In this document: in pieces, positions 1 to 39,077 of the stretch | How the letters are laid out: the number at the start of each line of letters is the position of its first letter | How positions within the stretch are numbered: the stretch's first letter is position 1 | Origin: Candidatus Izemoplasma sp. | GTDB taxonomy: Bacteria > Bacillota_I > Bacilli_A > Izemoplasmatales > Izemoplasmataceae | DNA: 39,077 nt | Direction: 5' to 3' | Assembly (NCBI GenBank): GCA_007131405.1 | Contig: SLQR01000094.1 | Location: forward strand, 1-39,077 | Notes under the pieces: model-generated | What the model was told of the DNA's origin: nothing | What the model saw: only the letters and a program-made list of their open reading frames with translations | The model's database searches: none | Made by a program: the position numbers and the translations under genes

Positions 1-12
1 CCATGGGCACGC

Positions 13-534
13 TTATCCGAAGTAATCTTTTGGTAAAAATCTCATGCGTTTTGCAAATATTTTTGTTGGAAACGTATGAATTTTTTGGTTGTACAAAATG
101 ACTTTTGAATTGTACTTCAAACGACATTGTTGAAGACTCTCAAATTGACGTTTTAACGGTTCATAATTGAGTTCTTCGTTTTGATAAATTTCTCCATACA
201 TTTTTTGCATCGCTTTAAACAATTTTTGGCGATCGGAGAGTGTATGATGTCTCAAACGTTTACTATCGGCTGTTTTAAAGGATTCTATAAACTTAAAACT
301 TAAGTAATGTTCAAGGATATGGCTCTGTTCTTGGTAGAGTTTAACGGTCTCAAACAGTTTGGCATGGAAGGTGATTTCAAGACGGGACACTTGTTGCCAA
401 ATGGTAAACAGTTTGTTGCGAATGTAAAAACCATAGCCAATAATTAAGGCAACAAAGACAATTAGAATGATGTTATTGATAATAAATATCCAAAATAGAT
501 TTAAAACATACACACTTAATATATCGTATAACAT
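13..534 (-). CDS. LemA-family membrane-anchored protein
   Basis: A 173-residue protein with one long N-terminal hydrophobic segment (about residues 10-37) followed by a charged helical region. The C-terminal part carries the LemA-type signature of a Y-N/Y-N pair and an FP-K-hydrophobic-hydrophobic-A-K run (LKYNSKVILYNQKIHTFPTK, then the ending RFLPKDYFG), which is how LemA proteins close their long helical domain. LemA proteins are membrane-anchored with a helical domain; their biochemical role is not settled. The start has a good SD (AAAGGAGGG) 7 nt upstream. It is last of three closely spaced genes (12 nt after the HD-GYP-like membrane protein), so probably cotranscribed. Family placement is by motif only. 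Confidence 0.7.
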   Translation of the reverse strand: MLYDILSVYVLNLFWIFIINNIILIVFVALIIGYGFYIRNKLFTIWQQVSRLEITFHAKLFETVKLYQEQSHILEHYLSFKFIESFKTADSKRLRHHTLSDRQKLFKAMQKMYGEIYQNEELNYEPLKRQFESLQQCRLKYNSKVILYNQKIHTFPTKIFAKRMRFLPKDYFG

Positions 535-546
535 ATGGACCCTCCT

Positions 547-2091
547 TTACGCCATTTTCATTTTAAAGCGTTGGTAATAATCTTCAAATTCACTGCTGTA
601 TTTTAAGAATCGGTCAAGAATATACGGTTCAAAATACTCTTTAAACTCAAGTTCTAAAAGTTCCACAGCACGCTTATGGGTCAATGCTGTTTTGTAATTT
701 CGTGCTTGCCTAAGAATTTCATACATTTCTGCTACTAAGATAATTTGTCCTTCTTGACTACGTTGAACACGTTTCATGCGTTCGGTAAACGTACGGTCAA
801 CGGTTTTTTCAAAATGGGCGCGAATTATGTCTTCACTTTTTTGATTTAGTTGCATGCGTTTAATAATAACACTACCAAGAATCGTTTTGTCACGAATAAT
901 TTGATAGTCGCGTTCGTTCAAGACATCTTTGTTTTCATACTCAATAATCGATAAATCCGATACACGGTCAACGTGAATCTTTGAGTATTCGAAGATTTCC
1001 GTACACACATTTGGGCTAAGTCCGAGGACATTCCCTAAACGGGAAGCAATTTCTGCGACACGATGTGCACTGGATTGGTCTTCATTTAGTGAATGGCTAT
1101 TAAATACGCCAATGACATCAAAGACATCACCAACGACGGCTTTGAAGTCGTTTTCCATGTCGCGACGTTTAACCAGTTCTTCTTTTCGTTTTAAGTTCAT
1201 CATTTCACCAATCGCAACGGATGAGTAAAGCGCGATATTAAAGATGATTAAGACCAAGGTCCTTAAGACAATATCAATGGTAATATCGGGTCGTTCAAAC
1301 ACCAAATATTCATACAGTCTTGTAAATGATGTGGCGTGTTCGTGACCAAATAGTGGATGCATAATAAAGACATGAATAACCGTCATTAACACAAGCACCC
1401 ATTTAAATAAGAAACGCAAAAGTTTAGGGTCTTGGTATAAAGCGACCACCACAAGCGCAAAATAAATAAGCACGTAACCGGCTTGTGAAATCGACAACCC
1501 AACCCCATCGTCTGTAACACCAACACGCAGTTTAATGTAGACACCAAAGGCCGCTAAAACTATATAGACACTGGCAATATACATCGCCATTTGTTGTTTC
1601 AGAAGTGTCCGCGGTTGTTCTTTAATGATGCGTTTTAAGGTGGTGTTTATGGCAAACATTATTATCCCAAATCCGAAGATCAAAATATAGTTGGGATTTT
1701 CGCTTCCAATGGAGGTGAAGATTAAGAACACAATGTTCGTTAAAATTAAGATGTTTTTGATGACACGGTTGCGTCGATAAAGAACACTGGTGTCATCAAG
1801 AATATCGACACCCGATTCAAAATTAAATTTATCGGCGGCTTTTTTAAATAGCCTGCGATAAAACACACGAAAACGCCGACGAAAGTTCGAAACTTTCTTG
1901 TCGGGATTTTTTGTTGAGTACGCCTTTATTCGATCGACATTGCTTCTAAAAAACATGGCGATTTTATCGAGGCGTGTGGTTTTGTTGGGGTCGACACCTT
2001 TGCTAACTTTTTCAACGTATTCATCGAGTTCTTTTGGATCTTTATCGGCTTTTTTGAAAAAATCATCAAGGTTTTTTTCGTGTTTCACCAT
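547..2091 (-). CDS. Six-TM membrane protein with degenerate HD-GYP-like domain
   Basis: A 514-residue protein. A charged cytosolic N-terminus (1-105) is followed by about six membrane segments (roughly 112-129, 135-150, 169-187, 202-219, 229-247, 272-294) and a soluble C-terminal domain (320-500). That domain follows the HD-GYP helix pattern: HRVAEIASRLGNVLGLS matches the first helix, and ILVAEMYEILRQARNYKTAL matches the usual ILAVADVYDALTSDRPYRPAL. The metal ligands and signature are not there: the HD pair is replaced around FEYSKIHVDRV, and HHE..DG.GYP is replaced by AHFEKTVDRTF. It is therefore probably a non-catalytic sensor or scaffold, not a c-di-GMP phosphodiesterase. It lies between the PgpA-like and LemA-like genes (gaps of 11 and 12 nt). 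SD AGGAAGTGAG precedes the ATG. I do not recognise a named orthologue. Confidence 0.6.
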   Translation of the reverse strand: MVKHEKNLDDFFKKADKDPKELDEYVEKVSKGVDPNKTTRLDKIAMFFRSNVDRIKAYSTKNPDKKVSNFRRRFRVFYRRLFKKAADKFNFESGVDILDDTSVLYRRNRVIKNILILTNIVFLIFTSIGSENPNYILIFGFGIIMFAINTTLKRIIKEQPRTLLKQQMAMYIASVYIVLAAFGVYIKLRVGVTDDGVGLSISQAGYVLIYFALVVVALYQDPKLLRFLFKWVLVLMTVIHVFIMHPLFGHEHATSFTRLYEYLVFERPDITIDIVLRTLVLIIFNIALYSSVAIGEMMNLKRKEELVKRRDMENDFKAVVGDVFDVIGVFNSHSLNEDQSSAHRVAEIASRLGNVLGLSPNVCTEIFEYSKIHVDRVSDLSIIEYENKDVLNERDYQIIRDKTILGSVIIKRMQLNQKSEDIIRAHFEKTVDRTFTERMKRVQRSQEGQIILVAEMYEILRQARNYKTALTHKRAVELLELEFKEYFEPYILDRFLKYSSEFEDYYQRFKMKMA

Positions 2092-2102
2092 GTGCTCACT
2101 TC

Positions 2103-2666
2103 CTATAAATCAAAGTCGAGTTTAATTTCTTGGTACGTAGGGTCTTTCAGTGCTTCGCGTTCGTTGGTCATTTGTGCAACACGTGTTGATGCAGCGGCTG
2201 CGATTGCGCCTACGATATCGTCAAGGAAGGTGTGGCACATTGCTTTTGTGCCTTTTCCGTCTGAATTTAAACGTGCAACAATTAGGGGTTTATTGACATC
2301 AATGTCCCCAAAATTGGTTTTTCCTATGGTTCCATAAAGGCCAGCAAGTTCAAGCCCAAAGAGTTCGTCAATGCCAAACATCCCAAGGTCTTCATGAAGA
2401 ATTTGGCGAATGGGTTCACGAATTAGGTTTTCTTCGGTTAATCGGTCGATTTCAGCCCCGAGTTGCAAGAGATGGAAGGTATCACGTAGTGATAAGATTT
2501 TTTCAACGGAACCCACACAGTCTTTCATCGAAATATCGTCGCTCCATTTGGATTGTTGCATATGCGCAATTTCGGCGATGTCATCAACGTTTACACCGCG
2601 TTCTTTCAGGGTTTTAATGTTCATTTCAAGCATTTCATCACGGCTAAATAATGCACGTTTTTTCAT
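2103..2666 (-). CDS. Phosphatidylglycerophosphatase A-like protein (YutG type)
   Basis: A 187-residue soluble-looking protein that reads like the Bacillus YutG/PgpA-like family: LKERGVNVDDIAEIAH near the start, a central GMFGIDELFGLELAGLYG, then GKTNFGDIDVNKP and the strongly conserved HTFLDDIVGAIAAAASTRV. The PgpA family dephosphorylates phosphatidylglycerol phosphate in lipid synthesis, but the short YutG-type members lack the membrane segments of E. coli PgpA and their substrate is uncertain. SD AAAGGAG lies upstream of the ATG. It is first in a three-gene unit with the HD-GYP-like and LemA-like genes and has its own extended -10 promoter just upstream. Confidence 0.75.
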   Translation of the reverse strand: MKKRALFSRDEMLEMNIKTLKERGVNVDDIAEIAHMQQSKWSDDISMKDCVGSVEKILSLRDTFHLLQLGAEIDRLTEENLIREPIRQILHEDLGMFGIDELFGLELAGLYGTIGKTNFGDIDVNKPLIVARLNSDGKGTKAMCHTFLDDIVGAIAAAASTRVAQMTNEREALKDPTYQEIKLDFDL

Positions 2667-2697
2667 ATTCGATTCTCCTTTAAGTAATTAATATACA

Positions 2698-2706
2698 ATT
2701 ATAGCA
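2698..2706 (-). promoter_or_regulatory. Extended -10 promoter for the PgpA-like operon
   Basis: On the minus strand TGCTATAAT (TGn extended -10) lies 32 nt upstream of the PgpA-like ATG, after the end of fmt. The -35 at 17-bp spacing is poor (TTTATC), which suits an extended -10 promoter. Confidence 0.55.
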
Positions 2707-2738
2707 TTTTTTCCATTAAAGATAAAGTCGCTTTGTCC

Positions 2739-3689
2739 TTAATTACCAAGAACAACGCCTTTATCAAGCAATCTTTTGCCAAGACCACGCATGAACTCAC
2801 TTGCAGTCATTGGTTTTTTCCCAGCTAATTGCACACGAGTCAGCACAAGCGCGCCGTCTGAGCATTTAATCACAACGCCGTCATCGAGTGTTTTAATCAC
2901 GGTTCCATTGGCTTCTTCCGCGTGGTTTTTTAGAAAGTTTGAACACGTATGGATGCGGGCTTTTATAACTTTAAGTTTCTGCCCATTGATAGTGGTATAC
3001 GTATTGGGTGTTTCATAAAAGGCTCGAATTTTTGCGTCTAAATCCAACACTGATTGGTTAAAATCTAAACGTTCTTCTTCCCTTTTTAAGGTGTAGGCAT
3101 AGGTTGCTTCTTCGTGATTTTGAGGGCTTGGGGTTAAGGTGCCATCGATAATTTTAGGCAGCGAATCAATGAGGAGATCTTTAGCGAGGTGTGATAAGCG
3201 GTTAAATAGACTCGAACCTGTTTCATCCTCACGGATGGTGAGAGTACGTTGGATGAGGATGTCGCCGGCATCCATTTTTTTTGCCATGCGCATAATCGTG
3301 ATGCCAGTTTCTTTGTGACGGCGTTCAATGGCGCGTTGAATTGGGGCACCACCACGTAAAGCAGGTAAGAGTGATGCATGCACATTAATGGCTTTATGTG
3401 GGGGTGTTTCAAGCAAAACATCGGGAATTATTTGCCCGTAAGCGGCGGTCACGATGATGTCTGGTGAGGCATCAAGAATGGGCTGATACGCTTGTTTAAT
3501 TGAAGCAGGTTGGTAAACATCAAGGCCAAGCGCTTCGGCTTTTTCTTTAATTGGGGGCGCAGTGAGGATGCGTTTGCGTCCTTTTGGCATATCAGGTTGT
3601 GTCACCACGAGTTTGATGGTGTAACGCTCATGTAAGGCTTCTAAAAGTGGAACGCTAAAATCAGGGGTACCCATAAAGACAATGTTCAT
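2739..3689 (-). CDS. fmt: Methionyl-tRNA formyltransferase
   Basis: Transfers a formyl group from 10-formyl-tetrahydrofolate to Met-tRNAfMet in the cytosol, enabling formyl-Met initiation. The N-terminus MNIVFMGTPDFSVPLLEAL, the catalytic segment INVHASLLPALRGGAPIQRA (Asn, His) and the later GITIMRMAKKMDAGDIL block are diagnostic; length is about 316 residues, normal for the family. The ORF-track start lies directly behind the SD (AAAGGAG), so I place the start at the second Met (MNIVFMG), 7 nt after the SD. It follows priA by 14 nt, the common priA-fmt order of Firmicutes. Confidence 0.96.
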   Translation of the reverse strand: MNIVFMGTPDFSVPLLEALHERYTIKLVVTQPDMPKGRKRILTAPPIKEKAEALGLDVYQPASIKQAYQPILDASPDIIVTAAYGQIIPDVLLETPPHKAINVHASLLPALRGGAPIQRAIERRHKETGITIMRMAKKMDAGDILIQRTLTIREDETGSSLFNRLSHLAKDLLIDSLPKIIDGTLTPSPQNHEEATYAYTLKREEERLDFNQSVLDLDAKIRAFYETPNTYTTINGQKLKVIKARIHTCSNFLKNHAEEANGTVIKTLDDGVVIKCSDGALVLTRVQLAGKKPMTASEFMRGLGKRLLDKGVVLGN

Positions 3690-3703
3690 AATCATGCTCC
3701 TTT

Positions 3704-6043
3704 CTAAATGATGCGTGGGTGATAGTCAAGCTGAATGGTAAACTGTTTATGGTCAAGGTTTTTAACGATTTGATTAATCAGTTCGGTGAGTGTCGGTTCG
3801 TCGTCGTATTTTATCAACACATGCATGCGGTATCGATTATTCAGGCGATGCATTTTTGGTTTTATTGGTCCAATAATGCGTGCTTGTGCAGACAGTTCCC
3901 GTGAAAAAATCGTTTTGATGCTTGTCGCTTTTTTAAGCGCTTCGTTGCTTTTTTCATGGGTAATGGTCAACGCGAGCATTTTTTTAAACGGTCGAATTTG
4001 TGCCTTTTGACGCATCGCAATTTCTTGTTCATAAAAATGCTGGTAGTTGTGCTGTTGGACATCGTCTAAAACGGGGTGATTGTGATGGTAGGCTTGAATG
4101 ATTACTTCACCCTTTTGTTTTCGTCTTCCAGCGCGTCCTGCCATTTGGGTCAACAAACTAAAGGTTTCTTCTTTGGCGTAATAATCTGGCACAAAGAGTG
4201 ACATATCTGCACTTAAAACAGCAACCAGTGTTACTTTTTCAAGATCAAGGCCTTTGGAAATCATTTGTGTTCCGACCAAAAAATCACCGTCCTCTTCGAA
4301 CTGGTGCAAGAGGATTTCATGGGCATTTTTTGTTTGGGTTGTGTCGCGGTCCATGCGGGTGATGGTTGCATCTTTATAGCGTGCTTGCAGTGCTTGTTCA
4401 ACCCGTTCACTCCCAATGCCCATGTAGCGTATGTGTGGACTGTCACAATTCGGACAGGTTTTTGGCATCGGTTTTTCGTGGTTGCAGTAATGGCATTTAA
4501 GTTTATGATCGCGGTGATGATACGTCATCGTGACATCACACGCATCGCATTCAATGGTCTGCCCGCATGATCGGCATAAAACAAAGTTTGCATGGCCACG
4601 GCGATTGATTAAAATAAGCGTTTGTTCGCCTTTTTGGATGCGGTCATCCATGGCTTTTTGCAAGGTTTCTGAGAAGAAGGTTTTATTGCCCTTTAAAAAT
4701 TCCTGTTTCATGTCGACAAGACGGATACTCGGCATGGTACTGTCTAACGCCCGTGTTTTTAATTCAAGTAAGGTGTAGGTTCCTTGTTGGGCGTAATAGT
4801 AACTTTCAACCGATGGGGTGGCGCTTCCAAGCACAAGTGGTACGCTGTGATGCTTTGCCCTACTTTGTGCGATTTCGCGGGTTTCGTATTTTGGGTTGTC
4901 GCTTTGAATGTACGAATCACTGTGTTCTTCATCCATGATAATGAGTCCAAGATTCTCTGTAGGGGCAAAAATCGCACTGCGTGCACCGATAATCACAGAT
5001 GCTTCTTTGCGTTTAATGCGGCGCCAACTGTCGTATTGTTCTCCGGTGCTCATCGCGCTATGGTAAACCGCCACACGTTTTGCAAAAACGGATTTAAATC
5101 GCGCGGTCAAGGCAGGGGTTAAACTGATCTCCGGGACTAAGATGATGGTGGTTTTTCCTTTGCTTTCCATCGCTTTGGCGAGTTCAATGTAGACCTCGGT
5201 TTTTCCACTTGAGGTCACGCCATGCAGTAAATAGGTGTCACATTGATGGGCAGTTGACAACACCGTATCGACCGCGTTTTGTTGTTCCGGACTTAAGGTA
5301 ATGTTGCGTTCTTTGATGGCGTATAAGCTTTTAAGTTCGCGTAGTTGCTCTTTTGGCACAATGCGAACAAGGCCTTTTTCTTCAAGACTCTTTAGCGTAG
5401 TCGAACTGCTACTGGTTGATTCAAGAAGGTCTTTTTTCGGCAAAGGACTGTGCGCTTTTAAGTAATCCAGAATGCTTTGCTGTTTCGTGCCCTTAACCGT
5501 TTCATGGTTAACGAGATGCACATAAGGAATGGTTAACGCACTTTGCTTTTGTTTAATAATCGCGCGTTGTTCAAGTTTACCTTGTTCGATTAAGTCTTTA
5601 ATAAGTGGAAGGTTGGTTTTTAAGGCATCGTTCATGGTGGCTTTGCCTTTTGTGTTAAAATGCGGTTTTAATGATTCTGGTAGGTCGGTTAGAGAATCCG
5701 TATAAAGTTCTGTGTTATAAACCATGCGCATGCCACTTGGCAACATCGCATTTAAATAAAGCATTCTTGGGGTGGCGTATCGTTCACTTAACAAGGCCGC
5801 AAGGGTCATAAGTTCAGACGAAAAAACCGGGGTCACATCGACGATATCGATGACCGTCTTCAATTTACCGATTTGTGAAGTTGATTGTAAGTCGACCACG
5901 ATGCCTGTGATTTTACGCGGACCAAAGGGAACTTTTACCCGTTGACCAATCGCGATAATCGATTCGAGATGTTCAGGAACGCGGTAATCATAGCCTTGAT
6001 CTACGGCTTGGTGTTCGACATCAACATAAATAACTGCAATCAC
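3704..6043 (-). CDS. priA: Primosomal protein N', replication restart helicase PriA
   Basis: ATP-dependent 3'-5' DNA helicase that reloads the replisome at stalled forks. Visible in order: N-terminal DNA-binding part starting VIAVIYVDVEHQAVDQGYDY, Walker A GVTSSGKT (about residue 275), Walker B DEEH, a Cys-rich zinc region with eight Cys (from CRSCGQ to CPNC), the helicase motif GTQMISKGLD and the Q-AGRAGR motif. Length is about 779 residues, usual for PriA. The ORF-track ATG at 6064 would place the SD (AGGAGG) inside the gene, so I choose the GTG at 6043; the protein then begins as PriA normally does. Stop is TAG. It follows the HAD phosphatase by 10 nt. Confidence 0.96.
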   Translation of the reverse strand: MIAVIYVDVEHQAVDQGYDYRVPEHLESIIAIGQRVKVPFGPRKITGIVVDLQSTSQIGKLKTVIDIVDVTPVFSSELMTLAALLSERYATPRMLYLNAMLPSGMRMVYNTELYTDSLTDLPESLKPHFNTKGKATMNDALKTNLPLIKDLIEQGKLEQRAIIKQKQSALTIPYVHLVNHETVKGTKQQSILDYLKAHSPLPKKDLLESTSSSSTTLKSLEEKGLVRIVPKEQLRELKSLYAIKERNITLSPEQQNAVDTVLSTAHQCDTYLLHGVTSSGKTEVYIELAKAMESKGKTTIILVPEISLTPALTARFKSVFAKRVAVYHSAMSTGEQYDSWRRIKRKEASVIIGARSAIFAPTENLGLIIMDEEHSDSYIQSDNPKYETREIAQSRAKHHSVPLVLGSATPSVESYYYAQQGTYTLLELKTRALDSTMPSIRLVDMKQEFLKGNKTFFSETLQKAMDDRIQKGEQTLILINRRGHANFVLCRSCGQTIECDACDVTMTYHHRDHKLKCHYCNHEKPMPKTCPNCDSPHIRYMGIGSERVEQALQARYKDATITRMDRDTTQTKNAHEILLHQFEEDGDFLVGTQMISKGLDLEKVTLVAVLSADMSLFVPDYYAKEETFSLLTQMAGRAGRRKQKGEVIIQAYHHNHPVLDDVQQHNYQHFYEQEIAMRQKAQIRPFKKMLALTITHEKSNEALKKATSIKTIFSRELSAQARIIGPIKPKMHRLNNRYRMHVLIKYDDEPTLTELINQIVKNLDHKQFTIQLDYHPRII

Positions 6044-6053
6044 ATTGTCCCTC

Positions 6054-6842
6054 CTACTCGTCAATCAATTTCATTTTAATTAAGGCGTTATAAATACCAC
6101 CTTCATCGTAACGCTCAGTAGTGTGCGTCGCGCGATGCTTAATATGGTCTTTGGCGTTGCCCATGGCAAACGAATGTGGGATGTATTCAAGCATCTCAAT
6201 ATCGTTTTCACCATCACCAAATGCATACGCCTGCTCAAGAGGAATATCAAGGTGCTTTAAAACCCGTTTGATGCCGTCTTTTTTGCTTTGGTCGGCAAGC
6301 ACAACATCAAAGCCATCACTTAACCAAGAAACGAGCTGATAATCACGCAAGTCTTGTTGAACGCGTTCAAAGGTGAGTGAGTCCGCAAAGGCCCACATTT
6401 GATAGACTTTCGCATGCTGATCAAATCGAGCATCCTCTATAGGGAGTGGCATGCATGCTTCCTCAAACATCCTCACGGCGTCTTCATCAATACGGTTAAT
6501 TGCTTGGTGTTCAATGCCGATGCATCCATAGACGAGTTGATGTTTGTGAAATACATTTTTTACGGTATTAATGGTGGCTTTATCTAAAGGTTTTTCGTAA
6601 ATAACTTTATTTTTATGAACAATGACTTGTCCATTAATCGTAATGTAAACTTCGATATACGGTTTTAATGAGTCAATAATATCGAGCATATAAAAAGCAC
6701 GACCGGTCGCAATGGCGATCACAACATCGTCTTTTTGTGAAAGTTTTTCAAAAGCTTCTTGCGTTGCTTTGGGGATTGTTTTACGTATTGGATCATAAAT
6801 AGTGTGATCAATATCAAAAAACACGATTTTTTTGGCGTTCAT
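6054..6842 (-). CDS. Cof-type HAD-IIB sugar-phosphate/FMN phosphatase
   Basis: A 262-residue member of the HAD superfamily, Cof subfamily. Motif I is FFDIDHTIYD (nucleophile and acid Asp), followed by IAIATGRAFYML (motif II region), a Lys in KDGIKRVLKHL, and motif IV FGDGENDIEML; the cap lies between. Such enzymes hydrolyse phosphorylated sugars, flavins or pyridoxal phosphate; the exact substrate cannot be read from sequence. The ORF-track start is 12 codons upstream, but GAAGGTGAT sits just before ATGAACGCC, so the start is placed at 6842. The end adjoins priA and the two are probably cotranscribed. Confidence 0.9.
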   Translation of the reverse strand: MNAKKIVFFDIDHTIYDPIRKTIPKATQEAFEKLSQKDDVVIAIATGRAFYMLDIIDSLKPYIEVYITINGQVIVHKNKVIYEKPLDKATINTVKNVFHKHQLVYGCIGIEHQAINRIDEDAVRMFEEACMPLPIEDARFDQHAKVYQMWAFADSLTFERVQQDLRDYQLVSWLSDGFDVVLADQSKKDGIKRVLKHLDIPLEQAYAFGDGENDIEMLEYIPHSFAMGNAKDHIKHRATHTTERYDEGGIYNALIKMKLIDE

Positions 6843-6860
6843 AGTATCACCTTCAAAAAA

Positions 6861-6869
6861 ATTATAACA
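6861..6869 (-). promoter_or_regulatory. Extended -10 promoter for the HAD-priA-fmt operon
   Basis: Minus-strand TGTTATAAT (TGn extended -10) ends about 18 nt before the HAD gene ATG. The implied 5' UTR is very short, about a dozen bases, with the SD almost at the 5' end. It is divergent from the RNase J promoter in the same 105-bp gap. Confidence 0.45.
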
Positions 6870-6877
6870 CATAAGCA

Positions 6878-6906
6878 TTGGTTTATCGTGCTAAATAAGA
6901 TATAAT
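6878..6906 (+). promoter_or_regulatory. Sigma-A-type promoter for RNase J
   Basis: TTGGTT, 17-bp spacer, TATAAT (6901-6906). The predicted start site is about 35 nt before the ATG, leaving room for the SD (AGGAGGA). Confidence 0.65.
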
Positions 6907-6947
6907 AAGCATAGAAAAAATCGATACATTTTTAGGAGGACACCATA

Positions 6948-8627
6948 ATGCAACAGCAAAGTTTACAAAAACATGAAGTTGGTGTTTTTGCATTAGGCGG
7001 TCTTGGTGAAGTTGGAAAAAACATGTATTGTGTGGAATATCAAAACGAGATTTTAATCATTGACGCGGGAATTATGTTTCCCGATGAATTTTTACTCGGA
7101 ATTGATTACGTCATTCCAGACTATACCTATTTGCAAGAAAATCAAGATAGAATTAAAGCGCTGGTTATTACCCATGGTCATGAAGACCATATCGGTGGTA
7201 TTCCGTGGCTTTTACGTCATATCAAAATACCAAAAATTTACGCCAACGGATTAGCCATTGGGCTCATCAAGAACAAAATGCAAGAACATCGAGGAATACA
7301 GTATAACTTACTTGAGTACTTTGAATCGGATATCATTCGTTTTGACAAACTCAGTGTAGGGTTTTTCCGTACCAATCATTCGATTCCGGATTCATTCGGC
7401 GTCGTGGTGAGAACGCCTGAGGGGAATATTGTCCATACAGGCGATTTCAAGTTTGATTTTACACCAACAGGACCGGATGCAGACTACGCAAAAATGGCCA
7501 AGCTAGGTCAACGTGATACGTTGCTTTTATTAAGTGATTCAACCAATGCTGAACTCGACGCTTTCACCAAAAGTGAAACCACCGTTAGTGAAAGCATTAA
7601 AGAACTTTTCACAAAAATTGAAGGCCGTGTTATTATTGCGACATTCGCCTCAAACATCCATCGTGTTCAACAGTTTGTTGAAGCAAGTATTGCGACGAAC
7701 CGTAAGATTGCCGTCTTTGGACGCAGCATGGAACGTACAATTGAAGTTGGACAAGAAATGGGCTACATTAAAGCCCCTCATGGAACGTTTGTCGGTTCGC
7801 GTGCCTTGCGTCACTTTAAAGCAAATGAAATTACCATTATTAGCACAGGGTCACAAGGTGAACCTTTTGCGGCTTTATCGCGTATTGCAAATGGCACACA
7901 CCGTGACATTAAAATTATCCCAGGGGATACCGTTATCTTCTCATCAAGTCCAATTCCAGGGAATCAAGCAAGCATTTCAAAAACCATCAACCAGCTCTTT
8001 AAACGTGAAGCCAATGTAATCACGCATTCACCTCTCACGGATACCCATACGTCAGGTCACGGTGCACGCATGGAACTTCAACTTATGTTAAAACTGATTA
8101 AACCGAAGTTCTTTATGCCGATTCATGGTGAGCATCGCATGCTAAAAACGCATGCGGAAACCGCCATTCAATGCGGGGTTAAACGTGGCAATGAGTTTGT
8201 GCTTGACAATGGTCAAGTGCTCGCCGTTACCAAAGATTCAGCACGCGTTGCAACTAGCATTCAAGCAGGCAGCGTCTACATCGATGGGAAAGGCATTGGC
8301 GATGTTGGTAATGTGGTTTTACGCGACCGAAAAATATTAAGTGAAGATGGCTTACTCAGTGCGATTGTCACAATTGATCCTGAGAATAAACACATCATTG
8401 GAAAACCGGTCATTATGTCACGCGGATTCGTCTATATGCGCGATCACACGGTTCTCACCAATGAAATAAGTGACATGGTCCTTAACCTTGTTGAAGATAA
8501 AATAGCGAAAGCAAAATCAGTGAATGTATCCCAGTTAAAACGTGATATTATTAAGTTACTTAACGATCACATCTATGCGAAAACAGAACGAAATCCGATG
8601 ATTTTACCTGTCATTAAAACCATTTAA
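6948..8627 (+). CDS. Ribonuclease J
   Basis: Metallo-beta-lactamase/beta-CASP ribonuclease with 5'-3' exo- and endonuclease activity in RNA maturation and decay. The zinc motif HGHEDHIGGIPWLL, the later HTGDFKFD, FASNIHRVQQ (beta-CASP) and PIHGEHRML are all present; 559 residues is the normal size. The N-terminus carries VFALGGLGEVGKNMY, the standard RNase J opening. It is the only plus-strand gene in the first 19 kb and is monocistronic, with a promoter and a strong terminator. I cannot decide between the J1 and J2 paralogues. Confidence 0.95.
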   Translation: MQQQSLQKHEVGVFALGGLGEVGKNMYCVEYQNEILIIDAGIMFPDEFLLGIDYVIPDYTYLQENQDRIKALVITHGHEDHIGGIPWLLRHIKIPKIYANGLAIGLIKNKMQEHRGIQYNLLEYFESDIIRFDKLSVGFFRTNHSIPDSFGVVVRTPEGNIVHTGDFKFDFTPTGPDADYAKMAKLGQRDTLLLLSDSTNAELDAFTKSETTVSESIKELFTKIEGRVIIATFASNIHRVQQFVEASIATNRKIAVFGRSMERTIEVGQEMGYIKAPHGTFVGSRALRHFKANEITIISTGSQGEPFAALSRIANGTHRDIKIIPGDTVIFSSSPIPGNQASISKTINQLFKREANVITHSPLTDTHTSGHGARMELQLMLKLIKPKFFMPIHGEHRMLKTHAETAIQCGVKRGNEFVLDNGQVLAVTKDSARVATSIQAGSVYIDGKGIGDVGNVVLRDRKILSEDGLLSAIVTIDPENKHIIGKPVIMSRGFVYMRDHTVLTNEISDMVLNLVEDKIAKAKSVNVSQLKRDIIKLLNDHIYAKTERNPMILPVIKTI

Positions 8628-8656
8628 AAAAAATCCTCTTTCTAAGAGGATTTTTT
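8628..8656. terminator. Bidirectional terminator between RNase J and the galactokinase-like gene
   Basis: A perfect 13-bp inverted repeat (AAAAAATCCTCTT, loop TCT, AAGAGGATTTTTT) right after the RNase J stop, with T-tracts on both strands. It also overlaps the stop codon of the convergent gene and can serve both. Confidence 0.9.
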
Positions 8657-9812
8657 AGTATTTATGGGCCCCATCGGCACTTTGTATGTCTAAAATATGA
8701 AGTTTCTTCTTATAAAGTTTCTCATACTCTTTTACAAGGTCTCGAAGTTGGGTTTCCTGTTGGGGTTCCTTAAACAGTGTAACCACGAGTTTATACGTTG
8801 TGCGGTTGCTGATGCGTGAGCATAATGCTTCATTAACCATCGTGTGATCGACAATTAGATTTAAGTCGTTGGTTGATAAATCAAACAGAAGGTTTAATGA
8901 TTTTTGAGATTGGTTCATGTATTCGATAAACCAATCAAGGTCGTTATCTTGGAGCGCGTCTTTTGCGTTTTTAACACGGTCATGTTCAAAGATGATGTGT
9001 TCGGCGACGCTGCGTTCTTCTTCATCATGAAGTTGACTTTTAAAGCGGTTAAATAAATCGTATGGAAACTCACATAAGGTGCGAATCGGACGAATATCGT
9101 CAAAATGCATCGTTGCATTTTTTGCCGAGCGTAAGCGGCGTTTGTATTTTTCAAGCTTATCATCATGAACCTTATCTGGGAAAAAGGCATAAAGCTGATT
9201 GGCTTTAAAGGAATAAGGAATCAACTCAACGTCTTTTGTTTTTCCTTGAATGTATGTTGCATGATTCGCTTTACTATAGGCTATTGTCATTAGGTCATGA
9301 AGGCGTGTCATCGACCCTAGATACTCTTTAAATACGGTATCGGTAAAACGAACGAGTTTATTGTTTGAGATCCCTAAATCACAGGCATCGTTTAGCGCGA
9401 ACATGACGGCATAGGTAAAGGCGGGTGTTTGCGCAAACCCGTGTGGTCCTGGAAAATCCGTTACAATGCTTATATCTAGGCCTTGATCAAATGTATGGCC
9501 TTCTTTAAGCAGTTTGTTGAGGACACCCTGAACATTGTTTTCAAGGGCTTTTTCGGGATTGTAGTCCTTACTTTTATTGAGTTCAAATTCATGGGTAAAG
9601 GCAAAACAACCTTCACAGTTAAGTTGAAGGCGCTTTTCTTTTCCAAAGCTTAACCCAAGATAATAGCCTCTATCAATAGCTATGGACAAAGTGTCACAAC
9701 CCATTTCTTCGGCTTGTTCACCCATTAGGTTTATGCGTCCTGGAACAAAATAGGTATGACTTGGGTTTGTGCTGAATGTCTCATGATGAAGGTTATTAAG
9801 TTTTTCTTTCAT
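8655..9812 (-). CDS. Galactokinase-family protein with degenerate motifs (possible pseudoenzyme)
   Basis: A 385-residue protein with GHMP/galactokinase architecture. Motif 1 is recognisable but altered: FVPGRINLMGEQAEEMGCD (residues 23-40) in place of the usual GRVNLIGEHTDY. The ATP-binding glycine/serine loop (GAGLSSSAS in galactokinases) reads GPHGFAQTPAF (about 121-131). The region of the catalytic base still has an Asp (TRLHDLM, Asp173, aligned with GIMDQ). The C-terminal GAGFGG loop is absent, replaced by SRISNRTTYKLVVTLF. The middle and C-terminal helices (FEHDRVKNAKDAL, FIEYMNQSQKSL) still follow galactokinase. So it may bind a sugar or act as a regulator instead of an efficient kinase; this is inference. 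The gene is monocistronic, with a clear promoter and SD GGAGGGGATT, and the ORF is intact. Confidence 0.65.
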   Translation of the reverse strand: MKEKLNNLHHETFSTNPSHTYFVPGRINLMGEQAEEMGCDTLSIAIDRGYYLGLSFGKEKRLQLNCEGCFAFTHEFELNKSKDYNPEKALENNVQGVLNKLLKEGHTFDQGLDISIVTDFPGPHGFAQTPAFTYAVMFALNDACDLGISNNKLVRFTDTVFKEYLGSMTRLHDLMTIAYSKANHATYIQGKTKDVELIPYSFKANQLYAFFPDKVHDDKLEKYKRRLRSAKNATMHFDDIRPIRTLCEFPYDLFNRFKSQLHDEEERSVAEHIIFEHDRVKNAKDALQDNDLDWFIEYMNQSQKSLNLLFDLSTNDLNLIVDHTMVNEALCSRISNRTTYKLVVTLFKEPQQETQLRDLVKEYEKLYKKKLHILDIQSADGAHKY

Positions 9813-9842
9813 CGAATCCCCTCCACTTCCATTGCTACTTTT

Positions 9843-9871
9843 ATTGTATCGATAGATTAGCGTTTACACAA
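9843..9871 (-). promoter_or_regulatory. Sigma-A-type promoter for the galactokinase-like gene
   Basis: Minus strand TTGTGT, 17-bp spacer, TACAAT, located 31 nt upstream of the ATG in the 64-bp gap after the exonuclease gene. Confidence 0.6.
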
Positions 9872-9876
9872 GTAAA

Positions 9877-10755
9877 TTACATAAGTTCAGAGACGTCTAC
9901 AGTGATTTTTTCGTTTAAATACTGTTTAAATCCATTAAAGATTTTCATCGTCATTTGTGCATCTTCTAAGGCATCGTGGCGCTGATCGTCGCTTTCATGG
10001 CCGTATAGATTATAGGCTTTAAGCAACCCTAAATCGTTTTTTAATCGAAAAATATTTTTGTGAAGATTCAGTAGATTCACAAAGCGGGTGGTTTCACTTA
10101 CTGCAGGTAGGTCATTCACTTCGGCGGTTTCATTGAGCGCAAGATGATCATTTTTACCCCAAACAATAACCGCCGGTTGATAGTCGTTAAGCAGTTGTAT
10201 GAAATGGTTGTAAAAGGTTTCAAATTCGATGCCTTTATCGACATCGTCTTGAGATAAATCAAGAAATTTTAGGGTGCGTTTTGTCAGTTTTTTATGGCGC
10301 GCAGGTTTAATAAATGCCATGTATTTTTGGATTACTTGATCGTTTTCATCGACAAGCACGTAGCCCGCTTGGATGATCTCTTGAACAAAGTCTTTTTGAA
10401 AATGATACGGATGCATACTCATCTCAAGGTCTAAAAATAGCTTGTTTTTCAAGGTATTTATAAACTGTTTTGTTTGGCTAGAGAGGCGATCATGACTAAA
10501 TAAGGTCACGGTTTTACGACGAGTGTTTTTGGTAATCTTAATCAGGTCAGAAATAGTGTATTTTTGATACGGTTTTGCTGGGTTTTCACGCTCTTTGACG
10601 TAAGCCACGATGTAGTGATTAACAATAAGATATTTGATGAACTGATTGAACATCGCACGCTGCATGTAGAGTTCGATGATGCGGTTGCGTCGGCGAAGAT
10701 AAATAATGCGTTTATTTGCATCGATTTTTACAATTTTTCCGTATGTTTTTTTCAT
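9877..10755 (-). CDS. DEDDh 3'-5' exonuclease with extra N-terminal domain
   Basis: A 292-residue protein. Residues from about 105 onward form a DnaQ/KapD-like exonuclease: LFLDLEMS (Exo I, D and E), VIVWGKNDHLAL (Exo II Asp) and RHDALEDAQMT (Exo III, His and Asp of the DEDDh type). The first 100 residues (YGKIVKIDANKRIIYLRRRN, then YIVAYVKERENP) are basic and beta-rich in appearance and could be a nucleic-acid-binding OB-like module; that is a guess. It starts 1 nt after the uvrC stop region with its own SD (AGGGGATT), so it is probably cotranscribed with uvrC. Whether it trims DNA or RNA is not visible. Confidence 0.8.
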   Translation of the reverse strand: MKKTYGKIVKIDANKRIIYLRRRNRIIELYMQRAMFNQFIKYLIVNHYIVAYVKERENPAKPYQKYTISDLIKITKNTRRKTVTLFSHDRLSSQTKQFINTLKNKLFLDLEMSMHPYHFQKDFVQEIIQAGYVLVDENDQVIQKYMAFIKPARHKKLTKRTLKFLDLSQDDVDKGIEFETFYNHFIQLLNDYQPAVIVWGKNDHLALNETAEVNDLPAVSETTRFVNLLNLHKNIFRLKNDLGLLKAYNLYGHESDDQRHDALEDAQMTMKIFNGFKQYLNEKITVDVSELM

Positions 10756-10756
10756 G

Positions 10757-12523
10757 TCAATCCCCTATGCTATTCTTATTTAGTGCTTCTTTGATATTTT
10801 TAATGGTTTTTTTCGGTATGCCAAGTTTTTGGTACGCCGTATCATCGGCTTTACGCATTTGATCAATGGTTTTAAACGTCTGCAAAAGTTTTTTCTTTGT
10901 CTGTTCCCCAACACCTTCTATGGTATCGAGTATAGTTGCGTAAACGCCTTTACTGCGTAAATCTTTATGGAAGTTAACGGCAAAGCGATGGGCTTCTTCT
11001 TGAATAAACGCAAGCAAACGGAAGACTTTTGAGTGAGGGTCAAGTTCGATTTCACGATCTTTATCGTCAATTAAATAATGTGTTTTGTGCTGCGCGTTTT
11101 TGGCAAGCCCAGCAAGTGGAATCGCTAAGTCGAGTGCGGCAAGCACTTTTTTGGCAGTATTTAATTGGTGAATGCCACCATCAACGATGATTAAATCCGG
11201 TGGTTTTTGATCTTCATAAAGTAAGCGCTGATAACGTCGATACAACACTTCTTCCATTTGCTCGGTGTCACCCGATTGCGGTTTCGATTCATCAAGTTTG
11301 TATTTGCGGTAATCCTTTTTGCTGGGGACGGCGTTTTTAAAAACCACCATGCTGCTGACTGGGTAGGTGCCAAATAAATGAGAGTTATCAAAGGCTTCGA
11401 TGTGATAAGGTGTTGGAATGTTTATTAGTTCCGCCAGTTCATCAAGGGCGCCAAAGGTTTTTTCAGTTTGCTGTTTGATGTGTTCTGTTTGGGCACTTAA
11501 TTGTTCTTTTGCGTTTAACACAGCAAGGTCAAGCAAGGCTTTCTTTTCGCCACGAATCGGTTCTTTAATGGTGGTTTTAAAAAGCTTTTCTATTGGGTTG
11601 AGCAGGTCAAGTTCATTGGTTAATATTTCACTTGGAATGGGGTAGTTTTGATAAAATTGCATTAAATACTCAAGTGCGGGTTCAAGCGGTTCTAAGTAAT
11701 ACGCCATCAGTTTTTGATCACGTGCCACAATTTTTCCATTGCGTACGAAGAAAATATTTAACGCCACATGATGGTCGTCGTGGGTAATACCAATTAAATC
11801 ACGATCGACTAAATCGCGTAAGTTTACCGCTTGTTTTGTCGTGGTGGTTTCAATCGCATCAATGGTGTGTTTGTATTCTTGGGCACGTTCAAATTCGAGC
11901 ACATCACTAGCATCATGCATTTTTTGTTTGAGTTCTTGGACAATCTTTCGTGTATCGCCTTTTAAGAAGGCGGTAATTTCTTTGCTGATTTCACGGTAAG
12001 TTGAAGGGTCAACTTTGTGAATACACGGCGCTAAACATTGCCCTAAGTAATAGTATAGACAAGGTTCTTTTGGTAATTTATGGCATTTTCTTAGTGGGTA
12101 AAGTTTATGCAATAAATCGAGTGTGTCTCTGGCTGCTTTTACGTTTGGGTAAGGCCCAAAGAGGTGTTTTTTTGTTTTGGATAAGGTTCGGGTAATCACC
12201 AGTTTAGGGTGACGCTCGTTGGTGATTTCAATGTACGGGTACGATTTATCGTCAGTGAGTAATATATTGTATCGAGGTTGATGTTTTTTAATGAGATCAA
12301 TTTCTAAGATTAAAGCTTCGAGTTCGGTATTGGTGACAATGTATTCAAAGGTATTGACGGATTGAACCATTTTGGTGGTCTTGTAGTCATGGGATCCTGT
12401 AAAATAGGTGGTGAGACGATTTTTAAGATTTTTGGCTTTGCCAACATAGATGATGTTTCCATAAACATCAATCATTTGATAAGAGCCTGGTTTTTGGGGT
12501 ACAAGTTTCAGTTTATCCTTCAT
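10757..12523 (-). CDS. uvrC: UvrABC excinuclease subunit C
   Basis: Makes the two incisions on either side of a DNA lesion in nucleotide excision repair. Domains in order: GIY-YIG nuclease (PQKPGSYQM, then YVGKAKNLKNRL) at the N-terminus, a four-Cys cluster (C in LRKC, EPC, GQC, APC) fitting the known UvrC Fe-S site, a UVR motif near residues 200-225, the RNase H-like endonuclease (EAFDNSHLFGTYPVSSMV, then IVDGGIHQL) and a C-terminal helix-hairpin-helix (IEGVGEQTKKKLL). Length 588 is usual. SD GGAGGTGA precedes the ATG. It heads a two-gene unit with the exonuclease. Confidence 0.97.
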   Translation of the reverse strand: MKDKLKLVPQKPGSYQMIDVYGNIIYVGKAKNLKNRLTTYFTGSHDYKTTKMVQSVNTFEYIVTNTELEALILEIDLIKKHQPRYNILLTDDKSYPYIEITNERHPKLVITRTLSKTKKHLFGPYPNVKAARDTLDLLHKLYPLRKCHKLPKEPCLYYYLGQCLAPCIHKVDPSTYREISKEITAFLKGDTRKIVQELKQKMHDASDVLEFERAQEYKHTIDAIETTTTKQAVNLRDLVDRDLIGITHDDHHVALNIFFVRNGKIVARDQKLMAYYLEPLEPALEYLMQFYQNYPIPSEILTNELDLLNPIEKLFKTTIKEPIRGEKKALLDLAVLNAKEQLSAQTEHIKQQTEKTFGALDELAELINIPTPYHIEAFDNSHLFGTYPVSSMVVFKNAVPSKKDYRKYKLDESKPQSGDTEQMEEVLYRRYQRLLYEDQKPPDLIIVDGGIHQLNTAKKVLAALDLAIPLAGLAKNAQHKTHYLIDDKDREIELDPHSKVFRLLAFIQEEAHRFAVNFHKDLRSKGVYATILDTIEGVGEQTKKKLLQTFKTIDQMRKADDTAYQKLGIPKKTIKNIKEALNKNSIGD

Positions 12524-12551
12524 CCTCGCTTCACCTCCGAGTGTTTGCTTA

Positions 12552-12560
12552 ATTATAGCA
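12552..12560 (-). promoter_or_regulatory. Extended -10 promoter for uvrC
   Basis: Minus-strand TGCTATAAT lies about 30 nt upstream of the uvrC ATG, immediately after the rbfA terminator; no good -35 at 17 bp (it falls in a T-run), consistent with an extended -10. Confidence 0.55.
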
Positions 12561-12573
12561 TTTTTTTTGAAAG

Positions 12574-12597
12574 TAAAAAAGCGACAAGAGTCGCTTT
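12574..12597 (-). terminator. Terminator of the rimP-nusA-infB-rbfA operon
   Basis: Stem AAAGCGAC/GTCGCTTT with a 4-nt loop, followed on the minus strand by a T-run (TTTTTTAC), starting 8 nt past the rbfA stop. Confidence 0.85.
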
Positions 12598-12605
12598 ACT
12601 TACTT

Positions 12606-12947
12606 TTATTTATCGTCTTTTAGGACGTCTTTAAGGCCTGATTCAATTTTGTTTCCACGATCAAGGGATTCGTCGTATTTAAAAACTAAATTTGGTAATT
12701 TACGCAGTTGAACGTGTTTGCCAAGCGTGGTACGAATGTACGCTTTTGACCGTTCAAGCGCTTTTTCAGTGGCGGTTCTTTTGTCCGCATTGAGGGCAGT
12801 GTAGTAAATAGTTAAGTACGATAAGTCGTTTGTCAGTTTGACAGCTGTCAATGTGACAAAGCCTACAGCGGGGTCTTTAACATCTTCACGCAAAATGCGT
12901 GTTAAACTTCGCATAATTGTTGATTCAGTTCTTGCATGTTTTGACAT
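12606..12947 (-). CDS. rbfA: 30S ribosome-binding factor A
   Basis: A 113-residue KH-fold protein that binds the 30S subunit during 16S rRNA 5'-end maturation and cold adaptation. The N-terminus has the usual ILREDVKDPAVGFVTLTAVK block, then SYLTIYYTALN and a C-terminal RKLPNLVFKYDESLDRGNKI. It starts 1 nt after the infB stop, with an AGGAGG SD inside the infB tail, so it is translationally linked. It is the last gene of the nusA operon. Confidence 0.95.
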   Translation of the reverse strand: MSKHARTESTIMRSLTRILREDVKDPAVGFVTLTAVKLTNDLSYLTIYYTALNADKRTATEKALERSKAYIRTTLGKHVQLRKLPNLVFKYDESLDRGNKIESGLKDVLKDDK

Positions 12948-12948
12948 C

Positions 12949-14805
12949 TTAACGAACGACCTCCTTCATAACGGATGCTTCAATAACGTCACCGTTTTTG
13001 ATGTCGTTATAGTTTTCTACCATAATACCACATTCAAAGCCTTGACGCACTTCTTTTACATCATCTTTGAAACGTTTCAAACTTGCCAGTTTGCCTTCGT
13101 AAACGACAACGCCCTCACGCAATACACGAACCATCGCGTCGCGTTTGATGTACCCATCAGTGACATAACATCCAGCAATCGTTCCAACACGGGATACTTT
13201 AAATGTTTCACGAACTTCAGCTTGACCGGTGACAATTTCTTTAAACTCTGGGTCGAGTAATCCAGTCATGGCCATTTCAATATCTTCTAAGGCTTTATAA
13301 ATAATGTTGTAGAGTCGAATGTCGACGCCTTTTTCGACGGCTGTCTCACGGACGGCCGAACTTGGACGGACGTTAAACCCAAGAATAATCGCACCTGAAG
13401 CGAGCGCAAGGGTGACATCGGTTTCGGTGATGGTCCCGACACTTGCACGAATAATCTCAACATCGGCCCCTTCAACGGTAATCGTTTCAAGGGATGATTT
13501 TAAGGCTTCTATTGAGCCATGGGTATCGCCTTTAACCACGATACGTAAATGTTTCGTTTCGCCTTCTTGAGCGTTTGCAAACATTTCATCAAGTGACATG
13601 GCTTTTGACACGCCGTGTTCTTCTTTCCATGTACGGTGGGTACGTTGTTCAGAAATTTGACGCGCTTCACGTTCATCGCTAAAGACCATAAAACGGTCTC
13701 CTGCTTGAGGCACGTCGCTTAATCCAGTAATCTCAACAGCGGTACTTGGGCTAGCCGCATCAAGGGCTTGGCCAAGATCATTTTCCATGGTACGGACTTT
13801 TCCGTATGTGTCACCAACAACGATGATATCGCCAACGGTTAAGGTTCCATTTTGAACGAGTAACGTTGCAACAGGTCCACGGCCTTTGTCGAGTTTACTT
13901 TCAATAACCGTCCCACTTGCCAAGCGTTTTGGGTTTGCGGTAAAGTGTTCAACTTCTGCGGTGAGCAGAAGCATTTCAATGAGGTCATCAACGCCTTCGC
14001 CTTTGAGCGCAGACATTTCAACAAAAATCGTGTTTCCTCCCCAATCTTCCGCAATCAGGTTAAATTCAGAAAGTTCTTGTTTGACACGGTCTGGATTTGC
14101 ACCCGGGCGATCCATTTTGTTCACAGCAACAATAATTGGGCAACCTGCAGCTTTTGCGTGATCAATCGCTTCACGCGTTTGTGGCATGACGCCGTCATCG
14201 GCTGCGACAACTAAGACTGTAATGTCGGTAATTGAGGCTCCGCGAGCACGCATTTCGGTAAATGCAGCATGGCCTGGTGTATCAATAAAGGTGATGGCTT
14301 TACCATCTTTCACGTATTGATAGGCTCCAATGTGTTGTGTGATTCCGCCAGCTTCACCTTCGGTGACGCGGGCATGTCGAATCGTATCGAGTAACGTGGT
14401 TTTTCCATGGTCAACATGGCCCATGATGGTCACAACTGGTGGGCGTTCAACAAGGATGGATTCATCATCTTCAAGGATGATTTCTTCAAAGCGTGTTGGA
14501 TCTGTAACCACTTCGTCTTTGACTTCTTTGCCATATTCGATGGCAATAAGTTCAACCGTATCTCGATCGAGTGATTGGTTTTGGGTTGCCATAATGCCAA
14601 GTCCCATGGCTTTTTTAATGACATCGGATACCGGACGATTTAAGGCCGTTGCAAAATCACCGACGGTCATGTTCGGTTTATAAATCACCACGGAATCATC
14701 TGTGCCTTTTTCGGTCTTTTTCGGTTTTGATGGGATATTCTGTGTGCGTGTTTCGTGATTTTTTCGTTGTTTTTTGATGTTTTTTTTGCGTGTTTTATCT
14801 GACAT
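12949..14805 (-). CDS. infB: Translation initiation factor IF-2
   Basis: GTPase that places fMet-tRNA on the ribosomal P site. A short basic N-terminal tail (about 35 residues) replaces the long linker found in many bacteria. An IF2_N module follows ([20 protein letters not shown]), then the G-domain: G1 GHVDHGKTT (about residue 130), G2/G3 region with DTPGHAAF, G4 NKMD and G5 SALKGEG. Domains II-IV follow, with [10 protein letters not shown] and NVRPSS. At 618 residues it is at the short end, as in low-GC Gram-positives and Mollicutes. The ORF-track start is a TTG; I use the following ATG, 8 nt after AGAGGTGA. Confidence 0.97.
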
Positions 14806-14825
14806 CAAAAATCACCTCTTTCTAT

Positions 14826-15110
14826 TTAATCGATAAAGCGTGGATCAATAAGCATCACGACTTTTCGATTGAGTTTTCCTAAAGCTTTTGACAACTCATC
14901 ACTTGAATAATCTTCGTTCAGTGTGAGTTGGTAATACGTGGTTTTGTCGTAAATCTTTTTTTTAATGTTGTCGCCTGCATCTTGGGCCAAGAAGACAATC
15001 GCTTTTGGGTGTTTACTCATTGCCTGAAGAACACGGCCTTCACCGTCGATGATGCGTCCGGCACGGAGTGCAAGACCAAGTCGGTTTAGGGTTTGGTCGT
15101 TAGACTTCAT
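14826..15110 (-). CDS. YlxQ, L7Ae/L30e-family RNA-binding protein
   Basis: A 94-residue protein of the L7Ae/L30e/S12e fold, encoded between ylxR and infB as in Firmicutes generally. LNRLGLALRAGRIIDGEGRVLQAM is the family opening, followed by IVFLAQDAGDNIKKKI. It is presumed to bind kink-turn-like RNA; its cellular role is not firmly established. It overlaps the ylxR end by 11 nt with a weak SD, suggesting translational coupling. Confidence 0.9.
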   Translation of the reverse strand: MKSNDQTLNRLGLALRAGRIIDGEGRVLQAMSKHPKAIVFLAQDAGDNIKKKIYDKTTYYQLTLNEDYSSDELSKALGKLNRKVVMLIDPRFID

Positions 15111-15372
15111 CTTGAATCAACGTTCTTAATTGATTGAAAATGGTGTCAGGTATAGCGATGCCAAGATGTTTTTCAAGTATCTTATGTTTTTCTGCTTTGT
15201 CAACAACGGCGAGTGAACGTTTAACATACGCACCACGTCCATTCATTTTGCCACTTGGGTCGACAAAGACTTGGTTGTCTTTTGTTTTAACGATGCGGAT
15301 CAGTGTTTGTTTTGGATGTTGTTCACGGGTAACGACGCATTTACGCAGTGGAACTTTGTGTGGTTTATTCAT
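15100..15372 (-). CDS. YlxR (RnpM), RNA-binding protein of the nusA operon
   Basis: A 90-residue member of the YlxR family: RKCVVTREQHPKQTLIRIVK, then the signature VDPSGKMNGRGAYVKRS. YlxR has been reported to bind the RNA of RNase P and modulate it in Bacillus. It starts within the last codons of nusA (8-nt overlap, ATGAATAA), implying coupled translation. Confidence 0.93.
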   Translation of the reverse strand: MNKPHKVPLRKCVVTREQHPKQTLIRIVKTKDNQVFVDPSGKMNGRGAYVKRSLAVVDKAEKHKILEKHLGIAIPDTIFNQLRTLIQDEV

Positions 15373-16447
15373 CGTCTTCTTCGTTAAATGGGCGGTAGTT
15401 TAGCCCAAGTTCTTTCGCATCTGAGATGCTTTTAATATCAATTTTCCATCCACTTGACTGTGCCGCTAAGCGTACATTTTGTCCACGTGAACCAATCGCG
15501 CTTGTAAAGTGCTTATCCTCCACAATAACAATCGCTGTTTTATCCTTTTTGTTGGGATTAATAGCAACAATTTTCGCAGGTTCTAAAGCGTTTTTAATGA
15601 GTTCTGCAGGGTCTTTTGACCATTCGTAAATGTCGACGCGTTCACCTTGTAAGGATTCGAGCACTTCGTTGATACGCTGTCCTTTGTACCCAACGACTGA
15701 CCCAACTGGATCAACGTGTTCATCGTGTGAGAAGACAGCGACTTTGCTGCGGTCACCCGCGTCACGAGCAAGACCCATGATTTCGACAGTTCCGTCTTGA
15801 ATTTCTGGGGTGACTTGTTCGATTAAACGTTTCACAAGGTTTTTATCATTTCGTGACACAAAGACTTTTGGTCCTTTTGGTGTCATGTCAACTTTGGTGA
15901 TGTAGACTTTAAGTTTTGCATCGATGCGTACTTCATCACTTTTTAAGAGTTCTTTACGTGGTAAACTCGTTTCTAGGTCATGCCCCAAATCGAGTGTAAC
16001 GTAATCTTTATTCAGCGCTGAGATGGTGGTGTTTACCATTTCACTCTCTTTGGCTTTAAAGATTTCGTAAATCTTATCGCGGTCGAGTTGTTTTAAGCCT
16101 TGCGTTAAGATTTGTTTCACGCTGACAGCGGCGATGCGCCCAAATTCTTTAATACGAACTTCGCGCGTCAAGATTTCACCAACTTTGATGGTTTTACGTG
16201 TTTCGCGTGCATCAGCGAGTGAAATTTCACCTTTTTCCGGTTCTTGTTTTACCACGAGTAAGTTTTCAAAAACTTTAATGGAATCTTTTTCTTCATCAAA
16301 TTCGATGCTAATGTTTTCGTTATAATCAAGTTCTTTTTTTACCGCGTTTAAGAGTCCGCGTTCCATGACTTCCAACACTTTTTGTTTGTCGAGTCCGCGT
16401 GTATCTGAGATTAAGTTTAATGCGGCGAAGAATTCTTTGCTTTGCAT
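15365..16447 (-). CDS. nusA: Transcription termination/antitermination factor NusA
   Basis: Binds RNA polymerase and nascent RNA, affecting pausing and termination. The N-terminal domain (SKEFFAALNLISDTRGLDKQ) is followed by an S1 domain (about residues 130-205) and KH1/KH2 (EIMGLARDAGDRSKVAVFS, DPVGSVVGYKGQRINEV, SAIGSRGQNVRLAA). It lacks the C-terminal acidic repeats of proteobacterial NusA; 360 residues is normal for Firmicutes. SD AGGAGGGG. It may control its own operon through the hairpin upstream of rimP, as NusA is known to do in B. subtilis. Confidence 0.97.
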   Translation of the reverse strand: MQSKEFFAALNLISDTRGLDKQKVLEVMERGLLNAVKKELDYNENISIEFDEEKDSIKVFENLLVVKQEPEKGEISLADARETRKTIKVGEILTREVRIKEFGRIAAVSVKQILTQGLKQLDRDKIYEIFKAKESEMVNTTISALNKDYVTLDLGHDLETSLPRKELLKSDEVRIDAKLKVYITKVDMTPKGPKVFVSRNDKNLVKRLIEQVTPEIQDGTVEIMGLARDAGDRSKVAVFSHDEHVDPVGSVVGYKGQRINEVLESLQGERVDIYEWSKDPAELIKNALEPAKIVAINPNKKDKTAIVIVEDKHFTSAIGSRGQNVRLAAQSSGWKIDIKSISDAKELGLNYRPFNEEDDE

Positions 16448-16457
16448 AATGCCCCTC

Positions 16458-16889
16458 CTAAAAATCGATTGCCATGCGGATCAGTTCGATGTCCGTCATG
16501 AAAATAGTGGTTTTTTGTTTGTTTTTTTCACGTATGGTGATGTCTGATTCCGTGACGTCTTCAAGTGTGCCTTCATAAATTTGATCAAAGGTTTTAATGT
16601 AAACGTAGTGTCCGTGTGCGCGTTTAATTTCATCGTACGTGCGCAATTCACGTTCAGCGCCAGCGCTTGTCACTTCAAGCCCATACGATGAGTCAATCGG
16701 ATCGGCCTCATCAAGGTAAGTGCTTATCACGTCAGATACTTTGACGCAATCGTCGATGGTGATGCCATCGTCGTGGTCAATTTCAACGCTTAAGACAAGT
16801 TCACCCTCACGTGGACCAAAGGTAATATCATATAAGTAGTAGTTCATGTTTTCGACGAGTTCTTTAATTTTTAGTTTCCATGCTTCCAT
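16458..16889 (-). CDS. rimP: Ribosome maturation factor RimP
   Basis: A 143-residue protein needed for 30S subunit assembly. Family blocks: LVLSVEIDHDDGITIDDCVK, then SYGLEVTSAGAERELRT and a C-terminal Sm-like barrel. The ORF-track start would run 26 codons further into the leader hairpin; I use ATGGAAGC, which has a strong SD (AGGAGG) 8 nt before it. It is the first gene of the rimP-nusA-ylxR-ylxQ-infB-rbfA operon. Confidence 0.94.
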   Translation of the reverse strand: MEAWKLKIKELVENMNYYLYDITFGPREGELVLSVEIDHDDGITIDDCVKVSDVISTYLDEADPIDSSYGLEVTSAGAERELRTYDEIKRAHGHYVYIKTFDQIYEGTLEDVTESDITIREKNKQKTTIFMTDIELIRMAIDF

Positions 16890-16911
16890 TGATTTTGCCT
16901 CCTGTTTCAAT

Positions 16912-16936
16912 AAAAAGAGCGGGCATTGACCCACTC
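16912..16936 (-). promoter_or_regulatory. Attenuator-like hairpin in the rimP-nusA leader
   Basis: On the minus strand GAGTGGGT-CAAT-GCCCGCTC folds into an 8-bp stem (two G-U pairs) followed directly by TTTTT, between the promoter and the rimP SD. It looks like an intrinsic terminator of modest strength inside the leader. In B. subtilis the ylxS(rimP)-nusA operon is known to be autoregulated by a NusA-dependent terminator in the leader; that this hairpin does the same is inference. Confidence 0.65.
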
Positions 16937-16957
16937 CTCTAACACATATGCAAAGGT

Positions 16958-16986
16958 ATCTTATCATAAGTCGCCTTAAAATGCAA
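16958..16986 (-). promoter_or_regulatory. Promoter of the rimP-nusA operon
   Basis: Minus strand TTGCAT, 17-bp spacer, TAAGAT, just downstream of the TrmH gene and about 20 nt upstream of the attenuator-like hairpin. Confidence 0.6.
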
Positions 16987-16997
16987 GTCCTAAGGGC

Positions 16998-17717
16998 TTA
17001 TTTGGTGGTAAAAATACGCTTTTGTGTCAAGGCTTGCATGAGGATACTTCCCGCTACCCCAACATTCAAGGATTCAACGGTTTCTGTGGGAATATGAACC
17101 GTTGTATCGGCTAAGGCTTCTGTGGATGGTTCTAGGCCTTGGCCTTCGTTTCCGAGCATAAGGACAAAGGGTTCACTCGGGTAACTTGGTGACCCTTTTT
17201 GGGTGATTGCTGTTGCAATCATGGTGTATTCAGGATGGGTCTTTTTAAACGTTTGGGCATCCGTATAACGGACCGCAAGGTGAAAAATTGCGCCTTGTGT
17301 ACTGCGTAAGACTTTTGGATTTAAAATATCCACACAATCATCGAGGATGATCGATCGAAAATTAAACGCAAGCGCGCTACGCAACAAGGTTCCCATGTTG
17401 CCTGGGTCTTGAACTTTTTCAAGCAACAAAACGCGCTTATGAAGCGTATCCGATAAGGCAAAGTTACATACTGCAATGATGCGTGGGGCCGTTTTTGTGT
17501 CGGTGATTTTTTTCATGACCGCTTCGTTGACAAGCGTCGCTTGTTTAAAGTCCGGATGGCTACTTAAGGCAATCACTTCACGGATTACGCCAGCACGCGC
17601 GGCTTCAATCACTAAATGTTCTCCTTCAACGATAAACATGTTTGTGGCATCGCGGTACTTCTTCTTGGTTAATTTTGCGTAGTCTTTCATGCGTGGGTTA
17701 CTCAGACTTGTGATCAT
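16998..17717 (-). CDS. TrmH/SpoU-family RNA 2'-O-methyltransferase
   Basis: A 239-residue SPOUT methyltransferase. The N-terminal substrate-binding part (SLSNPRMKDYAKLTKKKYRD, FIVEGEHLV) precedes the trefoil-knot domain with its three motifs: LLEKVQDPGNMGTLLRSA (motif 1), VLMLGNEGQGL (motif 2) and VESLNVGVAGSILM (motif 3). It methylates a ribose in rRNA or tRNA; the exact site (RlmB-like or other) cannot be assigned. The ORF-track start is a GTG inside the SD (GGAGGTGA), so I use the ATG at 17717. It overlaps the thiI end by 20 nt. Confidence 0.92.
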   Translation of the reverse strand: MITSLSNPRMKDYAKLTKKKYRDATNMFIVEGEHLVIEAARAGVIREVIALSSHPDFKQATLVNEAVMKKITDTKTAPRIIAVCNFALSDTLHKRVLLLEKVQDPGNMGTLLRSALAFNFRSIILDDCVDILNPKVLRSTQGAIFHLAVRYTDAQTFKKTHPEYTMIATAITQKGSPSYPSEPFVLMLGNEGQGLEPSTEALADTTVHIPTETVESLNVGVAGSILMQALTQKRIFTTK

Positions 17718-18954
17718 GGTTTTCACCTCCGTTTAAGGCTTCTTTGACCGTAAGGCCGTGACGGGTTAAATCCATCGAGCTCGTTGATGTGATGGTAAGT
17801 GTTTTAATGGATTGAACGGCCTCGTCGATCAAGGTTTTGTAATCAAACAAGCGTTCATAGCGTACAGCGTACATGCTTCTTGGATTGGTCGTTGGCTGGT
17901 TTGGGGTATAAAGGGTGCAACAGTCTTCAAACGGACGTATCGATACCGAATACGTATCAATCGTGCGTGCTAGATTGACAATATCATTTTTATCAATGGT
18001 CGCGAGAGGTCGTATGACAGGACGATGCGTGACTTCATTCACGACTTTGATGCTTTCTAACGTTTGTGAGGCCACTTGGCCAATGCTTTCGCCGTTCACG
18101 AGTATTGGGATATGGTCAAGTTCGGCAAATTGATCGGCAATTCGGTACATCATGCGTCGCATGATGGTGATTTGATAGGGGTCTGGGACGTTTTCGAGCA
18201 TGGCTTGATGCAATGACGTAAACGGTACTAAATGCAGTTTAATGGTTGATTTGGGTGCATAGACACTCAGCTTTTTCACGAGGTCAATGGTTTTTTGCAC
18301 ACTTTCGATGCTTGTCAGCGGGGTAGACTCAAAGTGGATTGCTTCAAGTTCAACGCCTTGTTTCATCGCAAGATACCCAGCTACAGGGGAATCAATACCA
18401 CCTGAAAGCATCAAAAGACCTTTGCCTGCAATCCCAACGGGAAACCCGCCCATTGCTTTGTAGCGGTCACTGTATAGGTAGACACCTTGTTTGCGTATTT
18501 CAATCGATAGCGTTAAATCTGGATTGCTTAAATCGACACTTAGTGTGTCTTTATACATTTTCAGTAAAGCACTTGAGACGCGTTTTGAGACTTCCATTGA
18601 TGGGGTGGCAAAACTTTTATCGGCGCGTTTGGTTTCAACGCGGAATGTTTGTGGTGTGTTGACTTTGTCTTTAAGCAGTGTTTTTGCGTCTTCGATGATG
18701 GTGTCAATGTCGCGTGATGAGTGCATAATCGGTGAAAAACTTGAGAGTCCACTGACTTTACGTAAGCCCTGCATGACTTTTTCAGGGTCCGCACCATGTA
18801 AATGCACATACAAACGGTCATGCACCGCTTCAAAGGTAACATCTTCTGCTTGAACTTTTTCGCGGACAAGCATTAATACTTGTTTTATAAAACGCTTTTT
18901 GTTGACACCTTTTAAGACAAGGTCTCCATAGCGCACTAAAATTGATTTGATCAT
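17698..18954 (-). CDS. thiI: tRNA 4-thiouridine synthase ThiI
   Basis: Adenylates U8 of tRNA and transfers sulfur to make 4-thiouridine; in many bacteria it also feeds sulfur to thiamine thiazole. The N-terminal ferredoxin-like region (LVRYGDLVLKGVNKKRF), a THUMP domain (to about residue 165), then the PP-loop SGGIDSPVAGYLAMK and the later EDCCTLY block are seen. At 418 residues it lacks the C-terminal rhodanese domain of E. coli ThiI, which is common in Gram-positives that use a dedicated cysteine desulfurase; SufS nearby is one candidate donor. The first ATG of the track overlaps the SD (AGGAGATG), so I start at MIKSILVRYGD. Confidence 0.93.
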   Translation of the reverse strand: MIKSILVRYGDLVLKGVNKKRFIKQVLMLVREKVQAEDVTFEAVHDRLYVHLHGADPEKVMQGLRKVSGLSSFSPIMHSSRDIDTIIEDAKTLLKDKVNTPQTFRVETKRADKSFATPSMEVSKRVSSALLKMYKDTLSVDLSNPDLTLSIEIRKQGVYLYSDRYKAMGGFPVGIAGKGLLMLSGGIDSPVAGYLAMKQGVELEAIHFESTPLTSIESVQKTIDLVKKLSVYAPKSTIKLHLVPFTSLHQAMLENVPDPYQITIMRRMMYRIADQFAELDHIPILVNGESIGQVASQTLESIKVVNEVTHRPVIRPLATIDKNDIVNLARTIDTYSVSIRPFEDCCTLYTPNQPTTNPRSMYAVRYERLFDYKTLIDEAVQSIKTLTITSTSSMDLTRHGLTVKEALNGGENHDHKSE

Positions 18955-18979
18955 TATATTCATCTCCTAAACCAACACT

Positions 18980-18988
18980 ATTTTATCA
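18980..18988 (-). promoter_or_regulatory. Extended -10 promoter for thiI
   Basis: Minus-strand TGATAAAAT, a TGn extended -10, about 25 nt upstream of the thiI ATG. No clear -35. Confidence 0.35.
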
Positions 18989-19039
18989 TAAATATTGTTT
19001 TTTCGAGGGGTTTTTATTATGATGGGTTTGGGTGATATT

Positions 19040-19519
19040 ATGTTTTCTACAATACCATTGTCAAAAAACCGTAAAGCGAACTACGGAATGTGCCTTGATA
19101 TGGCACCGCATTACATTGATCCAAACGAACCACTGATCACAACGTTATCGAATGTGAGTGCACTTTTAAACTTTTTTATGGACAACATTAACTGGGTTGG
19201 TTTTTATCTTTATGATGATGAAAAGCTTTATCTCGGTCCCTTTCAAGGCTTGCCGGCTTGCACAGAAATTCAACTGGGACGCGGCGTATGTGGGTTAAGT
19301 GCACAAACGCGTGAAACGGTTATTGTCAAAGACGTTACCGCGATTGACGATCACATTGTCTGTGACGGTGCCTCACGAAGTGAAATTGTGGTGCCAATCG
19401 TTAAAGACAACAAACTTATTGGGGTGCTTGATGTTGATGCACCCGTTGTGAACCGTTTTGATGAGCAAGATAAGCAGTTGCTTGAAAAGATTGTGGCGCT
19501 AATAGTTGACAAGTTGTAA
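19040..19519 (+). CDS. Free methionine-(R)-sulfoxide reductase, GAF type
   Basis: GAF-domain fRMsr that reduces free methionine-R-sulfoxide. The hallmark GPFQGLPACTEIQLGRGVCG and DDHIVCDGASRSEIVVPIV hold the three catalytic-region Cys; the preceding LITTLSNVSALLNFFMDNIN and WVGFYLY blocks match the Bacillus YtsP type. At 159 residues the length is standard. In-frame ATGs exist at 19019 and 19022 behind GAGGGG, but the ATG at 19040 has GGGTGAT immediately before it and gives the usual family N-terminus (MF...), so I prefer it with moderate certainty. The gene is divergent from thiI. Confidence 0.9.
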   Translation: MFSTIPLSKNRKANYGMCLDMAPHYIDPNEPLITTLSNVSALLNFFMDNINWVGFYLYDDEKLYLGPFQGLPACTEIQLGRGVCGLSAQTRETVIVKDVTAIDDHIVCDGASRSEIVVPIVKDNKLIGVLDVDAPVVNRFDEQDKQLLEKIVALIVDKL

Positions 19520-19534
19520 TATATAGGATAAAAT
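19506..19534 (+). promoter_or_regulatory. Strong promoter for rpsD
   Basis: TTGACA, 17-bp spacer, TAAAAT. The -35 lies within the last codons of the sulfoxide reductase gene. The transcript would begin near 19541, about 170 nt before the rpsD ATG. Confidence 0.8.
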
Positions 19535-19540
19535 ACTTGC

Positions 19541-19705
19541 GCATGTGTAATAAAGGCAGCTACATAGGTCGTTTTAAGTTCACTGAATAATCCTGATTTT
19601 AGGTTACAAAGTAGTCTCAGCTGACGAGATGAAATGTGTTAAATTATTCTGTCCTTAAGATGGCTATGACTCACTTTATAGTGTGCAAATCTAATAAAGG
19701 AGGAA
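19541..19705 (+). ncRNA. Structured rpsD leader, candidate S4 autoregulatory RNA
   Basis: Between promoter and rpsD SD lies a leader with nested long-range pairings: ATAAAG (19550-19555) with CTTTAT (19674-19679), CATAG (19563-19567) with CTATG (19664-19668), TTAAG (19574-19578) with CTTAA (19654-19658), and GAATAAT (19585-19591) with ATTATTC (19643-19649). Inside sits a local hairpin TCTC-agctgac-GAGA. S4 is known to repress its own gene through a structured leader in Bacillus; I infer the same here. There is no independent match to a covariance model. Confidence 0.6.
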
Positions 19706-19710
19706 TACGT

Positions 19711-20310
19711 ATGTCAAGATATACTGGACCAGCATGGAAAATCTCACGTCGTTTAAAATATTCGACACTCGAAACCGGTAAAGAACTTGGTAAACGTCCT
19801 TACTCACCAGGTCAACATGGACAAAGACGCGGAAAGTTAAGTGAATATGGTATTCAGCTTCAAGAGAAACAAAAAGTACGTTTTACGTATGGTGTAAATG
19901 AACGCCAATTTAGAAAAACGTTTAATGAAGCGAAGAAACTTTCTGGTAGACAAGGGGAAAACTTCTTATTCTTACTCGAATCAAGACTCGATAACCTCGT
20001 ATACCGTGCAGGGTTTACAAAAACCCGCCGTCAAGCTCGTCAACTCGTAAGCCATGGACATTTCTTAGTCAATGGTAAAAAAGTGGACATTCCATCATAC
20101 CGAGTAAGCGTTGGACAAGTCATTACACTCAAAGAAGCTTCACGTAAATTGCAAATTGTTCAAGATAACCTTGAATCCGTTGTAGAGCGTTTAGGCTTCG
20201 TTGAATATGACGACAACAAATTCGAATTTAAATTTGTTCGCTTTCCAGAGCGTCAAGAGATTCTATCTGAAATTAAAGAAAATCTTATCGTTGAGTTCTA
20301 TAACAGATAA
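19711..20310 (+). CDS. rpsD: 30S ribosomal protein S4
   Basis: Primary 16S rRNA-binding protein that nucleates the 30S body. [18 protein letters not shown] is the classic start; an S4 RNA-binding motif follows ([40 protein letters not shown]). At 199 residues the length is normal, and the N-terminal region lacks the zinc-ligating Cys set. The ORF-track start is 25 codons too early: the ATG at 19711 has SD AAAGGAGGA. Monocistronic, as is usual for Bacillus-type rpsD. Confidence 0.97.
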
Positions 20311-20313
20311 CGT

Positions 20314-20343
20314 AAAAAGGTGCCTTTTGAAAGGCACCTTTTT
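20314..20343. terminator. Bidirectional terminator between rpsD and nadB
   Basis: A 13-bp perfect stem (AAAAAGGTGCCTT / AAGGCACCTTTTT, loop TTGA) starting 3 nt after the rpsD stop, with T-tracts on both strands; the convergent nadB ends 3 nt away. Confidence 0.92.
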
Positions 20344-20346
20344 TTA

Positions 20347-21846
20347 TTAGTTTAAACGGAAATGACAACCAATGCTTTTGGGTTCATTCAGTGCATCGTC
20401 AATCACCAAACGAGCAACCATTACCATGTTTAAGGTTTCATAATAGGCGATGGTGTGATTGGGATGTTCTCTTAATGATTGTTCCATGTGACTAAGTTCG
20501 TCTTTGGCCTTAAATAGGCCTTTTTTTGTGCGAACTATGCCAGCATATTCATCCATTATGCTTCGGAGTTTATGGCGAATCGGATCATACGGGAAGTTAT
20601 GTGTTTCAACGGTTTGCACCGTCGATGGTGTTGAGACCGATGCGGCGCGTTCTTGATCAATGTGCTCGGCGATACGGTTCCCGAAGACGACGCATTCAAG
20701 TAAGGAGTTAGACGCGAGTCGGTTCGCGCCATGGACGCCCGTTGAGGCACATTCCCCAACCGCGTAAAGATGCGGAATCGAGGTTTCACCATGTAAGCCT
20801 GTTTTTACCCCACCAATATTAAAATGTTCAACTGGGCGGACGGGAATCATGCTTTCACCGAGTCGATACCCATGCGCTTTTAAATAGCGGTCAATGGTTG
20901 GGAATCGTTGCCTTAAATAGGTTCGTTCGAGATGCGTTGTGTCGAGGTAAACATAGTCACACCATGTATTGTACATCTCGCGATGAATCGCTTGGGATAC
21001 AACATCACGTGGGGCTAAGTCGGCTTTATCATGGTAATTTTTCATAAACGCTTCATGTTCAATGTTGCGTAAAATAGCGCCTTCACCGCGCATCGCTTCT
21101 GAGATTAAGAAGCGTTGATGGGTGCTTTTTTCATCGGTATCGTAAAAAGCGGTTGGGTGAAACTGCACGAAGGCCATTTTTTCTATCTCTGCACCCGCAC
21201 GCTCAGCCATGGCAATGCCATCGCCTGTGGCAATTGGGGCGTTAGTTGTTGAAGCGTATATTGCGCCGATGCCACCGGTTGCGAGTATGATATCACGGGT
21301 ATAAAATGTATACATACGGTTTTTTTGGTCAAGGGCTGTCATGCCTTTAATTTTTTGTTTATCGTGTAGAATATCAATTGCCATGGTGGATTCCATGATG
21401 GTTATGTTGCTTCGTTGCATCGCTTCTTCATAAAGCGCTTCGATCATGGTTTTGCCTGTGGCGTCGCCTCCGCTGTGTAAAACACGTGACACACTGTGCC
21501 CACCTTCGGTGGTTGTTTTAAATTGGCCAGCGGTGTCTTTATCAAAGGTGACTTTAAAGGTTAAAAGCTTTTCAATATTTTTTTGTGCTTCTTCGACTAA
21601 CACATGGACAGCTTCTTTGCGGTTTTGGTAATGACCTGCCTTTAATGTGTCTTCGACATGGTCTTTGAGCAAGGCTTCCTCAGCTTTCATCTCTGCCGCA
21701 ATGCCGCCTTGGGCTAAACTTGAATTGCTTTCTTCAAAGCGTGTTTTCGCTAAGATGACTATTGTGTGGTTTGGGTTAAGACATAAGGCCGTGTAAAGTC
21801 CGGATAGGCCTGCGCCTACGATGACTATGTCGGTTTTTTTCGTCAT
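20347..21846 (-). CDS. nadB: L-aspartate oxidase
   Basis: Flavoenzyme oxidising L-aspartate to iminoaspartate, the first step of de novo NAD synthesis; fumarate can replace oxygen as acceptor. The FAD-binding VIVGAGLSGLYTAL opens the protein; SSLAQGGIAA, RVLHSGGDATGKTM, FVQFHPTAFYD, GEGAILRN and GANRLASNSLLECVVFG are the succinate dehydrogenase/aspartate oxidase family blocks. At 499 residues it is slightly short of the usual 520-540. Its start overlaps the nadA stop by 4 nt (ATGA), so translation is probably coupled; it is last of nadC-nadA-nadB. Confidence 0.95.
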   Translation of the reverse strand: MTKKTDIVIVGAGLSGLYTALCLNPNHTIVILAKTRFEESNSSLAQGGIAAEMKAEEALLKDHVEDTLKAGHYQNRKEAVHVLVEEAQKNIEKLLTFKVTFDKDTAGQFKTTTEGGHSVSRVLHSGGDATGKTMIEALYEEAMQRSNITIMESTMAIDILHDKQKIKGMTALDQKNRMYTFYTRDIILATGGIGAIYASTTNAPIATGDGIAMAERAGAEIEKMAFVQFHPTAFYDTDEKSTHQRFLISEAMRGEGAILRNIEHEAFMKNYHDKADLAPRDVVSQAIHREMYNTWCDYVYLDTTHLERTYLRQRFPTIDRYLKAHGYRLGESMIPVRPVEHFNIGGVKTGLHGETSIPHLYAVGECASTGVHGANRLASNSLLECVVFGNRIAEHIDQERAASVSTPSTVQTVETHNFPYDPIRHKLRSIMDEYAGIVRTKKGLFKAKDELSHMEQSLREHPNHTIAYYETLNMVMVARLVIDDALNEPKSIGCHFRLN

Positions 21847-22760
21847 GATGTTTCACTAAGTTCTAGCATTAAATCAAGCGCTTTTCGTGCTTGAACGGCG
21901 ATGGTTTGGTCGACTTCAATTTGATGTTTGTCATCACGAAGCGCTTCATAAAGGGTTTTAAGTTCTGTCTTTTTCATGCTTTTGCAAAGCAGTTTTTCGG
22001 TTAAGACGACGATGTCTTTTCCGGTGGTCTGCTTTTTCATTTGGTGCAAAATACCTTCTTCTGTGCCGACAATAAACCCTTTGCTTGAGCTTGATTTTAC
22101 GTATTCAAGTAAGCCTTTGGTGCTGCCTACATAGTCTGCCATGTTCACCACGTCTAGTTGGGCTTCGGGGTGAACGATAAATTCATAGTCTGGGTATTTT
22201 GCTTTCATCGTTTGAACTTGTTCGACCGTCAGATTGTTATGGATGCAGCAAAAACCTGGCCAGACATCGAGATCCAATTGGTGGCGATCGGCAAGATAGG
22301 TGCCTAAGTTTTTATCGGGAACATACATCAGCTTTTCCCCTTCAAAGTGGCGGATAATTTTTTCCGCATTTGAACTGGTCACACAAACATCGCTTAAGGC
22401 TTTTACCTCGGCTGTTGAGTTCACATAACAGACGATTTTGCGGTCAGGATTTTTTTCTTTGTATTGTTTTAAGTCCGTATAGGTAATCGTATCGGCCATG
22501 GGGCATCCTGCGTCTTTTGCTGGAAGCAATACAGTTTTTTCTGGGGCAAGTATTTTGGCTGTTTCTGCCATAAAATGCACACCACAAAAAACAATCATAT
22601 CGGCATCAGTTTTACTGGCTTCTTTACTGAGTTGGTAGGAGTCACCAACAAAATCTGCAAGATCTTGAATGATTGGCGATTGATAATAATGCGCTAAAAT
22701 AACAGCGTTTTTTTCTTTTTTTAAACGGTTAATTTCGTGGATCATTTCACTTTGTGTCAT
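21843..22760 (-). CDS. nadA: Quinolinate synthase
   Basis: Condenses iminoaspartate with dihydroxyacetone phosphate to quinolinate, using a [4Fe-4S] cluster. Family blocks include VILAHYYQSPIIQDLADFVGDS, VFCGVHFMAETAKIL, CVTSSNA, CCIHNN, HPEAQLDVV, GTEEGILHQM and the late LLCKSMKKT Cys. At about 305 residues it has the normal size. The ORF-track start lies 13 codons upstream; the ATG at 22760 has SD GGAGGCGA. It overlaps the nadC end by 14 nt. The Suf system in this window could supply the cluster. Confidence 0.96.
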   Translation of the reverse strand: MTQSEMIHEINRLKKEKNAVILAHYYQSPIIQDLADFVGDSYQLSKEASKTDADMIVFCGVHFMAETAKILAPEKTVLLPAKDAGCPMADTITYTDLKQYKEKNPDRKIVCYVNSTAEVKALSDVCVTSSNAEKIIRHFEGEKLMYVPDKNLGTYLADRHQLDLDVWPGFCCIHNNLTVEQVQTMKAKYPDYEFIVHPEAQLDVVNMADYVGSTKGLLEYVKSSSSKGFIVGTEEGILHQMKKQTTGKDIVVLTEKLLCKSMKKTELKTLYEALRDDKHQIEVDQTIAVQARKALDLMLELSETS

Positions 22761-23598
22761 GGGGTTCGCCTCCAATTGAAAAACGTAAACTAATGTCAAA
22801 CGCTTTGACTGAATGTGTCAAGGCGCCGACTGATATGTAGTCAACACCGGTTTGTGCTACACTTTTTACCCGGTCAAGGATCATGTTGCCACTTGCTTCT
22901 AATATCTTTTGATTTTGGTTTAATCGTACACATTCACGCATCGTTTCATTGTCCATGTTATCGAGCATAATCCAGTCAACCGATGTCTTCAATGCTTCGT
23001 TAAACGCTTCAATCGATTCGACTTCAACTTCGATTTTCAAAGTATCACCAACGTGATTGCGGACGCGTTTGACGGCTTCTGTGATGCTGCCTGCAGCGTG
23101 GATGTGATTGTCTTTAAGCATGGCCATATCCGATAACGAGAAGCGATGATTGACACCACCACCGTGTTTCACTGCGAGTTTGTCAAGCAGGCGCAAGGTT
23201 GGGACGGTTTTTCGGGTATCTAAAATTTTACATCTTGTGCCGCTGAGGGCATCGACGTAACGCCTTGTTTCTGTGCTTATTCCACTCATGCGCTGCAAAA
23301 AATTAAGCGCAGTACGTTCGGCTTTTAAGAGCGATTGGGTTTTGCCTTCAAGAGTTGCAAGGATGGTTTTCTTATTTACCTTGTCGCCATCGCTTGCGTG
23401 AATGGTTACATTAACGGTTGGATCGACAAGTTCAAAAACCCGTTTGAATACATCGAGTCCAGAGATAATTCCATCGTCTTTTGCGATGGCTTTGGCGTGG
23501 CTTATTTCATTGTTAAAGAGTGCACTCGAAGTTGCATCGCCATCTGGCATATCTTCGCGTAATGCTTGTTGAATCAGTTGATCAATTGCTTCGTTCAT
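22747..23598 (-). CDS. nadC: Nicotinate-nucleotide pyrophosphorylase (carboxylating)
   Basis: Converts quinolinate and PRPP to nicotinate mononucleotide with release of CO2. Visible: ALREDMPDGDATS, FLQRMSGISTETRRYV, the signature DTRKTVPTLRLLDKLAVKHG, GGVNHRFSLSDMAMLKDNH, and EASGNMILDRVKSVAQTGVD. The start is placed at MNEAIDQ, with SD AGGTGA 4 nt upstream, in preference to the track ATG 7 codons earlier. It is first gene of the nadC-A-B operon. Confidence 0.95.
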   Translation of the reverse strand: MNEAIDQLIQQALREDMPDGDATSSALFNNEISHAKAIAKDDGIISGLDVFKRVFELVDPTVNVTIHASDGDKVNKKTILATLEGKTQSLLKAERTALNFLQRMSGISTETRRYVDALSGTRCKILDTRKTVPTLRLLDKLAVKHGGGVNHRFSLSDMAMLKDNHIHAAGSITEAVKRVRNHVGDTLKIEVEVESIEAFNEALKTSVDWIMLDNMDNETMRECVRLNQNQKILEASGNMILDRVKSVAQTGVDYISVGALTHSVKAFDISLRFSIGGEPHDTK

Positions 23599-23647
23599 CA
23601 GCTCACCTATTTTCATCATGGTATCGTTAAAATTAGCTTCACGTTAA

Positions 23648-23676
23648 AGTATAGCATATTTTTCTTCTTTATAAAG
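23648..23676 (-). promoter_or_regulatory. Promoter of the nadC-nadA-nadB operon
   Basis: Minus-strand TGCTATACT gives an extended -10 about 50 nt upstream of nadC; the -35 at 17 bp (CTTTAT) is weak. Two direct CGTTAAA copies (plus-strand 23626-23632 and 23642-23648) lie at and downstream of the -10. Confidence 0.5.
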
Positions 23677-23714
23677 GTTTTTAAGGTGAATAATGACCAT
23701 TTTATTGCAAAAGA

Positions 23715-23737
23715 AAAAGCCTTTTAAAAAGGCTTTT
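23715..23737 (-). terminator. Terminator of the pgk-tpiA operon
   Basis: Stem AAAAGCCTT/AAGGCTTTT with a short TTAAA loop, followed on the minus strand by TTTTTC. It lies just past the tpiA stop. Confidence 0.8.
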
Positions 23738-23739
23738 CG

Positions 23740-24498
23740 TTATTGTTTGTAAGCAGCGTCCACAAGGGTCATAAATGATTTTGGACTGAGGGATGCGCCA
23801 CCGACTAAAGCACCATCAATGTGTGGTTCTTTCATCAGCGATTCAATGTTTTCCGGTTTAACACTGCCACCATATAAAATACGAATGGCTTCTGATGTGG
23901 TTGTGTCGTAAAGTGTTTTTACTAAATCACGAATCATTTTGATGGTTTCATTGGCTTGTTCACTCGTCGCGGTTTTGCCTGTGCCAATCGCCCAAATCGG
24001 TTCATAAGCGATGACAAGCGATTGAACTTGGTCTTTGCCTAATCCTTGAAGGGCTATTTTGACTTGATCGCCCACAAAGGTTTCCGTTTTGTTTGCTTCG
24101 CGTGTTTCTAGTGTCTCGCCAACACAAACAATTGGTGTAATATCATAACGGAAGGCTTGGTGAAGTTTTAAGTTAACTTTATCGTCCGTTTCATTAAAAT
24201 ATTGACGGCGTTCGCTATGCCCGATTACTGCGTATTCAACCCCAATATTTTCAAGCAGAGCCGCGCTGACTTCACCTGTAAAGGCGCCTTCGGTTTCTTC
24301 GTGCATGGTTTGCGCAGCAATGCGTACGTTTTCGCCTTGACGTTTCACAAGGTCACGAAGTACTGGTGCTTGTGCACAAATCACGGTATCGATAAACTCG
24401 CGTTTTGGGACTTCCATATTTACCGCGTAGATGAATTGTAATGCTTCATCACGTGTTTTAAACATTTTCCAGTTTCCTGCAATCATTGGTTTTCTCAT
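23740..24498 (-). CDS. tpiA: Triosephosphate isomerase
   Basis: Interconverts dihydroxyacetone phosphate and glyceraldehyde 3-phosphate. IAGNWKMFKT (Asn, Lys), VIGHSERRQYF (catalytic His), VIAYEPIWAIGTGKTA (catalytic Glu and flexible loop) and ILYGGSVKPENI (phosphate loop) are all intact. At about 252 residues the length is normal. The track start is a GTG in the SD (AGGTGATG); I use ATG at 24498 (MRKPMIAG). It is last of the pgk - XRE-cupin - HPr-like - tpiA cluster. Confidence 0.96.
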   Translation of the reverse strand: MRKPMIAGNWKMFKTRDEALQFIYAVNMEVPKREFIDTVICAQAPVLRDLVKRQGENVRIAAQTMHEETEGAFTGEVSAALLENIGVEYAVIGHSERRQYFNETDDKVNLKLHQAFRYDITPIVCVGETLETREANKTETFVGDQVKIALQGLGKDQVQSLVIAYEPIWAIGTGKTATSEQANETIKMIRDLVKTLYDTTTSEAIRILYGGSVKPENIESLMKEPHIDGALVGGASLSPKSFMTLVDAAYKQ

Positions 24499-24507
24499 TG
24501 TCATCAC

Positions 24508-24753
24508 CTATCCTATAATTCTTTCAATCTCTTTGATGATTTTATCTGCGTCGTTTCCTTCGGCAACCACGGTTACATGTTCACCACTTGGTACGGCGAG
24601 ACTAATGAGTGATAAGATTGATTTAGCATCAACGATTTTATCTTCATAAATGAGTCTTAACTCACCATCAAAACGGGTAGCCGTTTGAACAATCTCACTC
24701 GCGAGTGCCGCATGCAATCCTTGGGTTGTGTTGATCATCATTTCTTTTTTCAT
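24508..24753 (-). CDS. HPr-like phosphocarrier protein, atypical active site
   Basis: An 81-residue protein with the HPr fold pattern. The active-site His is present in QGLHAALASEIV (His14), but the usual GIHARPA reads GLHAALA, so the Arg and Pro that follow His15 in HPr are replaced by Ala and Leu. The Ser46 region is kept as DAKSILSLISLAV (Ser45), the site used by HPr kinase in Firmicutes. It may be a Crh-like regulator or a carrier for a non-standard PTS; this is inference. It sits between the XRE-cupin gene and tpiA with SD AAAGGAGAA, not beside ptsI. Confidence 0.8.
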   Translation of the reverse strand: MKKEMMINTTQGLHAALASEIVQTATRFDGELRLIYEDKIVDAKSILSLISLAVPSGEHVTVVAEGNDADKIIKEIERIIG

Positions 24754-24766
24754 TGTTATTCTCCTT

Positions 24767-25315
24767 TTAGAACATCGGTGGTGTGCTGACCCACAACACG
24801 ATGGCTTTAGTTTCCGTATGGTTTTCTAATACGTGGGATTTATTGGTAAGGTAGTAAAACGAGTCACCTTGTTTGACGGTTTGACGTTTTTTACCTACTT
24901 TTAGCACAATTTCTCCTTCTAACACATACCCAAATTCTTCTCCAGAATGTGGGGTGTCTTCAAAAGAAGATCCACCAGGTTCAATCTCAATGATAATCGG
25001 TTCCATTTCGTATTTTTGTGCGTTTGGCACAATCCAGCGAATTGTGTGTTTTAATTGATTATCATTTTTTTCATAAAAGTCTTGTGGTGTAAACACATAG
25101 ATGTCATCAACATCCTCGCTGAAAAATTCACCGAGCGTTGTCCCAAGTACTTCAAGAATGTCTGTGAGCGTGGTAATCGAGGGACTTGTCAGTTGACGTT
25201 CCACTTGGGATATGAAACCTTTGGTAAGTTCACAGCGATTAGCTAATTCTTGTTGGGTTAAGCCGTTTTCAAGGCGTAGAGCTTTAATTTTCTCGCCAAT
25301 TTGTTTGTCAACCAT
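24767..25315 (-). CDS. XRE-family regulator with C-terminal cupin domain
   Basis: A 182-residue transcription factor. Residues 5-62 form the HTH (IGEKIKALRLENGLTQQELANRCELTKGFISQVER...LTDILEVLGTTL); residues 105-182 form a cupin_2 barrel (GGSSFEDTPHSGEEFGYVLEGEIVL, GDSFYYLTNKSHVLEN). Such proteins (PuuR-type) usually sense a small ligand; the cupin metal-like residues His, Glu, His are present in HSGEEFGYVLEGE and KSHVLEN. It starts 2 nt after the pgk stop without a strong SD, so it is probably coupled to pgk. Its position suggests it controls this operon; that is inference. Confidence 0.85.
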   Translation of the reverse strand: MVDKQIGEKIKALRLENGLTQQELANRCELTKGFISQVERQLTSPSITTLTDILEVLGTTLGEFFSEDVDDIYVFTPQDFYEKNDNQLKHTIRWIVPNAQKYEMEPIIIEIEPGGSSFEDTPHSGEEFGYVLEGEIVLKVGKKRQTVKQGDSFYYLTNKSHVLENHTETKAIVLWVSTPPMF

Positions 25316-25317
25316 GG

Positions 25318-26511
25318 TTAGATTGTATCCAAGCAGCTAAGCCCGGGCAGTTCTTTTCCTTCTAAGTATTCTAAACTTGCGCCACCACCGGTTGAGATGT
25401 GGCTAAAGTCGTTTTCAAAACCGAAGTTAATGGCGGCTGAGGCTGAATCGCCACCACCGATAATGGTTGTTGCATTTTTTAAGTTTGCAAGGACTTCACA
25501 GACACCGCGTGTCCCGTGAGCGAAGTTGCTAAATTCAAAGACACCTACTGGTCCGTTCCAAACAACCGTTTGTGCTTCATTAAGCATGGCTTTGTATTTT
25601 TCGAGTGTTTTTGGCCCAATATCTAATCCTTCTTCATCAGGGTTAACATCGGTGTAAGCCGCAATACGAACTGGTCCTTCATTGGAGAATTCTGTGGTGA
25701 CACGGAAGTCAACAGGCAGTTCAATTTTTCCGTCTGCTTCTTTCAGTAACTCCGCAGCCAAATCCAACTTATCGTTTTCAACAATGCTTTTACCCACTTC
25801 GATGCCTTGTGTTTTTAAGAAGGTATAACTCATCCCTCCACCAATTAAAATCTTATCGGCTTTTGTCAACAAGTTACGAATAACGCCAATTTTATCGCTT
25901 ACTTTAACACCGCCTAAGATGGCAATAAATGGACGTTTTGGATTGTTAATGGCGTTGCCAATGTACTCAATTTCTTTTTCAAGTAAGAACCCTGCAGCGC
26001 TTTCTTGTGCATTGGATGCAATGCCTACGTTTGACGCGTGTGCACGGTGTGCGGTTCCAAATGCATCGTTGACAAATACATCGCCAAGGGATGCCCAGTA
26101 TTTTCCGAGTTCTGGATCGTTTTTCGATTCTTTGCTGCCTTCGATATCTTCAAAACGTGTGTTTTCAAACATCAGTACATCGCCTTCGTTGAGTGCTTTA
26201 ATGGCATCTTCTAATTTTTTGCCACGGGTTTCAGCGATGAACGTTACATCTTTTTCTAAGTGGTCTGCTAATGCGTTTGCAATCGGGGCTAAACTTTTTC
26301 CCGCTTTATCTTCTTCTGTTTTAATACGCCCTAGATGTGAAAAACAAACAACTTTAGCGCCTTGGTCAATTAAGTAGTTGATGGTTGGTAACGCTTGACG
26401 AATACGGTTATCGTCCGTAATCTCACCTTTTTTCATTGGAACATTAAAATCGACACGTACTAAGACGGTCTTTCCTTTTACGATTAAATCACGAATGGTT
26501 TTCGTTGCCAT
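25318..26511 (-). CDS. pgk: Phosphoglycerate kinase
   Basis: ATP-forming step of lower glycolysis: 1,3-bisphosphoglycerate + ADP to 3-phosphoglycerate + [66 protein letters not shown] and the nucleotide loop [11 protein letters not shown] are all intact. At 397 residues it has the typical length. First gene of a four-gene unit with XRE-cupin, HPr-like and tpiA. SD AAAGGAGAA. gap is not in this window on either side. Confidence 0.96.
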
Positions 26512-26550
26512 AACTAATTCTCCTTTAGACTTCTTTTAACCTCTAGTGTC

Positions 26551-26579
26551 ATTATACTAAAACTTACGCATAAAATCTA
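26551..26579 (-). promoter_or_regulatory. Promoter of the pgk operon
   Basis: A consensus TATAAT on the minus strand (26551-26556) about 40 nt upstream of the pgk ATG; the -35 at 17 bp (TAGATT) is weak. Confidence 0.5.
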
Positions 26580-26613
26580 TTGATTAGGCGGTAGTGAAAA
26601 CACTTTCTTAAAT

Positions 26614-26640
26614 AAAAAAAAGACCATATCAAATGGTCTT
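26614..26640 (-). terminator. Terminator of the ComK-like gene
   Basis: Stem AAGACCAT/ATGGTCTT with a 5-nt loop and a T-run of seven on the minus strand. The stem overlaps the last codons of the ComK-like gene. Confidence 0.85.
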
Positions 26641-27036
26641 ATTGATTTGGTCAAGGATTCGTGCGGTTTGCGCGTGTTTTTTGATTAGCAGTGAATAGGG
26701 AATATTGACCTTAAGTATCTTTAAGTTTTTAAAAATGATTTCTGAATTCGTGTCGTCTCGTTCACGTAAAGACAAAACATTGCAAAAATTAATGCAGATG
26801 GTTTCATACTCTCTAAGTGGTTTGGTGGTGTAAAAACAGATTGATTCGTTGATGTAAATCGGGATATTTTGTGTTAACTTATACCTCTTTTTTAGTGCAT
26901 CAAGCCGACCATTTAAGGTCACATGGCTTTTTAGCATAAGTTCATTTAGGTATTTCTTTAGTCCCATGTTTACGTAGTCTTCTTGATATTCTTTGACGAC
27001 ATAGAGCCCCTTCTGTGATCGTCGAATATAATACAT
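26629..27036 (-). CDS. ComK-like competence regulator
   Basis: A 135-residue protein resembling the ComK family over most of its length. NGRLDALKKRYKLTQNIPIYI corresponds to the ComK block AGRKAGTYEVTKISHKPPIMV, followed by CFYTTKPLREYETICINFCN (ComK: FLFPTLSSTRPQCGWISHVH) and VNIPYSLLIKKHAQTARIL (ComK: LPISYNSFENQVYRTAWL). ComK activates DNA-uptake genes in Bacillus by binding paired AT-rich boxes. This one lacks the C-terminal tail of the 192-residue Bacillus protein, as some short ComK homologues do. It is flanked by terminators and stands alone between tkt and pgk; SD AAGGAGGCG. The match is from recalled family sequence, so moderately sure. Confidence 0.65.
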   Translation of the reverse strand: MYYIRRSQKGLYVVKEYQEDYVNMGLKKYLNELMLKSHVTLNGRLDALKKRYKLTQNIPIYINESICFYTTKPLREYETICINFCNVLSLRERDDTNSEIIFKNLKILKVNIPYSLLIKKHAQTARILDQINKTI

Positions 27037-27103
27037 AGCCTTCGCCTCCTTGTTTTTAGTTTAAAAAACTTTTTGACGAAAATCGATGCTTTATGCGTGA
27101 AAA

Positions 27104-27131
27104 AAATCCTCGGTTTTTTAACCGAGGATTT
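27104..27131 (-). terminator. Terminator of tkt
   Basis: Perfect 12-bp stem (AAATCCTCGGTT/AACCGAGGATTT) with a 4-nt loop and a T-run on the minus strand, 3 nt past the tkt stop. Confidence 0.92.
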
Positions 27132-27134
27132 GGG

Positions 27135-29081
27135 TTAGATTGATAAATATTTTTTGACGATGTTTTCAACGGTGAAACCAAAGTGTTTTTGGGCATCTTC
27201 ACCGGGTGCACTAACACCGAAACTTTCCATGCCGTAAACGTTTGAGGCGAACTGATACCATAGGTGTGGCGCCCCGAGTTCAATGGCTAAGCGTTTGGTG
27301 CATGATGATGGAAGCACGGCTTCTTGAACTTTTTTCGGTTGTTGTCTAAAGAGTTCCATCGATGGCATCGAGACAACACGAACATGAATATCTTTTTCGT
27401 TTGCGAGATATTCTTGGACATTCAATGCAAGTTCGACTTCGCTACCTGTTGCAATTAAGATGCCTTCAAAGTTGTCGGCGTCGCGTGCAACATAGGCACC
27501 TTGTTTAAGATTTTTATAGGTGACGTCCGTTAAGACTTTTGTGTTTTGTCTGGTTAAAACGATGGCAACGGGTGTGCGTTTTGATTCAAGTGCATAGCGC
27601 ATCGCAAAGCGTACTTCATTCGCGTGTGCTGGTCGAATCGTCACAAGATGCGGGGTGCTACGGAAAACAGCTAATTGTTCAATCGGTTCATGCGTTGGTC
27701 CGTCTTCCCCAACCGCAATGGAATCATGGGTGAAGATAAAGATGGATGGAATTTCCATTAATGCGGCTAAACGAATCGATGGTTTCATGTAATCTGAGAA
27801 GATAAAGAATCCACCACTATAACCTTTTAAGTTATGAAGCACCATGCCGTTGACAATCGCTGCCATGGCGTGTTCACGGACACCAAAGTTAATGTTTCTT
27901 CCAGTCGGGTTATCTTTGGTAAAGTTCCCGTTAATCCCTTTAACTTTTGTGCTGCCGGAAAGGTCCGCTGACCCACCAACCATTTCAATGATTTGCTCGC
28001 TTAGTTTTGGTAAGATTTTACCAATGGAAGCACGGGTTGCTTCTTCAGTTCCAATGGGTTCGAGTTCGAGTAAGTCCTCGTAATCAACATCAACTTCACG
28101 GCTGATAATTTGTTCGAATTGATCAGATAGTTTTGGATAACGCTCTTGGTACTCATCCATTTTTTCGACCCATTCCGCATGGGCTTTGCCGTTACGGTCA
28201 TTAATTTTTTCAAAGAAATCGCGGTAGACTTCTTCAGGAATGTTAAACGGTTCATGCGGGAAATTAAATTTTTCTCGCATGCGTTCGGTTTCTTCTTTGC
28301 CAATCGGCGCACCATGTGTGGCACTTGTGCCTTGTTTTTCGGCGCCGAATCCAATAATGCTTTTGACTTCGATGAAACTTGGTTGATCGCTTGATTTGGC
28401 GTTTTCAATCGCTTGATCAAGTGCGTCTAAATCGTTGGCATCATCAACGCGTTGGTAATGCCAGTTCATGCTTTTCATTTTCATTTCGATGTCTTCACTC
28501 ACGGCTTCGTGAGTTGGGCCATCGAGTTGAACATCATTTGAATCAAAAAGGATAATTAAACGCTCGAGTCCGAGATGACCTGCTAAGCTTAAGCCTTCTA
28601 AAGCAACGCCTTCTTGTAAATCCCCATCACCGCATAGCACGTAAGTGTAGTGGTCGACAATGTTCAAGTCGTCTTTGTTGAAGGTTGCGCGTAAATAACT
28701 TTCAGCTATCGCCATACCAATGGCATTTGAAATACCTTGTCCTAGTGGTCCGGTTGTGGCTTCAACCCCATCGGTGTGACGGTACTCTGGGTGCCCTGGT
28801 GTGATTGAATTTAATTGACGGAATCCCTTTAAATCTTCTGTGCTAAGTTCATAGCCTGAAAGATGTAATGTTGCATATAACAACGCGGATCCATGACCGG
28901 CAGATAAGACAAAACGGTCTCGATCAAACCACGCTGAATCGGATGGGGTAATTTTCATGTGTTTGGTAAATAGTTGATACATAACTGGGGCGGCCCCAAG
29001 CACGATTCCTGGGTGACCACTGTTTGCTCTGTTGATCATATCAAGACCTAAAAAGCGTATTGCGTTAATTGATTTTTCCAT
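27135..29081 (-). CDS. tkt: Transketolase
   Basis: TPP-dependent enzyme moving two-carbon units in the non-oxidative pentose phosphate pathway. ANSGHPGIVLGAAPV, TPGHPEY.HTDGVEATTGPLGQG, the TPP motif GDGDLQEGVALEGLSLAG ending in FDSND, and the transketolase signature GEDGPTHEPIEQLA are intact. At 648 residues it is a full-length single-chain enzyme. SD AAGGAGATC. Monocistronic: own promoter and strong terminator. In organisms lacking the oxidative branch it makes ribose 5-phosphate from glycolytic intermediates. Confidence 0.96.
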   Translation of the reverse strand: MEKSINAIRFLGLDMINRANSGHPGIVLGAAPVMYQLFTKHMKITPSDSAWFDRDRFVLSAGHGSALLYATLHLSGYELSTEDLKGFRQLNSITPGHPEYRHTDGVEATTGPLGQGISNAIGMAIAESYLRATFNKDDLNIVDHYTYVLCGDGDLQEGVALEGLSLAGHLGLERLIILFDSNDVQLDGPTHEAVSEDIEMKMKSMNWHYQRVDDANDLDALDQAIENAKSSDQPSFIEVKSIIGFGAEKQGTSATHGAPIGKEETERMREKFNFPHEPFNIPEEVYRDFFEKINDRNGKAHAEWVEKMDEYQERYPKLSDQFEQIISREVDVDYEDLLELEPIGTEEATRASIGKILPKLSEQIIEMVGGSADLSGSTKVKGINGNFTKDNPTGRNINFGVREHAMAAIVNGMVLHNLKGYSGGFFIFSDYMKPSIRLAALMEIPSIFIFTHDSIAVGEDGPTHEPIEQLAVFRSTPHLVTIRPAHANEVRFAMRYALESKRTPVAIVLTRQNTKVLTDVTYKNLKQGAYVARDADNFEGILIATGSEVELALNVQEYLANEKDIHVRVVSMPSMELFRQQPKKVQEAVLPSSCTKRLAIELGAPHLWYQFASNVYGMESFGVSAPGEDAQKHFGFTVENIVKKYLSI

Positions 29082-29113
29082 TAGGATCTCCTTCTTTCTT
29101 CATTATCAACACC

Positions 29114-29142
29114 ATTATATAACAAAGTGCTTAAAAGTAAAA
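29114..29142 (-). promoter_or_regulatory. Promoter of tkt
   Basis: Minus strand TTTTAC, 17-bp spacer, TATAAT, about 33 nt upstream of the tkt ATG and downstream of the suf terminator. Confidence 0.5.
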
Positions 29143-29173
29143 CCTTATCCCGCATGAAAAGGTTTTTTAAATG

Positions 29174-29197
29174 AAAAGAGCACAAATGTGCTCTTTT
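29174..29197 (-). terminator. Terminator of the suf operon
   Basis: Stem AAAAGAGCAC/GTGCTCTTTT with a 4-nt loop, directly after the sufB stop, followed by a short TTTTCATTT run on the minus strand. Confidence 0.85.
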
Positions 29198-29198
29198 T

Positions 29199-30611
29199 TT
29201 AGCCGATTGATCCTTCCATTTCGAGTTTGATGAGTTGATTGAGTTCAACAGCATACTCCATCGGAAGTTCTTTCGCAAAGGGTTCAATGAAGCCCATGAT
29301 GATCATTTCAATGGCTTGTTCTTCGCTCAGGCCACGACTCATCAGATAAAAGAGTTGTTCTTCACTGACCTTAGACACGCTCGCTTCATGTTGGACCGTT
29401 GCGTGATTATTTTGAACGATATTGTACGGCAAGGTATCGGAGGTGCTTTGATCATCTAAAATGATCGTATCACACTCAACGTTGCTTTTGGCACCTGTTG
29501 CGTTCTTTCCGTGCCTAATCATGCCTCGATAGTTCACTTTTCCACCCTTAGCACTCATGGATTTTGAGATAATCGAACTGGTGGTGTTTTTCCCAATGTG
29601 AATCATTTTTGCGCCGGTATCTTGATGCATGCCTTTACCAGCGAAAGCAATGGATACTGTCGTTCCTTTGGCGCGATCACCAAGTAAGATGCAGGCTGGG
29701 TATTTCATGTTAATGCCTGAACCAATATTTCCATCAATCCATTCCATGTGGGCATCTTCTTCAACAAGCGCACGTTTGGTGACTAAGTTGATGATGTTGT
29801 TGGCCCAGTTTTGAATGGTGGTGTATCGACAGTGTCCGCCCTTTTTAACAAAGATTTCTACGACAGCAGCATGGAGGCTGTTCGTGGTGTAAATCGGTGC
29901 TGTGCAGCCTTCGACATAATGCAGACTTGCGCCTTCATCGACAATGATTAAGGTGCGTTCAAACTGCCCCATTTGTTCGGAGTTAATGCGGAAATATGAT
30001 TGCAATGGCTTTTCAACTTTGACGCCTTTAGGCACATAAATAAATGAACCGCCACTCCATACAGCGCTGTTTAGTGCGGCGTATTTATTGTCATCGTAGG
30101 GCACAATTTTATTAAAGTATTCGGCGAAAAGTTCAGGGTACTCACGTAACGCGGTATCGGTGTCTGTGAAGATGACGCCTTGGTCTTCGAGTTCTTTCAT
30201 GGTGGAATGGTACACGACTTCACTTTCAAATTGCGCACCAACACCCGCTAAGAATTTTTGTTCCGCTTCGGGAATCCCGAGTTTATCAAAAGTGTTTTTA
30301 ATTTCTTCTGGCACATCTTCCCAGTTGCGTTCACTTTTATCGCTCGGTTTAACGTAATAGGTGATGTCTTCAAAATTGACTTTCGCAAGACTAGGTCCCC
30401 AGGTTTGCGTTGGGGTATCTAGAAATTTCTGGTAGGATTTTAAGCGAAATTCTTCCATCCATGCTGGTTCTTTTTTGATTGCAGAAATCTCTTTTACTAT
30501 TTTATCGGTAAGGCCTTTACCGGTATCAATAACGCTTTTGGTTTCGGTTTTAAAGCCGTATTTGTAATCGCCAATAATGCGTTCTATTTCTTTTTTTGTA
30601 TCGTTATTCAT
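29199..30611 (-). CDS. sufB: Fe-S cluster assembly scaffold SufB
   Basis: Beta-helix scaffold on which, with SufC and SufD, nascent Fe-S clusters are built. [58 protein letters not shown] (scaffold Cys region) and [25 protein letters not shown] are family blocks. About 470 residues, standard. The start is the ATG overlapping the sufU stop (CATGAATAA) and not the upstream ATG of the track; a GAGTGAG SD lies inside sufU. Last gene of sufC-D-S-U-B. Confidence 0.96.
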
Positions 30612-31047
30612 GCTTCTCACTCGCTTTCTTGAGAGTTTCTTCGAAGGCTTTCCAAGCAATCGATGCGCATTTTACACGCGCTGGAAATTTGGTAACCCCT
30701 TGATAGGCTAAGGCGTCTTCAAGCTCGATGGATTCATCAAATGGCTTATTCATGATCATCTTCAAGTAGTTGGTCGTTAGCGCTTGGGCTTCATCGACGT
30801 GTTTGCCTTTAAGCAGGGTTGAAAGGACACTTGCGCTTGAGCAACAAATGCTACACCCTGAGCCTTCGTGACGAATATCTTTGACAACGCCTTGTTCAAT
30901 AAAACTCTGAATGGTGATGTCGTCGCCACAACTTGGGTTTTTTATATGATGTAACGTGTAACGTGGATCATCAACAAGCCCTTTGTTTCGTGGGTTTTTG
31001 TAGTGATCCATGATGATTTGTCGGTAGAGTGATTCCAGTTGGTGCAT
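30604..31047 (-). CDS. sufU: Zinc-dependent sulfurtransferase SufU
   Basis: A 147-residue IscU-like protein that takes persulfide sulfur from SufS in Gram-positives. The zinc/sulfur Cys residues are in [21 protein letters not shown] and [11 protein letters not shown]; the spacing between the second and third Cys carries the extra residues typical of SufU and not IscU. It lies between sufS and sufB, the standard Firmicutes order. SD TAGGAGG. Confidence 0.94.
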
Positions 31048-31058
31048 AGTATGACCTC

Positions 31059-32267
31059 CTAAAATCCGATGTCGGTGAAAAATGCACGCGCACGTTTCAC
31101 GGAATCAATAAAGGTTTTGACATCGTCTTCGGTGTTGTAGATGTAAAAGGTTGCACGTAAGGTGGCTGGAACGTTTAACCATTTAATTAAGAGTTGTGCA
31201 CAATGGTGCCCAGCGCGCAAGGCAATGTGGTCTTCATCAAAGAAACTAACCACATCGTGAGGGTGCACACCATCAAGATTAAAATTAATAATACCGGTTT
31301 CCGCGCTTGGATTATAGACGGTGACACCGTCGATCGACTCGAGCGCTTTAACGGCCGTTGTTTTTAAGGTATGTTCGTGGGTGATGATGGCATCAAACCC
31401 AAAGGTTTCTAAGTAATTGATGGCTTCCGATAACCCAATGGCTTCGGCAATTGGTGGCGTGCCGGTTTCAAACTTATACGGGGAATCCTTCCAGTCGCCT
31501 TTAAACTTATCGACGTTGTCGTTCATGTCACCACCGTATTCAAGTGGTTCCATTTGATCAAGCAATGCCCGTTTGCCATACAATATGCCAATCCCGGTTG
31601 GGCCAAACATTTTATGGCCTGAAAAGGCTAAAAAGTCGCAGTCAAGTTTCTTTACATCAATCTGCATATGGGGCGCTGCCTGTGCCGCATCGACACTAAC
31701 GATGGCGCCTTTTTCATGGGCCAGGCGAATAATCGTTTCAAGTGGCGTAATATATCCCATCACGTTCGATATGTAGGTGAGGGCAACGACTTTGGTTTGA
31801 TTCGTTAAGACCGATTTGAAGTTCTCAATGGTGATGCGTCCATCTTTATTTAAGGGTACATAAATAAGGGTTGCGCCGGTTTTTTTAGCAACCTGTTGCC
31901 AAGGCAAGACATGCGAATGGTGTTCAAGTTCACTTACAATGATTTCATCACCGGGTTTTAAGGTTTCACGACCATACACTAAGGCAACAAGATTCAGTGC
32001 ACTTGATGCGCCGCGGGTGAAAATCGTTTCTTCGAAATCCGCATTGATAAAGCGGGCGATGTTTTCACGGGCTTTGGTATAGGTTTCCGTTGCACGGTAG
32101 CTTAGTTTGTAGACGCCACGATGAACATTTACTGGGTAATCTGTGTAATATTCGGTCATTTTATCGATGACCGATTGTGGGGTTAAACTGCTTGCGGCCG
32201 TGTCTAAATAAACCAAGTCATGCTTGGTTAAAATTGGAAAGTCTTTTCGGCTTGTGGCTAAAGACAT
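31059..32267 (-). CDS. sufS: Cysteine desulfurase SufS
   Basis: PLP enzyme releasing sulfur from cysteine as a protein persulfide for SufU. The N-terminus YLDTAASSLTPQSVI, VSELEHHSHVLPWQ, the PLP Lys in FLAFSGHKMFGPTGIG and the catalytic Cys in LRAGHHCAQLLIKWL are typical of the class II SufS type. At 402 residues the length is normal. It starts 8 nt after the sufD stop with SD AGTAGGTGA. Confidence 0.96.
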   Translation of the reverse strand: MSLATSRKDFPILTKHDLVYLDTAASSLTPQSVIDKMTEYYTDYPVNVHRGVYKLSYRATETYTKARENIARFINADFEETIFTRGASSALNLVALVYGRETLKPGDEIIVSELEHHSHVLPWQQVAKKTGATLIYVPLNKDGRITIENFKSVLTNQTKVVALTYISNVMGYITPLETIIRLAHEKGAIVSVDAAQAAPHMQIDVKKLDCDFLAFSGHKMFGPTGIGILYGKRALLDQMEPLEYGGDMNDNVDKFKGDWKDSPYKFETGTPPIAEAIGLSEAINYLETFGFDAIITHEHTLKTTAVKALESIDGVTVYNPSAETGIINFNLDGVHPHDVVSFFDEDHIALRAGHHCAQLLIKWLNVPATLRATFYIYNTEDDVKTFIDSVKRARAFFTDIGF

Positions 32268-32275
32268 ATCATCAC

Positions 32276-33289
32276 CTACTGAATTTTTGAATTGAGTAAT
32301 GCTTGAACGTGTTCTTTGAGTAAGTCGTTTTTAAGGACGTCATTGAGTGGCGCTAAGTATCCGTTTATGATTAAACGTTCGGCGTCTTTTTGACTTAACC
32401 CACGACTCATTAAATAGTAGAGCTGATCTTCGTCAATTTGGCCGATGGCTGCGCCATGGCTTGCTTCAACATCGTATTCGTCAATCAGTAAGAGTGGGTT
32501 GGCGTCAAGTCGTGCTTTATCGCCTAAGACAACGCCTTTGTTGCTTTGACGGGCGTTGCTTCGTTTCATGTTTTTATGAATTTTTCCAATGCCTTCAAAC
32601 AGCAATGTGCTTTCATCGTTTGCCACCCCATAGTGTTCAATAAACCCTTCGGTTTTTGGTGCTTTATGTTCGACAACGGTTTTAATTAAGGTTTCCTGTT
32701 TGTCTGAGGTGAGGGCGATGGTTTTGGCGGTTCCGCTGGCGTATTCGCCGGCTAAAATAATGTGGTTATCTTGTTTGGTCACGGCATCTGAAAACGCTGC
32801 GTTGGTATAGGTTACTTGACCGTAGCGTTTAACATAAGCTGAGCGCTTAATGACAGCAGCAGAATCTTTTGGCATCGACGCAAGACTTGTGTACGTTAAG
32901 TTTGCGTTGGTGTCAATTACACTTTCACTGGTGAAGTTCACGGTTGAGATGGTGTCATTATATAGGTATTCAAAAACATTCGCTTGAGCGTTTGATTCAA
33001 GGAGAATGGTTGTTTTGTGATTAAGCGATGTGGTCTTGCCTCGATAAATAATATATATCGGAGCTTCAACGACATGGTTTTTCTTAATGGTGATTGTGGA
33101 TGCGGTGTCTGCTGGTATTCTTAAATCATCATCTGTATTGTCAAACAACGCATTAAGTGGTGCGTTTTTGTCTTGAATGGTAATCGATGCATCAGAGAGG
33201 GTTTGTTTAATTAAGTGGCCATCTTCAAAAATAAGCACGTTATCGAGACGATCAATTAGCTCGTTAAAGGCTTCTTTATTCATCGCCAT
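32276..33289 (-). CDS. sufD: Fe-S cluster assembly protein SufD
   Basis: Beta-helix partner of SufB in the SufBCD complex, about 337 residues. The C-terminal SHGAAIGQIDEDQLYYLMSRGL is the SufB/SufD signature; the middle shows repetitive beta-strand content as in SufD, and the N-terminus is divergent as usual. I start at the ATG overlapping the sufC stop (TAATG), not the track start 10 codons upstream; the ATG two codons later is also possible. Stop is TAG. Confidence 0.92.
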   Translation of the reverse strand: MAMNKEAFNELIDRLDNVLIFEDGHLIKQTLSDASITIQDKNAPLNALFDNTDDDLRIPADTASTITIKKNHVVEAPIYIIYRGKTTSLNHKTTILLESNAQANVFEYLYNDTISTVNFTSESVIDTNANLTYTSLASMPKDSAAVIKRSAYVKRYGQVTYTNAAFSDAVTKQDNHIILAGEYASGTAKTIALTSDKQETLIKTVVEHKAPKTEGFIEHYGVANDESTLLFEGIGKIHKNMKRSNARQSNKGVVLGDKARLDANPLLLIDEYDVEASHGAAIGQIDEDQLYYLMSRGLSQKDAERLIINGYLAPLNDVLKNDLLKEHVQALLNSKIQ

Positions 33290-34119
33290 TATTCGTCGAG
33301 TGCTTCTTTCGTTGCGCACTGACCTAAGATGATACGCTCTTCTTCCTCAGGAACGACGCGTTCATCGTCAATGCCGAGTTCCTCTTTGATCCAGTCATAC
33401 CCGTTTTGATCGATTTTTTTCATGAGTTCTGTGTCGCCTGATTTTACAATGCGCCCTTGCATCATGACATGCACCATGTCCGCGTTTATGTAATCAAGCA
33501 AGCGTTGATAGTGGGTAATAAGCAAAAGGCCAAGTTCGCCATTTTTCATCTCGGTGACATTATCCCCAACAACTTTCAAGGCGTCAACGTCAAGCCCTGA
33601 ATCAATTTCATCTAAAATGGCAATGCTTGGTTTAAGCATTTTCATCTGTAAGATTTCGTTGCGTTTTTTCTCACCACCACTAAAGCCTTCGTTTAAGTAA
33701 CGGTGTGGTAAGTCATCGCTCATTTTAAGTTCTTTAACGGCTTTATCGTAGGCACGAATAAATTTGAAAAGTGACAACTTATTGTCGTCATCTAACCGCG
33801 CATTCATCGCCGTTTTAATAAAGTCACTGTTTGTGACACCTGGTACTTCAGATGGCGCTTGCATCGCTAAAAATAAGCCTGCTCGTGCACGCTCGTCGAC
33901 ACTCATTTCAAGAACATCTTTTCCGTCTAATGTGATGGTTCCTTTAGTTACTTCGAAACGTGGGTGTCCCATGATGACACTGGCAAGGGTGCTTTTTCCT
34001 GTCCCATTGGGTCCCATGATGGCATGGGTTTCGCCACCTTCTATGGTTAACGTCACGCCTTTTAGAATTTCTTTTCCTTCGACCTCGGCGTGAAGGTTTT
34101 CAATTTTTAATATTGCCAT
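33289..34119 (-). CDS. sufC: Fe-S cluster assembly ATPase SufC
   Basis: ABC-type ATPase that drives the SufBD scaffold. Walker A GPNGTGKSTLA, the signature FSGGEKKRNEILQM and Walker B AILDEIDSGLDVDAL are intact, plus the SufC-typical MQAPSEVPGVT. The start is MAILKIENLHAEV, with SD AAGGAGG; the track start 26 codons earlier would lie within the promoter. A C-terminal extension (EEEERIILGQCATKEALDE) goes beyond the usual end at about residue 250. First gene of the suf operon. Confidence 0.96.
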   Translation of the reverse strand: MAILKIENLHAEVEGKEILKGVTLTIEGGETHAIMGPNGTGKSTLASVIMGHPRFEVTKGTITLDGKDVLEMSVDERARAGLFLAMQAPSEVPGVTNSDFIKTAMNARLDDDNKLSLFKFIRAYDKAVKELKMSDDLPHRYLNEGFSGGEKKRNEILQMKMLKPSIAILDEIDSGLDVDALKVVGDNVTEMKNGELGLLLITHYQRLLDYINADMVHVMMQGRIVKSGDTELMKKIDQNGYDWIKEELGIDDERVVPEEEERIILGQCATKEALDE

Positions 34120-34146
34120 AAATATTACCTCCTTAAGTCCATGTTT

Positions 34147-34175
34147 ATTGTATAAGAAATTGCTAGGTATTGCTA
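34147..34175 (-). promoter_or_regulatory. Promoter of the suf operon with phased direct repeats
   Basis: Minus strand TAGCAA, 17-bp spacer, TACAAT, about 28 nt upstream of sufC. Two identical ATTGCTA heptamers on the plus strand (34159-34165, 34169-34175) are spaced exactly 10 bp apart over the spacer and -35, a layout suiting a repressor or activator site. Confidence 0.5.
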
Positions 34176-34197
34176 ATGATATGATATAAAATTTCAC

Positions 34198-34222
34198 AAA
34201 AAAAAGACACTTACGTGTCTTT
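34198..34222 (-). terminator. Terminator of the mgtC-like gene
   Basis: Stem AAAGACAC/GTGTCTTT, loop of 4, and a T-run of eight on the minus strand, shortly past the MgtC-like stop. Confidence 0.85.
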
Positions 34223-34230
34223 AATGTTTT

Positions 34231-34710
34231 TTAATGCGTAGGGTCTTCAACCATATGTCTGAAGACGTTTTTGATAATTGTTAAAACAAACAGGGTTAAG
34301 AGCGATAAGGTAATTCCTAACCAGTAAAATCCATAGCCAAAAATAATTCCAATAATCGCACCAATCCATAAGGTTGAAGCGGTGGTAAGGCCACTAATAT
34401 AGCCATTCGTTTTAATGATTGCCCCTGTACCTAAGAACCCAATTCCGGATACAATTTGCGCCACAATACGTTGACGTTCAATCGTGACTACGCCCGAAAA
34501 ATCAGGATTTTCTCGAATAAACATAACGGCATCATAGACCATGTATTCTTGGGCAATGGTGAGTCCTGCTGCACCAAGCGCTACTAAAAGGTGGGTCGTT
34601 AGCCCTGCAATTTTATTACGTCGTTGGCGTTCAAAGCCAATTAAACCAACAAAAAGCACGGTTAAACCGAGGCTTTGCAATATATAAATTAGATCGACTT
34701 CTTGTCCCAT
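34231..34710 (-). CDS. MgtC/SapB-family membrane protein, short form
   Basis: A 159-residue protein with about four membrane segments. GLIGFERQRRNKIAGLTTHLLVALGAAG near the N-terminus and SGIGFLGTGAIIKTNGYISGLTTASTLWIGA in the middle are the MgtC signature blocks. The C-terminal ACT-like domain of longer MgtC proteins is absent. Family members affect Mg2+ homeostasis or ATP synthase activity; the role here is unknown. SD GTGGTGATT. It has its own promoter overlapped by a long inverted repeat and its own terminator, so it is a single-gene unit. Confidence 0.88.
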   Translation of the reverse strand: MGQEVDLIYILQSLGLTVLFVGLIGFERQRRNKIAGLTTHLLVALGAAGLTIAQEYMVYDAVMFIRENPDFSGVVTIERQRIVAQIVSGIGFLGTGAIIKTNGYISGLTTASTLWIGAIIGIIFGYGFYWLGITLSLLTLFVLTIIKNVFRHMVEDPTH

Positions 34711-34738
34711 AAAATCACCACTTCTCTATTAACAATAT

Positions 34739-34767
34739 ATTATACCCTTGAAATGCAAATAAATCAA
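34739..34767 (-). promoter_or_regulatory. Promoter of the mgtC-like gene
   Basis: Minus strand TTGATT, 17-bp spacer, TATAAT, about 29 nt upstream of the ATG. The -35 lies inside one arm of the inverted repeat at 34752-34791. Confidence 0.65.
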
Positions 34768-34791
34768 GATGGGTCGTGATTTATTTGCATT
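34752..34791. repeat. 15-bp inverted repeat over the mgtC promoter
   Basis: Perfect arms AATGCAAATAAATCA and TGATTTATTTGCATT separated by 10 bases (agatgggtcg), covering the -35 and the region upstream. It abuts, but is separate from, the PFOR terminator. It is probably a protein-binding site; a weak AT-rich hairpin is the alternative. Confidence 0.75.
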
Positions 34792-34819
34792 AAAAAGGCG
34801 CTTGAAAATCAAGCGCCTT
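34792..34819 (-). terminator. Terminator of the PFOR gene
   Basis: Perfect 11-bp stem AAGGCGCTTGA/TCAAGCGCCTT with a 3-nt loop and a short T-run on the minus strand, 10 nt past the stop. Confidence 0.9.
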
Positions 34820-34828
34820 AAAGGTTTA

Positions 34829-37800
34829 TTATGAACTGTAGTCCATTGCTGCGTAACGTTTGTACATTTTGTAACGACGTTGAGCTTGTTTTAAGTTGCC
34901 TTCATAGAGTTGTTCGGCTCGATCTGGGTTGATATCGACAAGCTGTGCGTAACGGGCTTCGTTCATTAGGAATTGTCTGTATTTATCCCATTTTGGTTCT
35001 TTTGAATCAATTTGGAATGGATTTTTGCCTTCAGCTTCAAGTTTCGGATCGAAGCGGAATGTTGGCCAGTATCCACATTCAGTAGCCAGTTTCGCTTGAT
35101 CGTTTGAGAAGGTCAATCCACCTTTAATCTTATGCGCGATACATGGGCTGTAAGCGACCACAATGGATGGTCCTTCGTGGGCTTCAGCTTCACGGATAGC
35201 ACGGAGAACTTGTTGCTGGCTTGCACCGTGTGAGACTTGAGCAACATAGACATGTCCATAACTCATAGCGATCGCAGCAAGGTCTTTTTTCTTGCCTTCT
35301 TTCCCGGCTGCGGTAAAGGCTGCAATCGATCCAGTTGGAGCGGCTTTACTTGATTGCCCACCCGTGTTTGAGTACACTTCAGTATCTAAGATTAAAATGT
35401 TAATGTCTTCATTGTTTGCGATAACATGGTCAAGTCCACCGAATCCGATGTCGTAAGCCCATCCATCGCCACCAATGATCCAGTTTGATTGTTTCACAAG
35501 GTAAGGCGCAACAGCTTTTAATTCTTTGCCTAAATCCCCATCAAGGTTTTGAATAAGTGGTTGAAGTTTGTTCGCGATTTCAAGTGTTTTTTCGCCGTCT
35601 TCGCGGTTGTCTACCCATTCAGCAAAGAGGGTATTCATCTCGCTCGGTAATTTTTCTTTGTTTTCTGCATATAAGGTTTGCACGCGGTCACGGATTGCTT
35701 GTTGAGCATGACGCATACCGAATCCGAATTCTGCGTTGTCTTCGAATAAGCTGTTTGCCCACGCTGGTCCGCGGCCATTATCATCGGTTGTATACGGTGT
35801 TGATGGGAATGATCCACCATAAATTGATGTACATCCTGTGGCGTTTGCAATCATCATACGGTTTCCAAATAATTGGGTCACAAGTTTAATGTACGGTGTT
35901 TCACCACATCCAGCACACGCACCACTGAATTCGAAGAGTGGTTTTGCGAACTGTGAGTTTTTCGCATTGGTTTTTTGAACGAGGTTATCTTTGTATGATA
36001 CTTCGTCAAAGAGGTATTTCGCGTTGTCGATTTCACCTTTTTCGATTTCATCACCGATTGGGCTCATCTTAAGCGCTTTATCAGGTTTGGCTGGACAGAC
36101 TTGCACACATACACCGCACCCTGTACAGTCAAGCGTTGAAATTTGGATTTTGTATTTAAGGCCTTCGAGTCCTTTGCCTTTAGCGTCTAATGTTTTCAGA
36201 CCCTCTGGTGCTTTTTCCATCTCCTCATCGGTTAAGAGGAATGGACGAATGACACCATGTGGACAGGCAAACGCACATTGGTTACATTGAATACAGTTGT
36301 CGTCAATCCATTCAGGTACGTAGTTTGCGATGCCGCGTTTTTCGTACGCACTTGATCCGTTAAGCATCGTTCCGTCTGCATAGTCTTCAAAGGCTGAAAC
36401 TGGTAAGCTGTAGCCTTCAATTGCGTTGACTGGTTCAGCGATTTCACGAACGTATTTCGGTTTCGATTGATCCACTTGTTTTTCTTCGACTTTAAGATCT
36501 TTCCATTCGGATTTAACCTTAACTTCGATGAGACCTTCTTCACCTTTATCAATCGCTGCAAAGTTTTTCTCAACAATTTCTTCACCTTTACGGCTATATT
36601 CTTTTTCCGCGTATTTTTTCATGAGTTCTTTCGCGCGTTTATACGGCATGATTTGTTCGTTGAGTGCAAAGAATGCCGATTGCATAATGGTATTAATCAT
36701 ACCACCTAAGCCAACGTCTTCAGCCAGTTTAACCGCGTTGATGACGTAGAGTTTTGCGTCTTTTTCAGCCAGTTGTTTTTTGATTTTATTTGGTAACATT
36801 GCTTCAACTTCATCAGGACTTTTTACGGTATTTAGTAAGAAGGTTCCACCTTTACGTAGGCCACCGAGCATGTCGTAAAGACTAAGGTACGATTCTTTTG
36901 AACATGACACGAAGTGAGGGTGACTGACTAAGTACGTGCTGCGGATTGGTTTCTCGCTGAAACGTAAATGCATGCGGGTAACTCCACCGGATTTTTTCGA
37001 GTCATAGCTTGAATACGCTTGCCCGTAAAGATCGGTGTTTTCTCCGATGATTTTAATGGTGTTTTTGCTTGCGCCAACGGTTCCATCACTACCGAATCCA
37101 AAGAATAGGAGTTCGGTCGTTGTTTTGTCGGCAACGTCGATTTCTTTTGGTACTGGTAAGCTTGTTTTATTAACATCGTCTTCAATACCGATGGTAAAGC
37201 GGTCTTTTTGTTCACCTTTAAGGTTTTCATAGACAGCAACAATTTGCGCAGGTGTGGTGTCCTTGCTTGATAGTCCGTAACGTCCACCAATGACGAATGG
37301 CGCGTTTTCTCTTCCGTAATATACGGCTTTAACATCCAAATAAAGCGGTTCACCAAGTGAGCCGTTTTCTTTGGTACGGTCAAGGACAGCAATACGTTTG
37401 ACGTTTTTCGGCATCGCATCAAGAAAATATTTTGTGCTAAATGGACGGTATAAGTGAACAGATAATAGTCCAACTTTACGTCCTTGGCTTGTAAGATGGT
37501 CAACGGTTTCGCGAATGGTTTCTGTGACAGAACCCATCGCGATGATGACATCGTCTGCGTTTTTATCGCCATAGTAAACAAACGGTGCGTAATCGCGTCC
37601 AGTTTCTTTGCTGATTTCTTGTAAGTAGTTGTTGACGATATCTGGGATGTCTGTATAATATTGTTCTTGCAATTCACGTGCTTGCATGTACACGTCGTCA
37701 TTTTGTGCTGACCCACGCGTGACTGGGTTTTGACTGTTCAACGCACGCTTTCTGAATTTAAGCACTGCGTCTTTGTCTAAGAGACGGTCAAAGACATCAT

Positions 37801-38368
37801 AAGATAAAACTTCAACTTTGTTGACCTCATGTGATGTTCTAAATCCATCAAAGAAATGCATAAATGGTATGCTTGATTCAATGGCTGCAAGGTGTGCTAC
37901 CCCTGCAAGGTCCATGGTTTGTTGAACCGATCCTGATGCAAGCATCGCAAAGCCTGTCTGGCGTGCGGCCATTACATCTTGATGGTCCCCAAAGATTGAT
38001 AATGCTTGAACTGCAATGCTTCGTGCTGAAACATGAATAACAGCTGGCAAAAGTTCCCCTGCCATTTTATACATATTAGGCAATTTTAATAAGAGCCCTT
38101 GAGATGCTGTGTAAGTGGTCGTGAGCGCACCTGCTTGCAATGAACCATGTACTGTTCCAGCAGCACCTGCTTCCGACTGCATTTGAATAACTTTTACAGG
38201 CATTCCGAAAAGGTTTTTCTTCCCTTTTGAAGCCCATAAATCAGTAAGCTCAGCCATGGGTGAAGATGGGGTGATCGGATAGATCCCCGCAACCTCAGTA
38301 AACGCGTAAGATGCGTATGCTGCGGCTTGATTACCATCCATTGACTGGAATACTTTTTTTGTCGCCAT
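34829..38368 (-). CDS. Pyruvate:ferredoxin (flavodoxin) oxidoreductase, single chain
   Basis: Oxidises pyruvate with CoA to acetyl-CoA and CO2, passing electrons to ferredoxin or flavodoxin. About 1179 residues, usual for the homodimeric NifJ type, with all domains fused: pyruvate-binding domain I (MDGNQAAAYASYAFTEVAGI, YPITPSSPMAE), domain II, CoA domain III, a two-cluster ferredoxin domain (CIQCNQCAFACPHG near 690 and CTGCGVCVQVCPAKP near 750), and the TPP domain with the third cluster (CAGCGETPYIKL near 818, GGDGWAYDIGFGG near 965). The start MATKKVFQ has SD GGAGGTAG; the track start lies 15 codons upstream. Monocistronic, with promoter, palindrome and terminator. Confidence 0.96.
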   Translation of the reverse strand: MATKKVFQSMDGNQAAAYASYAFTEVAGIYPITPSSPMAELTDLWASKGKKNLFGMPVKVIQMQSEAGAAGTVHGSLQAGALTTTYTASQGLLLKLPNMYKMAGELLPAVIHVSARSIAVQALSIFGDHQDVMAARQTGFAMLASGSVQQTMDLAGVAHLAAIESSIPFMHFFDGFRTSHEVNKVEVLSYDVFDRLLDKDAVLKFRKRALNSQNPVTRGSAQNDDVYMQARELQEQYYTDIPDIVNNYLQEISKETGRDYAPFVYYGDKNADDVIIAMGSVTETIRETVDHLTSQGRKVGLLSVHLYRPFSTKYFLDAMPKNVKRIAVLDRTKENGSLGEPLYLDVKAVYYGRENAPFVIGGRYGLSSKDTTPAQIVAVYENLKGEQKDRFTIGIEDDVNKTSLPVPKEIDVADKTTTELLFFGFGSDGTVGASKNTIKIIGENTDLYGQAYSSYDSKKSGGVTRMHLRFSEKPIRSTYLVSHPHFVSCSKESYLSLYDMLGGLRKGGTFLLNTVKSPDEVEAMLPNKIKKQLAEKDAKLYVINAVKLAEDVGLGGMINTIMQSAFFALNEQIMPYKRAKELMKKYAEKEYSRKGEEIVEKNFAAIDKGEEGLIEVKVKSEWKDLKVEEKQVDQSKPKYVREIAEPVNAIEGYSLPVSAFEDYADGTMLNGSSAYEKRGIANYVPEWIDDNCIQCNQCAFACPHGVIRPFLLTDEEMEKAPEGLKTLDAKGKGLEGLKYKIQISTLDCTGCGVCVQVCPAKPDKALKMSPIGDEIEKGEIDNAKYLFDEVSYKDNLVQKTNAKNSQFAKPLFEFSGACAGCGETPYIKLVTQLFGNRMMIANATGCTSIYGGSFPSTPYTTDDNGRGPAWANSLFEDNAEFGFGMRHAQQAIRDRVQTLYAENKEKLPSEMNTLFAEWVDNREDGEKTLEIANKLQPLIQNLDGDLGKELKAVAPYLVKQSNWIIGGDGWAYDIGFGGLDHVIANNEDINILILDTEVYSNTGGQSSKAAPTGSIAAFTAAGKEGKKKDLAAIAMSYGHVYVAQVSHGASQQQVLRAIREAEAHEGPSIVVAYSPCIAHKIKGGLTFSNDQAKLATECGYWPTFRFDPKLEAEGKNPFQIDSKEPKWDKYRQFLMNEARYAQLVDINPDRAEQLYEGNLKQAQRRYKMYKRYAAMDYSS

Positions 38369-38397
38369 ATTCGCTACCTCCAATTTAATTTTTACTA

Positions 38398-38412
38398 TGT
38401 TGTCATACAACA
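38398..38412. promoter_or_regulatory. Palindromic operator candidate at the PFOR start site
   Basis: TGTTGT-cat-ACAACA, perfect 6-bp arms with a 3-base centre, directly downstream of the -10 and spanning the predicted +1. It is a typical repressor position. It shares TTGT/ACAA ends with the Rex consensus but not its spacing. Confidence 0.5.
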
Positions 38413-38414
38413 AA

Positions 38415-38443
38415 ATTATACACTAAACTTACGTTTTGAGCAA
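38415..38443 (-). promoter_or_regulatory. Promoter of the PFOR gene
   Basis: Minus strand TTGCTC, 17-bp spacer, TATAAT, about 47 nt upstream of the ATG. Confidence 0.65.
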
Positions 38444-38468
38444 CCGCAAAAAAGATAAATAAAAAAAA

Positions 38469-38494
38469 GAAAACACTTACATTTAAGCGTTTTC
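38469..38494 (-). terminator. Terminator of the phosphotransferase gene
   Basis: An 11-bp stem (GAAAACGCTTA/TAAGTGTTTTC on the minus strand, one G-U pair, loop AATG) followed by a T-run of eight. Confidence 0.88.
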
Positions 38495-38518
38495 TTTTAG
38501 TTTAGAAAAAGGGTGGTG

Positions 38519-39077
38519 TTATTTCAAATTAGCAATCAGTTTCTCGGCTTTATCAAGATACATTGTTGCGACTTTTTTAAAGTCGACATGCAAAGCTTCG
38601 CTTAGGCCGATAAACTCTTTATAAAGTGCTACGTTATGCCATTGTAAGCACTGGAAAACACGCCATAGATGGAGGCGATTATGCTCGTCGTTACTTGGTT
38701 CATGGCCTAAATAGACTGGCAGTAAAGCAAGGGCATGGTCGAAGTCGTTGTTGCCAAAACAAGCGATATCGTAGTAAGGATCGTTGTTGCCAGTAAACTC
38801 CCAATCCATGAGACGGAGTTCTGCGTCTGTGACGACAAAGTTGCTTATTTGGGCATCGCCATGGGTTAGAACTTTTGGTTGTTTGTCTAAGAAAGGTTTG
38901 TGACTAAGTAAGGTGTTTTTGTACGATTGATACCGGGAGCCATGTTCATGATCGTAGGCTCTAACGAGCTTTTCATATTTTTCAAGACGCTTAAACGGCG
39001 CATAGTCATATTCGCTAATGAGTTCACTCTTATGAATCGTTTTAAGGGTAAGGGCTGCTGCGCCTAAATAGTCAAGG
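38519..39077 (-). CDS. Choline/ethanolamine-kinase-like phosphotransferase (partial)
   Basis: The ORF-track entry begins at an internal Met; the same frame stays open upstream to the window edge, so the 5' end is missing. The protein kinase-like catalytic site is present: VLTHGDAQISNFVV (Brenner motif, H-G-D...N) followed by LRLMDWEFTGNNDPYYDIA (metal-binding DWE). Upstream residues TLKTIHKS and YAPFKRLEKYEKL match LicA/choline-kinase proteins, which phosphorylate choline or a similar amino alcohol; other aminoglycoside-phosphotransferase-fold kinases (for example of thiamine) are possible. It is followed by its own terminator. Confidence 0.85.
   Translation of the reverse strand, partial: LDYLGAAALTLKTIHKSELISEYDYAPFKRLEKYEKLVRAYDHEHGSRYQSYKNTLLSHKPFLDKQPKVLTHGDAQISNFVVTDAELRLMDWEFTGNNDPYYDIACFGNNDFDHALALLPVYLGHEPSNDEHNRLHLWRVFQCLQWHNVALYKEFIGLSEALHVDFKKVATMYLDKAEKLIANLK

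Follow-up and report, generated by a model that had tools for sequence, protein, structure and literature searches.

An HPr-like protein encoded between pgk and tpiA in Candidatus Izemoplasma sp. is probably (at a probability of roughly 0.6) a dedicated, HprK-controlled regulatory HPr paralog that is made together with Pgk and TpiA and for which phosphorylation of Ser46 would be the main input. Its gene lies on a contig of 39,077 nucleotides (GenBank assembly GCA_007131405.1, contig SLQR01000094.1; the whole stretch is referred to here as the window). Residues are numbered as in HPr (i.e., His15 and Ser46 for His14 and Ser45 of the window protein). Bacteria that lack a complete PTS often retain HprK and HPr proteins, which raises the question of what the Ser-phosphorylated form does in them.

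A pgk-tpiA-linked family of HPr-like proteins

The locus comprises the following features, all on the reverse strand:

25318..26511 (-): pgk, phosphoglycerate kinase; opens the cluster and is the constant upstream neighbor of the HPr-like family
24767..25315 (-): XRE-cupin transcription regulator (HTH_3 + Cupin_2); optional cluster member, found in some relatives only
24761..24766 (-): AAGGAG, the ribosome-binding site that serves the HPr-like gene, read from the sequence
24508..24753 (-): putative HPr-like regulatory protein, 81 aa, with His14-Ala-Ala-Leu17 and Ser45 (HPr Ser46); assigned from Pfam, TIGR01003, clade membership, and AlphaFold2
24703..24714 (-): His-Ala-Ala-Leu codons, equivalent to HPr positions 15 to 18 and normally His-Ala-Arg-Pro; from the sequence and the family signature
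24619..24621 (-): codon for Ser45 (HPr Ser46), where HprK is predicted to phosphorylate the protein; 87 of 89 relatives retain this serine
23740..24507 (-): tpiA, triosephosphate isomerase; constant downstream neighbor of the HPr-like family

Only 13 nt, with a good ribosome-binding site within them, separate the XRE-cupin stop codon from the HPr-like start codon, and the tpiA open reading frame runs from a GTG at 24507, directly after the HPr-like stop codon (the likely start is the ATG at 24498). On the basis of this spacing, the ribosome-binding site, and the direct run into tpiA, we regard the HPr-like gene as a member of a pgk - XRE-cupin - HPr-like - tpiA cluster.

The protein matched PF00381 (E value, 1.3e-21; 76.9 bits against a cutoff of 23) and TIGR01003 (75.1 bits against a cutoff of 47.9), and similarity to PDB entries also placed it among the HPrs. 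An AlphaFold2 model based on 35 family sequences had the HPr fold (pLDDT, 85), with confident structural matches only to the HPr family (i.e., HPr, Crh, and NPr). As the initial annotation had stated, the open reading frame at 24753-24508 (-) has His-Ala-Ala-Leu in place of His-Ala-Arg-Pro and an intact Ser46 region: the active-site loop reads Gly-Leu-His-Ala-Ala-Leu, the Asp-Ala-Lys-Ser-Ile-Leu segment is preserved, and Ser46 stands within the HprK recognition segment AKSILSLISLAV.

The assembly of the window's genome (86% complete) contained two detectable HPr genes, i.e., the HPr-like gene and a canonical HPr gene (L001; HARPATML plus DLKSIMGLMSLG). Single genes for HprK (L003; TIGR00679; E value, 3.6e-102) and for a normal-type EI (567 aa; GGITSHSAIMAQ and VCGELAGE) were also present. 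A search for separate ptsH, ptsI, and hprK genes, proposed at the outset, thus recovered all three. Had the HPr-like protein been the only HPr next to a normal EI, this would have been taken to speak against a regulatory role, but this genome has a canonical HPr too. In four Anaeroplasma-type genomes, the HPr-like protein is the sole HPr, but beside a divergent EI.

Relatives with the same motif loss are present in the genus, the family, and the order, all between pgk and tpiA. A scan of named genomes returned 143 matches, of which 80 loci were kept; the carriers belong to Candidatus Izimaplasma, Acholeplasma, Anaeroplasmataceae, and related MAGs. Upstream, pgk was found in all 80 loci (with or without the XRE-cupin gene between), and tpiA followed immediately downstream in 78, the contigs of the other two ending there; no EII or PTS gene neighbored the HPr-like gene, the adjoining genes always being pgk and tpiA. 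In a tpiA-anchored survey, most genomes had the HPr-like gene directly on the 5' side of tpiA. The claim that the gene lies inside a glycolytic operon therefore became stronger than first made, with pgk and tpiA as constant neighbors and the XRE-cupin gene as an optional one. Noncarriers lacked the gene cleanly: the pgk-tpiA gap was about 575 nt (versus 820 nt) where the XRE-cupin gene was present and 26 to 71 nt (versus about 275 nt) where it was not.

Several loci depart from the simple arrangement. Tenericutes bacterium MO-XQ (CP017948, one complete chromosome) has the pgk - XRE-cupin - HPr-like - tpiA locus twice (L225 and L227), ~99 kb apart and identical over the compared stretch. A second family member in genome G381 (contig C3, L276) retains His, Ser-Leu, and Ser46 and lies away from pgk and tpiA, between orf658 and orf341, which are recG- and plsX-like by eye. 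In six loci of families f18, f7, and f22 (L275, L277-L279, L282, and L283), pgk-HPr-like-tpiA is preceded by a gene whose product, judged by eye, is an MsmX/UgpC-like ATPase of an ABC sugar importer, and the cluster may therefore link sugar uptake with lower glycolysis.

The signature was counted over 89 distinct HPr-like sequences and 58 canonical HPrs. Position 18 was Leu or Ile in all 89 HPr-like sequences and Pro in all 58 canonical HPrs, indicating that the motif change is not due to chance. Position 17 was variable (Ser, Gln, Glu, Ala, Leu, Lys, and rarely still Arg). The reported loss of Arg-Pro is thus real, with the refinement that the Pro18-to-Leu/Ile change is constant and position 17 merely free. 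His15 was retained in 88 and Ser46 in 87 of the 89 sequences, Leu48 and Ala54 each occurred in 88 (canonical HPrs mostly have Met48 and Gly54), and the hydrophobic patch after Ser46 (SILGLMSLA) was conserved. In a tree built from an alignment of only 80 columns, all pgk-tpiA HPrs, including the forms without His15, fell on one side of a branch separating them from the canonical HPrs that these organisms also encode (branch support, 96 to 97, and 92 once the His15 and Ser46 columns were removed). By its sequence, the window gene is a real, conserved gene distinct from ordinary ptsH.

Co-occurrence with HprK and EI and the fate of His15 and Ser46

In a class-wide survey of 395 genomes, the family score was bimodal: scores of at least 108 bits occurred in five families, one f18 genome scored 101.7 and the extra copy in G381 scored 96, and all else was at or below 87 bits, a range that includes the f18 and f7 forms with altered His15, which were identified by synteny. 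EI was detected by TIGR01417 and PF05524, and HprK by TIGR00679 and PF07475. In some genomes, PF05524 missed an EI that TIGR01417 recovered. Short open reading frames with a PEP-utilisers_N match, such as L284, L285, and L286 of f3 (225 to 251 aa, with no full EI), were not scored as EI. Divergent full-length EIs (L311 in G007, L312 in G042, L313 in G046, L314 in G022, and families f16 and f22) scored far below canonical EIs, had altered active-site surroundings (e.g., SLNSHTAIVS and TSNCHAAILA), and were the only EI in several genomes.

Among the 86 carriers, distributed over seven families, HprK was present in 83, the exceptions being G002, G014, and G018 (assemblies 79, 89, and 67% complete), and an EI or divergent EI was present in 73; only 1 of 41 noncarriers had both. 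In f12, the set of 19 carriers coincided fully with the set of 19 genomes having both EI and HprK, and G188, G229, and G235 lacked all three genes. When the comparison was limited to relatives at least 90% complete, under an earlier EI criterion, EI and HprK occurred in 19 of 20 carriers versus none of 10 noncarriers. In f18, the genomes with HprK were the genomes with the HPr-like gene (8/8), and at least 19 had neither (P = 4.5e-7, with kinship ignored). EI was found in only one of these eight carriers; f18, with HprK and the gene but mostly no EI, led us to abandon the view that the gene follows EI alone. Many of the genomes behind these counts are incomplete assemblies, and the counts take no account of kinship. 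The co-occurrence of the HPr-like gene and HprK was phylogenetically clumped; a kinship-aware test (five changes on the TpiA tree, with three firm independent pairs) was not significant. Most genomes had one HprK.

The two phosphorylatable residues had different fates. In f18, His15 was replaced by Asp or Asn in seven of eight genomes, with Ser46 intact in all eight, and in G180 (f7) His15 was Asp and Ser46 intact; together, His15 was Asp or Asn in 8/9 and Ser46 intact in 9/9. In five EI-less f18 genomes (G123, G145, G245, G268, and G280), a PF00381 search found the HPr-like protein as the only HPr. The f18 genome with EI (G192) has a second HPr with HARP but Arg at position 46, a complementary split of the two sites. 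In G018 (67% complete), the open reading frame is in place, both His and Ser are lost, and EI, HprK, and canonical HPr were not found. G010, which has EI but no HprK, has lost the gene. These fates would fit a protein for which HprK, acting on Ser46, is the primary input and in which His15 persists mainly where it is accessible to EI.

Other genomes show the limits of the association. The HPr-like gene was lost in seven f3 genomes that have HprK and canonical HPr and no EI; these indicate that HprK alone does not require the HPr-like gene. G396 has an EI-like protein and HprK and no HPr-like gene, and G011 has Asn at position 46 despite HprK.

In other EI-less genomes, the sole HPrs (L328-L333 in f20 and L326-L327 in f11) are not next to tpiA and have either Thr at position 15 (GLTSRLSA) or Val at position 18 (GVHAKVAA), with the LKSI/MKSI Ser46 segment kept; HprK is present in those f20 genomes and in G068. 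To judge from their motifs, these are parallel losses of the phosphocarrier motif.

Proposed function and alternative explanations

Few HPr residues make as many contacts with EIN as Arg17, and binding to EIN was no longer measurable for an HPr peptide carrying P18A (PMC8509676). The change from Arg-Pro to x-Leu should thus reduce phosphocarrier function: loss of Arg17 and Pro18 would weaken EI docking, EI would phosphorylate the HPr-like protein poorly, and sugar transport would be left to canonical HPr. HprK, which reads fructose-1,6-bisphosphate, ATP, and phosphate, would instead phosphorylate Ser46 of the HPr-like protein; fructose-1,6-bisphosphate activates HprK, whereas phosphate inhibits it (PMC8004850). 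Where EI exists, the retained His15 may provide a second input, dependent on EI and slower. The constant pgk and tpiA neighbors point to an output in the triose-phosphate segment, and the Ser-phosphorylated state would set binding to a putative partner in that part of glycolysis, although the adjacency may reflect coexpression only. There are precedents for such control: MgsA, which draws on DHAP, is controlled by the phosphorylation state of Crh (PMC9631020), and GapA activity is affected by HPr according to a passage of PMC12445079 that cites Pompeo 2007.

The regulatory, Crh-like role first suggested for the protein was supported by the kept Ser46, the presence of canonical HPr, EI, and HprK genes at other sites of the genome, the co-occurrence with HprK, and the persistence of Ser46 beyond His15 where EI is mostly absent. 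The alternative offered with it, that the protein serves a different kinase, found no support, given that most genomes have one HprK and that HprK tracks the HPr-like gene. A more far-reaching version, which we put forward tentatively and with some doubt, is that the family is a new HPr subfamily carrying the HprK signal straight to the triose-phosphate enzymes of its own operon, having arisen once near an Izimaplasma/Acholeplasma-type root and become a Ser-only switch (His15 to Asp or Asn) in lineages that have lost EI. A literature search, with most subscription journals outside its reach, found no paper on a pgk-tpiA-linked HPr subfamily.

The main rival explanation, which we consider rather unlikely, is a Crh-type corepressor that, once Ser-phosphorylated, binds CcpA or an RbsR-like LacI regulator; its effect would be transcriptional, and the neighboring enzymes would not be directly involved. 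Conservation covers Ser46 and the hydrophobic patch that follows it, where Crh has LMSLAV too, and although Bacillus Crh lay outside the HPr-like clade in the free tree, a clade with Crh as sister of the family was not rejected (AU P = 0.66) on the 80-column alignment. Arg17, however, contacts CcpA in structures, and this residue is kept in Crh and missing in the HPr-like protein. Cre-like sites also occurred in the window at chance frequency (88 loose matches versus 77 expected, with no signal).

Retention of His15 in 88 of 89 sequences where EI exists may reflect a His-based role, and the protein could then be a specialized phosphocarrier, passing phosphate from EI through His15 to a specific acceptor (an EIIA, a kinase, or a regulator) able to accommodate the altered surface. 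The absence of the gene from ten genomes of at least 90% completeness in which EI and HprK do not occur together and its place as sole HPr beside a divergent EI in the Anaeroplasma-type genomes agree with this explanation. We nevertheless judge it improbable: no member has kept Pro18 and almost none has kept Arg17, f18 keeps the gene with Asp or Asn at position 15 while being mostly EI-less, and the neighbors are always pgk and tpiA rather than EII or PTS genes.

Finally, modulation by the HPr-like protein of the DNA binding of the XRE-cupin regulator, with control of the pgk operon as the outcome, is very improbable even though the two genes are immediate neighbors in the window and many relatives, because the XRE-cupin gene is missing in about half of the HPr-like loci and occurs without the HPr-like gene in seven genomes (G001, G003, G037, G039, G041, G049, and G054), and no conserved operator was seen when a shared one was looked for upstream of pgk among the relatives. 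The regulator was thus dropped as an obligate partner, each gene occurring without the other, and the originally proposed link to it is not general. A palindrome, AGTGTTTTCACT, is present at 26593-26610, upstream of the window pgk; the sequence GTGTTTTCAC is also found upstream of pgk in L178 and L189 and not in most relatives.

For the HprK-controlled regulatory paralog that we favor, the family offers a graded series within one syntenic setting: His and Ser are kept with EI and HprK; in genomes that have HprK and mostly lack EI, Ser stays and His becomes Asp or Asn; and both are lost where neither EI nor HprK was found. Such a series lets evolution separate the two phosphorylation inputs, and the fixed pgk-tpiA position gives a short list of candidate targets. 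It suggests that carbon control in wall-less bacteria, which have few regulators, may act on central glycolysis via a dedicated HPr.

Comparison with known HPr-type systems

The HPr-like protein shares its fold, length, His15, and Ser46 with canonical Firmicutes HPr (PDB 1jem and 1ptf; L001). It differs in the loss of HARP, in the fixed changes Met48 to Leu, Val50 to Leu, and Gly54 to Ala, and in forming a separate, pgk/tpiA-linked clade.

Crh of Bacillus is likewise a second protein of the HPr fold beside the canonical one, with Ser46 and the SI(M/L)GLMSLAV segment; both proteins have changes in the His15 region that disfavor phosphocarrier use, and both are presumed HprK targets. The changes themselves are different: Crh has Gln15 with Arg17-Pro18 intact (GLQARPA), whereas the HPr-like protein has kept His15 and lost Arg17 and Pro18 (GLHAALA). 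Replacement of His15, which defines Crh, was not found in the window protein, Asp or Asn at this position occurring only in the f18 and f7 relatives. The crh gene belongs to a yvcJ-yvcK-whiA cluster and, unlike the HPr-like gene, does not stand in a pgk-tpiA context. As far as residues and context can tell, the protein works like Crh in its logic and is not Crh by its defining residues.

NPr, FPr, and DhaM are also specialized HPr relatives. The window protein scored 22.6 bits with the NPr model (cutoff, 119) and 34.1 bits with the DhaM model (cutoff, 520), and neither the NPr score nor the pgk-tpiA context fits an NPr (PTS-Ntr) identity.

The mode of action proposed here, control by phosphorylation state, is that of the HPrs that act on enzymes (i.e., B. 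subtilis HPr/Crh-GapA and Crh-MgsA, and E. coli HPr-glycogen phosphorylase; PDB 9s8b and 9s8k). Those HPrs are not encoded with their targets, whereas the HPr-like protein is encoded with pgk and tpiA, whose products would be candidate targets only.
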